From Desulfovibrio sp. (lineage in GTDB: Bacteria > Desulfobacterota > Desulfovibrionia > Desulfovibrionales > Desulfovibrionaceae): DNA of 34,893 nucleotides. How positions within the stretch are numbered: the stretch's first letter is position 1; each line of letters begins with the position of its first letter. Location: assembly GCF_014803725.1 (NCBI RefSeq), contig NZ_JAAVBE010000011.1, positions 58,437 to 93,329 on the forward strand, given 5' to 3'. The notes under the pieces are model-generated. The model made no database searches. It was given only the letters and a program-made list of their open reading frames with translations, and was not told where the DNA came from. Shown in pieces: positions 1 through 34,893 of this stretch. The position numbers and the translations under genes are program-made.

Positions 1-390
1 AAAGCCTGCCAGGAAAAGGGCTTCCTCTGCCTGCGCGAGGGCCTGCGCGGCTATCTCGCCGGCATCGACGTGGGCCTGTCCCAGGCCGTGCTCGGCGTGG
101 CCGCCAGCGGCACCTGCATGCTCGACACGGATAACGAGGACGTGCGCCTCGCGGGCATGATCTCCGAGGTGAACGTGGTGCTCCTGCGCAAGTCGGAGAT
201 CTATCCCGATCTCCCCTCCATCGCCGGCCAGCTGCGCGAGCGCATGAACGACCACAAGGACGGCGCCGGCACCTTCACCACCTTTGTCACCGGCCCGAGC
301 CGCACCGCCGACATCGAGCGCGTGGCCGCAGTGGGCGTTCACGGCCCGCTGGAACTGCACATCATCCTTCTGGAGGAAGGCCATGCATAA
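1..390 (+). CDS. lutC: LutC-like LUD-domain protein, C-terminal part (5' truncated)
   Basis: The reading frame is open from base 1 to the TAA at 388-390, so the gene begins outside the window and only about 129 C-terminal residues are seen. The visible part has typical LUD (LutC/YkgG) features: a segment around GIDVGLSQAVLGVAASGT, then an acidic stretch and EVNVVLLRKSEIYPDLPSI, and the ending with TGPSRTADIERVAAVGVHGP, which is the conserved C-terminal signature of LutC proteins. LutC is the third component of the LutABC L-lactate oxidation complex, which converts L-lactate to pyruvate in the cytoplasm. The next gene starts 8 bases before this stop, so the two are translationally coupled. In Desulfovibrio the same pair lies in the organic-acid oxidation locus with the lactate permease, as here. 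Confidence 0.85.
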   Translation, partial: KACQEKGFLCLREGLRGYLAGIDVGLSQAVLGVAASGTCMLDTDNEDVRLAGMISEVNVVLLRKSEIYPDLPSIAGQLRERMNDHKDGAGTFTTFVTGPSRTADIERVAAVGVHGPLELHIILLEEGHA

Positions 391-2539
391 AGCGCCGTCC
401 ACCCTTTCCGACTACCGCAAACAGATCGACGAGGCCCTGGGCGACGAGTTCCTGCGCCGCACCCTCGACACCTTCGCCGTGGCCTACAAGGCCAACCGCG
501 AGGCCGTGTTCAAGGACGTGGACGAGCGCAGACTCATCGAGGAGATCGCCGCCGCCAAGGACGACGCCTGTCAGCACATGGAGGAACTCTACGAGGAGTT
601 CAGGAAGAACGCCGAGAAGCTCGGCGTGCATGTGCACCGCGCGGCCGACGCCGAGGAGGCCAACCGCATCATCGTGGGCATCGCCAAGAAGAACCACGTC
701 AAGCGCGTGGTCAAGTCCAAGTCCATGACCGCCGAGGAGATCCAGCTCAACCCCGCGCTGGAGAAGGAAGGCATCATCGTGGACGAGACAGACCTCGGCG
801 AGTGGATCATCCAGCTGCGCCACGAGGGCCCCTCGCACATGGTCATGCCGGCCATCCACCTCTCCCGCTACCAGGTGGCCGACAACTTCGAGAAGGAGAC
901 CGGCGAGAAGCAGGAGGCCGAGGACGTCCAGAAGCTCGTCAAGGTGGCGCGCGTCCAGCTTCGGCGCAAGTTCATCGCCGCGGACATGGGCGTTTCGGGC
1001 TGTAACTTCGCCATCGCCGAAAACGGCGCCATCTCCACGGTCACCAACGAGGGCAATGCCCGCATGGTGGAGACGCTGGCGCCCATCCATGTGGCCGTGG
1101 CCGGCCTCGACAAGCTGGTGCCCACGCTGGACGTGGCCCTCACCGCCCTGCAGGTGCTGCCGCGCAACGCCACGGCCCAGCGCCTCACGGCCTATGTGAG
1201 CCTTATCTCCGGCTGCGTGCCCTGTGCCGTGGGCCCGGACGGCCGCAAGGAACTGCATGTGGTGTTCCTCGACAACGGCCGCACCGAAATCGCCAAAGAC
1301 CCGCTCTTCTCGCAGATCTTCCGCTGCGTGCGCTGCGGCGCCTGCGCCAACGTGTGCCCGGTGTTCCGCCTCGTGGGCGGCCACAAGATGGGGTACATCT
1401 ACATCGGCGCCATCGGTCTCATCCTCACCTACTTCTTCCACGGCAAGGACAAGGCCAAGGTGCTCTGCCAGAACTGCGTGGGCTGCGAATCCTGCGCCAA
1501 TGTGTGCGCCGGCGGCATCGACCTGCCGCGCCTCATCCGCGATATCCGCGCGCGCTGTTCCGAGGAGCAGGGCAGCGGCGCCCAGGCGGCCCTGCTCGCC
1601 TCGGTGATGAAGAACCGCAAGCTCTTCCAGACCCTCCTGCGCTTCGCCAGCAAGGCCCAGAAGCCCTTTACCGGCGGCACGCAGTTCCAGCGGCATCTGC
1701 CCAACATGTTCTTAGGCAAGCACGGCTTCAAGGCCCTGCCCGCGCTGGCGCCCAAGGCCTTCCGCGACAAGTGGGAGTCCATCCGGCCGCGCGTGCAGAA
1801 GCCGGTCATGAAGGTCGCCATCTTCGGCGGCTGCGCGCAGGACTTCATTTATCCCGAGCAGCTTGAGGCGGCGGTGAAGATCATGGGCGCCAAGAACGTG
1901 GCCGTGGACTTCCCCATGGAGCAGACCTGCTGCGGCCTGCCCGTGGAGATGATGGGCGAGCGCAAGACCTCGACGGAAATCGCGAAGCAGAACATCGGCG
2001 CCTTCGACCCCAAGGACTATGACTATATCGTCACGCTCTGCGCGAGCTGCGCCTCGCACCTGAAGCATGTCTATCCCAAGCTGCTGGAGAACGATCCCGA
2101 GCGCTACGAGGCCCAGGCCTTCGCGGACAAGATCATCGACTTCAGCTCCTTCGTGCGCGACAAGCTGGGCCTCAAGCCCGAGGACTTCGAGAAGAGCGGC
2201 GAGAAAGTGACCTACCACGCCTCGTGCCACCTCTGCCGCGGCCTCAAGGTCAAGGAGGCTCCGCGCGAGCTCATCGCGGACGCGGCCGAATATGTGCCCT
2301 GCGAGGAGGAAGAGGTCTGCTGCGGCTTCGGCGGCACCTATTCCATGAAGTTCCCGGAGATCTCGGGCCAGCTCATGGACAACAAGCTGAAGCACATCGC
2401 GGAGACCGGGGCCGAGCGCCTCGTGGTGGACTGCCCCGGCTGCGTCATGCAAATCAAGGGCGGCGCGGAAAAGAAGGGCCAGAAGATCAAGGTGCAGCAC
2501 ATCGCCGAGCTCGTGGCCGAAAACCTCAAGAAGGACTAG
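383..2539 (+). CDS. LutB-LutA fusion: LUD-domain ferredoxin / cysteine-rich CCG protein of L-lactate oxidation
   Basis: A 718-residue cytoplasmic iron-sulfur protein. The first ~300 residues are the LUD domain of LutB (for example ADMGVSGCNFAIAENGAIS). Two ferredoxin-type 4Fe-4S motifs follow, CVRCGACANVCPVF near residue 314 and CQNCVGCESCANVC near 361. The C-terminal ~230 residues carry two CCG (cysteine-rich) domains with CCGLP near 515 and CCGFGG near 645, which form LutA in most bacteria. The protein is therefore LutB and LutA in one chain, about as long as the sum of both, and should pass electrons from lactate oxidation to the redox chain. The ATG at 383 follows GGAGGAAGG and overlaps the end of lutC; the open frame extends further upstream (to 284), but that would overlap lutC by over 100 bases. 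The gene ends just before a terminator. Confidence 0.88.
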   Translation: MHKAPSTLSDYRKQIDEALGDEFLRRTLDTFAVAYKANREAVFKDVDERRLIEEIAAAKDDACQHMEELYEEFRKNAEKLGVHVHRAADAEEANRIIVGIAKKNHVKRVVKSKSMTAEEIQLNPALEKEGIIVDETDLGEWIIQLRHEGPSHMVMPAIHLSRYQVADNFEKETGEKQEAEDVQKLVKVARVQLRRKFIAADMGVSGCNFAIAENGAISTVTNEGNARMVETLAPIHVAVAGLDKLVPTLDVALTALQVLPRNATAQRLTAYVSLISGCVPCAVGPDGRKELHVVFLDNGRTEIAKDPLFSQIFRCVRCGACANVCPVFRLVGGHKMGYIYIGAIGLILTYFFHGKDKAKVLCQNCVGCESCANVCAGGIDLPRLIRDIRARCSEEQGSGAQAALLASVMKNRKLFQTLLRFASKAQKPFTGGTQFQRHLPNMFLGKHGFKALPALAPKAFRDKWESIRPRVQKPVMKVAIFGGCAQDFIYPEQLEAAVKIMGAKNVAVDFPMEQTCCGLPVEMMGERKTSTEIAKQNIGAFDPKDYDYIVTLCASCASHLKHVYPKLLENDPERYEAQAFADKIIDFSSFVRDKLGLKPEDFEKSGEKVTYHASCHLCRGLKVKEAPRELIADAAEYVPCEEEEVCCGFGGTYSMKFPEISGQLMDNKLKHIAETGAERLVVDCPGCVMQIKGGAEKKGQKIKVQHIAELVAENLKKD

Positions 2540-2568
2540 CCACGCCCGCACGGGCGACCGGCTCACCG

Positions 2569-2601
2569 GGGCGCGCTTCCGCAAGGGGGTGCGCCCTTTT
2601 T
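2569..2601 (+). terminator. Rho-independent terminator after the lactate oxidation genes
   Basis: Eight-base stem GGGCGCGC (2569-2576) with GTGCGCCC (2589-2596), one G-T pair, 12-base loop, then five T. It lies 29 bases after the stop of the LutB-LutA fusion and closes that transcript. Confidence 0.7.
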
Positions 2602-2695
2602 GCGCTTCGCCTTCCACAATGTAAAGGCAGCAGAGCCACACCACCGCCCCGCACGCGCAACACGGACATCCGCACAAGGGTCCGCCGCGCCTGCC

Positions 2696-2724
2696 TTGAC
2701 ACAACGGGCTTTTGGTTCAATACT
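2696..2724 (+). promoter_or_regulatory. Sigma-70-type promoter for crcB
   Basis: A perfect -35 TTGACA (2696-2701), 17-base spacer and AATACT (2719-2724) as -10, matching four of six consensus bases. It lies after the lactate terminator and about 100 bases before the crcB start, so crcB probably has its own transcript with a long leader. Confidence 0.65.
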
Positions 2725-2761
2725 GCCGTCGCTTCCGGGGCTGGCCCGCAACAAGAGTCTC

Positions 2762-2796
2762 GCGGCCGGCAAAATGCCCGTTTGCCGGCAGGCCGC
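2762..2796 (+). promoter_or_regulatory. Leader hairpin with two competing pairings upstream of crcB
   Basis: GCCGGCAAA (2765-2773) pairs perfectly with TTTGCCGGC (2781-2789) over a 7-base loop. The same region can instead close with GCGGCC (2762-2767) against GGCCGC (2791-2796), leaving a bulge. A five-T run follows at 2800-2804. This looks like a conditional attenuator or RNA switch, but the known fluoride riboswitch consensus (GATGG...CCGCC...CTGATG core) is not visible. Confidence 0.4.
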
Positions 2797-2824
2797 AACC
2801 TTTTTCCTGTTCAAGGGGGGAACC

Positions 2825-3235
2825 ATGGGCGCTTCGGCAATGAATATCGTCTACTCCATCATCGCCATCGGCATCGGCGCCACCTGCGGCGCCACTTCGC
2901 GCTGGCTGCTCGGCCTCGGGCTCAACGCCCTCTATCCCGCCATCCCGCCAGGAACGGTTGCCGCCAATTTCTTGGGCGCCTATATCATCGGCCTCGTTTC
3001 CAGCATTTTCGCGGCCTGCAACATCACGTCCTCCAACTATCTGCACCTGATGATCATCACGGGCTTTTTGGGCGCGCTCACCACGTTCTCCACGTTTACG
3101 GATGAAATGGGCACCCTGATCCGCCATCACGATTACTGGACGGCGGTCGGCGGCATCGCGCTCCATGTCTGCGGCTCGCTCATCCTGTTCTTCCTCGGCA
3201 TCGCCACCTTCATGCTGTTCCACCACGCCGAGTGA
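2825..3235 (+). CDS. crcB: Fluoride exporter / fluoride ion channel CrcB (Fluc)
   Basis: A 136-residue membrane protein with four predicted spans (about 7-27, 42-62, 73-93 and 107-131), the usual size for CrcB/Fluc. Signature segments are GATCGATSRW near the first span, GTVAANFLGAYIIG in the second and TGFLGALTTFSTF in the third, which carries the pore phenylalanines and the central sodium-site region. Fluc dimers let fluoride leave the cytoplasm. The ATG at 2825 follows a run of six G; a second ATG five codons later (MNIV) is possible. It stands between the lactate oxidation genes and the lactate permease, with its own promoter and leader, so it is probably not part of lactate metabolism. 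Confidence 0.93.
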   Translation: MGASAMNIVYSIIAIGIGATCGATSRWLLGLGLNALYPAIPPGTVAANFLGAYIIGLVSSIFAACNITSSNYLHLMIITGFLGALTTFSTFTDEMGTLIRHHDYWTAVGGIALHVCGSLILFFLGIATFMLFHHAE

Positions 3236-3296
3236 CGCGAGAGAAACGTTTTACTGCGGCTGCATGGCCCCACAAGCTCCATATTAGGAGGGAACC

Positions 3297-3494
3297 ATGG
3301 CTAAATACAAAGTGACCGGAAAGGTCAGCAAGCCTGAACTGGGCGCCGCCGGCACCGTGACCGCCTCCAAGATCGTCGACGCGGCCTCGGAGAGCGAAGC
3401 CATCTCCAAGGCGAAGGCGAAGTGGCAGGGCGTGTATGACTACATCATCAAGGACGGCAACGACATCCTCGAGATAAAGGTCGCCGCCATCTAG
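3297..3494 (+). CDS. Small orphan protein (65 residues), unknown function
   Basis: MAKYKVTGKVSK... begins after a strong AGGAGG five bases from the ATG, and a strong terminator follows 53 bases after the stop, so it is probably a real, well-translated gene. The protein has no signal peptide or membrane span. It reads as a strand (KYKVTGKV), a loop, a strand (GTVTASKIVDAA), a helix (SEAISKAKAKW) and a final strand (ILEIKVAAI), a small beta-alpha-beta fold. A similar pattern of strand then EAxxKA helix occurs in archaeal ribosomal protein LX, but this is only an impression. It is 61 bases downstream of crcB and may share its transcript. Confidence 0.7.
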   Translation: MAKYKVTGKVSKPELGAAGTVTASKIVDAASESEAISKAKAKWQGVYDYIIKDGNDILEIKVAAI

Positions 3495-3547
3495 GGCATT
3501 CCCCGTAAGCTGCTCCACAAACCCCGGCCGCGGCCGCAGCAAGACCC

Positions 3548-3593
3548 GCGCCTCCGGTGCCTCGAATAACGGCATCGGAGGCGCCTCTTTTTT
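3548..3593 (+). terminator. Strong rho-independent terminator after the 65-residue gene
   Basis: A 14-base stem, GCGCCTCCGGTGCC (3548-3561) with GGCATCGGAGGCGC (3571-3584), one G-T pair, nine-base loop, then CTC and six T. It separates the crcB/small-protein unit from the lactate permease. Confidence 0.9.
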
Positions 3594-3898
3594 GGCGCGT
3601 ATCCCGGCATGCCACCTCTGGGCCGCCTACTGCCCGGACAACTGCCCGGGCGGTCGCGTGACGGGACTTTGTGAAAAAAATTGCCTGCATGCGGACCGGG
3701 AAAAGTGCCCGGCGCCCCTTGCGCATTGCCGTACCTTTACGCTATCCATAAAGCACTGGAGATTATTTCTGACATCGGCCCGCGAACCCACGCGGCGCCC
3801 TCACCTTCGCCGGCGCTGGCGCGAAGGGGCGGGGCCCGCAGCCTTCCAGCAGGTTCTTCGGGCTCGGTGCCGCAAACCGGGTCCCGAGGGAGGTTTTC
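3594..3898 (+). promoter_or_regulatory. Non-coding upstream region of the lactate permease, with direct repeats
   Basis: About 305 bases without a supported gene. It holds two copies of ACTGCCCGG (3629-3637 and 3641-3649), exactly 12 bases apart, and a small inverted repeat CCGGG/CCCGG (3696-3710 region). A weak promoter candidate is TTGCGC (3719-3724) with a TATCCA-like -10 near 3743-3748. No good sigma-54 site was found. The strong SD GAGGGAGG stands just before the permease ATG. The region probably contains the permease promoter and regulator sites, but which bases do this is uncertain. Confidence 0.45.
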
Positions 3899-5587
3899 AT
3901 GTCAATCGGATTTCTGGCCTTGCTGGCGATCATCCCCATTGTGGTCGCCCTCATCCTGATGGTGGGCATGCGCTGGCCCGCCACCCGGGCCATGCCCTTC
4001 GCATGGGGCGCCTGTGTCGTCTGCGCCATCTTCGGCTGGGATATTTCCATCCTCCGCCTCATGGCGCTCTCCATCCAGGGCGTGATCATCGCCATCGGCG
4101 TTTTGATCATCGTCTTCGGCGCCATCCTCATCCTCTACACGCTTGAGAAAAGCGGCGGCATGGAGACCATCCAGTACGGCATGCAGAACGTGAGCCGTGA
4201 CCGCCGCGTGCAGGCCATCATCATCGGCTTCCTGTTCGCGGCCTTCATCGAGGGCGCGGCCGGCTTCGGCACGCCGGCGGCCCTGGCGGCGCCGCTCCTG
4301 CTCGGCCTGGGCTTCCCGGCCATGGCCGCGGCCGTCGTCTGCCTCGTGTTCAACAGCGTTCCCGTCTCCTTCGGCGCTGTGGGCACGCCTATCCTCGTGG
4401 GCTTCGGCCTGCTCAAAGAAAAGATCGCGGCCCTTGTGGGCGCGGACCCGAACCTGCCCTTCACCGGCTTTGACGGCTTCGCCAAGCTTGTGGGCGAGTG
4501 GGCCACCCTCATGCACGGGCCCATGGCCATCATCCTCACCATCTTCATGCTCGGCTTCATGACCCGCTTCTGGGGCCCCGAGCGCTCTTGGGCGGCCGGC
4601 TTCCGCGCGTGGAAGTTCTGCGTGTTCGCGGCCATCTGCTTCCTCGTGCCCTACATGGCCTGCGCCTGGACCCTCGGGCCGGAATTCCCGGCCATGCTCG
4701 GCGGCCTCATCGGCCTCGCCGTGGTGGTGTGGGGCGCCAAGCAGGGCATCTGCGTGCCCAAGGACGTGTGGGGCTTCGGCGATCCTTCCAAGTGGGAGGC
4801 TTCCTGGTCCGGCACGGCCAGCCAGAACACGAGCACCGAGTTCAAGGCCCACATGAGCCAGTTCCAGGCGTGGCTGCCCTATGTGATCATCTGCTTCCTG
4901 CTCGTCATCTCCCGCATCCCCGAACTGGGTATCAAGGGCTGGATGACCGCGCAGAAGATCACCTTCAACAATATCCTGGGCTTTGCCGACATCAGCGAGA
5001 GCATCACTTACCTCTATCTCCCCGGCACCTTCTTCATCTTCGTGGCCCTGCTCACCATCTGGCTGCACAAGATGCCCGCCCCGGCGGTCAAGGCCGCGTG
5101 GAGCGAGAGCTTCCAGAAGATGAAGTCGCCCACCATCGCGCTGTGCTTCGCCGTGGCGCTCGTCGCCATCTTCCGCGGCTCGGCCGTGAACCCGCTGGGC
5201 GCGCCCTCCATGCCGCTGGCCCTCGCCGAGACCGTGGGCGCCGCCGCCGGCGCCATCTGGCCCCTGCTCGCGGCCTTCGTGGGCGGCCTCGGCGCCTTCA
5301 TCACCGGCTCGGCCACCATCTCGGACCTCATGTTCGGCGAGTTCCAGTGGGATATGGCCACCATGCTCACCCTGCCCCGCTCCATCATCGAAGCGGCGCA
5401 GACCGTGGGCGGCGCCATGGGCAACATGATCTGCATCCACAACATCGTGGCCGCCTGCGCCGTGGTGGGCCTCTCCGGCCGCGAGGGCGAGGTCATGCGC
5501 AAGACCTTCTGGCCCTTCCTGCTCTACGGCTGCGTGGTCGGCATCATCTGCTGGGTCCTGGTTGCGGCCAATCCCGGCGCGTTCTAG
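3899..5587 (+). CDS. lctP: L-lactate permease, LctP family
   Basis: A 562-residue, very hydrophobic inner-membrane protein with 12-14 predicted spans, of the length normal for LctP/LldP lactate-proton symporters. The family signature lies at about residues 113-165: [22 protein letters not shown] and the following [15 protein letters not shown]. The last third has the second conserved half, [23 protein letters not shown], and the C-terminal [27 protein letters not shown]. It imports lactate (possibly glycolate) for the Lut proteins encoded upstream. The ATG at 3899 follows GAGGGAGG at the right distance. A perfect terminator 37 bases after the stop makes it a single-gene unit. Confidence 0.93.
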
Positions 5588-5624
5588 GAGCTTCAGCGGG
5601 GCTTTTCGCCCCAAACATTGCAAA

Positions 5625-5656
5625 GGCGCACGGCTTTCGGGCCGTGCGCCTTTTTT
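5625..5656 (+). terminator. Rho-independent terminator after the lactate permease
   Basis: Ten-base perfect stem GGCGCACGGC (5625-5634) and GCCGTGCGCC (5641-5650), six-base loop TTTCGG, six T. Confidence 0.95.
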
Positions 5657-5712
5657 GGCAGGCCACCTGTTTCGGCCTTTGGCGCCATTTGCGCGGCCGG
5701 CCCGAAAAATCC

Positions 5713-5741
5713 TTTACAGCGGGCGGCGATGGGCCTAGTCT
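5713..5741 (+). promoter_or_regulatory. Candidate sigma-70 promoter for the secreted 145-residue protein
   Basis: TTTACA (5713-5718), 17-base spacer, TAGTCT (5736-5741). The -35 matches five of six bases and the -10 three of six. It lies about 50 bases before the start at 5791. Confidence 0.5.
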
Positions 5742-5790
5742 ACAGGCGTCCCGGCTGATCGGGGCACAAAGCCCGTATGGGAGAATAAAA

Positions 5791-6228
5791 ATGAAAAAAC
5801 TGCTTTTTGCCGCAGCGGCCCTCTGCGCCTTCGGCTTCATCGGCTCCGCCCAGGCTGCCGACACCAAAACCCCCGGCCCCTATGACCTTCCCCTCGTGGG
5901 CGAATATGTCAATGACGCCGGCTGGCTCGTGATCGCCCCGGCCGCCAAGGGCGAAAACGCCAACTACAATGTGGGCCTGCAGGACAAGTCCGGCAAGTGC
6001 AGCCTCGAGATCGTGGCCGGCACTTGGCAGGTCTCCGAGCAGAAAAGCCCGATCAGCCGTACGCTGCACCCCAAGGCCATTGTGGCCGTGCAGGCTCAGG
6101 ACTATCCCAACTTCGCCCTCTGGCCTGAAGACGAAAAGATCCGCCTGGCCGACGACGCCCTGCCGCTGGACAAGCTCGATCCCGCCTGCGCCGTGTTCAA
6201 GGGCAACATGGTCTTTACCCGCAAGTGA
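5791..6228 (+). CDS. Small secreted (periplasmic) protein, unknown function
   Basis: A 145-residue protein that starts with a clear Sec signal peptide, MKKLLFAAAALCAFGFIGSAQA, with cleavage after AQA (residue 22). The mature part of about 123 residues has no membrane span and two cysteines (C70 and C133) that could form a disulfide bond in the periplasm. No family motif is recognised. The start follows a GGGAGA ribosome site and a candidate promoter, and two hairpins follow the stop, so it is a monocistronic gene. It is flanked by the lactate permease and a convergent orphan gene, which gives no functional hint. Confidence 0.8.
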   Translation: MKKLLFAAAALCAFGFIGSAQAADTKTPGPYDLPLVGEYVNDAGWLVIAPAAKGENANYNVGLQDKSGKCSLEIVAGTWQVSEQKSPISRTLHPKAIVAVQAQDYPNFALWPEDEKIRLADDALPLDKLDPACAVFKGNMVFTRK

Positions 6229-6248
6229 CCATCCGCGCATGAGCGCTC

Positions 6249-6288
6249 AAGGCCGCGGCCCGCACTCTGGGGGCTGCGGCCTTTTTTT
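6249..6288 (+). terminator. Rho-independent terminator after the secreted protein
   Basis: GGCCGC (6251-6256) pairs with GCGGCC (6276-6281), with partial inner pairing GGCCC/GGGGC, preceded by AA and followed by seven T. Confidence 0.85.
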
Positions 6289-6296
6289 GCGCGCAA

Positions 6297-6325
6297 AAAA
6301 GCCTCCGGCCTGGCGGGAGGCTTTT
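6297..6325 (-). terminator. Bidirectional terminator, mainly for the minus-strand orphan gene
   Basis: AAAAGCCTCC (6297-6306) is the exact complement of GGAGGCTTTT (6316-6325) around a nine-base loop. On the minus strand the stem ends in a run of six T (6300-6295); on the plus strand it ends in four T. It lies between two convergent genes. Confidence 0.85.
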
Positions 6326-6393
6326 GCGTTGCCAAAAGAACGGCGCGGCCCCGGGCGTTCCGGGGCGGCGGTACGGCCGGGCGCTTCCGGCCT

Positions 6394-6801
6394 CTAGCCG
6401 CGCGAGGCGGCGAGCGCCGGGATACGCCGCCAGTACCACTCGCTCACCAGGGTCTCGTCATCCGGGCTCCATTCGCCGCATTCCTCAAAATGGCGCAACA
6501 CATCGCGCTCCAGCGGGCTGGTCTGGGCGCCGCGGGCGCACTGGCGCAGGCGGAACAGGATGACCATACATTCAAAAAGGCTGAAGCAATCCTCTTCGCT
6601 GGTGAAGCCCTTTTTCAAAAGGCCTGTGAATTCGCGGTAAAAAGGATTGTCCTCGGGCACACAGCGGTCAAAATCTTCTGCATGTTCGATGAGATAGCGC
6701 AGGCTGCGACAAAACAGCACCTGGCGCGGGTCGGTCGAGGCATGCGCGATACGGGCGGCATAGAGCTTTTCCAGGTCGTGACGGTAGGCGGAAAGAGGCA
6801 T
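6394..6801 (-). CDS. Orphan protein of 135 residues with six cysteines, unknown function
   Basis: Starts MPLSAYRHDLEKLYAARIAH; the frame is open for 55 more codons upstream, but those lie across an AT-rich promoter region and read as non-protein, so the ATG at 6801 with GGGGTG before it was chosen. It is soluble, mostly helical and acidic, with six cysteines spread as FCRSL, DRCVP, EDCF, FECM, RQCA and EECG and no clear metal-site spacing. No family is recognised. Its base composition is less GC-rich than that of its neighbours and it has its own strong promoter and terminator, so it may be a transferred or lineage-specific gene. Confidence 0.65.
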   Translation of the reverse strand: MPLSAYRHDLEKLYAARIAHASTDPRQVLFCRSLRYLIEHAEDFDRCVPEDNPFYREFTGLLKKGFTSEEDCFSLFECMVILFRLRQCARGAQTSPLERDVLRHFEECGEWSPDDETLVSEWYWRRIPALAASRG

Positions 6802-6843
6802 AGGGCACCCCGAATATGTGTAAAGAAATACCTCTTCATAAAT

Positions 6844-6870
6844 ATTATAGGAAACGGTTTCTTTTATCAA
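6844..6870 (-). promoter_or_regulatory. Sigma-70 promoter with palindromic operator for the 135-residue orphan
   Basis: Read on the minus strand: -35 TTGATA (6870-6865) and a perfect -10 TATAAT (6849-6844), 15 bases apart (16 if TTTGAT is used). The spacer contains the perfect inverted repeat GAAAC-C-GTTTC (6861-6851), a half-site pattern seen for LacI-type repressors. The predicted start of transcription is about 36 bases before the start codon. Confidence 0.65.
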
Positions 6871-6890
6871 ATAATAAATAGGGGCGCGCC

Positions 6891-6899
6891 TGATATACT
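6891..6899 (+). promoter_or_regulatory. Extended -10 promoter candidate for the ABC/SUMF1 operon
   Basis: TGATATACT is an extended -10 (TGn-TATACT) in the same AT-rich island as the divergent promoter of the orphan gene. No convincing -35 is present. It lies about 120 bases before the first gene of the ABC operon. Confidence 0.4.
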
Positions 6900-7021
6900 C
6901 CCACTTCACCGCACGCCCTGGCGGCCGCCCGGGATTTTTCTCGACCTTTGCCCCGGGCTTTGGCATGCTGCCTCAAGGCGCCGGCCTTCACGGGGCTTAT
7001 GGCGCGGCCGGGAAGCGACAC

Positions 7022-7792
7022 ATGCTCTATGTCATAGAAAATCTCCTCAAACGCCGCCAGCGCGAGCAGGGCTATCGCCTGCTCATCAAGAGCCTGCACA
7101 TCCCGCGCGGGGCGCGCCTCGCCATCACGGGCCCCAGCGGCTGCGGCAAGAGCACCACGCTCGACCTGCTCGGCCTGGCGCTCAGGCCCGACTCTGCCGC
7201 GCGCTTCACCTTCGCCCCGAATCCCGCTGCTGCGCCGCTGGATGTGACGGCCCTCTGGGACCACGAGCGCCATGACGCCATGGCCGCCCTGCGCCTTGCG
7301 CACATGGGCTATGTGCTCCAGTCGGGCGAGCTTTTGCCCTTCCTCACCGTGGGCGAAAACATGACGCTCACGGCACGGCTCGGCGGCATGGCGGACGCCG
7401 AGGCCGAAGCCCGCGCCCGCGGCCTCGCCGAAGCCCTGGGCGTGGCCCATCTCACGGGCGCCATGCCGGCCACGCTTTCCGTGGGCGAGCGTCAGCGCGC
7501 GGCCATCGTGCGCGCGCTCACCCCCGGGCCGCAGCTCATCCTCGCGGACGAACCCACGGCCGCGCTCGACCCGGTGCATGCCGCCCGCGTCATGGACGCC
7601 TTTCTCGCGGCGCTCGACCAGCACGCGGGGAGCCTCGTGCTCGTGACGCACAATGCCGACTGGGCGCGCCGGGGCGGCCTCAGGGAACTGGCCTTCCGCA
7701 TGGAGGAGGACGAAGGCGGCGTCACCGCCGTCCTCGACGACGGCGCGAACGCTGCGACTGGCTCCCCAACCGGGGAGGGCGCGCCATGCTGA
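7022..7792 (+). CDS. ABC transporter ATP-binding protein, LolD/MacB class (TagT-like)
   Basis: A 256-residue ABC ATPase. Walker A GPSGCGKST is at about residues 37-45, the Q-loop in YVLQSGELLPF near 97, the signature LSVGERQR near 152, Walker B LILADEPTAALD near 172 and the H-loop VTHN near 210. The signature has LSVGE in place of LSGGE. The class is that of LolD/MacB/YbbA, which drives FtsX-type permeases rather than import. The ATG at 7022 was chosen over an in-frame ATG at 6965. The next gene, an FtsX-like permease, starts inside this gene (7-base overlap) and a SUMF1-domain protein follows. This order resembles TagT-TagS-TagR of Pseudomonas. Confidence 0.85.
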   Translation: MLYVIENLLKRRQREQGYRLLIKSLHIPRGARLAITGPSGCGKSTTLDLLGLALRPDSAARFTFAPNPAAAPLDVTALWDHERHDAMAALRLAHMGYVLQSGELLPFLTVGENMTLTARLGGMADAEAEARARGLAEALGVAHLTGAMPATLSVGERQRAAIVRALTPGPQLILADEPTAALDPVHAARVMDAFLAALDQHAGSLVLVTHNADWARRGGLRELAFRMEEDEGGVTAVLDDGANAATGSPTGEGAPC

Positions 7793-9009
7793 AAAAGATC
7801 TGGCTCGCCATATGCCTCGCCGCGCGCGACTGGCGCTTCGAGCGCTCGCTCACGCTCTGCGCCATCCTCGCGCTCGCCAGCATGCTCACGCCGCTGCTCG
7901 TGCTTCAGGGCCTGAAGAACGGCGTCATCGAGGGCATGCGCGAGCGCCTGCTCCAGGACCCCACGGTGCTCATCATCACGCCCAAGAGCGACGGCGCAAG
8001 CTTCACCGAGGCCGAAGTGCGGGCCTTTGGCGCACTCCCGGGCGCGGCCTTCGCCATCGGCCGCACCCGCGAGACCGCCACGGACATCACCCTCGCCGCC
8101 GGTGCGGACGGCGCGGGCAAGAGCGCGAGCCTTTCGCTCGAGCCGAGCGCCCCCGGCGAACCCGTGCTCACGCATCTCGGCATCACGCCGCCCGCATACG
8201 GCGAGGAACCCGAGCTCGTGCTCTCGGCACCGGCGGCCAAAGCCCTCGGTGTGAGCCCAGGCGAGAGCCTGTTGGCGCGGCTCGGGCGGCGCACGCCCGA
8301 GGGCCGGCTGGAATCGGCGCGCATGGTCTTCCGCGTCACCGCCGTGCTCCCCGAAGCCGCGGCCGACCGGCGCATGGCCTTCGCGCCGCTCTCCGCCCTG
8401 CAAGACCTCGAAGACTACCGCGACTATCTGGAAGTTCCGTCCCGCGGCTTCACGGGCAATGCCCGCGAGGGCCAGCGCCGCTACGCCTCCTTCCGGCTCT
8501 ACGCGCGCGACCTCGACGCCGTGGAGGGGCTGGCCGCGGCCCTTGGCGAGCGGCACATCGAGACGCGCACGCGCTCGCGCGAGATCGCGGCCATCCGCAT
8601 GCTGGAATCGTCCATCAACCAGGTCATCCTCATCATCTCGCTGGCCGTGGGCGCGGGCTTAGCCGCGTTCACCATAAGCTCCGTGCAGGGCGCGGTGGAG
8701 CGCAAGCGCCGGATGCTCGGCATGCTGCGCCTTTTGGGCTTTCCGCACGCGGCGCTCGTGTTCTATCCCATGACGCAGAGCCTGCTCACCTCCCTCTGCG
8801 GCTTCGGGCTTTCCTGCCTGCTCTATCTGGCGGTGAGCCTCGGCATCGCGCACGCCTTCGCCGGCCAGGGCGGCATCGCCTGCCGCCTCGGCCCTGCCGA
8901 CGTGGCCATCGCCTGCGCAGCCGTGGTGGCGCTCTCCCTGCTCTCCACGGCCCGGGCCGCCCGCGCGGCCGCCGCCGTCGAACCCTCCATCGTCATCCGC
9001 GAGGTCTGA
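7786..9009 (+). CDS. FtsX-like ABC permease (TagS-like)
   Basis: A 407-residue inner-membrane protein with the FtsX/MacB layout: one span near 26-46, a periplasmic domain of about 230 residues, and three C-terminal spans near 279-300, 320-345 and 366-385. After the second span comes the basic loop ERKRRMLGMLRLLGF, the usual coupling segment of FtsX domains. The protein ends in EPSIVIREV, typical for this family (ExxPxxxLR-like tail). It pairs with the ATPase encoded just before. Such systems do mechanotransmission or lipoprotein and peptide export rather than solute import. Only 2 bases separate it from the SUMF1-domain gene. Confidence 0.83.
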   Translation: MLKKIWLAICLAARDWRFERSLTLCAILALASMLTPLLVLQGLKNGVIEGMRERLLQDPTVLIITPKSDGASFTEAEVRAFGALPGAAFAIGRTRETATDITLAAGADGAGKSASLSLEPSAPGEPVLTHLGITPPAYGEEPELVLSAPAAKALGVSPGESLLARLGRRTPEGRLESARMVFRVTAVLPEAAADRRMAFAPLSALQDLEDYRDYLEVPSRGFTGNAREGQRRYASFRLYARDLDAVEGLAAALGERHIETRTRSREIAAIRMLESSINQVILIISLAVGAGLAAFTISSVQGAVERKRRMLGMLRLLGFPHAALVFYPMTQSLLTSLCGFGLSCLLYLAVSLGIAHAFAGQGGIACRLGPADVAIACAAVVALSLLSTARAARAAAAVEPSIVIREV

Positions 9010-9011
9010 CC

Positions 9012-10796
9012 ATGTCCGCGCCCGACTTCTCCCCGCGCCACGGCGCGCGCTTCCGCCGCGCCCTCGCCCTGCTCCTGCCCCTGCTCCTGCTCCTGCTGGC
9101 CCCGCAGGCGGCGCTCGCCGCCTTCACCTCGGCCCATGACGGCGTTGCCGTGGAGAGCGCCTGGAACCCGGCGCCGGCCAGAGACGACATCGTGCTGCCC
9201 ATGCCCTGCGGCTTTTCCCTTACCCTGCGCGCCGTGGCCGTGCCCGCGGGCGGCCTCATCAAGGACAGGACCTTCTCCATGGGCGTGGTCAACGCGGCCG
9301 ACGGCGAGCGCCAGATCTACGAACGCCAGTTCGACGGCCACATCGCCGCGCCCTTCACCGAAGGCGACCTCCCCGCTGGCTGGAAGGGCGCCGTGGCAGG
9401 AGGGGCAAAAAAAAACGGCGCCGACACCTATTATTTCATCGGCAAGTACGAGATCTCGCGCCTCCAGTGGGACGCGGTGATGCGCGCCGTGAACGACGAC
9501 GGCATCGTGGACGAAGCCGCCTGCCCGGTGAAGGGCGCCACCGCGCCGGCCGGCGCCAATCTGCCACAGGGCGGCGTCTCGTGGTTCGACGCGCAGCAGT
9601 TCCTCCAGAAATACAATGCCTGGCTCGTGCGCGAGCACCCGGAGAGCCTGCCGCACTTCGCGGGCACCAAAAACGTGGGTTTTTTGCGCCTGCCCACCGA
9701 GGAGGAATGGGAATTCGCGGCGCGTGGCGGCGCCGGCGTGGCCCCGGAATGGTGGGCCGACAAGGATGTGTTCCCGCTCGCGGAGGGCAAGGCGCTCAAG
9801 GATTATGGCGTCTTTTCGGGGGAGACGGCGCTTTCCGGGCCCGCGCCTATCGGCTCGCGCCACGCCAACCCCCTTGGCCTGCACGACACGCTCGGCAATG
9901 TGCGCGAAATGACGGACGGCTTCTTCCGCCTGTCCATCGCCGACATGCAGGGCGGCATGGTGCGCCACCGGCTGCACGGGGCGGCTGGCGGCGTGCTCGT
10001 CAAGGGCGGGGGCTTCCGCAGCGACGAGGCCGGGGTGGCGCCCGGGCGGCGCGACGAGGTGCCGCTGTACACGGCTTCGGGCCCTAGCCGGCCCGAAGAT
10101 TTGGGGCTGCGCCTCGTGCTCTCGGGCATCAATATCCCCAATGCCGAGCGGCTTGAAACCCTGCGCAAGGAGGAACGCGCGCCCGCGCCCACGCCCGGGG
10201 CCGTGAAGCCGGGGCGCACGCCGCTGGAGGCCGTGGAGGCCCTGGCGGCCACGGCGCCGGCCCTCAAGCCGCAGCTCGACCAGTTGCGCGCCATGCTGGA
10301 AGACCAGGAGAGCGCGGGCCAGCGCGAGCGCGCCGCCACGCTGGAGCATGAGTTCCGCTCCCTGCTCTACCAGGCCGAGACCCTGCGCGCCTTCGCCTTT
10401 CGCTACAGCGCGGCGCACAAGCAGGAGGAAAAGATCCGCGAGATGCTGAAAAAGCCCGCGGACGCGGCCACAAAAAAGCAGCTTGAAAAGCTCAGGGCCG
10501 AGGTGGCCGGCGACCTCAAGGACTATCTCGAATCCCTGCGCATGGGCGCGGGCTATTACAAGACGAGCCTCGCCCTCGTGGGCGCCGCCCCGAAAGACGA
10601 GACCGAACGCCTCGCCGCGCAGGCCCGGCGCGAATACGGGGGAGCAGGCGTGTTCAACACGCACATGACCCAGAATATCGGCGTGCTCGAAAAATGGCTG
10701 ACCCAGACCCGCGCCAGGGGCGCCGCGTCCCTGAGCGTCAGGGACATCCTCAAGGGCATCCTGCCCGAGCAGCATTACAAGGTGCTTCCGCTCTAG
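9012..10796 (+). CDS. Periplasmic SUMF1/FGE-domain protein with helical C-terminal extension (TagR-like)
   Basis: A 594-residue protein with a signal peptide of about 36 residues. Residues ~135-373 form a SUMF1 (formylglycine-generating enzyme-like) domain: YYFIGKYEISRLQWDAVM, GGVSWFDAQQFLQKYN, LRLPTEEEWEFAARGG near 225, NPLGLHDTLGNVREM, VKGGGFRSDE and LGLRLVLSG. The catalytic cysteines of true FGE, near the GGSW motif, are absent: the segment reads GGGFRSD. It is therefore probably a binding or sensor protein as in TagR, not a sulfatase activator. Residues 374-594 are charged and helical, likely coiled coil, beyond the domain itself. The gene follows the TagS-like permease by 2 bases. The ATG at 9012 begins MSAPDFSPRHGARFRR, a normal n-region. 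Confidence 0.82.
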   Translation: MSAPDFSPRHGARFRRALALLLPLLLLLLAPQAALAAFTSAHDGVAVESAWNPAPARDDIVLPMPCGFSLTLRAVAVPAGGLIKDRTFSMGVVNAADGERQIYERQFDGHIAAPFTEGDLPAGWKGAVAGGAKKNGADTYYFIGKYEISRLQWDAVMRAVNDDGIVDEAACPVKGATAPAGANLPQGGVSWFDAQQFLQKYNAWLVREHPESLPHFAGTKNVGFLRLPTEEEWEFAARGGAGVAPEWWADKDVFPLAEGKALKDYGVFSGETALSGPAPIGSRHANPLGLHDTLGNVREMTDGFFRLSIADMQGGMVRHRLHGAAGGVLVKGGGFRSDEAGVAPGRRDEVPLYTASGPSRPEDLGLRLVLSGINIPNAERLETLRKEERAPAPTPGAVKPGRTPLEAVEALAATAPALKPQLDQLRAMLEDQESAGQRERAATLEHEFRSLLYQAETLRAFAFRYSAAHKQEEKIREMLKKPADAATKKQLEKLRAEVAGDLKDYLESLRMGAGYYKTSLALVGAAPKDETERLAAQARREYGGAGVFNTHMTQNIGVLEKWLTQTRARGAASLSVRDILKGILPEQHYKVLPL

Positions 10797-10828
10797 CGGC
10801 GGAAAACCACAACATTCTCACGGACACC

Positions 10829-12049
10829 ATGTTTTACGGCTGGAAACTCGGCGCCCTCACCATGGGCTGCAACTTCATGCTTCAGGGCAGCGCCCTCTAC
10901 TGCATGAACGCCTTTATGGAACCGCTCTGCGAGCTCAACGGCTGGACGCGCGCCGGCCTCAACCTGAGCATGGGCGTGGCCTCGCTCATGGGGCAGCTCG
11001 CCATGCCGCTGGCCGCGGCCGTTTCCGCGCGGCGCTCCCTGCGACTGCTCACCACGCTGGGCGCGCTCGTGGGCGGGGCCGCCACGCTCGGCATGGGCCT
11101 AACCACCAACCTCGCGCTCTTCACGCTCTCTTTCATCCTCGTCTGGGTGTGCAGCCAGTTTTGCGGCGGCGTGGTGGGCAATGCGCTCATCAGCCGCTGG
11201 TTCCGCCATTTTCAGGGCCGCGCCTTCGGCCTCGCCAATGCCGGCACCTCGCTTTCAGGCGTCATCCTGCCCTTTTTCTGCATGCTGCTCATCCACAGCT
11301 TCGGGGTGACGGCGGCGTATACGGCGCTCGGCGTGCTCACCTGCCTTTTGGCGCCGCTCTCGTGGAGGCTCGTGCGCGACGAGCCCCAAGCCCTCGGGCT
11401 GCACCCGGACGGCCGGCGCCATGAGCCGCATGCGCCCAAGGCGAAGCCGGTCAACACCTCCTTCACCGCACTGGCCCATTCGCGCCCGGCGTGGTTCGTG
11501 GGCGCGGCCTTCGGGCTCGCGCTCATGACCGGCTCGGCCTTCATGAGCCAGATGAAGCCGCGCTTTGCGGACCTCGGGCTCGAGGCGTGGCCGGCCATGC
11601 TGCTCGCCTGCCTTTCCGCGCTGTTCGCGGCGCTGGCCAAGTATGCCTGGGGCTGGGTGAGCGACCGCACAACGCCCCTCACCGCCTCCAGGCTCATCAT
11701 GGCCCTGAGCGCGGCCAGCGTGGCGCTCTTGGCGCTGCCGCCAACGCTCCCAAGCCTCGTTGTGTTCAGCATGGCCTTCGGCGGCTGCATCGGTGGCCTG
11801 TGGGCGGTGCTGCCCGCGGTGGTGGCCTGGTATTTCGGCAGCCGCAACTTCCTCGCGGCCTACAAGTTCATCTCGCTGTTCATCATCCTGCGCTGCGCGG
11901 GCTTTCCGGTGGTGGCGCTCTCGCACGACCTCTTGGGCAGCTACGCGCTGGCCGACGCCTTTTTCGGGGCGGCCCTGCTCACCGCGCTGGTGCTCACCTT
12001 CCTGCTGCGGCCCGGCGATGCCGTGGAGAACACGCATCACCGCCGCTGA
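10829..12049 (+). CDS. MFS transporter, monocarboxylate / oxalate-formate antiporter type
   Basis: A 406-residue inner-membrane protein with about 12 spans and a central loop near residues 185-215. MFYGWKLGALTMGCNF at the N-terminus, the segment GNALISRWFRHFQGRAFGLANAGTSLSG in the first half, and RDEPQALGLHPDG before the central loop are typical of the OFA / monocarboxylate branch of MFS transporters. The substrate is probably a small organic acid, but this cannot be fixed from sequence. The start lacks a clear SD, so translation could be coupled to the SUMF1 gene 32 bases upstream. It converges with the MscS gene, with nine bases between the stops and no visible terminator. Confidence 0.85.
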   Translation: MFYGWKLGALTMGCNFMLQGSALYCMNAFMEPLCELNGWTRAGLNLSMGVASLMGQLAMPLAAAVSARRSLRLLTTLGALVGGAATLGMGLTTNLALFTLSFILVWVCSQFCGGVVGNALISRWFRHFQGRAFGLANAGTSLSGVILPFFCMLLIHSFGVTAAYTALGVLTCLLAPLSWRLVRDEPQALGLHPDGRRHEPHAPKAKPVNTSFTALAHSRPAWFVGAAFGLALMTGSAFMSQMKPRFADLGLEAWPAMLLACLSALFAALAKYAWGWVSDRTTPLTASRLIMALSAASVALLALPPTLPSLVVFSMAFGGCIGGLWAVLPAVVAWYFGSRNFLAAYKFISLFIILRCAGFPVVALSHDLLGSYALADAFFGAALLTALVLTFLLRPGDAVENTHHRR

Positions 12050-12058
12050 GGCCACGCA

Positions 12059-13306
12059 CTAGGAGGCCGAGCCGGAGCCCGGGGCGGCCTTCGCTCCGGC
12101 CTGGGCGGCCTGTTCGGCCTTGGCCGCCGCCACGGGCGTCGTCGTTTGCGGCGCAGGCGGCGTCGGGCCCAGAAGGCCGCCAGGCTGGTCGGTCATGAAC
12201 ATGTGTGTGGTGGGATAGGCCCCGAGGACATGCTCGTCGTTCAGCTTCTGCTGAATGGCGAGGTTGACATCCGAACGTGTCATCTGGAAGCTCCTGATGT
12301 CAGGCTCGTGGACGACATAGATGAGCTGGAACATGTAGTTGGCCGAGCCGAAACTGAGCATGCAGGCCCGGTCGAAACTGCACGTGGGGAAGGCCTCCAC
12401 CGCCTCGCGCAGCATGTCGGGCACGCGCTTCACCACGTCGAGCGGCATCTCGAAGGCCACGCCCAGCTCCAGCACCACCGGGCGCTCGCTCACACTGCCG
12501 AGATTGACAATGGTGTTCGTCGTCATCTCGGAATTGGCGCAGACGATGAGGTCGCCCTCGAGGCTGCGCAGGTGCGTCGTCTTGGGGCCCATGTATTCCA
12601 CATCGCCGGCCTTGCCGCTCTTGAGCTCCACATGGTCGCCGATGCGGAAGGGCTTGTCGAGCAGGATGACGATATAGCTGAAAAAGTCCTCAAGGATGGC
12701 CTTGCCCGCCAGGCCCACAGCCACGCCCATGATGCCGAGGCCGGCCACGATGGAGGAGACGCGGAAGCCCAGGTTGTCGAGCAGGAAGGTCAGGCCCATG
12801 GCCCAGATAAGGCCCGTGACGATGGGCATGAGCGAGCGGCTTTGCGAGGTCTTGAGCGTCTCGCCGTGGCGGCGCATGTAGATATCGAGGTTGAAGGGCA
12901 CGATGGCGGCCACCAACGCGATGGCGATGACCGTGCACACGATATTGAAGATGGTGGCGAGCGCGTTGGCATAGACCGGCGCGAGCACCAGCATCCGCGC
13001 GCCCCAGGAAATGATGCCCACATAGAAGAGCCGCTTGAGGTGCAGCATGACGCGCTCGTACATGCTGAAATCCATGGGCTCGACCGGGGCCTCCCCCGAT
13101 TTGCCGCCAGAACCGCTCGCCTGCTCGTACTTGCGCTCCATGAAGGCCTCGAACTTGCGCTGGACCCACGGCCACAGCACGCGCACGGCCCCCAGCGCGA
13201 GGCACACGATGCCGAAGATGCAGGCGAGCCTGAGCGGCGGGTTCTGGTGCAGGAACTGCCGGTAATCGAAATATTCGAGCAGGATTTTCCAGGTCTCGGG
13301 GTTCAT
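12059..13306 (-). CDS. mscS: Small-conductance mechanosensitive channel, MscS family
   Basis: A 415-residue inner-membrane protein. Four or five spans lie between residues 20 and 205; the pore-lining helix is in IMGVAVGLAGKAILEDFFSYI (near 190-210), followed by the MscS beta domain DKPFRIGDHVELKSGKAGDVEYMGPKTTHLRSLEGDLIVCANSEM. The C-terminus has an Ala/Pro/Gln-rich tail of about 50 residues. It should open under membrane tension and release osmolytes. The ATG at 13306 was used; upstream codons are Arg-rich and not protein-like. A weak promoter candidate with -10 CATACT is at 13357-13352. It is longer than E. coli MscS (286 residues). Confidence 0.9.
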   Translation of the reverse strand: MNPETWKILLEYFDYRQFLHQNPPLRLACIFGIVCLALGAVRVLWPWVQRKFEAFMERKYEQASGSGGKSGEAPVEPMDFSMYERVMLHLKRLFYVGIISWGARMLVLAPVYANALATIFNIVCTVIAIALVAAIVPFNLDIYMRRHGETLKTSQSRSLMPIVTGLIWAMGLTFLLDNLGFRVSSIVAGLGIMGVAVGLAGKAILEDFFSYIVILLDKPFRIGDHVELKSGKAGDVEYMGPKTTHLRSLEGDLIVCANSEMTTNTIVNLGSVSERPVVLELGVAFEMPLDVVKRVPDMLREAVEAFPTCSFDRACMLSFGSANYMFQLIYVVHEPDIRSFQMTRSDVNLAIQQKLNDEHVLGAYPTTHMFMTDQPGGLLGPTPPAPQTTTPVAAAKAEQAAQAGAKAAPGSGSAS

Positions 13307-13430
13307 CCTCGGCCTCCTCGGGGTGGCTGTCGCCGCGACCACGGCAACGTGCAGTATGCCGCATTTCGGTCCGCGGCGCCAGTGGCGGCCGGGGGCGGAG
13401 CGCGCCCGGGCGGACGCGCCCGTTGCCCGG

Positions 13431-13808
13431 TCAGGACTCCTCAGCCGCAAAGACCTCCTGCGCGGCAAAGAGGCCGTTGAGCGCCGCCGGGAAGCCCGCA
13501 TAGACGGCCATCTGCATGCAGACCTCGATAAGCTCCGCGCGCGTGCAGCCCACGCGCAGCGCCGCCGCGAGATGCACCAGAAGCTGCGGCCGGGCATTGC
13601 CGAGGGCGGTCAGGGCGGCCACGGTGATGAGCTCGCGGCTCTTGAGGTCGAGGCCGGGGCGGCCCATGATGTCCCCGAAGGGGAATTCCACGAGATAGCG
13701 GGCAAAGTCCGGCGCGATGCCGGCGAGGCGCCGAACCACGGCCTCGCCGCCACAGCCGTCGATGCGTTCTAAAAGGGCGAGGCCCCGTGCATAGCGTTCG
13801 TTTTCCAT
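13431..13808 (-). CDS. Carboxymuconolactone decarboxylase (CMD) family protein
   Basis: A 125-residue soluble protein of the PcaC/AhpD-like fold. The signature is at residues 63-115: SRELITVAALTALGNARPQLLVHLAAALRVGCTRAELIEVCMQMAVYAGFPAALNGLFAAQEVF. It lacks the AhpD CxxC motif, so a PcaC-like or oxidoreductase-like role is more likely than peroxidase support. The ATG at 13808 follows GGGAGG. It is the second gene of a two-gene unit: the propeller gene ends 13 bases upstream. The divergent LysR regulator next to this unit probably controls it. The substrate is unknown. Confidence 0.85.
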   Translation of the reverse strand: MENERYARGLALLERIDGCGGEAVVRRLAGIAPDFARYLVEFPFGDIMGRPGLDLKSRELITVAALTALGNARPQLLVHLAAALRVGCTRAELIEVCMQMAVYAGFPAALNGLFAAQEVFAAEES

Positions 13809-13821
13809 GCTTTCCTCCCTT

Positions 13822-14634
13822 TTAAAATCCTTCCCGCGGGAGCGCCCGCACCGTGCCGTCGCCCCATGTGGCCACGAGGATGCGGCCGTCGGGTGCGCGG
13901 GCGAGCCCCACGGGCGAGGCAAGGCCGGAGGCGAGCACGGTGGCCTGCCCCTCCCTGCCCAGCCGGGCCACACCGCCGCCATTGTCCGCCACGAGCACGC
14001 TGTCACGCCCCGCGGCAAGGATACCCACGCCGGGCCGCACGAGGCCGGCGGCCGCGGCCGGGAGGGAGCGCACGGCCCCGTCGGGCGCCACCATGTCCAC
14101 GCTGCCGCCATAGCAGCTCACGGCGACGCCGCCGTCCGCAAGACGCGTCACGCCTACGGGCAGCCGGTGCCCGGATGACACCACTTCCCGCGTGCCGTCC
14201 GGGCTGATGCGCACGAGCTCGCCGGCATTGCGGTTGGCCGCGAGCAGGCCGGTCTCCTGGCTCCAGAAAAGCCCGGTAGGCGCGGAAAGCCCGGCCGCGA
14301 GCACGCGCAAGCCCTGTTCCGGCGTCCAGGCATAGATGCGGCCGTCGGCATAGCCCGCGGCCCAAAGCGTACCGTCCGCGTCGAAGGCGAGCCCGGCGGG
14401 CTGCCCGATGCCCGCGACGATTTCCGCGCGCCTTCCGTTTCCATCGAGGCGCACGATGCGGTCCGCGCCCCATTCCGCCACCCAGAGCCGGCCCTGCGCG
14501 TCATGGGCCATGCCCACGGGCGCGGAAAGGCCGGACGCCACGATTTCCCCGCCGGGTTCGGTCCCGGCAGTCCACGCCGGGCGCGACGCAAGCATGCTGA
14601 GCAGGAGCAGACCCGCCAATGTCACTTTTTTCAT
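13822..14634 (-). CDS. Secreted SMP-30/NHL-type beta-propeller protein
   Basis: A 270-residue protein with a signal peptide (MKKVTLAGLLLLSMLASRPAW, cut near TAG). The rest is about six blades of the NHL/SMP-30 type, each with GLSAPVGMAHDAQGRLWVAE-like strands: GLSAPVG, GIGQPAGLAF, GLSAPTGLFW, GHRLPVGVTR, GLVRPGVGI and GLASPVGLAR. It is probably periplasmic and could be a lactonase or a ligand-binding propeller. The start follows a near-perfect AAGGAGGT. It is first in a unit with the CMD protein and divergent from a LysR regulator, an arrangement that suggests an inducible catabolic function. Confidence 0.82.
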   Translation of the reverse strand: MKKVTLAGLLLLSMLASRPAWTAGTEPGGEIVASGLSAPVGMAHDAQGRLWVAEWGADRIVRLDGNGRRAEIVAGIGQPAGLAFDADGTLWAAGYADGRIYAWTPEQGLRVLAAGLSAPTGLFWSQETGLLAANRNAGELVRISPDGTREVVSSGHRLPVGVTRLADGGVAVSCYGGSVDMVAPDGAVRSLPAAAAGLVRPGVGILAAGRDSVLVADNGGGVARLGREGQATVLASGLASPVGLARAPDGRILVATWGDGTVRALPREGF

Positions 14635-14709
14635 AAAGACCTCCTTGCGCTCAGGCATAGCGCCCGGGGCCGGCTTTGCCCCTTGCTCTTTTTGTGATAC
14701 CTCCAAGGC
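14635..14709. promoter_or_regulatory. Divergent control region of the propeller/CMD unit and the LysR gene
   Basis: The 75 bases between the divergent starts must contain both promoters. They include the inverted repeat GGGGC-N7-GCCCC (14667-14685 region) as a possible LysR site; a clean T-N11-A LysR box and clear promoter hexamers were not found. Confidence 0.45.
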
Positions 14710-15681
14710 ATGACAACGCCCGCCAGCCGCTCCCCATGGCCCCTTGGCCCGCGCGAATTCCACTGGCTCTGGTATTTCGCGGTCATCGCCGAGGAGCGCA
14801 GCCTGCGCCGCGCCGCCGAGCGCCTCTTCCTGTCCGAGCCGCCCTTGAGCCGCCAGTTGCGCGCGCTCGAAGACCGGCTGGGCTTCGCCCTCTTTCACCG
14901 CCATTCGCGCGGCCTTGCACTTACGGCGGAAGGCGAGCGCGTGCTCGCGGCCGTGCGGCCCCTGCTCGACCTTCAGGAGCGCGTCTTCGGAGAGCTTGCA
15001 CAGCTCTCCGCCCCTGCGCCGGTGACGGCCCTCGGCCTCACCACCGCAGTGGAGCAAGGGGTCTTTTCCGCGCTGGAAGAGGAACTGCGGGCGGCCGCGG
15101 GCGCGTCCCTGCGCCTTGTGCGCGCGCCCTCGCCGCGCCTTCTGCGCGATGTGCTGTGTGGCCGGCTGGACGCGGCCGTGGTGGCGCTGCCGCTGGAAAT
15201 CCCGGCGCCGCCCGAGGGCTTTTCCGTGACGCCGCTCGGCCATGCGGAACAGCTCCTCGCGGTGCTGCCCGAAGGCTGGCCTGTGTGCCGCGGCCTCAGG
15301 GAGGGCCGTGGCCTCAGCCTGCGGGAGCTTTCCGGCCTGCCGCTCTTCTGGTTCCGCCGCGAGGAAAATCCCGCCTGGTTCGACCATGTGCTCGGCGTGT
15401 TCCGGCTGGCCGGCTTCGCGCCGCGCCTCCTCGAGGAGGCGCCCGAGCATGATGTGCTGCTCGCGCGCATCGCCCGCGGCGAGGCCATGGGGCTTTTCCC
15501 CGCGTCCTTTGCGGCCATCCGGCGCGAGGGCGTGCGCTTTGCGCCCCTCGAGGAGGGGCCGCTGCTCACCTTGCGGCTCGGCCTTGTGGCCGATGGCCGC
15601 AGCTTCCGCCCCGGCGCCCTGGGCGAAGCCGTCTTCCGCTGCCTCGGCCGTGGCGCAAACCCCGCGCCCCCGGCTTCCTGA
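14710..15681 (+). CDS. LysR-family transcriptional regulator
   Basis: A 323-residue DNA-binding regulator. The winged-helix domain is at residues ~14-75: LWYFAVIAEERSLRRAAERLFLSEPPLSRQLRALEDRLGFALFHR, a standard LysR helix-turn-helix. The rest is the periplasmic-binding-like effector domain (RLRDVL...DAAVVALPLE, GLPLFWFRREENPAWFDHV). It is transcribed away from the propeller/CMD gene pair, the usual arrangement for a LysR regulator and its target, with a 75-base shared control region. The effector is unknown. The ATG is 6 bases after a TCCAAGGC site with a weak ribosome-binding match. Confidence 0.93.
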   Translation: MTTPASRSPWPLGPREFHWLWYFAVIAEERSLRRAAERLFLSEPPLSRQLRALEDRLGFALFHRHSRGLALTAEGERVLAAVRPLLDLQERVFGELAQLSAPAPVTALGLTTAVEQGVFSALEEELRAAAGASLRLVRAPSPRLLRDVLCGRLDAAVVALPLEIPAPPEGFSVTPLGHAEQLLAVLPEGWPVCRGLREGRGLSLRELSGLPLFWFRREENPAWFDHVLGVFRLAGFAPRLLEEAPEHDVLLARIARGEAMGLFPASFAAIRREGVRFAPLEEGPLLTLRLGLVADGRSFRPGALGEAVFRCLGRGANPAPPAS

Positions 15682-15696
15682 AATCCGGCGTCCCTT

Positions 15697-15716
15697 GCCC
15701 CGCCGTGGGGGCTTTT
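15697..15716 (+). terminator. Possible terminator after the LysR gene
   Basis: Short stem GCCCC (15697-15701) with GGGGC (15708-15712) followed by TTTT. Weak, but in the right place between two units. Confidence 0.5.
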
Positions 15717-15779
15717 GCTTTGTCGCGTTTTGCGGTAAGCTGCCGCCACTTCATTCACTTGCCGCATCGGGGGACCCGC

Positions 15780-16910
15780 ATGAACAGAGTTTTCGGCCTT
15801 GTGGGCGCGCTGGCGCTCGCGCTTCTGCCTGTGCTTTCCGCGCAGCCCGCCTCGTGCGGCGAGATCAAGATCGGCCTCATGTGCCCGCTCACGGGCAAGT
15901 GGGCCTCCGAAGGGCAGGACATGAAGAATATCGTGAGCCTGCTCGTGGACGAGACCAACGCCAAAGGCGGCATCAACGGCGATACCGTGCGCCTCGTGGT
16001 GGAGGACGACGCCGGCGACCCGCGCACGGCCGCGCTCGCCGCGCAGAAGCTGGCCAGCGCCGGCGTGGCCGCGGTCATCGGCACCTATGGCTCGGCGGTG
16101 ACCGAAGCGAGCCAGAACATCTTCGACGAAGCGGGCCTCGTGCAGATCGGCACCGGCTCCACCAGCGTGCGCCTGACGGAAAAGGGCCTCGAGCGCTTCT
16201 TCCGCACCTGCCCCCGCGACGACGCCCAGGGCAAGTCGGCCGCAGCCGCCATTGAAAAGGGCGGCTACAAGGCCGTGGCCCTGCTCCACGACAATTCCTC
16301 CTATGCCAAGGGCCTTGCGGAGGAGAGCCGCGCCGCGCTCGAAAAGGCCGGCGTCAAGGTCATCTTCTTCGACGCGCTCACCCCGGGCGAGCGCGACTAC
16401 ACGGCCATCCTCACCAAGCTCAAGGCCGCGAATCCCGACCTTGTGTTCTTCACGGGCTACTATCCCGAGACAGGCATGCTGCTGCGCCAGAAAAAGGAAA
16501 TGTCGTGGAACGTGCCCATGATGGGCGGCGACGCGGCCAACCACCAGGATCTCGTCAAGATCGCCGGGCCCGAGGCAGCGGCCGGCTATTTCTTCATCAG
16601 CCCGCCCCTGCCGCAGGACATGGACACCCAGGAAGCCAGGGATTTTCTCGCCGCCTACAAGGCGAAGTATAACAGCGTGCCGGTTTCGGTGTGGGCGGTG
16701 CTCGCGGGCGACTCCTACAAGGCCATCGAGGCGGCGCTCGCCGCCGGCAAGGCCGACCCGGAGGCCATGGCCGCGTGGCTCAAGGAGCTCAAGGACCTGC
16801 CCGGCCTTTCCGGCAGCCTCGGCTTTGACGCCAAGGGCGACCGCGTGGGCGAATTTTACCGCACCTATGTGGTGAACAACGAGGGCGCCTTCGAGCTGCA
16901 ACCCCGCTAG
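15780..16910 (+). CDS. livK: Branched-chain amino acid ABC transporter, substrate-binding protein
   Basis: A 376-residue periplasmic protein. A signal peptide (MNRVFGLVGALALALLPVLSAQPASCG) precedes EIKIGLMCPLTGKWASEGQDM, the start of the Leu/Ile/Val-binding (type I) fold. GINGDTVRLVVEDDAGDPRTAALAAQKL, GTYGSAVTEASQNIF and TGYYPETGMLLRQ are typical of this family. The ligand could be branched-chain amino acids or another amino acid or amide; the family is broad. It heads a five-gene operon with two permeases and two ATPases and is separated from livH by 147 bases, longer than the other gaps. No convincing promoter was found in the short upstream region. Confidence 0.92.
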   Translation: MNRVFGLVGALALALLPVLSAQPASCGEIKIGLMCPLTGKWASEGQDMKNIVSLLVDETNAKGGINGDTVRLVVEDDAGDPRTAALAAQKLASAGVAAVIGTYGSAVTEASQNIFDEAGLVQIGTGSTSVRLTEKGLERFFRTCPRDDAQGKSAAAAIEKGGYKAVALLHDNSSYAKGLAEESRAALEKAGVKVIFFDALTPGERDYTAILTKLKAANPDLVFFTGYYPETGMLLRQKKEMSWNVPMMGGDAANHQDLVKIAGPEAAAGYFFISPPLPQDMDTQEARDFLAAYKAKYNSVPVSVWAVLAGDSYKAIEAALAAGKADPEAMAAWLKELKDLPGLSGSLGFDAKGDRVGEFYRTYVVNNEGAFELQPR

Positions 16911-16951
16911 GCTCCGGCGGATGGCCCCGGGATGGCGCCCCGCCGCCCGGG

Positions 16952-16984
16952 CGGCGCGCGACAGCCTGGGGCCGGCGCGCGACA
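16952..16984 (+). repeat. Two 12-base direct repeats between livK and livH
   Basis: CGGCGCGCGACA occurs at 16952-16963 and again at 16973-16984, exactly 21 bases apart (two helical turns). The 147-base gap also has the palindromic stretch GCCCGGGC. They may be an operator, a processing site or chance in a GC-rich region. Confidence 0.4.
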
Positions 16985-17057
16985 ACCGCGTGGATCTGTT
17001 TCAGGCCCGGTGCGTCGTGACGCGGCACACCGGGCACAAGGATTTCGGCGCGCAGGC

Positions 17058-17963
17058 ATGGAACAGTTTTTCCAGCAGCTTCTCAACGGTCTGGCCGTGG
17101 GCGGCATCTACGCCTTGGTGGCCCTGGGTTACACCATGGTTTATGGCGTGCTCAAGCTCATCAATTTCGCCCACGGCGACCTGTTCACCATCGGGGCCTA
17201 TCTCGGCCTCACCCTGCTCGTCAGCGGCAAGCTCGCGGGCGTGCTGCCCCCGGCCGTGGCCGTGCTCGCCGTCTTTGTCATGGTGGGGCTGCTCGTGGCG
17301 CTCATCGGCGTATTGCTCGAACGCGCGGCCTACCGCCCCCTGCGCGGCGCCAACCGGCTCTCGGCCGTGGTGTCCGCGCTGGGGGCCTCCATCTTTTTTG
17401 AAAACGCCATCATGCTCATCTACGGGGCGCGCGTCTACGTCTATCCCGACTTCCTGCGCCCGGACTTCACGGTCAATCTCTTCGGCGTGAGCGTGCCCGG
17501 CGTGCGCCTGCTCATCCTCGGGGCCAGCGTGGCGCTCATGCTGGCGCTCTCGGCCTTCATCCAGCGCACGCGCATGGGCGCGGCCATCCGCGCCACGGCC
17601 ATCGACCCCGGGGCCGCGCGTCTCATGGGCATCAATGTGGACCGGGTCATCGCGCTCGTCTTCCTCATCGGGCCGGGGCTCGGCGGCATGGCCGGGCTCA
17701 TGGTGGGCATCTATTACGGCCAGATAGACTTCACCATGGGCTGGTCCTACGGGCTCAAGGCCTTCACCGCCGCCATCCTCGGCGGCATCGGCAATATCCC
17801 CGGGGCCATGCTCGGCGGGCTCCTCCTCGGCGTCACCGAGGCGCTCGCCGCCGGCTATGTGGCCATGGCCTGGAAGGACGCCGTGGCCTTTCTCGTGCTC
17901 ATCCTCATCCTCATCATCCGCCCCACGGGCATCCTGGGCGAGCGTACGGCGGACAAGCTATGA
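17058..17963 (+). CDS. livH: Branched-chain amino acid ABC transporter permease LivH
   Basis: A 301-residue inner-membrane protein with about eight spans. Typical LivH segments are LLNGLAVGGIYALVALGYTMVYGVLKLINFAHGDLF at the N-terminus, LRGANRLSAVVSALGASIFFENAIMLIYG, RTRMGAAIRATAIDPGAARLMGINVDRVI and GGIGNIPGAMLGGLLLGVTEAL. It forms the membrane channel with LivM. The chosen ATG at 17058 matches the usual LivH start (MEQFFQQLLNGLAVGG) but has only a weak SD (AAGG 12+ bases upstream). LivM starts within its stop (ATGA overlap). Confidence 0.94.
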   Translation: MEQFFQQLLNGLAVGGIYALVALGYTMVYGVLKLINFAHGDLFTIGAYLGLTLLVSGKLAGVLPPAVAVLAVFVMVGLLVALIGVLLERAAYRPLRGANRLSAVVSALGASIFFENAIMLIYGARVYVYPDFLRPDFTVNLFGVSVPGVRLLILGASVALMLALSAFIQRTRMGAAIRATAIDPGAARLMGINVDRVIALVFLIGPGLGGMAGLMVGIYYGQIDFTMGWSYGLKAFTAAILGGIGNIPGAMLGGLLLGVTEALAAGYVAMAWKDAVAFLVLILILIIRPTGILGERTADKL

Positions 17964-18903
17964 GCCGCACGCCGCTCTATGTGGCGCTGGCCGTGGTCAT
18001 CGCGGGCCTGCCGCTCGTCTGCAACGCCTACTGGACGGATGTCTGCGTGATGATCGGGCTCTATGCCCTGCTGTCGCTCTCGCTCAATGTGATGCTCGGG
18101 CAGGCCGGCATCTTCAACATGGGGCACGCGGCCTTTTTCGCCGTAGGCGCCTACACCACGGCCATCCTCAACACCGTGTGCCACTGGTCCATCTTCCTCA
18201 CCATGCTGCCCGCGGGCGCGGCGGCCGGGCTCTTCGCGCTGGCCGTGGCGCGGCCCATCATCCACCTTCGGGGCGATTACCTGCTGATCGTGACCATCGG
18301 CATCGTGGAGATCGTGCGTATCGCGCTCATCAACGACGTCTTCGGCCTCACCGGCGGTGCCAACGGCATTTTCGGCATTTCGCGGCCCGTGTTCTTCGGC
18401 TTCCGCATCGTCAAGGGCATCCAGTTCTATTATCTGGTCTGGGGCATGGTGGGCGTGAGCATGCTGCTCTTTTACGGGCTGTGGCGCTCGCGTTTCGGGC
18501 GCGCGCTCAACTATATCAAGGAGGACGATGTCGCGGCCGAGGGCTGCGGCGTCAACGTCACGGGCTACAAGCTCGCCGCCTTCACCCTGGGCGCGGCCTG
18601 GGCCGGCATGGCCGGTACGGTCTATGCCGCCAAGATGCTGACCATCGCGCCGGAATCCTTCAATTTCATGGAATCGGTCATCCTCTTCGCCGTGGTCATC
18701 CTCTCCGGGGGGAGCCAGCTGGGCGTGCTCGTGAGCGTGTTCCTGTTCATCGGGCTGCCCGAGCTGTTGCGCGAGTTTTCCGAGGCGCGCATGCTCATCT
18801 TCGGCCTTGCCATGATGGTGATGATGATCTGGCGGCCGCAGGGCCTCTTGCCGCCGCTGCCCCGCCGCTACGCCATGCCGCCCCCGCAGGAGGGGGCGCG
18901 CCC

Positions 18904-18907
<4 letters not shown>
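17960..18907 (+). CDS. livM: Branched-chain amino acid ABC transporter permease LivM
   Basis: A 315-residue inner-membrane protein with 8-9 spans and LivM hallmarks: YALLSLSLNVMLGQAGIFNMGHAAFFAVGAYTTAIL, LRGDYLLIVTIGIVEIVRI, RALNYIKEDDVAAEGCGVNVTGYKLAAFTLGAAWAGMAG and SPESFNF-type APESFNFMESVILFAVVILSGG. It pairs with LivH. Its ATG overlaps the livH stop by four bases and its stop overlaps the livG start by four, so the three proteins are translationally coupled. The C-terminal ~20 residues (PPLPRRYAMPPPQEGARP) are Pro-rich and cytoplasmic. Confidence 0.94.
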
Positions 18908-19674
<767 letters not shown>

Positions 19675-19675
19675 G

Positions 19676-20386
<711 letters not shown>

Positions 20387-20423
20387 CGCCCGGGCCGCGC
20401 CATTTTTCACCCGCCACACGCGC

Positions 20424-20459
20424 AAAAGCGGCGTCTGCACCATACAGACGCCGCTTTTT
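20424..20459 (+). terminator. Strong, bidirectional terminator after the liv operon
   Basis: GCGGCGTCTG (20428-20437) and CAGACGCCGC (20445-20454) form a perfect 10-base stem, extended by AAAA/TTTT, with a seven-base loop and five T. The same hairpin gives a T-run on the minus strand and can also end the YbjQ-like gene. Confidence 0.95.
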
Positions 20460-20524
20460 ACGGCCGGCTCTCCTTTCCGGCCGGTGGGGACCGTTGCCGA
20501 AAGCCCGGGGGAAAACTCGTTTCG

Positions 20525-20947
20525 CTAGATCATGTCGTCGTTGATGCGCTGGTCGCGCTCGCGGAAGCGCTGCTGGAGCATGAGGGGCAGGCTTTCCGGG
20601 TCGGCGGGGTCGTACTCGAACATCACGGCCGTGCCGTAGCAGGTGAAATACTTGCTGCCGTCGGGATGGAAGGCCACGTTCTCGTTATAGCCCACGATGG
20701 CCTGCGCGCCCTTGTTCATGGCGCGGGCGGCCATGCCGAAAAAGGCCTCTTCCGAGTCATAGCCGCGGCAGCACACGAGGCCGAGCACCTTGGCGATCTT
20801 GCGGCCTTCCACCTGATGGGTGGTCACGACCGGGAAACGCCCGGCCAGAAAGGCCTCGCGCACGCGCGAGTCGGCCGCGGGCGCGGTGTTCTGCTGCTTC
20901 TCGGCCTTGCGGGCCTTTTTGTCGTTACCGCCGAGCAAGAAAAACAT
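20525..20947 (-). CDS. YbjQ-like (UPF0145 / DUF74) domain protein
   Basis: A 140-residue cytoplasmic protein. Residues ~38-112 are a YbjQ-type domain: FPVVTTHQVEGRKIAKVLGLVCCRG, then GAQAIVGYNENVAF and TCYGTAVMFE; in YbjQ proteins this region contains the GxxIxxxxGxVxG and GANAIVG signatures. YbjQ proteins form stable pentamers of unknown role. This one has about 37 N-terminal residues, rich in Lys and Arg (NDKKARKAEKQQ), and a C-terminal helix beyond the domain. It starts after GGGAGG at 20947. Its promoter is a good sigma-54 site, so expression may be controlled by an enhancer-binding protein. Confidence 0.72.
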   Translation of the reverse strand: MFFLLGGNDKKARKAEKQQNTAPAADSRVREAFLAGRFPVVTTHQVEGRKIAKVLGLVCCRGYDSEEAFFGMAARAMNKGAQAIVGYNENVAFHPDGSKYFTCYGTAVMFEYDPADPESLPLMLQQRFRERDQRINDDMI

Positions 20948-21073
20948 GGCAACCTCCCAAAACGATCTTCCGGTCTCTTCCGGCTTGCTTTCGCCGGATG
21001 CCCCGGCAAACGTATTTTTCTTGAGTGCGCCCGGCGTTGCCCCCAGGCCGCGCCGTGCGTTGCCCGAGGTATT

Positions 21074-21089
21074 GCAAAGAGCTTGCCAG
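21074..21089 (-). promoter_or_regulatory. Sigma-54 (RpoN) promoter for the YbjQ-like gene
   Basis: On the minus strand TGGCAA-N5-TTGCA (21089-21074), with GG and GC 10 bases apart as required for the -24/-12 elements; it differs from the consensus TGGCAC-N5-TTGCA by one base. Transcription would start near 21063, giving a leader of about 115 bases to the start codon at 20947. Confidence 0.7.
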
Positions 21090-21090
21090 A

Positions 21091-21104
21091 ATTACAAGTA
21101 ATTG
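21091..21104. promoter_or_regulatory. Palindrome AATTAC-AA-GTAATT next to the sigma-54 promoter
   Basis: A perfect 6-2-6 inverted repeat, AT-rich in a GC-rich context, directly upstream of the -24 element. It could be a regulator site (repressor, or a close enhancer site). Confidence 0.45.
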
Positions 21105-21157
21105 ATTTAGCAGGGCATCATCAAAGACGAAAGGGACGGCAACGCGCTGCAGGCTGC

Positions 21158-21197
21158 AAAAAACTCCGGCCCTGTCGGAAAGCTGACAGGGCCGGAG
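21158..21197 (-). terminator. Rho-independent terminator of the lipoprotein/sugar-acid operon
   Basis: CTCCGGCCCTGTC (21164-21176) pairs perfectly with GACAGGGCCGGAG (21185-21197) over an eight-base loop. On the minus strand a run of six T follows (21163-21158). It lies 57 bases after the stop of the lipoprotein gene. Confidence 0.95.
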
Positions 21198-21253
21198 TAC
21201 GGGAAAAGGCACGAGGGGACGGCGGCCGCCTGAGCGGGGAGTGCGAGCGCGCC

Positions 21254-22375
21254 TCAGCGCGTGCGCAGGCCGTTGGCCTCGCGCACAAAGGCATTATAGG
21301 CCGCGCGGCTGCGCAACGCCGCCACATTGAGCTCGCGCCGCTGCGGCGGGTAAAAGCCCTCGGCGAGCCCCCGCCCCAGCGCGTCGGCATAGGCCTGCGC
21401 CTCCTTGAGGAAGGCGCGGTACTGCCGCTCGAGCTGCGGGGCCGCGGCAAAGGGCGGCTTGCCCGCTTCGGCGATGCGGTTTGCAAGCTCCGTATGGATA
21501 TGCTCAAGCGAGGTGCGCGCCGCGGCTTCCAGGGTGGCTGCGGCCTCGCTTGCCTGCTTCTCCGCGGCTGCGCCCTTGGCCGCAACTTCGCCCGCGGCCG
21601 CGGCGTCTTCCGCGCCCAGAAGCTCCGCCGCCCGCCCGAAGCCGGCGAAGATGGCACCTGCGGCCTCGATCTGCCGTTGCAGCGGGTGCCCGCGCAGGAG
21701 CGCGGCCTCGGCCTCGGCGGCGCGGGCCTCAACGATTTCCAGCCAGGACTTGCGGGCGGCCATGAACTCGGCGTGGTCCGCGTCCAGCTTGGCCGCCAGC
21801 GCCTTGCCCTTGGCGCCGTCGTCACGGATGCGGCTGTCGGCCACATAGTCTTCCAGCGCCTTGTACTTGCCGAGCAGGCTGTCCAGCGCCTTGTCCATGC
21901 CGGCCAGCGCGGCGGTGAGCTTCGCCGCCTCCGCCTCGCTGAAGAGGCCGGCCTTGGGCTTGAGCCGCGCTTTCGCCGCCTCCCTACCGCCCACATTCCT
22001 GGGGCGCCCCGGCAACTGCCAGGTTTTGAGGTAGAAGCGCGCATTGGCGTAGAGCGCTTCAGGCAGCGCATAATAGCCGGTCTCCAGCGCGTTCATGGCC
22101 GTATTGTGGAAGTCGAGCGCGGCCTCGGCGCGGGCGCGTTCTTCGGCGGTCAGTTCCGGCCCGGGGGCGGGCACCGCTTCCGGCGCGGCCTTCGTGACGG
22201 CCGGGGGAGCGGGCGCCTTGCCTGCGGCGCTTTGCGCCGTCTTTTGGGCGCCCTTCTCCCCGCCCTTCTCCTCGTCCGCACCGCAGGCGCAGAGGGCCGC
22301 AGCCAGCAGCACACACAGCGCGAGCGCGAGGCCGCGGAGGCATCGCGGCTCAGACATGGTCTTCGATCCAGGCAT
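21254..22375 (-). CDS. DUF3829-like lipoprotein, unknown function
   Basis: A 373-residue exported protein with a lipobox-type signal (LALALCVLLAAALCAC; acylated Cys about 31). A Lys/Ala/Pro-rich linker of 35 residues is followed by a long helical domain (ELTAEERARAEAALDFHNTAMNALETGYYALPEALY..., ending RELNVAALRSRAAYNAFVREANG) that looks like DUF3829. The ATG at 22375 with GAGGGGG before it was chosen; an ATG at 22357 with a weaker site also gives a good signal. It overlaps the HAD gene and ends the minus-strand operon. A role in cell envelope maintenance is only inferred from the lipobox and neighbours. Confidence 0.7.
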   Translation of the reverse strand: MPGSKTMSEPRCLRGLALALCVLLAAALCACGADEEKGGEKGAQKTAQSAAGKAPAPPAVTKAAPEAVPAPGPELTAEERARAEAALDFHNTAMNALETGYYALPEALYANARFYLKTWQLPGRPRNVGGREAAKARLKPKAGLFSEAEAAKLTAALAGMDKALDSLLGKYKALEDYVADSRIRDDGAKGKALAAKLDADHAEFMAARKSWLEIVEARAAEAEAALLRGHPLQRQIEAAGAIFAGFGRAAELLGAEDAAAAGEVAAKGAAAEKQASEAAATLEAAARTSLEHIHTELANRIAEAGKPPFAAAPQLERQYRAFLKEAQAYADALGRGLAEGFYPPQRRELNVAALRSRAAYNAFVREANGLRTR

Positions 22376-22985
22376 TGAGCCCCCTCAGATCCGGCCCCCA
22401 GGGGAAGGGGCCGCCCTTGAGTTCCGGGCCCACGCCATAGAAGCGCGTGCCCACCTGTTCGGCGGCGTCGCGGTCGGTCACGGCGTCGCCCACCATGAGG
22501 GCCGCCTCGGGCGCGACGCCCGCGCCGTTCACGATGCGCGCCAGAAGCTCGGCCTTGGCCGGCGGCGAGCCGTGGATGCCGGTGAACATGTCGGCGAGGC
22601 CGCGCTCGGCGAGCACGGCGCGGACTTCCTCCTCCGGCGCGCCGGAACAGACATAGAGCGGCAGGCGGCCGCGCCACGTTTCCAGCACTTCGATGGCACC
22701 CGGGATGAGCGCGCAGCGGCGCACCTCATCCAGCGCGTAGTCCGCGAAGCGGCGCCCCCATTCTTCCGATTCTTCCGGCGTGATCTCCCGGCCAAGCACC
22801 TCCCGGAAAAACCAGGCGAACTTGCGATAGCGGCTCACGCCGCCATGCACCGTATGGTACATGACGAAGCGGTCGCGCGCCTCGGGCCCGAAGGGCTCGG
22901 CCAGGCGGGCGAAGGCCCGCGTCTTGACAGGCACGCTGTCGAGGATGACGCCGTCGCAGTCAAAAACCAGACATTCCAGCTTCAT
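22350..22985 (-). CDS. HAD-superfamily phosphatase (capped, phosphoglycolate-phosphatase-like)
   Basis: A 211-residue HAD hydrolase. Motif I is CLVFDCDGVILDS (DxD), motif II is in YVCSGAPEEEV (Ser/Thr), and motif IV is VGDAVTDRDAAEQVG with two acidic residues. The cap lies between motif I and II, so it is of the beta-phosphoglucomutase/Gph type and not the capless KdsC type. It should remove phosphate from a small metabolite, possibly a sugar acid phosphate made by the neighbouring genes. It follows the acyltransferase gene by nine bases and overlaps the lipoprotein gene. Confidence 0.82.
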   Translation of the reverse strand: MKLECLVFDCDGVILDSVPVKTRAFARLAEPFGPEARDRFVMYHTVHGGVSRYRKFAWFFREVLGREITPEESEEWGRRFADYALDEVRRCALIPGAIEVLETWRGRLPLYVCSGAPEEEVRAVLAERGLADMFTGIHGSPPAKAELLARIVNGAGVAPEAALMVGDAVTDRDAAEQVGTRFYGVGPELKGGPFPWGPDLRGLNAWIEDHV

Positions 22986-22994
22986 GTCCCTGCC

Positions 22995-23678
22995 TTATCC
23001 TTGTTCGTGCCCGCCGGCCGCGCTTCTCCCCGCTTTCCCCCGACTCCCGATGACGCGCGCCGGCACCCCGCCCACCACGCAGAAAGGCTCCACGTCGCGC
23101 GTGACCACCGCGCCCGCGCCCACCACGGCCCCGCGCCCGATGCGCACATCCGGGGTGATGACGCAGTTGGCGCCGATCCAGACATCGTCCTCAATGATGA
23201 CCGTGCCGGGCACATGGCCCTGCCGCATGATGGGCACGTCGCAGCGCTCAAAGCAGTGATTGGCCGCGCGCACCACCGTGCCCGGGCCGATGGCCGTGCA
23301 GCTGCCGATTTCGATGCGGCCATGGTCCGCGCCGAGATGCACCCCCGGCGAGAGCGCCGCGCCGTCCGCGAGCTCGAGTGCGCCGTCCTGCGCCGTGAGG
23401 ATGCAGTGACGCCCCACGCGCACGCCGCGGCCAAAGCGCATGTTGCGGCAGCCGGCCAGGCTCACGCCGGTGCCGAAGCGCACCAGAGTCCGCGAGGCGA
23501 AGAGCGGCAGCCAGCAGAGCGCCCTGAGGCCCATGCCCAAAGGCGTGGGAAGCCAGCCGAAGAGCGCCACCCACAGTTCTTCGAGCGCGGCGGCCAGCCG
23601 GGCCGCGGCCGTGGGGGCTTTCGGGGGGGTGGGGGCAGCGGGCGCGCCCTCCCCGCCTGCGGGCTCCGGGCTCTCCAT
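22995..23678 (-). CDS. Hexapeptide-repeat acyltransferase (LbH fold)
   Basis: A 227-residue protein. After a Pro/Ala-rich N-terminus, a hydrophobic segment ([20 protein letters not shown]) precedes a left-handed beta-helix (residues ~75-215) with [LIV]-G-x(4) hexapeptides: [90 protein letters not shown]. The likely catalytic His is in [13 protein letters not shown]. The end of the helix has the acetyltransferase VVGGVPAR signature of NodL/maltose O-acetyltransferase proteins. It starts one base after the cytidylyltransferase stop codon, so it is probably cotranscribed and may acetylate a surface sugar. Confidence 0.78.
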
Positions 23679-24458
23679 CTAGCGCGCCTTGTCGGCGTAG
23701 GCCGCCATGAGGTCGTCACCCTCCATGAGCCGCGCCACGCGGGCGAGGTCTTCGGGCGTGTCCACGCTCCAGGTGCGGGCCGCCGTGGGCACCATGCGCA
23801 CCTTTTCGCCATGCTCGAGGATGCGCAGCATGTCCACGGACTCGTAAATCTCGAGCGGGCTCTCCTCCATCTCGTTGAAGCGCAACAGATAGTCGCGCCG
23901 GAAGGGGATGATGCACACCTGCTTGCGCATGGGCACCTTGTCGCTCCCCTTCTTGCGCGAGGGGATGGGCTCACGCGAAAAATAGAGGGCGTCGTTCGCG
24001 CGGTCCACCACCACCTTGACCTCGTTGGGATCCTCGAATTCCGCCAGGGTCTCCATCTCGGCCATGAGGTTGGTCACGTTGACCGCGGGCTCGTCCAGCA
24101 GCGGCTGCACGGCCGCGTCAATCATCTCCGGCCGCACCATGGGCTCGTCGCCCTGCACCATGACCACGATATCCGCGCGCTTGCCGGTGAGCTCCTCGAT
24201 CTTGAGCAGGGCTTCGGCCGTGCGCGTGGAGCAGCGCACGTGGTGGTCGCCGGTCATGACGCAGTTGAGGCCCACGCGCTTGCAGTAGTCCTCGATGATG
24301 GGGTCGCAGGTGGCCACCCAGGTGGAGGAGAGGATGGGGCTCATGGCCGTACGGAAGGCCACGTGCCCCACCATGGGGACATGGTGGATGAGCGCCAGGG
24401 GCTTGCCGGGATAGCGGCTCGAGCCCATGCGCGCCGGAATGATGGCGATGATGTTCAC
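23679..24458 (-). CDS. KdsB-like cytidylyltransferase, divergent
   Basis: A 259-residue nucleotidyltransferase. The N-terminal IPARMGSSRYPGKPL (7-21) is the CTP-binding signature of KdsB-type enzymes, MVQGDEPMVRPEMID is the metal/nucleotide site, and DPNEVKVVVD...DALYFSREPIPS is typical of KdsB. However, the Kdo-contacting region, usually HxSGT[DE]RxAE, reads HHVRCSTRTAEAL, so the sugar substrate may differ from Kdo. The GTG at 24458 with AAGGAG seven bases before was used as start, giving VNIIAIIPARM. A product CMP-sugar acid is implied. The gene leads a unit with the acyltransferase, HAD and lipoprotein genes. Confidence 0.78.
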   Translation of the reverse strand: MNIIAIIPARMGSSRYPGKPLALIHHVPMVGHVAFRTAMSPILSSTWVATCDPIIEDYCKRVGLNCVMTGDHHVRCSTRTAEALLKIEELTGKRADIVVMVQGDEPMVRPEMIDAAVQPLLDEPAVNVTNLMAEMETLAEFEDPNEVKVVVDRANDALYFSREPIPSRKKGSDKVPMRKQVCIIPFRRDYLLRFNEMEESPLEIYESVDMLRILEHGEKVRMVPTAARTWSVDTPEDLARVARLMEGDDLMAAYADKAR

Positions 24459-24573
24459 TGGCGTACTCCTTGCGGGCTGTGTGAGGCTTTGCTTGTTCGG
24501 CTTGACTAAGCAGGACACGCGTTCCCTGCTTCTGCTGCTTCCTTAACGCCGAAATTATCCGTCAAAAACAGCC

Positions 24574-24670
24574 TTTTAGGTTCCGGCGGCGTCAGAAAAA
24601 AATTTCCTCGGTCGAGTACTTAAGTACACTCCCTTCGGAAATTATTTTTCTTCCTTGCCGGAACCTAAAA
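24574..24670. repeat. 97-base imperfect palindrome in the 24459-24792 gap
   Basis: TTTTAGGTTCCGGC (24574-24587) and GCCGGAACCTAAAA (24657-24670) are perfect 14-base arms. The interior continues to pair (GAAAAAAATTTCC at 24595-24607 against GGAAATTATTTTTC at 24637-24650) up to the 12-base palindrome GTACTTAAGTAC (24616-24627), almost exactly at the centre of symmetry. Composition is far less GC-rich than the flanks. It could act as a terminator, a cruciform, a MITE-like element or part of a structured RNA. Further out, AAGCAGG/CCTGCTT (24508-24531) and a minus-strand GATAAT (24559-24554) are also present. Confidence 0.6.
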
Positions 24671-24687
24671 ATCTTATTTTTTAGGAT

Positions 24688-24740
24688 TCTTCCGGCACCA
24701 GCACCCGTCTTCCGCTTCGCTCCAGACGGACGAAGGAAGA
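24688..24740. repeat. Second stem-loop in the 24459-24792 gap
   Basis: TCTTCC (24688-24693) pairs with GGAAGA (24735-24740), and inside it CCGTCT (24705-24710) with AGACGG (24724-24729). It follows the 97-base palindrome, 17 bases beyond its right arm, with an A/T-rich link. The rest of the gap up to 24792 shows nothing further. Confidence 0.45.
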
Positions 24741-24792
24741 TTTCATCGCATTACATACAAGCCATTGTGAAAATCCTTGTCATACATGGCCC

Positions 24793-25707
24793 TCAGTCGT
24801 CCGTGGGGACGAGGTAGCCGCCCTCGGCCTGCAAGTCCGGGTGCAGGGCGCGGTGCTCCTCCTCCATGACGCGGAGGATGCCCTGCCCGAGGTCCACGGT
24901 GAGCGGCGGCACGAGCTTGCGGCCCACCTTGGGCATGAAGGCATAGGGCGTTATCTGGTAATGGCCGCTGTTGGGGTCGTTCTGGTATTCGATGGTGAGC
25001 TCCTTGCCGAGCATTTCGCCGATCATCTTGAACAGGTCGCCCACGCGCATGGGCTGATTTCCCGAGATGATGATGTTCTGGTTGGTGAATTCCGGCGCGA
25101 GGATGGCAAGGGTGGCCGTGGCGGCGTCGTCCACGTGCACGTATTCGCGTAAGGCCGTGGGCGCGCCGTAATAGGTGATGACGCCCTTCGTCAGCGCCTC
25201 GTGCACGAAGCGCTCGATGGCGTTGCGGCGGTCGGCGCGCGGCCCGTAGAGCGAGCCGTAGCGCAGGATGGTGTACGGCAGCCCGTACATGGCCTGGTAG
25301 TTCTCGATATAGATCTCGCAGGACTGCTTGCTGCAGCGGTAAAAACCGCCGGACTTGCCGTAGACATAGAGCGAGGAGGCGAACACATAGCGCGAGACGC
25401 CCGCCTTGCGGCAGGCCTCCAGCGCCATGACATTGCCGACCACGTTGATGCGCGCCGTGTCCACCGGGCGGGAATTGGCCTCGCCGATGTCCGCGATGCC
25501 CGCGTAGTTGAACACCATGTCCGCGCCGTCCACGGCCTCGGCGACGATGCCCTCGTCAAGGATGGAGCCGACGAGCATGCGCTGGTCGGGCCTCAGCCAC
25601 GGCGAGGGGCGCACGTCCACGATGGTCACGGCGTGGCCGGCGTCCGAGAGCTTGTCGCAGATGTGCGAGCCGAGAAAGCCCGAGCCGCCGAAAACAGTCA
25701 TGCGCAC
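24793..25707 (-). CDS. NAD(P)-dependent epimerase/dehydratase, extended SDR family
   Basis: A 304-residue extended short-chain dehydrogenase/epimerase. The nucleotide-binding motif GGSGFLGSHI (GxxGxxG) is near residue 9, the SSLYVYG segment precedes a SxxxYxxxK-like site that here reads GGFYRCSKQSCE (the Tyr-X3-Lys is YRCSK), and LRYGSLYGPRADRRN is the substrate-loop signature. The usual order of UDP-glucose-4-epimerase type enzymes is kept. It would alter a sugar or sugar-nucleotide. GTG at 25707 with AGGGGG eight bases upstream was used; an ATG two codons later is possible. It lies 38 bases after the aldolase gene and is followed by the palindrome region. Confidence 0.82.
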   Translation of the reverse strand: MRMTVFGGSGFLGSHICDKLSDAGHAVTIVDVRPSPWLRPDQRMLVGSILDEGIVAEAVDGADMVFNYAGIADIGEANSRPVDTARINVVGNVMALEACRKAGVSRYVFASSLYVYGKSGGFYRCSKQSCEIYIENYQAMYGLPYTILRYGSLYGPRADRRNAIERFVHEALTKGVITYYGAPTALREYVHVDDAATATLAILAPEFTNQNIIISGNQPMRVGDLFKMIGEMLGKELTIEYQNDPNSGHYQITPYAFMPKVGRKLVPPLTVDLGQGILRVMEEEHRALHPDLQAEGGYLVPTDD

Positions 25708-25745
25708 GAGTGGTTCCCCCTGGGGCGGTCTTTTGCGTGATCCAT

Positions 25746-26531
25746 CTAGACGCGCGGCCGCTCCGCCCCGCGCCAGAGAAAGACCGTGTCGATGCCGTAG
25801 GCGATGAAGCGGCAGCCCGCCGCGATCTCCCGGGCCAGCGCGGCCGGGTCGGGCTGCACGATATGCAGGCCCATGCGGGCGTGGGTGCGGGCGCAGGCCG
25901 CCTTGATGCGCTCCATGGCGGCGATGAAGTCCGGGTGGTCGAAGCGGCCCGTGAGCCCCATGCTGCCCGAGAGGTCGTAAGGCCCCACCATGATGGCGTC
26001 GAGCCTGGGCTGCGCGAGGATGGCGTCGAGCTCGTCCACGGCGCGGATGTGCTCGATCTGGGCTACGAGAAAGATCTTCGGCGCGCGCTTCTCCCGGTAG
26101 GCGTCGAAGTCCTTGCCGAACACATTGGCCCGGCAATAGCCCACGCCCCGGTATTCCGGCGCCGTCTCGCCTGCCGGGCGCCACGAATCCTGCCCGGGAT
26201 AGGTGGCGAGGTCGATGGCCCGGTCGAGCTGGGCGCGGCTCTCGATCATGGGGAAGATGAGGCCCTGCGCCCCGGCCTCCAGCGCGGCCTTGATCCACGT
26301 CTTGGAGGCTTCGGGCAGCCGCGCGAAGGGCGCGGCCCCGCCGCATTCCACGGCGCGGAAGATGTTGGGGAGCACTTCGGGCCCGAAGGAGCCGTGCTCC
26401 ATGTCCGCCGCCACCCAGTCATAGCCCGCGCGGGCCATGAGCTCGGCCACGTCCGGCGAGGGGAGCTGGAGCCAGGTGCCCACCGTGGGCCTGTCCTGCG
26501 CGAGCAGGGCGCGGATGCCGTCAATGTCCAT
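25746..26531 (-). CDS. HpcH/HpaI-family (class II, pyruvate) aldolase
   Basis: A 261-residue metal-dependent aldolase. The family signatures are GTWLQLPSPDVAELMARAGYDWVAADMEHG (near residue 18-48; EHG includes the catalytic and metal residues), ARLPEASKTWIKAALEAGAQGLIFPMIES, and AQIEHIRAVDELDAI...DAIMVGPYDLSGSMG. The family splits or joins pyruvate with an aldehyde to give a 2-keto-3-deoxy-4-hydroxy acid. In this context with an SDR, a KdsB-like CTase and a HAD phosphatase, a biosynthetic role for a 3-deoxy-ulosonic acid is a sensible hypothesis, though a catabolic role (rhamnonate or glucarate type) is equally allowed by the family. The ATG at 26531 was chosen; AAGGCGGC precedes it. Confidence 0.82.
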   Translation of the reverse strand: MDIDGIRALLAQDRPTVGTWLQLPSPDVAELMARAGYDWVAADMEHGSFGPEVLPNIFRAVECGGAAPFARLPEASKTWIKAALEAGAQGLIFPMIESRAQLDRAIDLATYPGQDSWRPAGETAPEYRGVGYCRANVFGKDFDAYREKRAPKIFLVAQIEHIRAVDELDAILAQPRLDAIMVGPYDLSGSMGLTGRFDHPDFIAAMERIKAACARTHARMGLHIVQPDPAALAREIAAGCRFIAYGIDTVFLWRGAERPRV

Positions 26532-26580
26532 GTTCTGCCGCCTTTTCTTGCGCGGGCGGCTTGATGCCGCCGCGTCCATA

Positions 26581-26609
26581 ACCATAGCGCGGGGAGGGCT
26601 TGCGCGCAA
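26581..26609 (-). promoter_or_regulatory. Promoter candidate for the aldolase unit, with palindrome
   Basis: Minus strand: TTGCGC (26609-26604), 17-base spacer, TATGGT (26586-26581). The -35 overlaps the perfect palindrome TTGCGCGCAA (26600-26609). It lies just downstream of hypF and about 45 bases before the aldolase start. Confidence 0.5.
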
Positions 26610-26620
26610 CTGCGCCTGCC

Positions 26621-29050
26621 TCAGGCCGGGGCGCGTCCCTGCGCGAGCATGCGGGCGCCCCACACGGCCTGGCCGAGCGCGAGGCCGCCGTCGCCCAGAG
26701 GCACCTGCGCGTGGCTCAGGGGCGTCAGGCCGCGGGCCGCGAACTCTTCCCGCAGGCGTGCCGAAAGGATGAGGTTCTGGAAGGAGCCTCCCGAGAGGCC
26801 CACGGTGAGCAGGCCGAGCTTTTCCGCCGCCCGGGCCGTCATGTCGGCGAAGCCCCTGGCGAGGCTCGCGTGGAAGCGGGCCGCGATTTCGCCGGCATCC
26901 CTGCCGCCCCGCCGCGCGCGCAGCACCTCGGCGAACAGTGCCGCGCTGTCGAGCGTAAGCAGGCCGTCCTCCCCCTCCCGCAGGGGCACGGCCCACGGCT
27001 CCGGCAGCTCGCCCCCGTGGGCGGCGAGCCACGCCCGGGCCGCGCTCTCCAGCCGGATGGCCGCCTGCCCCTCGTAGGTGATGGCAGTACAGAGGCCCAG
27101 CGCCGCGGCCACGGCGTCAAAGAGGCGCCCGCAACTGGAGGTGGCCGGGGAATTGAGGCCGCGGTCGAGCAGGGCGTCCACTGCTGCAAGCGCCGCCGCG
27201 GCCGGCGCGGCATCATCCGGCGGCGCCGCTTCAGGGCTCCACTCCAGTCCTGAGAGCCGGGCAAGGCTGCAGGCGATGCGCCACGGCTCGCGGATGGCGG
27301 CTTCGCCGCCCGGGAGCGCAAAGGGAGAAAGACGCCCGAGCCGGCGCCACTCAGGCGCGGAGAGATCCATAAACAAAAGTTCCCCGCCCCAGATGGTGCC
27401 GTCCGTGCCGAGGCCCGTGCCGTCAAGGCAGAGCGCCAGCGCCGGCGAAGTTACGCCGTGCTCGGCGAGGATGGCGGCCGCGTGCGCCGCATGGTGCTGG
27501 AGGCGATACAGCGGCAGCCCCTCGCGCTGGGCGCGCTCCTCGGCGCGGCGGCTGGAGGGGAAGTCCGGGTGCAGGTCGCACACGAGCGCCTCGGGCCGCA
27601 CTTCCAGAAGCTCTTCGAGGCGCTGGGCGGCCTCGTCATAAAAGCCGAGCGTGGCCGGGCTTTCGAGGTCGCCGATATGCTGGCCCATGAAGGCCTCGCG
27701 CCCGCGCGTGAGGCAAAAGGCCGCCTTGAGCCCGGCGCCGGCCCCGAACACGCAGGGCGCCTCCCCCTCCGCGCCAGGAAATTGCGCCAGGGCCACGGGC
27801 CGCGGCACATAGCCGCGGGCGCGGCGCACGGGCAGCGGCGCAGCGTCCTCCTCCTCGGGCACCATGACTACGCTGTCGTCCACGCGCACGAGGACGTCGC
27901 GGTCATGGAGCAGCCAGCCGTCCGCCATGTCCGCAAGGCGCGCCAGCGCCTCGCGGTTGCCGAGGCACAGGGGCTCCCCGTGCGGATTGCCCGAGGTGGC
28001 CACGAGCAGCGGCGCGGCCCCGTGCGTGGCGAGCCAGTCGCAGAGCGCGGCGTGCAGCGGCGTATACGGCAGCATGAGGCCCACGGTGGCGGAATCCGGC
28101 GCGATGCTGTCGGGGAGGGCCGAACGGTCCTCCCGGCGCGGGCAGATGACGATGGGCTTTTCCGTGCCGGTGAGCAGGCGCTCGGCCGCCGGGCCGATGC
28201 GGCAAGCCTCGCGGGCCGCGGCGAGGTCATGCGCCAGCACGGCGAGCGCCTTGTGCGGCCGCGATTTGCGGCGCCGCAAGGTGGCCACGGCCTTTTCGTT
28301 GCGCGCGTCGCACAAAAGCTGGAAGCCGCCGAGACCCTTGAGGGCGAGGATGCCCCCGTCAAGCAGCAATTGCCCGGCACGGGCCAGCGCGTCAGCCCGG
28401 TTTTCCGGCGTGGGGCCCGTGGCTTCGGGGCCGCGCCCGGCCGCCCCCGCGTCCACGAACCAGAGGCGCGGGCCGCATTCCGGGCAGGCGATGGGCTGGG
28501 CGTGGAAGCGCCTGTCCGCCGGGTTTGTGTATTCCCCGGCGCAGGCCGGGCAGAGCGGGAAGCAGGCCATGCTCGTCACGGCCCGGTCATAGGGGATGGA
28601 TCTCGTGATGGTGAAGCGCGGCCCGCAATTGGTGCAATTGGTGAACGCATAGCCGAAGCGGCGGTCGGCAGGGTCGCGCATTTCGGCGAGGCAGTCCTCG
28701 CAAATGGCCACGTCCGGGCTCACGAGCACGGTATGGCCGGCCGCGCCTTCGCTCTCGAGGATGCGGAATTCCGCCTCGCCGGCCACGGGCGCGAGCTCGG
28801 CCTCAATGACGCCGGTGAGCCGCGCGAGCGGCGGCAATTCTTCGCGCAGGCGCCGGCCGAAGGCGACCACGGCGGAGGCCTCCCCCTGCACCTCGATGCG
28901 CACGCCGTCGGCCGTGTTGCGCACCGAGCCGGTGAGCCTCCCCTCGGTGGCGAGACGCCAGACAAAGGGCCTGAAGCCCACGCCCTGCACCTGGCCGGAG
29001 GCGGTGAAGGCCCTGCGCGCGGGCGCCTTGGGGGGGTCTTGCTGTGCCAT
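26621..29050 (-). CDS. hypF: Carbamoyltransferase HypF (hydrogenase maturation)
   Basis: An 809-residue cytoplasmic protein with all four HypF domains in order: acylphosphatase (GQVQGVGFRPFVWRLA), a zinc-finger region with CxxC pairs (CEDC near 116, CTNC, CPAC near 166, CPEC), a YrdC-like domain (KGLGGFQLLCD near 236; SGNPHGEPL), and the Kae1-like carbamoyltransferase domain (DLHPDFPSS near 491, HHAAHAAA near 516, DGTGLGTDGTIWGGE near 545, GLSGGSFQN near 753). It makes the thiocarbamoyl group that becomes the CN ligands of NiFe hydrogenases, working with HypE. No other hyp gene is in the window. The ATG at 29050 has no SD, but CCTCC precedes it; a candidate -10 TATCCT lies just upstream at 29062-29057, so the mRNA could be leaderless. 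Confidence 0.93.
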   Translation of the reverse strand: MAQQDPPKAPARRAFTASGQVQGVGFRPFVWRLATEGRLTGSVRNTADGVRIEVQGEASAVVAFGRRLREELPPLARLTGVIEAELAPVAGEAEFRILESEGAAGHTVLVSPDVAICEDCLAEMRDPADRRFGYAFTNCTNCGPRFTITRSIPYDRAVTSMACFPLCPACAGEYTNPADRRFHAQPIACPECGPRLWFVDAGAAGRGPEATGPTPENRADALARAGQLLLDGGILALKGLGGFQLLCDARNEKAVATLRRRKSRPHKALAVLAHDLAAAREACRIGPAAERLLTGTEKPIVICPRREDRSALPDSIAPDSATVGLMLPYTPLHAALCDWLATHGAAPLLVATSGNPHGEPLCLGNREALARLADMADGWLLHDRDVLVRVDDSVVMVPEEEDAAPLPVRRARGYVPRPVALAQFPGAEGEAPCVFGAGAGLKAAFCLTRGREAFMGQHIGDLESPATLGFYDEAAQRLEELLEVRPEALVCDLHPDFPSSRRAEERAQREGLPLYRLQHHAAHAAAILAEHGVTSPALALCLDGTGLGTDGTIWGGELLFMDLSAPEWRRLGRLSPFALPGGEAAIREPWRIACSLARLSGLEWSPEAAPPDDAAPAAAALAAVDALLDRGLNSPATSSCGRLFDAVAAALGLCTAITYEGQAAIRLESAARAWLAAHGGELPEPWAVPLREGEDGLLTLDSAALFAEVLRARRGGRDAGEIAARFHASLARGFADMTARAAEKLGLLTVGLSGGSFQNLILSARLREEFAARGLTPLSHAQVPLGDGGLALGQAVWGARMLAQGRAPA

Positions 29051-29112
29051 GTAGGGAGGATAGCGCAAAACAGGCTGCGGCGCCACGCCCGGCGCGGCCC
29101 CCGGCACCCCGA

Positions 29113-29141
29113 TTGACAGGCGCCCTTCGAGCGGCTAAAGG
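29113..29141 (+). promoter_or_regulatory. Sigma-70 promoter of the SRP RNA gene
   Basis: Perfect TTGACA (29113-29118), 17-base spacer, TAAAGG (29136-29141). It stands about 6 bases before the predicted start of the SRP RNA. Confidence 0.6.
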
Positions 29142-29146
29142 TGATG

Positions 29147-29232
29147 CCAAGCCGGGCGGCGGCAGCCCCCGCCAACCCCGTCAGGTCCGAAAGGAAGCAG
29201 CGGCAACGGGGGCTGCCGGGTGCCCGGCCCAC
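29147..29232 (+). ncRNA. ffs: Signal recognition particle RNA (small bacterial 4.5S type)
   Basis: A single long hairpin: the 5' arm from GCCGGGC (29151) to the 3' arm GCCCGGC (29228) pairs through GGCAGCCCCC / GGGGGCTGCC. The tip has the universally conserved SRP domain IV sequence GTCAGGTCCGAAAGGAAGCA (29180-29199), with a GAAA tetraloop and the asymmetric-loop bases AGCAG. It binds Ffh and targets membrane proteins to the Sec translocon. The length, about 80-86 bases, is on the short side for the small bacterial type; the exact ends are estimated from the promoter and stem. It is transcribed opposite to hypF and to the efflux adaptor gene. Confidence 0.93.
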
Positions 29233-29234
29233 AG

Positions 29235-29266
29235 ACGGCGCGAAGTGCGGAAGTGCTTCGCGCCGT
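29235..29266 (+). terminator. Hairpin after the SRP RNA
   Basis: Perfect 11-base stem ACGGCGCGAAG (29235-29245) with CTTCGCGCCGT (29256-29266) around a ten-base loop, but without a T-run. It lies between the SRP RNA and the convergent adaptor gene, so it may stop transcription only partly. Confidence 0.5.
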
Positions 29267-29288
29267 CCGCGTCTGGCGGCAAACCCAG

Positions 29289-30395
29289 CTACTCCAGCAC
29301 ATTCACCGGCACGCCGGGCGCGAGGCGCACCTGCCCGTCCACCACCACGCGGTCGCCCTTCTCGACGCCCTGCACCACGGTGGCGCCCTCATGCTCGAAA
29401 AGTACCGTCACGGGCCGGTAGACGGCGCGGCCCTCCCCGTCCACCAAATACACATAGCGCTCGTCGCGGCCGGCCTGCACGGCGCGGGAGGGCACCACCA
29501 GCGCCTGTTCGGCCACGCCGAGCGGCAGCGCCACCTGCACGAACTGGCCCGGCCAGAGCCGGCGCCCGGGATTGTCAAAGGCGGCGCGCAGGCGGATGGT
29601 GCCTGTGCGCGTGTCCACGGTATTGTCCACCAGGGTGAGGCGCCCGGTCTCCGGCGCGCCCCCCGTGGGCGTGGCCGTGACCGCCACGTCGCCCTGCGCC
29701 ATGCGCTCGAGGATGACCGGGAGCTGCGCCTCGGGCACGGAAAAGGTCACATAGATGGGCGAGAGCGTGTCGATGGTCACGATGGGCGTGGCGTCCGTGC
29801 TCTTGACCATGTTGCCCTTGTCCACGTTGAGCGCGCTCACGCGGCCGCCGATGGGCGCCGTGACCGTGCAGTAGGCGAGGTCCAGCGCCGCGCTCTCCAC
29901 GGCGGCGCGGTCGGCCTGGACGGTGGCGCGCAGGGCCGCCGCGTCCGTGGCCGTCTGCTCGTAGGCCTCGCGGCTCACATAGCCGCCGCCCACGAGCTTG
30001 CCATAACGGCGGCGGTCGTCATTGGCCTTGGCGAGCTGCGCCTCGCTCTTGGCGAGCACGGCCTTCTTTTCGCGCAGGGCGGCCTCGAAGGGGCGCGGGT
30101 CGATGACCACCAGCGGCTCCCCGGCGGCCACCTCCTGCCCCTCGGTGAAGCGAACCTCCAGAAGCTCGCCGGTGACGCGCGGGGTCACGCCCACGGTGGC
30201 CGAGGCGCGCACATTGCCCACGGCCGAGAGCACGCGCGGCACGTCGGCCTCGCTCACGGGGCGCACATGCACCGGGGCCGGGGGCGGGCCCTTGGCCGCG
30301 TCGCCGCCGCCGGAACAGGCGCCCCCGAGGCTGAGGGCCGCGAGGCACAGGGCCGCAAGCAAGAGGGCCGGGGCACGCCGGTGCTGGATCTTCAT
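29289..30395 (-). CDS. RND-type efflux periplasmic adaptor (membrane fusion) lipoprotein
   Basis: A 368-residue membrane-fusion protein of the AcrA/MexA/HlyD family. The signal ends LGGACSGGG, a lipobox-like site with Cys27 (the -3 residue is Gly, slightly unusual). The core has the biotinyl-lipoyl halves (ATVGVTPRVTGELLEVRFTEGQEVAAGEPLVVIDPRPFEAAL and APIGGRVSALNVDKGNMV), an alpha-hairpin (LAKSEAQLAKANDDRRRYGKLV...) and the beta-barrel plus TLVDNTVDTRTGTIRLRAAFDNPGRRLWPGQFVQV. Such proteins bridge an RND pump and TolC. No RND gene follows: downstream is the SRP RNA on the other strand. AAGGAGG precedes the ATG at 30395. Confidence 0.9.
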   Translation of the reverse strand: MKIQHRRAPALLLAALCLAALSLGGACSGGGDAAKGPPPAPVHVRPVSEADVPRVLSAVGNVRASATVGVTPRVTGELLEVRFTEGQEVAAGEPLVVIDPRPFEAALREKKAVLAKSEAQLAKANDDRRRYGKLVGGGYVSREAYEQTATDAAALRATVQADRAAVESAALDLAYCTVTAPIGGRVSALNVDKGNMVKSTDATPIVTIDTLSPIYVTFSVPEAQLPVILERMAQGDVAVTATPTGGAPETGRLTLVDNTVDTRTGTIRLRAAFDNPGRRLWPGQFVQVALPLGVAEQALVVPSRAVQAGRDERYVYLVDGEGRAVYRPVTVLFEHEGATVVQGVEKGDRVVVDGQVRLAPGVPVNVLE

Positions 30396-30423
30396 GGGCG
30401 CCTCCTTAAAAGATGCTCCCCAG

Positions 30424-30450
30424 AATGTACCATGCACCGGCCAGCGTCAA
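30424..30450 (-). promoter_or_regulatory. Promoter candidate for the efflux adaptor
   Basis: Minus strand: TTGACG (30450-30445) and TACATT (30429-30424), 15-base spacer. Transcription would begin about 22 bases before the start at 30395. The divergent speA promoter lies only 7 bases away. Confidence 0.5.
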
Positions 30451-30457
30451 GAACACA

Positions 30458-30485
30458 TTGACTTCGCAAGGCTTTTGGGCATACT
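30458..30485 (+). promoter_or_regulatory. Promoter candidate for speA
   Basis: TTGACT (30458-30463), 16-base spacer, CATACT (30480-30485). It lies about 80 bases before the speA start. Confidence 0.55.
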
Positions 30486-30565
30486 GGCAAATTCGGTGGG
30501 CACGGGCGCGGGGCTTGCGAAAGCCCCGGGCCCCGCAAGCGGGCGCCGGCCAAAGGGCGGCAGCC

Positions 30566-32497
30566 ATGAGGGGGGATCTGTTGGCAAAGAATCACGCCTT
30601 GCAGCGGTGGGGGGTGGAGGATTCCGTCGAGCTTTACGGCATCCGCACCTGGGGCGCGGGCTTTTTTGACGTGTCGGAAAACGGCGAGGTGGTCGTGTGC
30701 CCGCACGGCGCGCATGGCCCCCAGATCCCGCTCATGGAGATCATCGCCGGCCTGCACGAGCGCGGCTACGACATGCCCGTGCTGCTGCGCGTGGAAAATA
30801 TCCTGAGCTCGCGCATCGCCCACATCCACGAATCCTTCCGCAAGGCCATCCGCGAGCTCGGCTACAGGGGTGATTACCGCGGCGTCTTCCCCATCAAGGT
30901 CAACCAGCAGCAGCAGGTGGTGGACCAGATCGCCCAGTTCGGCAGCCGCTACCACCACGGGCTCGAGGCCGGCTCCAAGGCCGAGCTCATCGCGGCCGTG
31001 GCCCTCATGCGCGACCGCGAGGCCTGCATCATCTGCAACGGCTACAAGGACGAGGAATTCATCGACCTCGCCCTGCAGGCGCAGCGCCTCGGGTACAATA
31101 TCTTCATCGTGCTCGAGATGCCCGGCGAACTCGAGGTGGTGCTCGAGCGCGCGGCCGCGCTCGGCATCCGCCCGAACGTGGGCGTACGCTCCAAGCTCTC
31201 GGTGAAAGCCGGCGGCCACTGGACGGACTCGGGCGGCGAGCGCTCCACCTTCGGGCTCTCGCCCTCGCAGATCGTGGACGTGGTGGACACGCTCAAAAGC
31301 CGCGACATGCTCGACTGCTTCCGCCTGCTGCACTACCACCTCGGCTCGCAGATCTCCAACATCCGCGACATCCGCACCGGCGTCATGGAGGCCACGCGCC
31401 TCTACGCCGGCCTCGTGGAGGAAGGCGCGCCCATGGGCTATCTCGACCTCGGCGGCGGCCTCGCCGTGGACTATGACGGCTCGCACACCAACTACGTCTT
31501 TTCGCGCAACTACAATCTCGACGAATACTGCGCGGACGTGGTCGAGACCATCATGAGCATCCTCGACGAGAAGGGCATCCCGCACCCGCACATCATCACC
31601 GAGTCCGGCCGGGCCACCGTGGCCTACTGCTCCGTGCTGCTCTTCAACATCCTCGACGTGAACGTGGTGGAGGAGGCGCGCCTGCCCGAGACGCTGCCCG
31701 AAGACGCGCCCGAGGCCGTGCGCAACCTGCAGGAGACGCTGGCGAACATCAGCCTGCGCAACCTGCAGGAAAGCTACAACGACGCCGTCTATTACCGCGA
31801 CGAGGTGCGCCGCCTCTTCTCCACTGGCGGCGTGAGCCTGAGGCAGCGCACGCTCGGCGAGCGCTTTTTCTGGGCCATCCTCATGCGCATCGCCAAGGAA
31901 AAGCGCAAGCTCAAGAACGTGCCGCGCGACCTTGAGGACATCGACGTCAACCTCGCCGACATCTATTACGGCAATTTCAGCGTTTTCCAGTCCCTGCCGG
32001 ACTCCTGGGCCATCGACCAGCTCTTCCCCATCATGCCCGTGCACCGGCTTGGCGAATTCCCCTCGAGGCAGGGCATCATCTCGGACATCACCTGCGATTC
32101 GGACGGGCGCATCGACCACTTCATCGACCCGCAGGGCATGAAGCCCATGCTCGACCTGCACCCCTTCCGCGAAGGCGAGGAATACTATCTCGGCGTCTTC
32201 CTCGTGGGCGCCTACCAGGAGACCCTGGGCGACCTGCACAACCTCATGGGCGACACCAACGTGGTCTCCATCCGCGCCGCCGACGACGGCAGCTATGAAT
32301 ATGTGCGCGAGATCCGGGGCGATTCCGTGTCCGACGTTTTGAGCTATGCGGAATACGAGCCGCGCCGCATCCTCGAGAACCTGCGCAGCGCCGCCGAGCA
32401 CGCCGTGCGTGAGGGCCGTATCTCGCCGAGCGAGCGCTTCGCGGTCATGCAGGCCTTTGAGGACGGCCTGCGCGGCTATACCTATTTTGAACGCTGA
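30566..32497 (+). CDS. speA: Biosynthetic arginine decarboxylase SpeA
   Basis: A 643-residue PLP enzyme (fold III) that turns arginine into agmatine, first step of the agmatine route to putrescine and spermidine. The PLP lysine is K111 in GVFPIKVNQQQQ; other hallmarks are GLEAGSKAEL, LHYHLGSQISNI, YLDLGGGLAVDYDG, HIITESGRATVA and, near the C-terminus, ITCDSDGRIDHF, where Cys and Asp close the active site across the dimer. Length is normal for SpeA. The start MRGDLLAKNHALQRW was chosen (AAAGGGCGGC before it); upstream codons run through the promoter. No speB (agmatinase) or agmatine deiminase is visible here, so the next step is encoded elsewhere. Confidence 0.94.
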   Translation: MRGDLLAKNHALQRWGVEDSVELYGIRTWGAGFFDVSENGEVVVCPHGAHGPQIPLMEIIAGLHERGYDMPVLLRVENILSSRIAHIHESFRKAIRELGYRGDYRGVFPIKVNQQQQVVDQIAQFGSRYHHGLEAGSKAELIAAVALMRDREACIICNGYKDEEFIDLALQAQRLGYNIFIVLEMPGELEVVLERAAALGIRPNVGVRSKLSVKAGGHWTDSGGERSTFGLSPSQIVDVVDTLKSRDMLDCFRLLHYHLGSQISNIRDIRTGVMEATRLYAGLVEEGAPMGYLDLGGGLAVDYDGSHTNYVFSRNYNLDEYCADVVETIMSILDEKGIPHPHIITESGRATVAYCSVLLFNILDVNVVEEARLPETLPEDAPEAVRNLQETLANISLRNLQESYNDAVYYRDEVRRLFSTGGVSLRQRTLGERFFWAILMRIAKEKRKLKNVPRDLEDIDVNLADIYYGNFSVFQSLPDSWAIDQLFPIMPVHRLGEFPSRQGIISDITCDSDGRIDHFIDPQGMKPMLDLHPFREGEEYYLGVFLVGAYQETLGDLHNLMGDTNVVSIRAADDGSYEYVREIRGDSVSDVLSYAEYEPRRILENLRSAAEHAVREGRISPSERFAVMQAFEDGLRGYTYFER

Positions 32498-32562
32498 GGA
32501 GGCCGGCCCCGCTTCCTGAGGCCCGTCCCCGGCGGCGGCCCGCAAGGCCGCATGGGGTGAAT

Positions 32563-33948
32563 ATGGAACTGAACGACACTGCAAAGCGCAGCCCCGCGCC
32601 GCCGCCCCCTGGCGCCCCTGCCGAAGGCCCGCTGGCGCCGCTCCCCGGGCCGTCCGAGGCCCTGCCCGAACCCGAGCCCGGCGCGGGCGGCCGCAAGCTC
32701 TGGCTGGTGGTGGCGCTGGCCGTTCTTTTGCTGGCGCTCACTGCCTGGTGGTTCAGCCGCGACGACGACACGCGCGCCGACCTGCGGGAAAGGGCGGCGA
32801 GCTATGTGGACAGCATCACCGAGGGCACGCCCCTCGCCGGCGTGGGCAATATCCTGCGCACGGCGCCGCCCCCGCCGCCGGCCTCGGTGCTCAACCCGCC
32901 CACCGAGCCGGGAACGCTGGCCGGGCGCAATGTGCAGGGCACGGTGGCCGCTCCCGTGGATACGGGCTTTCCGGCCGGGGCCGGGGGATCTGGCGGAGCG
33001 GCCGGAGCAACCGGCGCCGGAACGTCCGGCGCGCCCGGTGATGGCGCAGGGGCAGCGGGCGCCGAGGGCACGCTCCCCGGCTATGTGCCCCCGGTGACGG
33101 AAGACAGCCGCGTGCGTTCCAATTTTGTGGCCGAGCTCGCCAACTGGCTGGCGTCGCGCTACAAGCCCGGGCCGCGCGGGGGCACCCTCGCCGTTACGGT
33201 GCAGAGCCTCAACCAGCGCTGCGGCGTAGCCCAGGCCGGCATGGTGGCCGGCGGGCGCGCGGGGCTTTTGCGCTACGCCTTCCACCCGAGCATGATCCAC
33301 GGGCTCTACAACCTCTATATCGGCCGTTTCCTGCAGGCGCTGGACGACGCCGCCCAGCGGCGCGGGCTCAACGAGGCCCAGAACCGCCAGTTCCATCTCG
33401 CGCTGGCCGGGCGCGCCGTCATCCTCGCCGGGGCGCTGGAGGGCGTGGCCGGCGTCACGGACATGAAAGAGCAGCTCGCCCATGTGGAGCAGCTCGCGCA
33501 GAACGCCGTGGACATCAATGCCCAGATGGCCCAGGCCGTCTTCGAGCTGGACGAAAAGCGCGCGGCCAACGCGCCGCGGCAGGAGCTCGCCGCAGGCCAG
33601 TTGCGCGTGGACGGCCTCGCCGCCCGCTACCGCCGCGCCCTGGACGAGCAGGCCACGGCGCAGCGCGCCCTGGTGGCGGCCATCCGCAAGGGCGGCGGCC
33701 AGGGCCTGGATGACGATTCGCTGCTCTTCGTGGCCCACTGGGTAGAGCGCCGCCTTGCGGGCGACCCCGGGGCCGTGGCCTCGGTGCGCGCCGCGGCCGG
33801 CGTGTTGCGCGACCTCGGGCGCCGTTGCGCCGAGATCGGCGCGGGCGCCCCGCGCACGCCGCCACCGCCCGAGGCGTTGCCGGCGGACACGCCCGCGCCC
33901 ACACCTGCGCCCGCACTTTCGCAGGGCGCGGCGCCGGCACGTCCGTGA
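32563..33948 (+). CDS. Single-span membrane protein with Gly/Ala/Pro-rich linker, unknown function
   Basis: A 461-residue protein: a Pro-rich cytoplasmic N-terminus (residues 1-43), one membrane span (KLWLVVALAVLLLALTAWWF, ~44-63), a short helical part, then a low-complexity Gly/Ala/Pro/Thr-rich linker (~110-175) and a helical domain (~185-435) with VRSNFVAELANWLASRYKPGPRGG, FHPSMIHGLYNLYIGRFLQALDDAAQRRGL and LDEKRAANAPRQELAAGQLRVDGLAARYRRAL. The tail is again Pro-rich. No family motif is recognised. It begins 65 bases after speA and ends overlapping cobU (GTGA), so it is probably in an operon with cobU and the next gene. GTG at 32557 is an alternative start. Confidence 0.7.
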   Translation: MELNDTAKRSPAPPPPGAPAEGPLAPLPGPSEALPEPEPGAGGRKLWLVVALAVLLLALTAWWFSRDDDTRADLRERAASYVDSITEGTPLAGVGNILRTAPPPPPASVLNPPTEPGTLAGRNVQGTVAAPVDTGFPAGAGGSGGAAGATGAGTSGAPGDGAGAAGAEGTLPGYVPPVTEDSRVRSNFVAELANWLASRYKPGPRGGTLAVTVQSLNQRCGVAQAGMVAGGRAGLLRYAFHPSMIHGLYNLYIGRFLQALDDAAQRRGLNEAQNRQFHLALAGRAVILAGALEGVAGVTDMKEQLAHVEQLAQNAVDINAQMAQAVFELDEKRAANAPRQELAAGQLRVDGLAARYRRALDEQATAQRALVAAIRKGGGQGLDDDSLLFVAHWVERRLAGDPGAVASVRAAAGVLRDLGRRCAEIGAGAPRTPPPPEALPADTPAPTPAPALSQGAAPARP

Positions 33949-34529
33949 CGCCCCCTTGCGCCCTCTTTGTGGGCGGCGTGCGCAGCGGCAAGAGCGGCCT
34001 CGCCCAACAGTGGGCCGAGGCGCGGGCGCTCCGCCGGCTCTATGTGGCAACAGGTGAGCCCGCTGACGCGGAAATGGCCGAGCGCGTGCGCCGGCACAGG
34101 GCAGCCCGCGGACCGGAATGGGCCTGCCTCGAGGAGCCGCTGGACGTGGCCGCCGCACTGGACGCCCTGTGGGCCGGGAAAAGCCCCACCCCGCCAGCGG
34201 CCGGACGCCCGGGCGTTGTGCTCCTCGACTGCGTGAGCATGTGGCTCGCCAACCTGCTCGGCGCGGGCCTCGACGACGGCGCCGTGCTCGGCCGGGTGGA
34301 CGGCCTTGCGGCGAGCCTTTCGCGGCGCACGCTGCCCGTGGCCGTGGTGACGGCCGAGGCCGGCCTCGGGCTCGTGCCCCCCTCGCCGCTTCCGCGCCGC
34401 TTCCTCGACTTGCTCGGCCTCGCCAATCAGCGGCTCGCGCGCGCAGCCGAGCCCGTCATCTTCGTCACCTGCGGCCTGCCGCTCGCCTTGCGCGGCAGAG
34501 TGCCGCGGGAACTGGAGTCGCGCCCATGA
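33945..34529 (+). CDS. cobU: Adenosylcobinamide kinase / adenosylcobinamide-phosphate guanylyltransferase
   Basis: A 194-residue enzyme of late cobalamin biosynthesis that phosphorylates adenosylcobinamide and then adds GMP. Walker A GGVRSGKS is at residues 10-17, the guanylylated His is H51 in RVRRHRAARGPEWACLEEP, which matches the CobU RRHRxxRPxxW signature, and VVLLDCVSMWLANLL is the Walker-B/strand-3 region. EAGLGLVPPSPLPRRFLDLLGLANQRLA is the usual C-terminal part. The GTG at 33945 overlaps the previous stop (GTGA); the stop overlaps the next ATG (ATGA). It is of normal length. Corrinoid need fits an anaerobe. Confidence 0.9.
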   Translation: MTPPCALFVGGVRSGKSGLAQQWAEARALRRLYVATGEPADAEMAERVRRHRAARGPEWACLEEPLDVAAALDALWAGKSPTPPAAGRPGVVLLDCVSMWLANLLGAGLDDGAVLGRVDGLAASLSRRTLPVAVVTAEAGLGLVPPSPLPRRFLDLLGLANQRLARAAEPVIFVTCGLPLALRGRVPRELESRP

Positions 34530-34893
34530 AGCCTGCCTTCGCCCCGCTCCTGCTCGCCCTTTTTCTGGTTCTTTCGCAGCTTCCGGCCGGCCCCGCTGCC
34601 GCTGATGACGCCGGCGCGCCGGCGCGCTGCCTCGCCGAGACGGCCAAGGCCATCGACAGTGCCGATGTGGCGGCTTTCGAGCGCCAGGTGGATGTGGACG
34701 CCATTCTCGAGCAGGCCATGGGCCTTGTGATGCAAATCATGGCGCAGCCGGAAACGGCCGACCGCATGCCGCCCCTCTTGGCCCTCGTCTTCTCGCAGGC
34801 CGCGGGCGACGGCGGGGCTGCCGTGCGCAACCTGCTCAAGAACGAGGCGCGGGCCTTTATCCTCAATGGCGTGGCCTCGGGCGCCTTTGCCGG
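34526..34893 (+). CDS. Secreted protein, unknown function (3' truncated by window end)
   Basis: The frame starts at the ATG overlapping the cobU stop and is open to the window end (122 full codons). It begins with a signal peptide (MKPAFAPLLLALFLVLSQLPAGPAAA) and continues as an amphipathic helical protein: CLAETAKAIDSADVAAFERQVDVDAILEQAMGLVMQIMAQ. The segment FERQVDVDAIL resembles the short DVDA motif in DUF2939-like envelope proteins, but this is weak. Coupling to cobU by a 4-base overlap suggests the same transcript rather than a shared function. Confidence 0.7.
   Translation, partial: MKPAFAPLLLALFLVLSQLPAGPAAADDAGAPARCLAETAKAIDSADVAAFERQVDVDAILEQAMGLVMQIMAQPETADRMPPLLALVFSQAAGDGGAAVRNLLKNEARAFILNGVASGAFA

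What the first reader, a model, noticed from the sequence alone, without database searches (positions are those of the whole stretch)
21254..26609. Possible pathway for a CMP-activated 2-keto-3-deoxy sugar acid that is not Kdo
Five minus-strand genes form a coherent chemistry: an HpcH/HpaI aldolase (joins pyruvate and an aldehyde), an extended SDR (modifies the sugar or aldehyde), a KdsB-like cytidylyltransferase, a capped HAD phosphatase and a hexapeptide acyltransferase, plus a lipoprotein. The cytidylyltransferase keeps the CTP site but its usual HxSGT[DE]R sugar site reads HHVRCSTRTAE. No kdsA, kdsC or neu gene is visible. Together they could make and decorate an acylated CMP-ulosonic acid for a surface glycan. 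The link is inferred from gene order and family chemistry; a catabolic aldolase that happens to be adjacent is the main alternative.
Basis: partly seen in the sequence, partly recalled or inferred. Interest (0 to 1): 0.72.

Follow-up and report, generated by a model that had tools for sequence, protein, structure and literature searches.

The report
Non-Kdo CMP-sugar pathway, LPS-less Desulfovibrio
Desulfovibrio bacteria, in whose 22 sampled genomes none of four marker genes for making lipopolysaccharide was found, keep a fixed row of genes that likely builds and activates an unusual acidic sugar, predicted to differ from the standard outer-membrane sugar Kdo, for a cell-surface glycan.

Summary
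The genes are real, on the minus strand: HpcH/HpaI aldolase, SDR, KdsB-like cytidylyltransferase (CTase), hexapeptide acyltransferase, HAD phosphatase, lipoprotein. The first five keep order and strand in 20 of 20 fetched relatives of the genus, named Desulfovibrio by matching records; the upstream neighbours HypF and MdtA are in 0 of 20, the downstream YbjQ-like gene in 10 of 20. In 22 genus genomes LpxC, LpxB, WaaA and LptD give 0 matches and KdsA 2, while 25-26 of 30 genera of the order have those four. So no Kdo-lipid A pathway is visible for this CTase. Elsewhere the module recurs in glycan clusters, usually with a 2-hydroxyacid dehydrogenase. A GT-B family, TIGR04326, over cut-off in 22 of 22 genus genomes and two relatives, is the best transferase candidate. 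Inferred product: a non-Kdo, aldolase-made CMP-ulosonic acid of unknown structure.

The parts
25746..26531 (-). HpcH/HpaI-type aldolase (261 aa); predicted to join pyruvate or hydroxypyruvate to an aldehyde
   Evidence: PF03328 101 bits; far below cut-offs of four named catabolic equivalogs; D43, H46, R71, Q158, E160, D186 invariant in 12 aligned homologs
24793..25701 (-). extended SDR (302 aa), NDP-sugar epimerase/dehydratase type; sugar-editing step inferred
   Evidence: PF01370 153 bits; 83-89% identical and adjacent in 20 of 20 genus loci
24548..24696 (.). 149-bp imperfect inverted repeat in the SDR-CTase gap; a dispersed element of this genome, not part of the pathway
   Evidence: 60-nt arms 70% complementary; 94% identical 115-bp copy on contig C24 (L063:59-173)
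23679..24458 (-). KdsB-like cytidylyltransferase of the R[AC] subfamily (259 aa, GTG start); predicted to make a CMP-ulosonic acid
22995..23678 (-). hexapeptide acyltransferase (227 aa); acylation inferred
   Evidence: PF00132 51 bits; adjacent in 20 of 20 genus loci
22350..22985 (-). HAD-superfamily phosphatase (211 aa); predicted to remove a phosphate from a sugar intermediate
   Evidence: PF00702 74 bits; FDCDG, CSG, K and GDAVTD motifs read by eye; 20 of 20 genus loci
21254..22375 (-). lipoprotein of no known family; found in 19 of 20 genus loci, 30-49% identical
   Evidence: no Pfam/NCBIfam match

Best explanation
The gene row is predicted to make a CMP-activated 2-keto sugar acid (ulosonic acid) that is likely not Kdo, probably for a surface glycan, in a genus in whose sampled genomes four lipopolysaccharide marker genes were not found. 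Proposed steps, all inferred from family chemistry: the aldolase joins pyruvate (or hydroxypyruvate) to an aldose or aldose phosphate; the HAD enzyme removes the phosphate; the SDR epimerises or oxidises the sugar; the CTase couples its C2 hydroxyl to CMP; the hexapeptide enzyme acylates it; a GT-B protein of family TIGR04326, encoded elsewhere in the genome, transfers it. Shown here: the conserved order, the missing LPS and (mostly) KdsA genes, the separate CTase branch with changed C-terminal-domain residues, and a predicted GT-B fold for the TIGR04326 protein.
For: Order: first five genes in order in 20 of 20 genus loci, all six in 19; HypF and MdtA in 0 of 20. LPS/Kdo genes in one set of 120 order genomes, genus g1: WaaA 0 of 22, LpxC 0 of 22, LptD 0 of 22, LpxB 0 of 22, KdsA 2 of 22, against CTase 21 of 22 and aldolase 21 of 22 (G071 lacks both). 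E. coli and Caulobacter rang as controls in all five. CTase: tree puts 27 R[AC] apart from 20 [ST]G sequences (support 91/91; one origin in 90% of bootstrap trees). Against 18 canonical rows (two intermediate rows left out): Q180 25/27 vs H 18/18, I184 25/27 vs Y 18/18, D209 27/27 vs E 18/18, M210 26/27 vs Q 18/18. Six genomes outside the genus hold both CTase types. Phylum, 395 genomes, at E 1e-60 (CTase) and 1e-50 (aldolase): of 12 genomes outside the order with an R[AC]-range match, 5 have the aldolase adjacent and 3 within 10 kb; of 78 with only canonical-range matches, 3 within 2 kb. Context in relatives: LIC12162-family and DegT-type aminotransferase genes by HMM; NeuB-like and flippase genes by eye. 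TIGR04326 is over cut-off in 24 of 120: 22 of 22 genus genomes plus G083 and G091, where it lies 3-6 kb from the CTase.
Against: No substrate or product is known. NF009905, a subfamily named for Kdo cytidylyltransferase, is met. Kdo could in principle be made by an aldolase. G071 has TIGR04326 but no cluster; G076, G090, G107 and G117 have CTase and aldolase but no TIGR04326, so the transferase link is loose. Three canonical-range CTases of family f59 also sit near an aldolase. The downstream YbjQ-like gene also recurs in 10 of 20 genus loci, so some neighbour conservation may be plain synteny. A paper reports Kdo and a glucosamine lipid A in LPS of an intestinal strain named D. desulfuricans (PMC3354558, abstract and passages), at odds with the gene absence unless that strain lies outside this set. 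The dehydrogenase of the module elsewhere is not in the Desulfovibrio rows.
Confidence: 0.62

Rival explanations
1. Kdo made by another road: the aldolase builds Kdo itself from pyruvate and D-arabinose, and this CTase is the KdsB of Desulfovibrio, for a capsule or glycan other than lipid A.
Against: Four C-terminal-domain residues fixed in canonical relatives are changed in 25-27 of 27 members. An SDR and, elsewhere, a dehydrogenase would not be needed for pyruvate + arabinose (inference).
Confidence: 0.17
2. The target is a protein (flagellin, pilin or the clustered lipoprotein) rather than a glycolipid or polysaccharide: CMP-sugar for protein glycosylation.
For: A lipoprotein of unknown family ends the row in 19 of 20 genus loci; no polymerase or flippase was recognised beside the row in the window (the flanks of the other genus loci were not annotated).
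Against: In relatives the module often sits with surface-polysaccharide genes; the lipoprotein gave no hit at E 1e-6 in L116-L143.
Confidence: 0.13
3. The aldolase is a catabolic enzyme that happens to be adjacent; CTase and the rest do something unrelated.
For: HpcH/HpaI enzymes are often catabolic (recalled).
Against: Next in the row in 20 of 20 genus loci, and near the SDR in 65 of 66 named loci with both; adjacent to the CTase in 5 of 12 genomes outside the order; scores far under four catabolic equivalog cut-offs.
Confidence: 0.05

Closest known systems
KdsA-KdsC-KdsB-WaaA (Kdo) pathway of LPS
   Same: KdsB-fold CTase with CTP and metal residues kept; a keto acid as predicted substrate; a phosphatase
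   Different: no KdsA found in 20 of 22 and no WaaA, LpxC, LpxB or LptD in 22 of 22 genus genomes; an aldolase instead of a PEP synthase; H, Y, E, Q of canonical relatives replaced
NeuB/NeuA-type nonulosonic acid pathways (sialic, legionaminic, pseudaminic acid)
   Same: keto acid and CMP activation (predicted here), SDR and hexapeptide helpers, surface-glycan context in relatives
   Different: no NeuB or aminotransferase in the row; CTase is KdsB- not NeuA-like, though PseF/NeuA-like CTases take its place in several related modules
HpcH/HpaI aldolases (HpaI, GarL, RhmA)
   Same: PF03328; conserved residues
   Different: below all four equivalog cut-offs; fixed neighbour of SDR and CTase
TIGR04326 (O_ant_LIC13510) surface carbohydrate family and HP-motif GT-B enzymes
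   Same: predicted GT-B region; invariant KPHP lysine, histidine and proline; WaaA 2xci and a polysialyltransferase (5wcn) among many structural matches
   Different: no tested activity; encoded away from the row in Desulfovibrio; many other GT-B families match as well

Membership tests
KdsB (CMP-Kdo synthetase) | score over TIGR00466 equivalog cut-off | tested here: not met
   133.8 bits, cut-off 155.2
KdsB (CMP-Kdo synthetase) | score over NF009905 subfamily cut-off | tested here: met
   328.4 bits, cut-off 255
KdsB (CMP-Kdo synthetase) | CTP and Mg residues (R10, R15, K19 and two Asp in PMC3149649) | tested here: met
   R10, R15, K19, D104, D233 invariant in 13 members; the two Asp matched by the QGDEP and VDTP motifs, by eye
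KdsB (CMP-Kdo synthetase) | C-terminal-domain H, Y, E and Q shared by 18 canonical relatives and by the five solved KdsB chains printed | tested here: not met
   Q180, I184, D209, M210; that these four touch Kdo is recalled, no call shows it
KdsB (CMP-Kdo synthetase) | activity on Kdo | not testable with these tools
   needs an enzyme assay
Kdo-lipid A pathway | KdsA, WaaA, LpxC, LpxB, LptD in the genome | tested here: not met
   no match in G000, 99.93% complete
HpcH/HpaI aldolase superfamily | PF03328 match with conserved residues | tested here: met
   which residues are catalytic is recalled
named catabolic HpaI/GarL/RhmA equivalogs | score over NCBIfam cut-off | tested here: not met
   135.3 < 368.8, 109.3 < 393, 106.7 < 406.75, 95.4 < 441 bits
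NeuB-type nonulosonic pathway | NeuB synthase in the genome | not tested
   no NeuB search was run on the genome; none is in the row
TIGR04326 | score over cut-off in the window's genome | tested here: met
   675.8 bits, cut-off 250, one match, G000:C34:11791-13740

The most novel reading that the evidence does not exclude
Desulfovibrio has given up lipopolysaccharide and Kdo and instead builds its outer surface around a glycan whose key acidic sugar is a new CMP-ulosonic acid made by an aldolase rather than by a PEP-dependent synthase.
Probability: 0.22. Interest if true: 0.88.

Novelty: new variant of a known kind. Interest (0 to 1): 0.68.

Why it matters
The CMP-activated ulosonic acids known to me are made by PEP-dependent synthases (KdsA, NeuB family; recalled). 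An aldolase-first route would be a new way in and probably a new sugar. It is conserved through a genus of gut sulfate reducers in whose sampled genomes the usual LPS genes were not found, although at least one paper treats D. desulfuricans endotoxin as a pathogenicity factor (PMC3354558, abstract). What replaces LPS there would bear on how such bacteria meet the immune system, and the module recurs in other glycan clusters of the phylum.

Full report
What is there. On the minus strand between 21254 and 26531 lie an HpcH/HpaI aldolase, an extended SDR, a KdsB-like cytidylyltransferase (CTase), a hexapeptide acyltransferase, a HAD phosphatase and a lipoprotein. CTase, hexapeptide, HAD and lipoprotein genes touch or nearly touch; the 334-base gap before the CTase holds a 149-base imperfect palindrome with a 94% identical 115-base copy elsewhere in the genome. 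The window lies on contig 11 of a 2.63-Mb genome, 99.93% complete.

Is the row a unit? I fetched 20 neighbourhoods of the genus; with the window's own these are all 21 of the 22 genus genomes that have the CTase. The first five genes keep order and strand in 20 of 20 and all six in 19. The window's upstream neighbours HypF and MdtA appear in none; the downstream YbjQ-like gene appears in 10 of 20. Among 80 named loci, many cut by contig ends, all six are in order in 42 and the first five in 55; where both genes lie on the CTase strand, aldolase-SDR are within 1.2 kb in 65 of 66 and SDR-CTase in 74 of 76.

Is it Kdo? One set of 120 genomes of the order was searched for markers. The 22 genomes of the window's genus do not occur in the match tables for WaaA (85 of 120 genomes match), LpxC (78), LptD (85) or LpxB (86), and 2 of 22 match KdsA (91 of 120 match). 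Part of the unmatched genomes are given by these calls only as a number; I read absence from the match tables. E. coli and Caulobacter rang as controls each time. The CTase is in 21 of 22 and the aldolase in 21 of 22, the one miss (G071) being the same. The two genus genomes with KdsA (G062, G092) carry it next to a canonical-type CTase, in addition to this cluster. Ten genomes of three other genera of the family (g3, g6, g12) also lack all four LPS markers and have no match for this aldolase or for the R[AC] CTase.

Wider module. In 20 loci outside the close set and 15 from the phylum, aldolase, SDR, HAD and a CTase recur, often with a D-2-hydroxyacid dehydrogenase (PF00389/PF02826). At 60 bits or more the dehydrogenase is in 16 of 28 named loci L116-L143, 7 of 8 loci of L053-L061 and 12 of 15 loci L163-L177 (a few of these loci are the same place fetched twice). 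It is not part of the Desulfovibrio rows. In several modules a PseF/NeuA-like CTase stands in (L060, L061, L175-L177), and in L061, L172, L175 and L176 a cyclase-family protein joins (PF04199 shown for L172 and L176). The dehydrogenase suggests that the aldolase donor could be hydroxypyruvate made from a glycerate; this is speculation. The SDR subfamily is large (7,311 proteins at E 1e-40 among 8,000 scored).

Linkage at phylum scale. Of 395 genomes, 12 outside the order have an R[AC]-range CTase match (E 1.8e-147 to 7.1e-78; motif read in 11, G406 through its twin record L129; G392 not fetched). Five have the aldolase within 130 bases, three within 10 kb, two on other contigs, two none at E 1e-50. 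Of 78 genomes with only canonical-range matches down to E 1e-60, three (all family f59) have an aldolase within 2 kb.

Against. A 2012 paper reports Kdo (thiobarbiturate and GC/MS), glucosamine and 3-hydroxytetradecanoic acid in LPS of an intestinal strain called D. desulfuricans, and cites an earlier suggestion that Kdo is absent (PMC3354558; abstract and passages). A 3-deoxy-ulosonic acid from the present pathway might be thiobarbiturate-positive (inference), but would not explain the lipid A data. That strain has no genome in my calls.

Verdict. A conserved, aldolase-centred set for a CMP-ulosonic acid that is probably not Kdo, in a genus in whose sampled genomes the usual LPS genes were not found. 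Shown: gene order, absences, CTase branch, predicted folds. Inferred: every reaction, the sugar, the acceptor, the transferase.

Noticed in passing
genus g1 and genera g3, g6, g12 of the family (handles): LpxC, LpxB, WaaA and LptD give no match in 22 of 22 g1 genomes and in 10 genomes of three other genera, so loss of LPS genes seems recurrent in this family; this conflicts with published D. desulfuricans LPS chemistry.
   Followed up: partly
window 24548-24696; L063:59-173: A 149-bp imperfect palindrome between SDR and CTase with a 94% identical 115-bp copy near the start of contig C24: a dispersed repeat.
   Followed up: partly
G036, G049, G068, G093, G062, G092: kdsA next to a canonical-type kdsB in genomes without a WaaA or LpxC match: Kdo seems kept for something other than lipid A, perhaps a capsule.
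   Followed up: no
L170, L171 (family f59): A different cluster: an HMGL-like protein (by eye), an HpcH aldolase and a KdsB-like CTase intermediate between the two types; possibly another aldolase-made CMP-sugar.
   Followed up: no
L144:7655-10764 and six other genus loci: TIGR04326 follows an IF-2B-family gene in 7 of the 9 genus TIGR04326 loci that were gene-called; unexplained.
   Followed up: no
L172, L175, L176, L061: A 'putative cyclase' (PF04199) protein joins the module in some loci; its step in a sugar pathway is unknown.
   Followed up: no
L125:5775-6530: A second, apparently broken CTase copy of the same subfamily upstream of an intact cluster.
   Followed up: no
window 20525-20947: A YbjQ-like gene (PF01906) follows the lipoprotein and is also found in 10 of 20 genus loci, mostly downstream of the row; whether it belongs to the unit is open.
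   Followed up: partly
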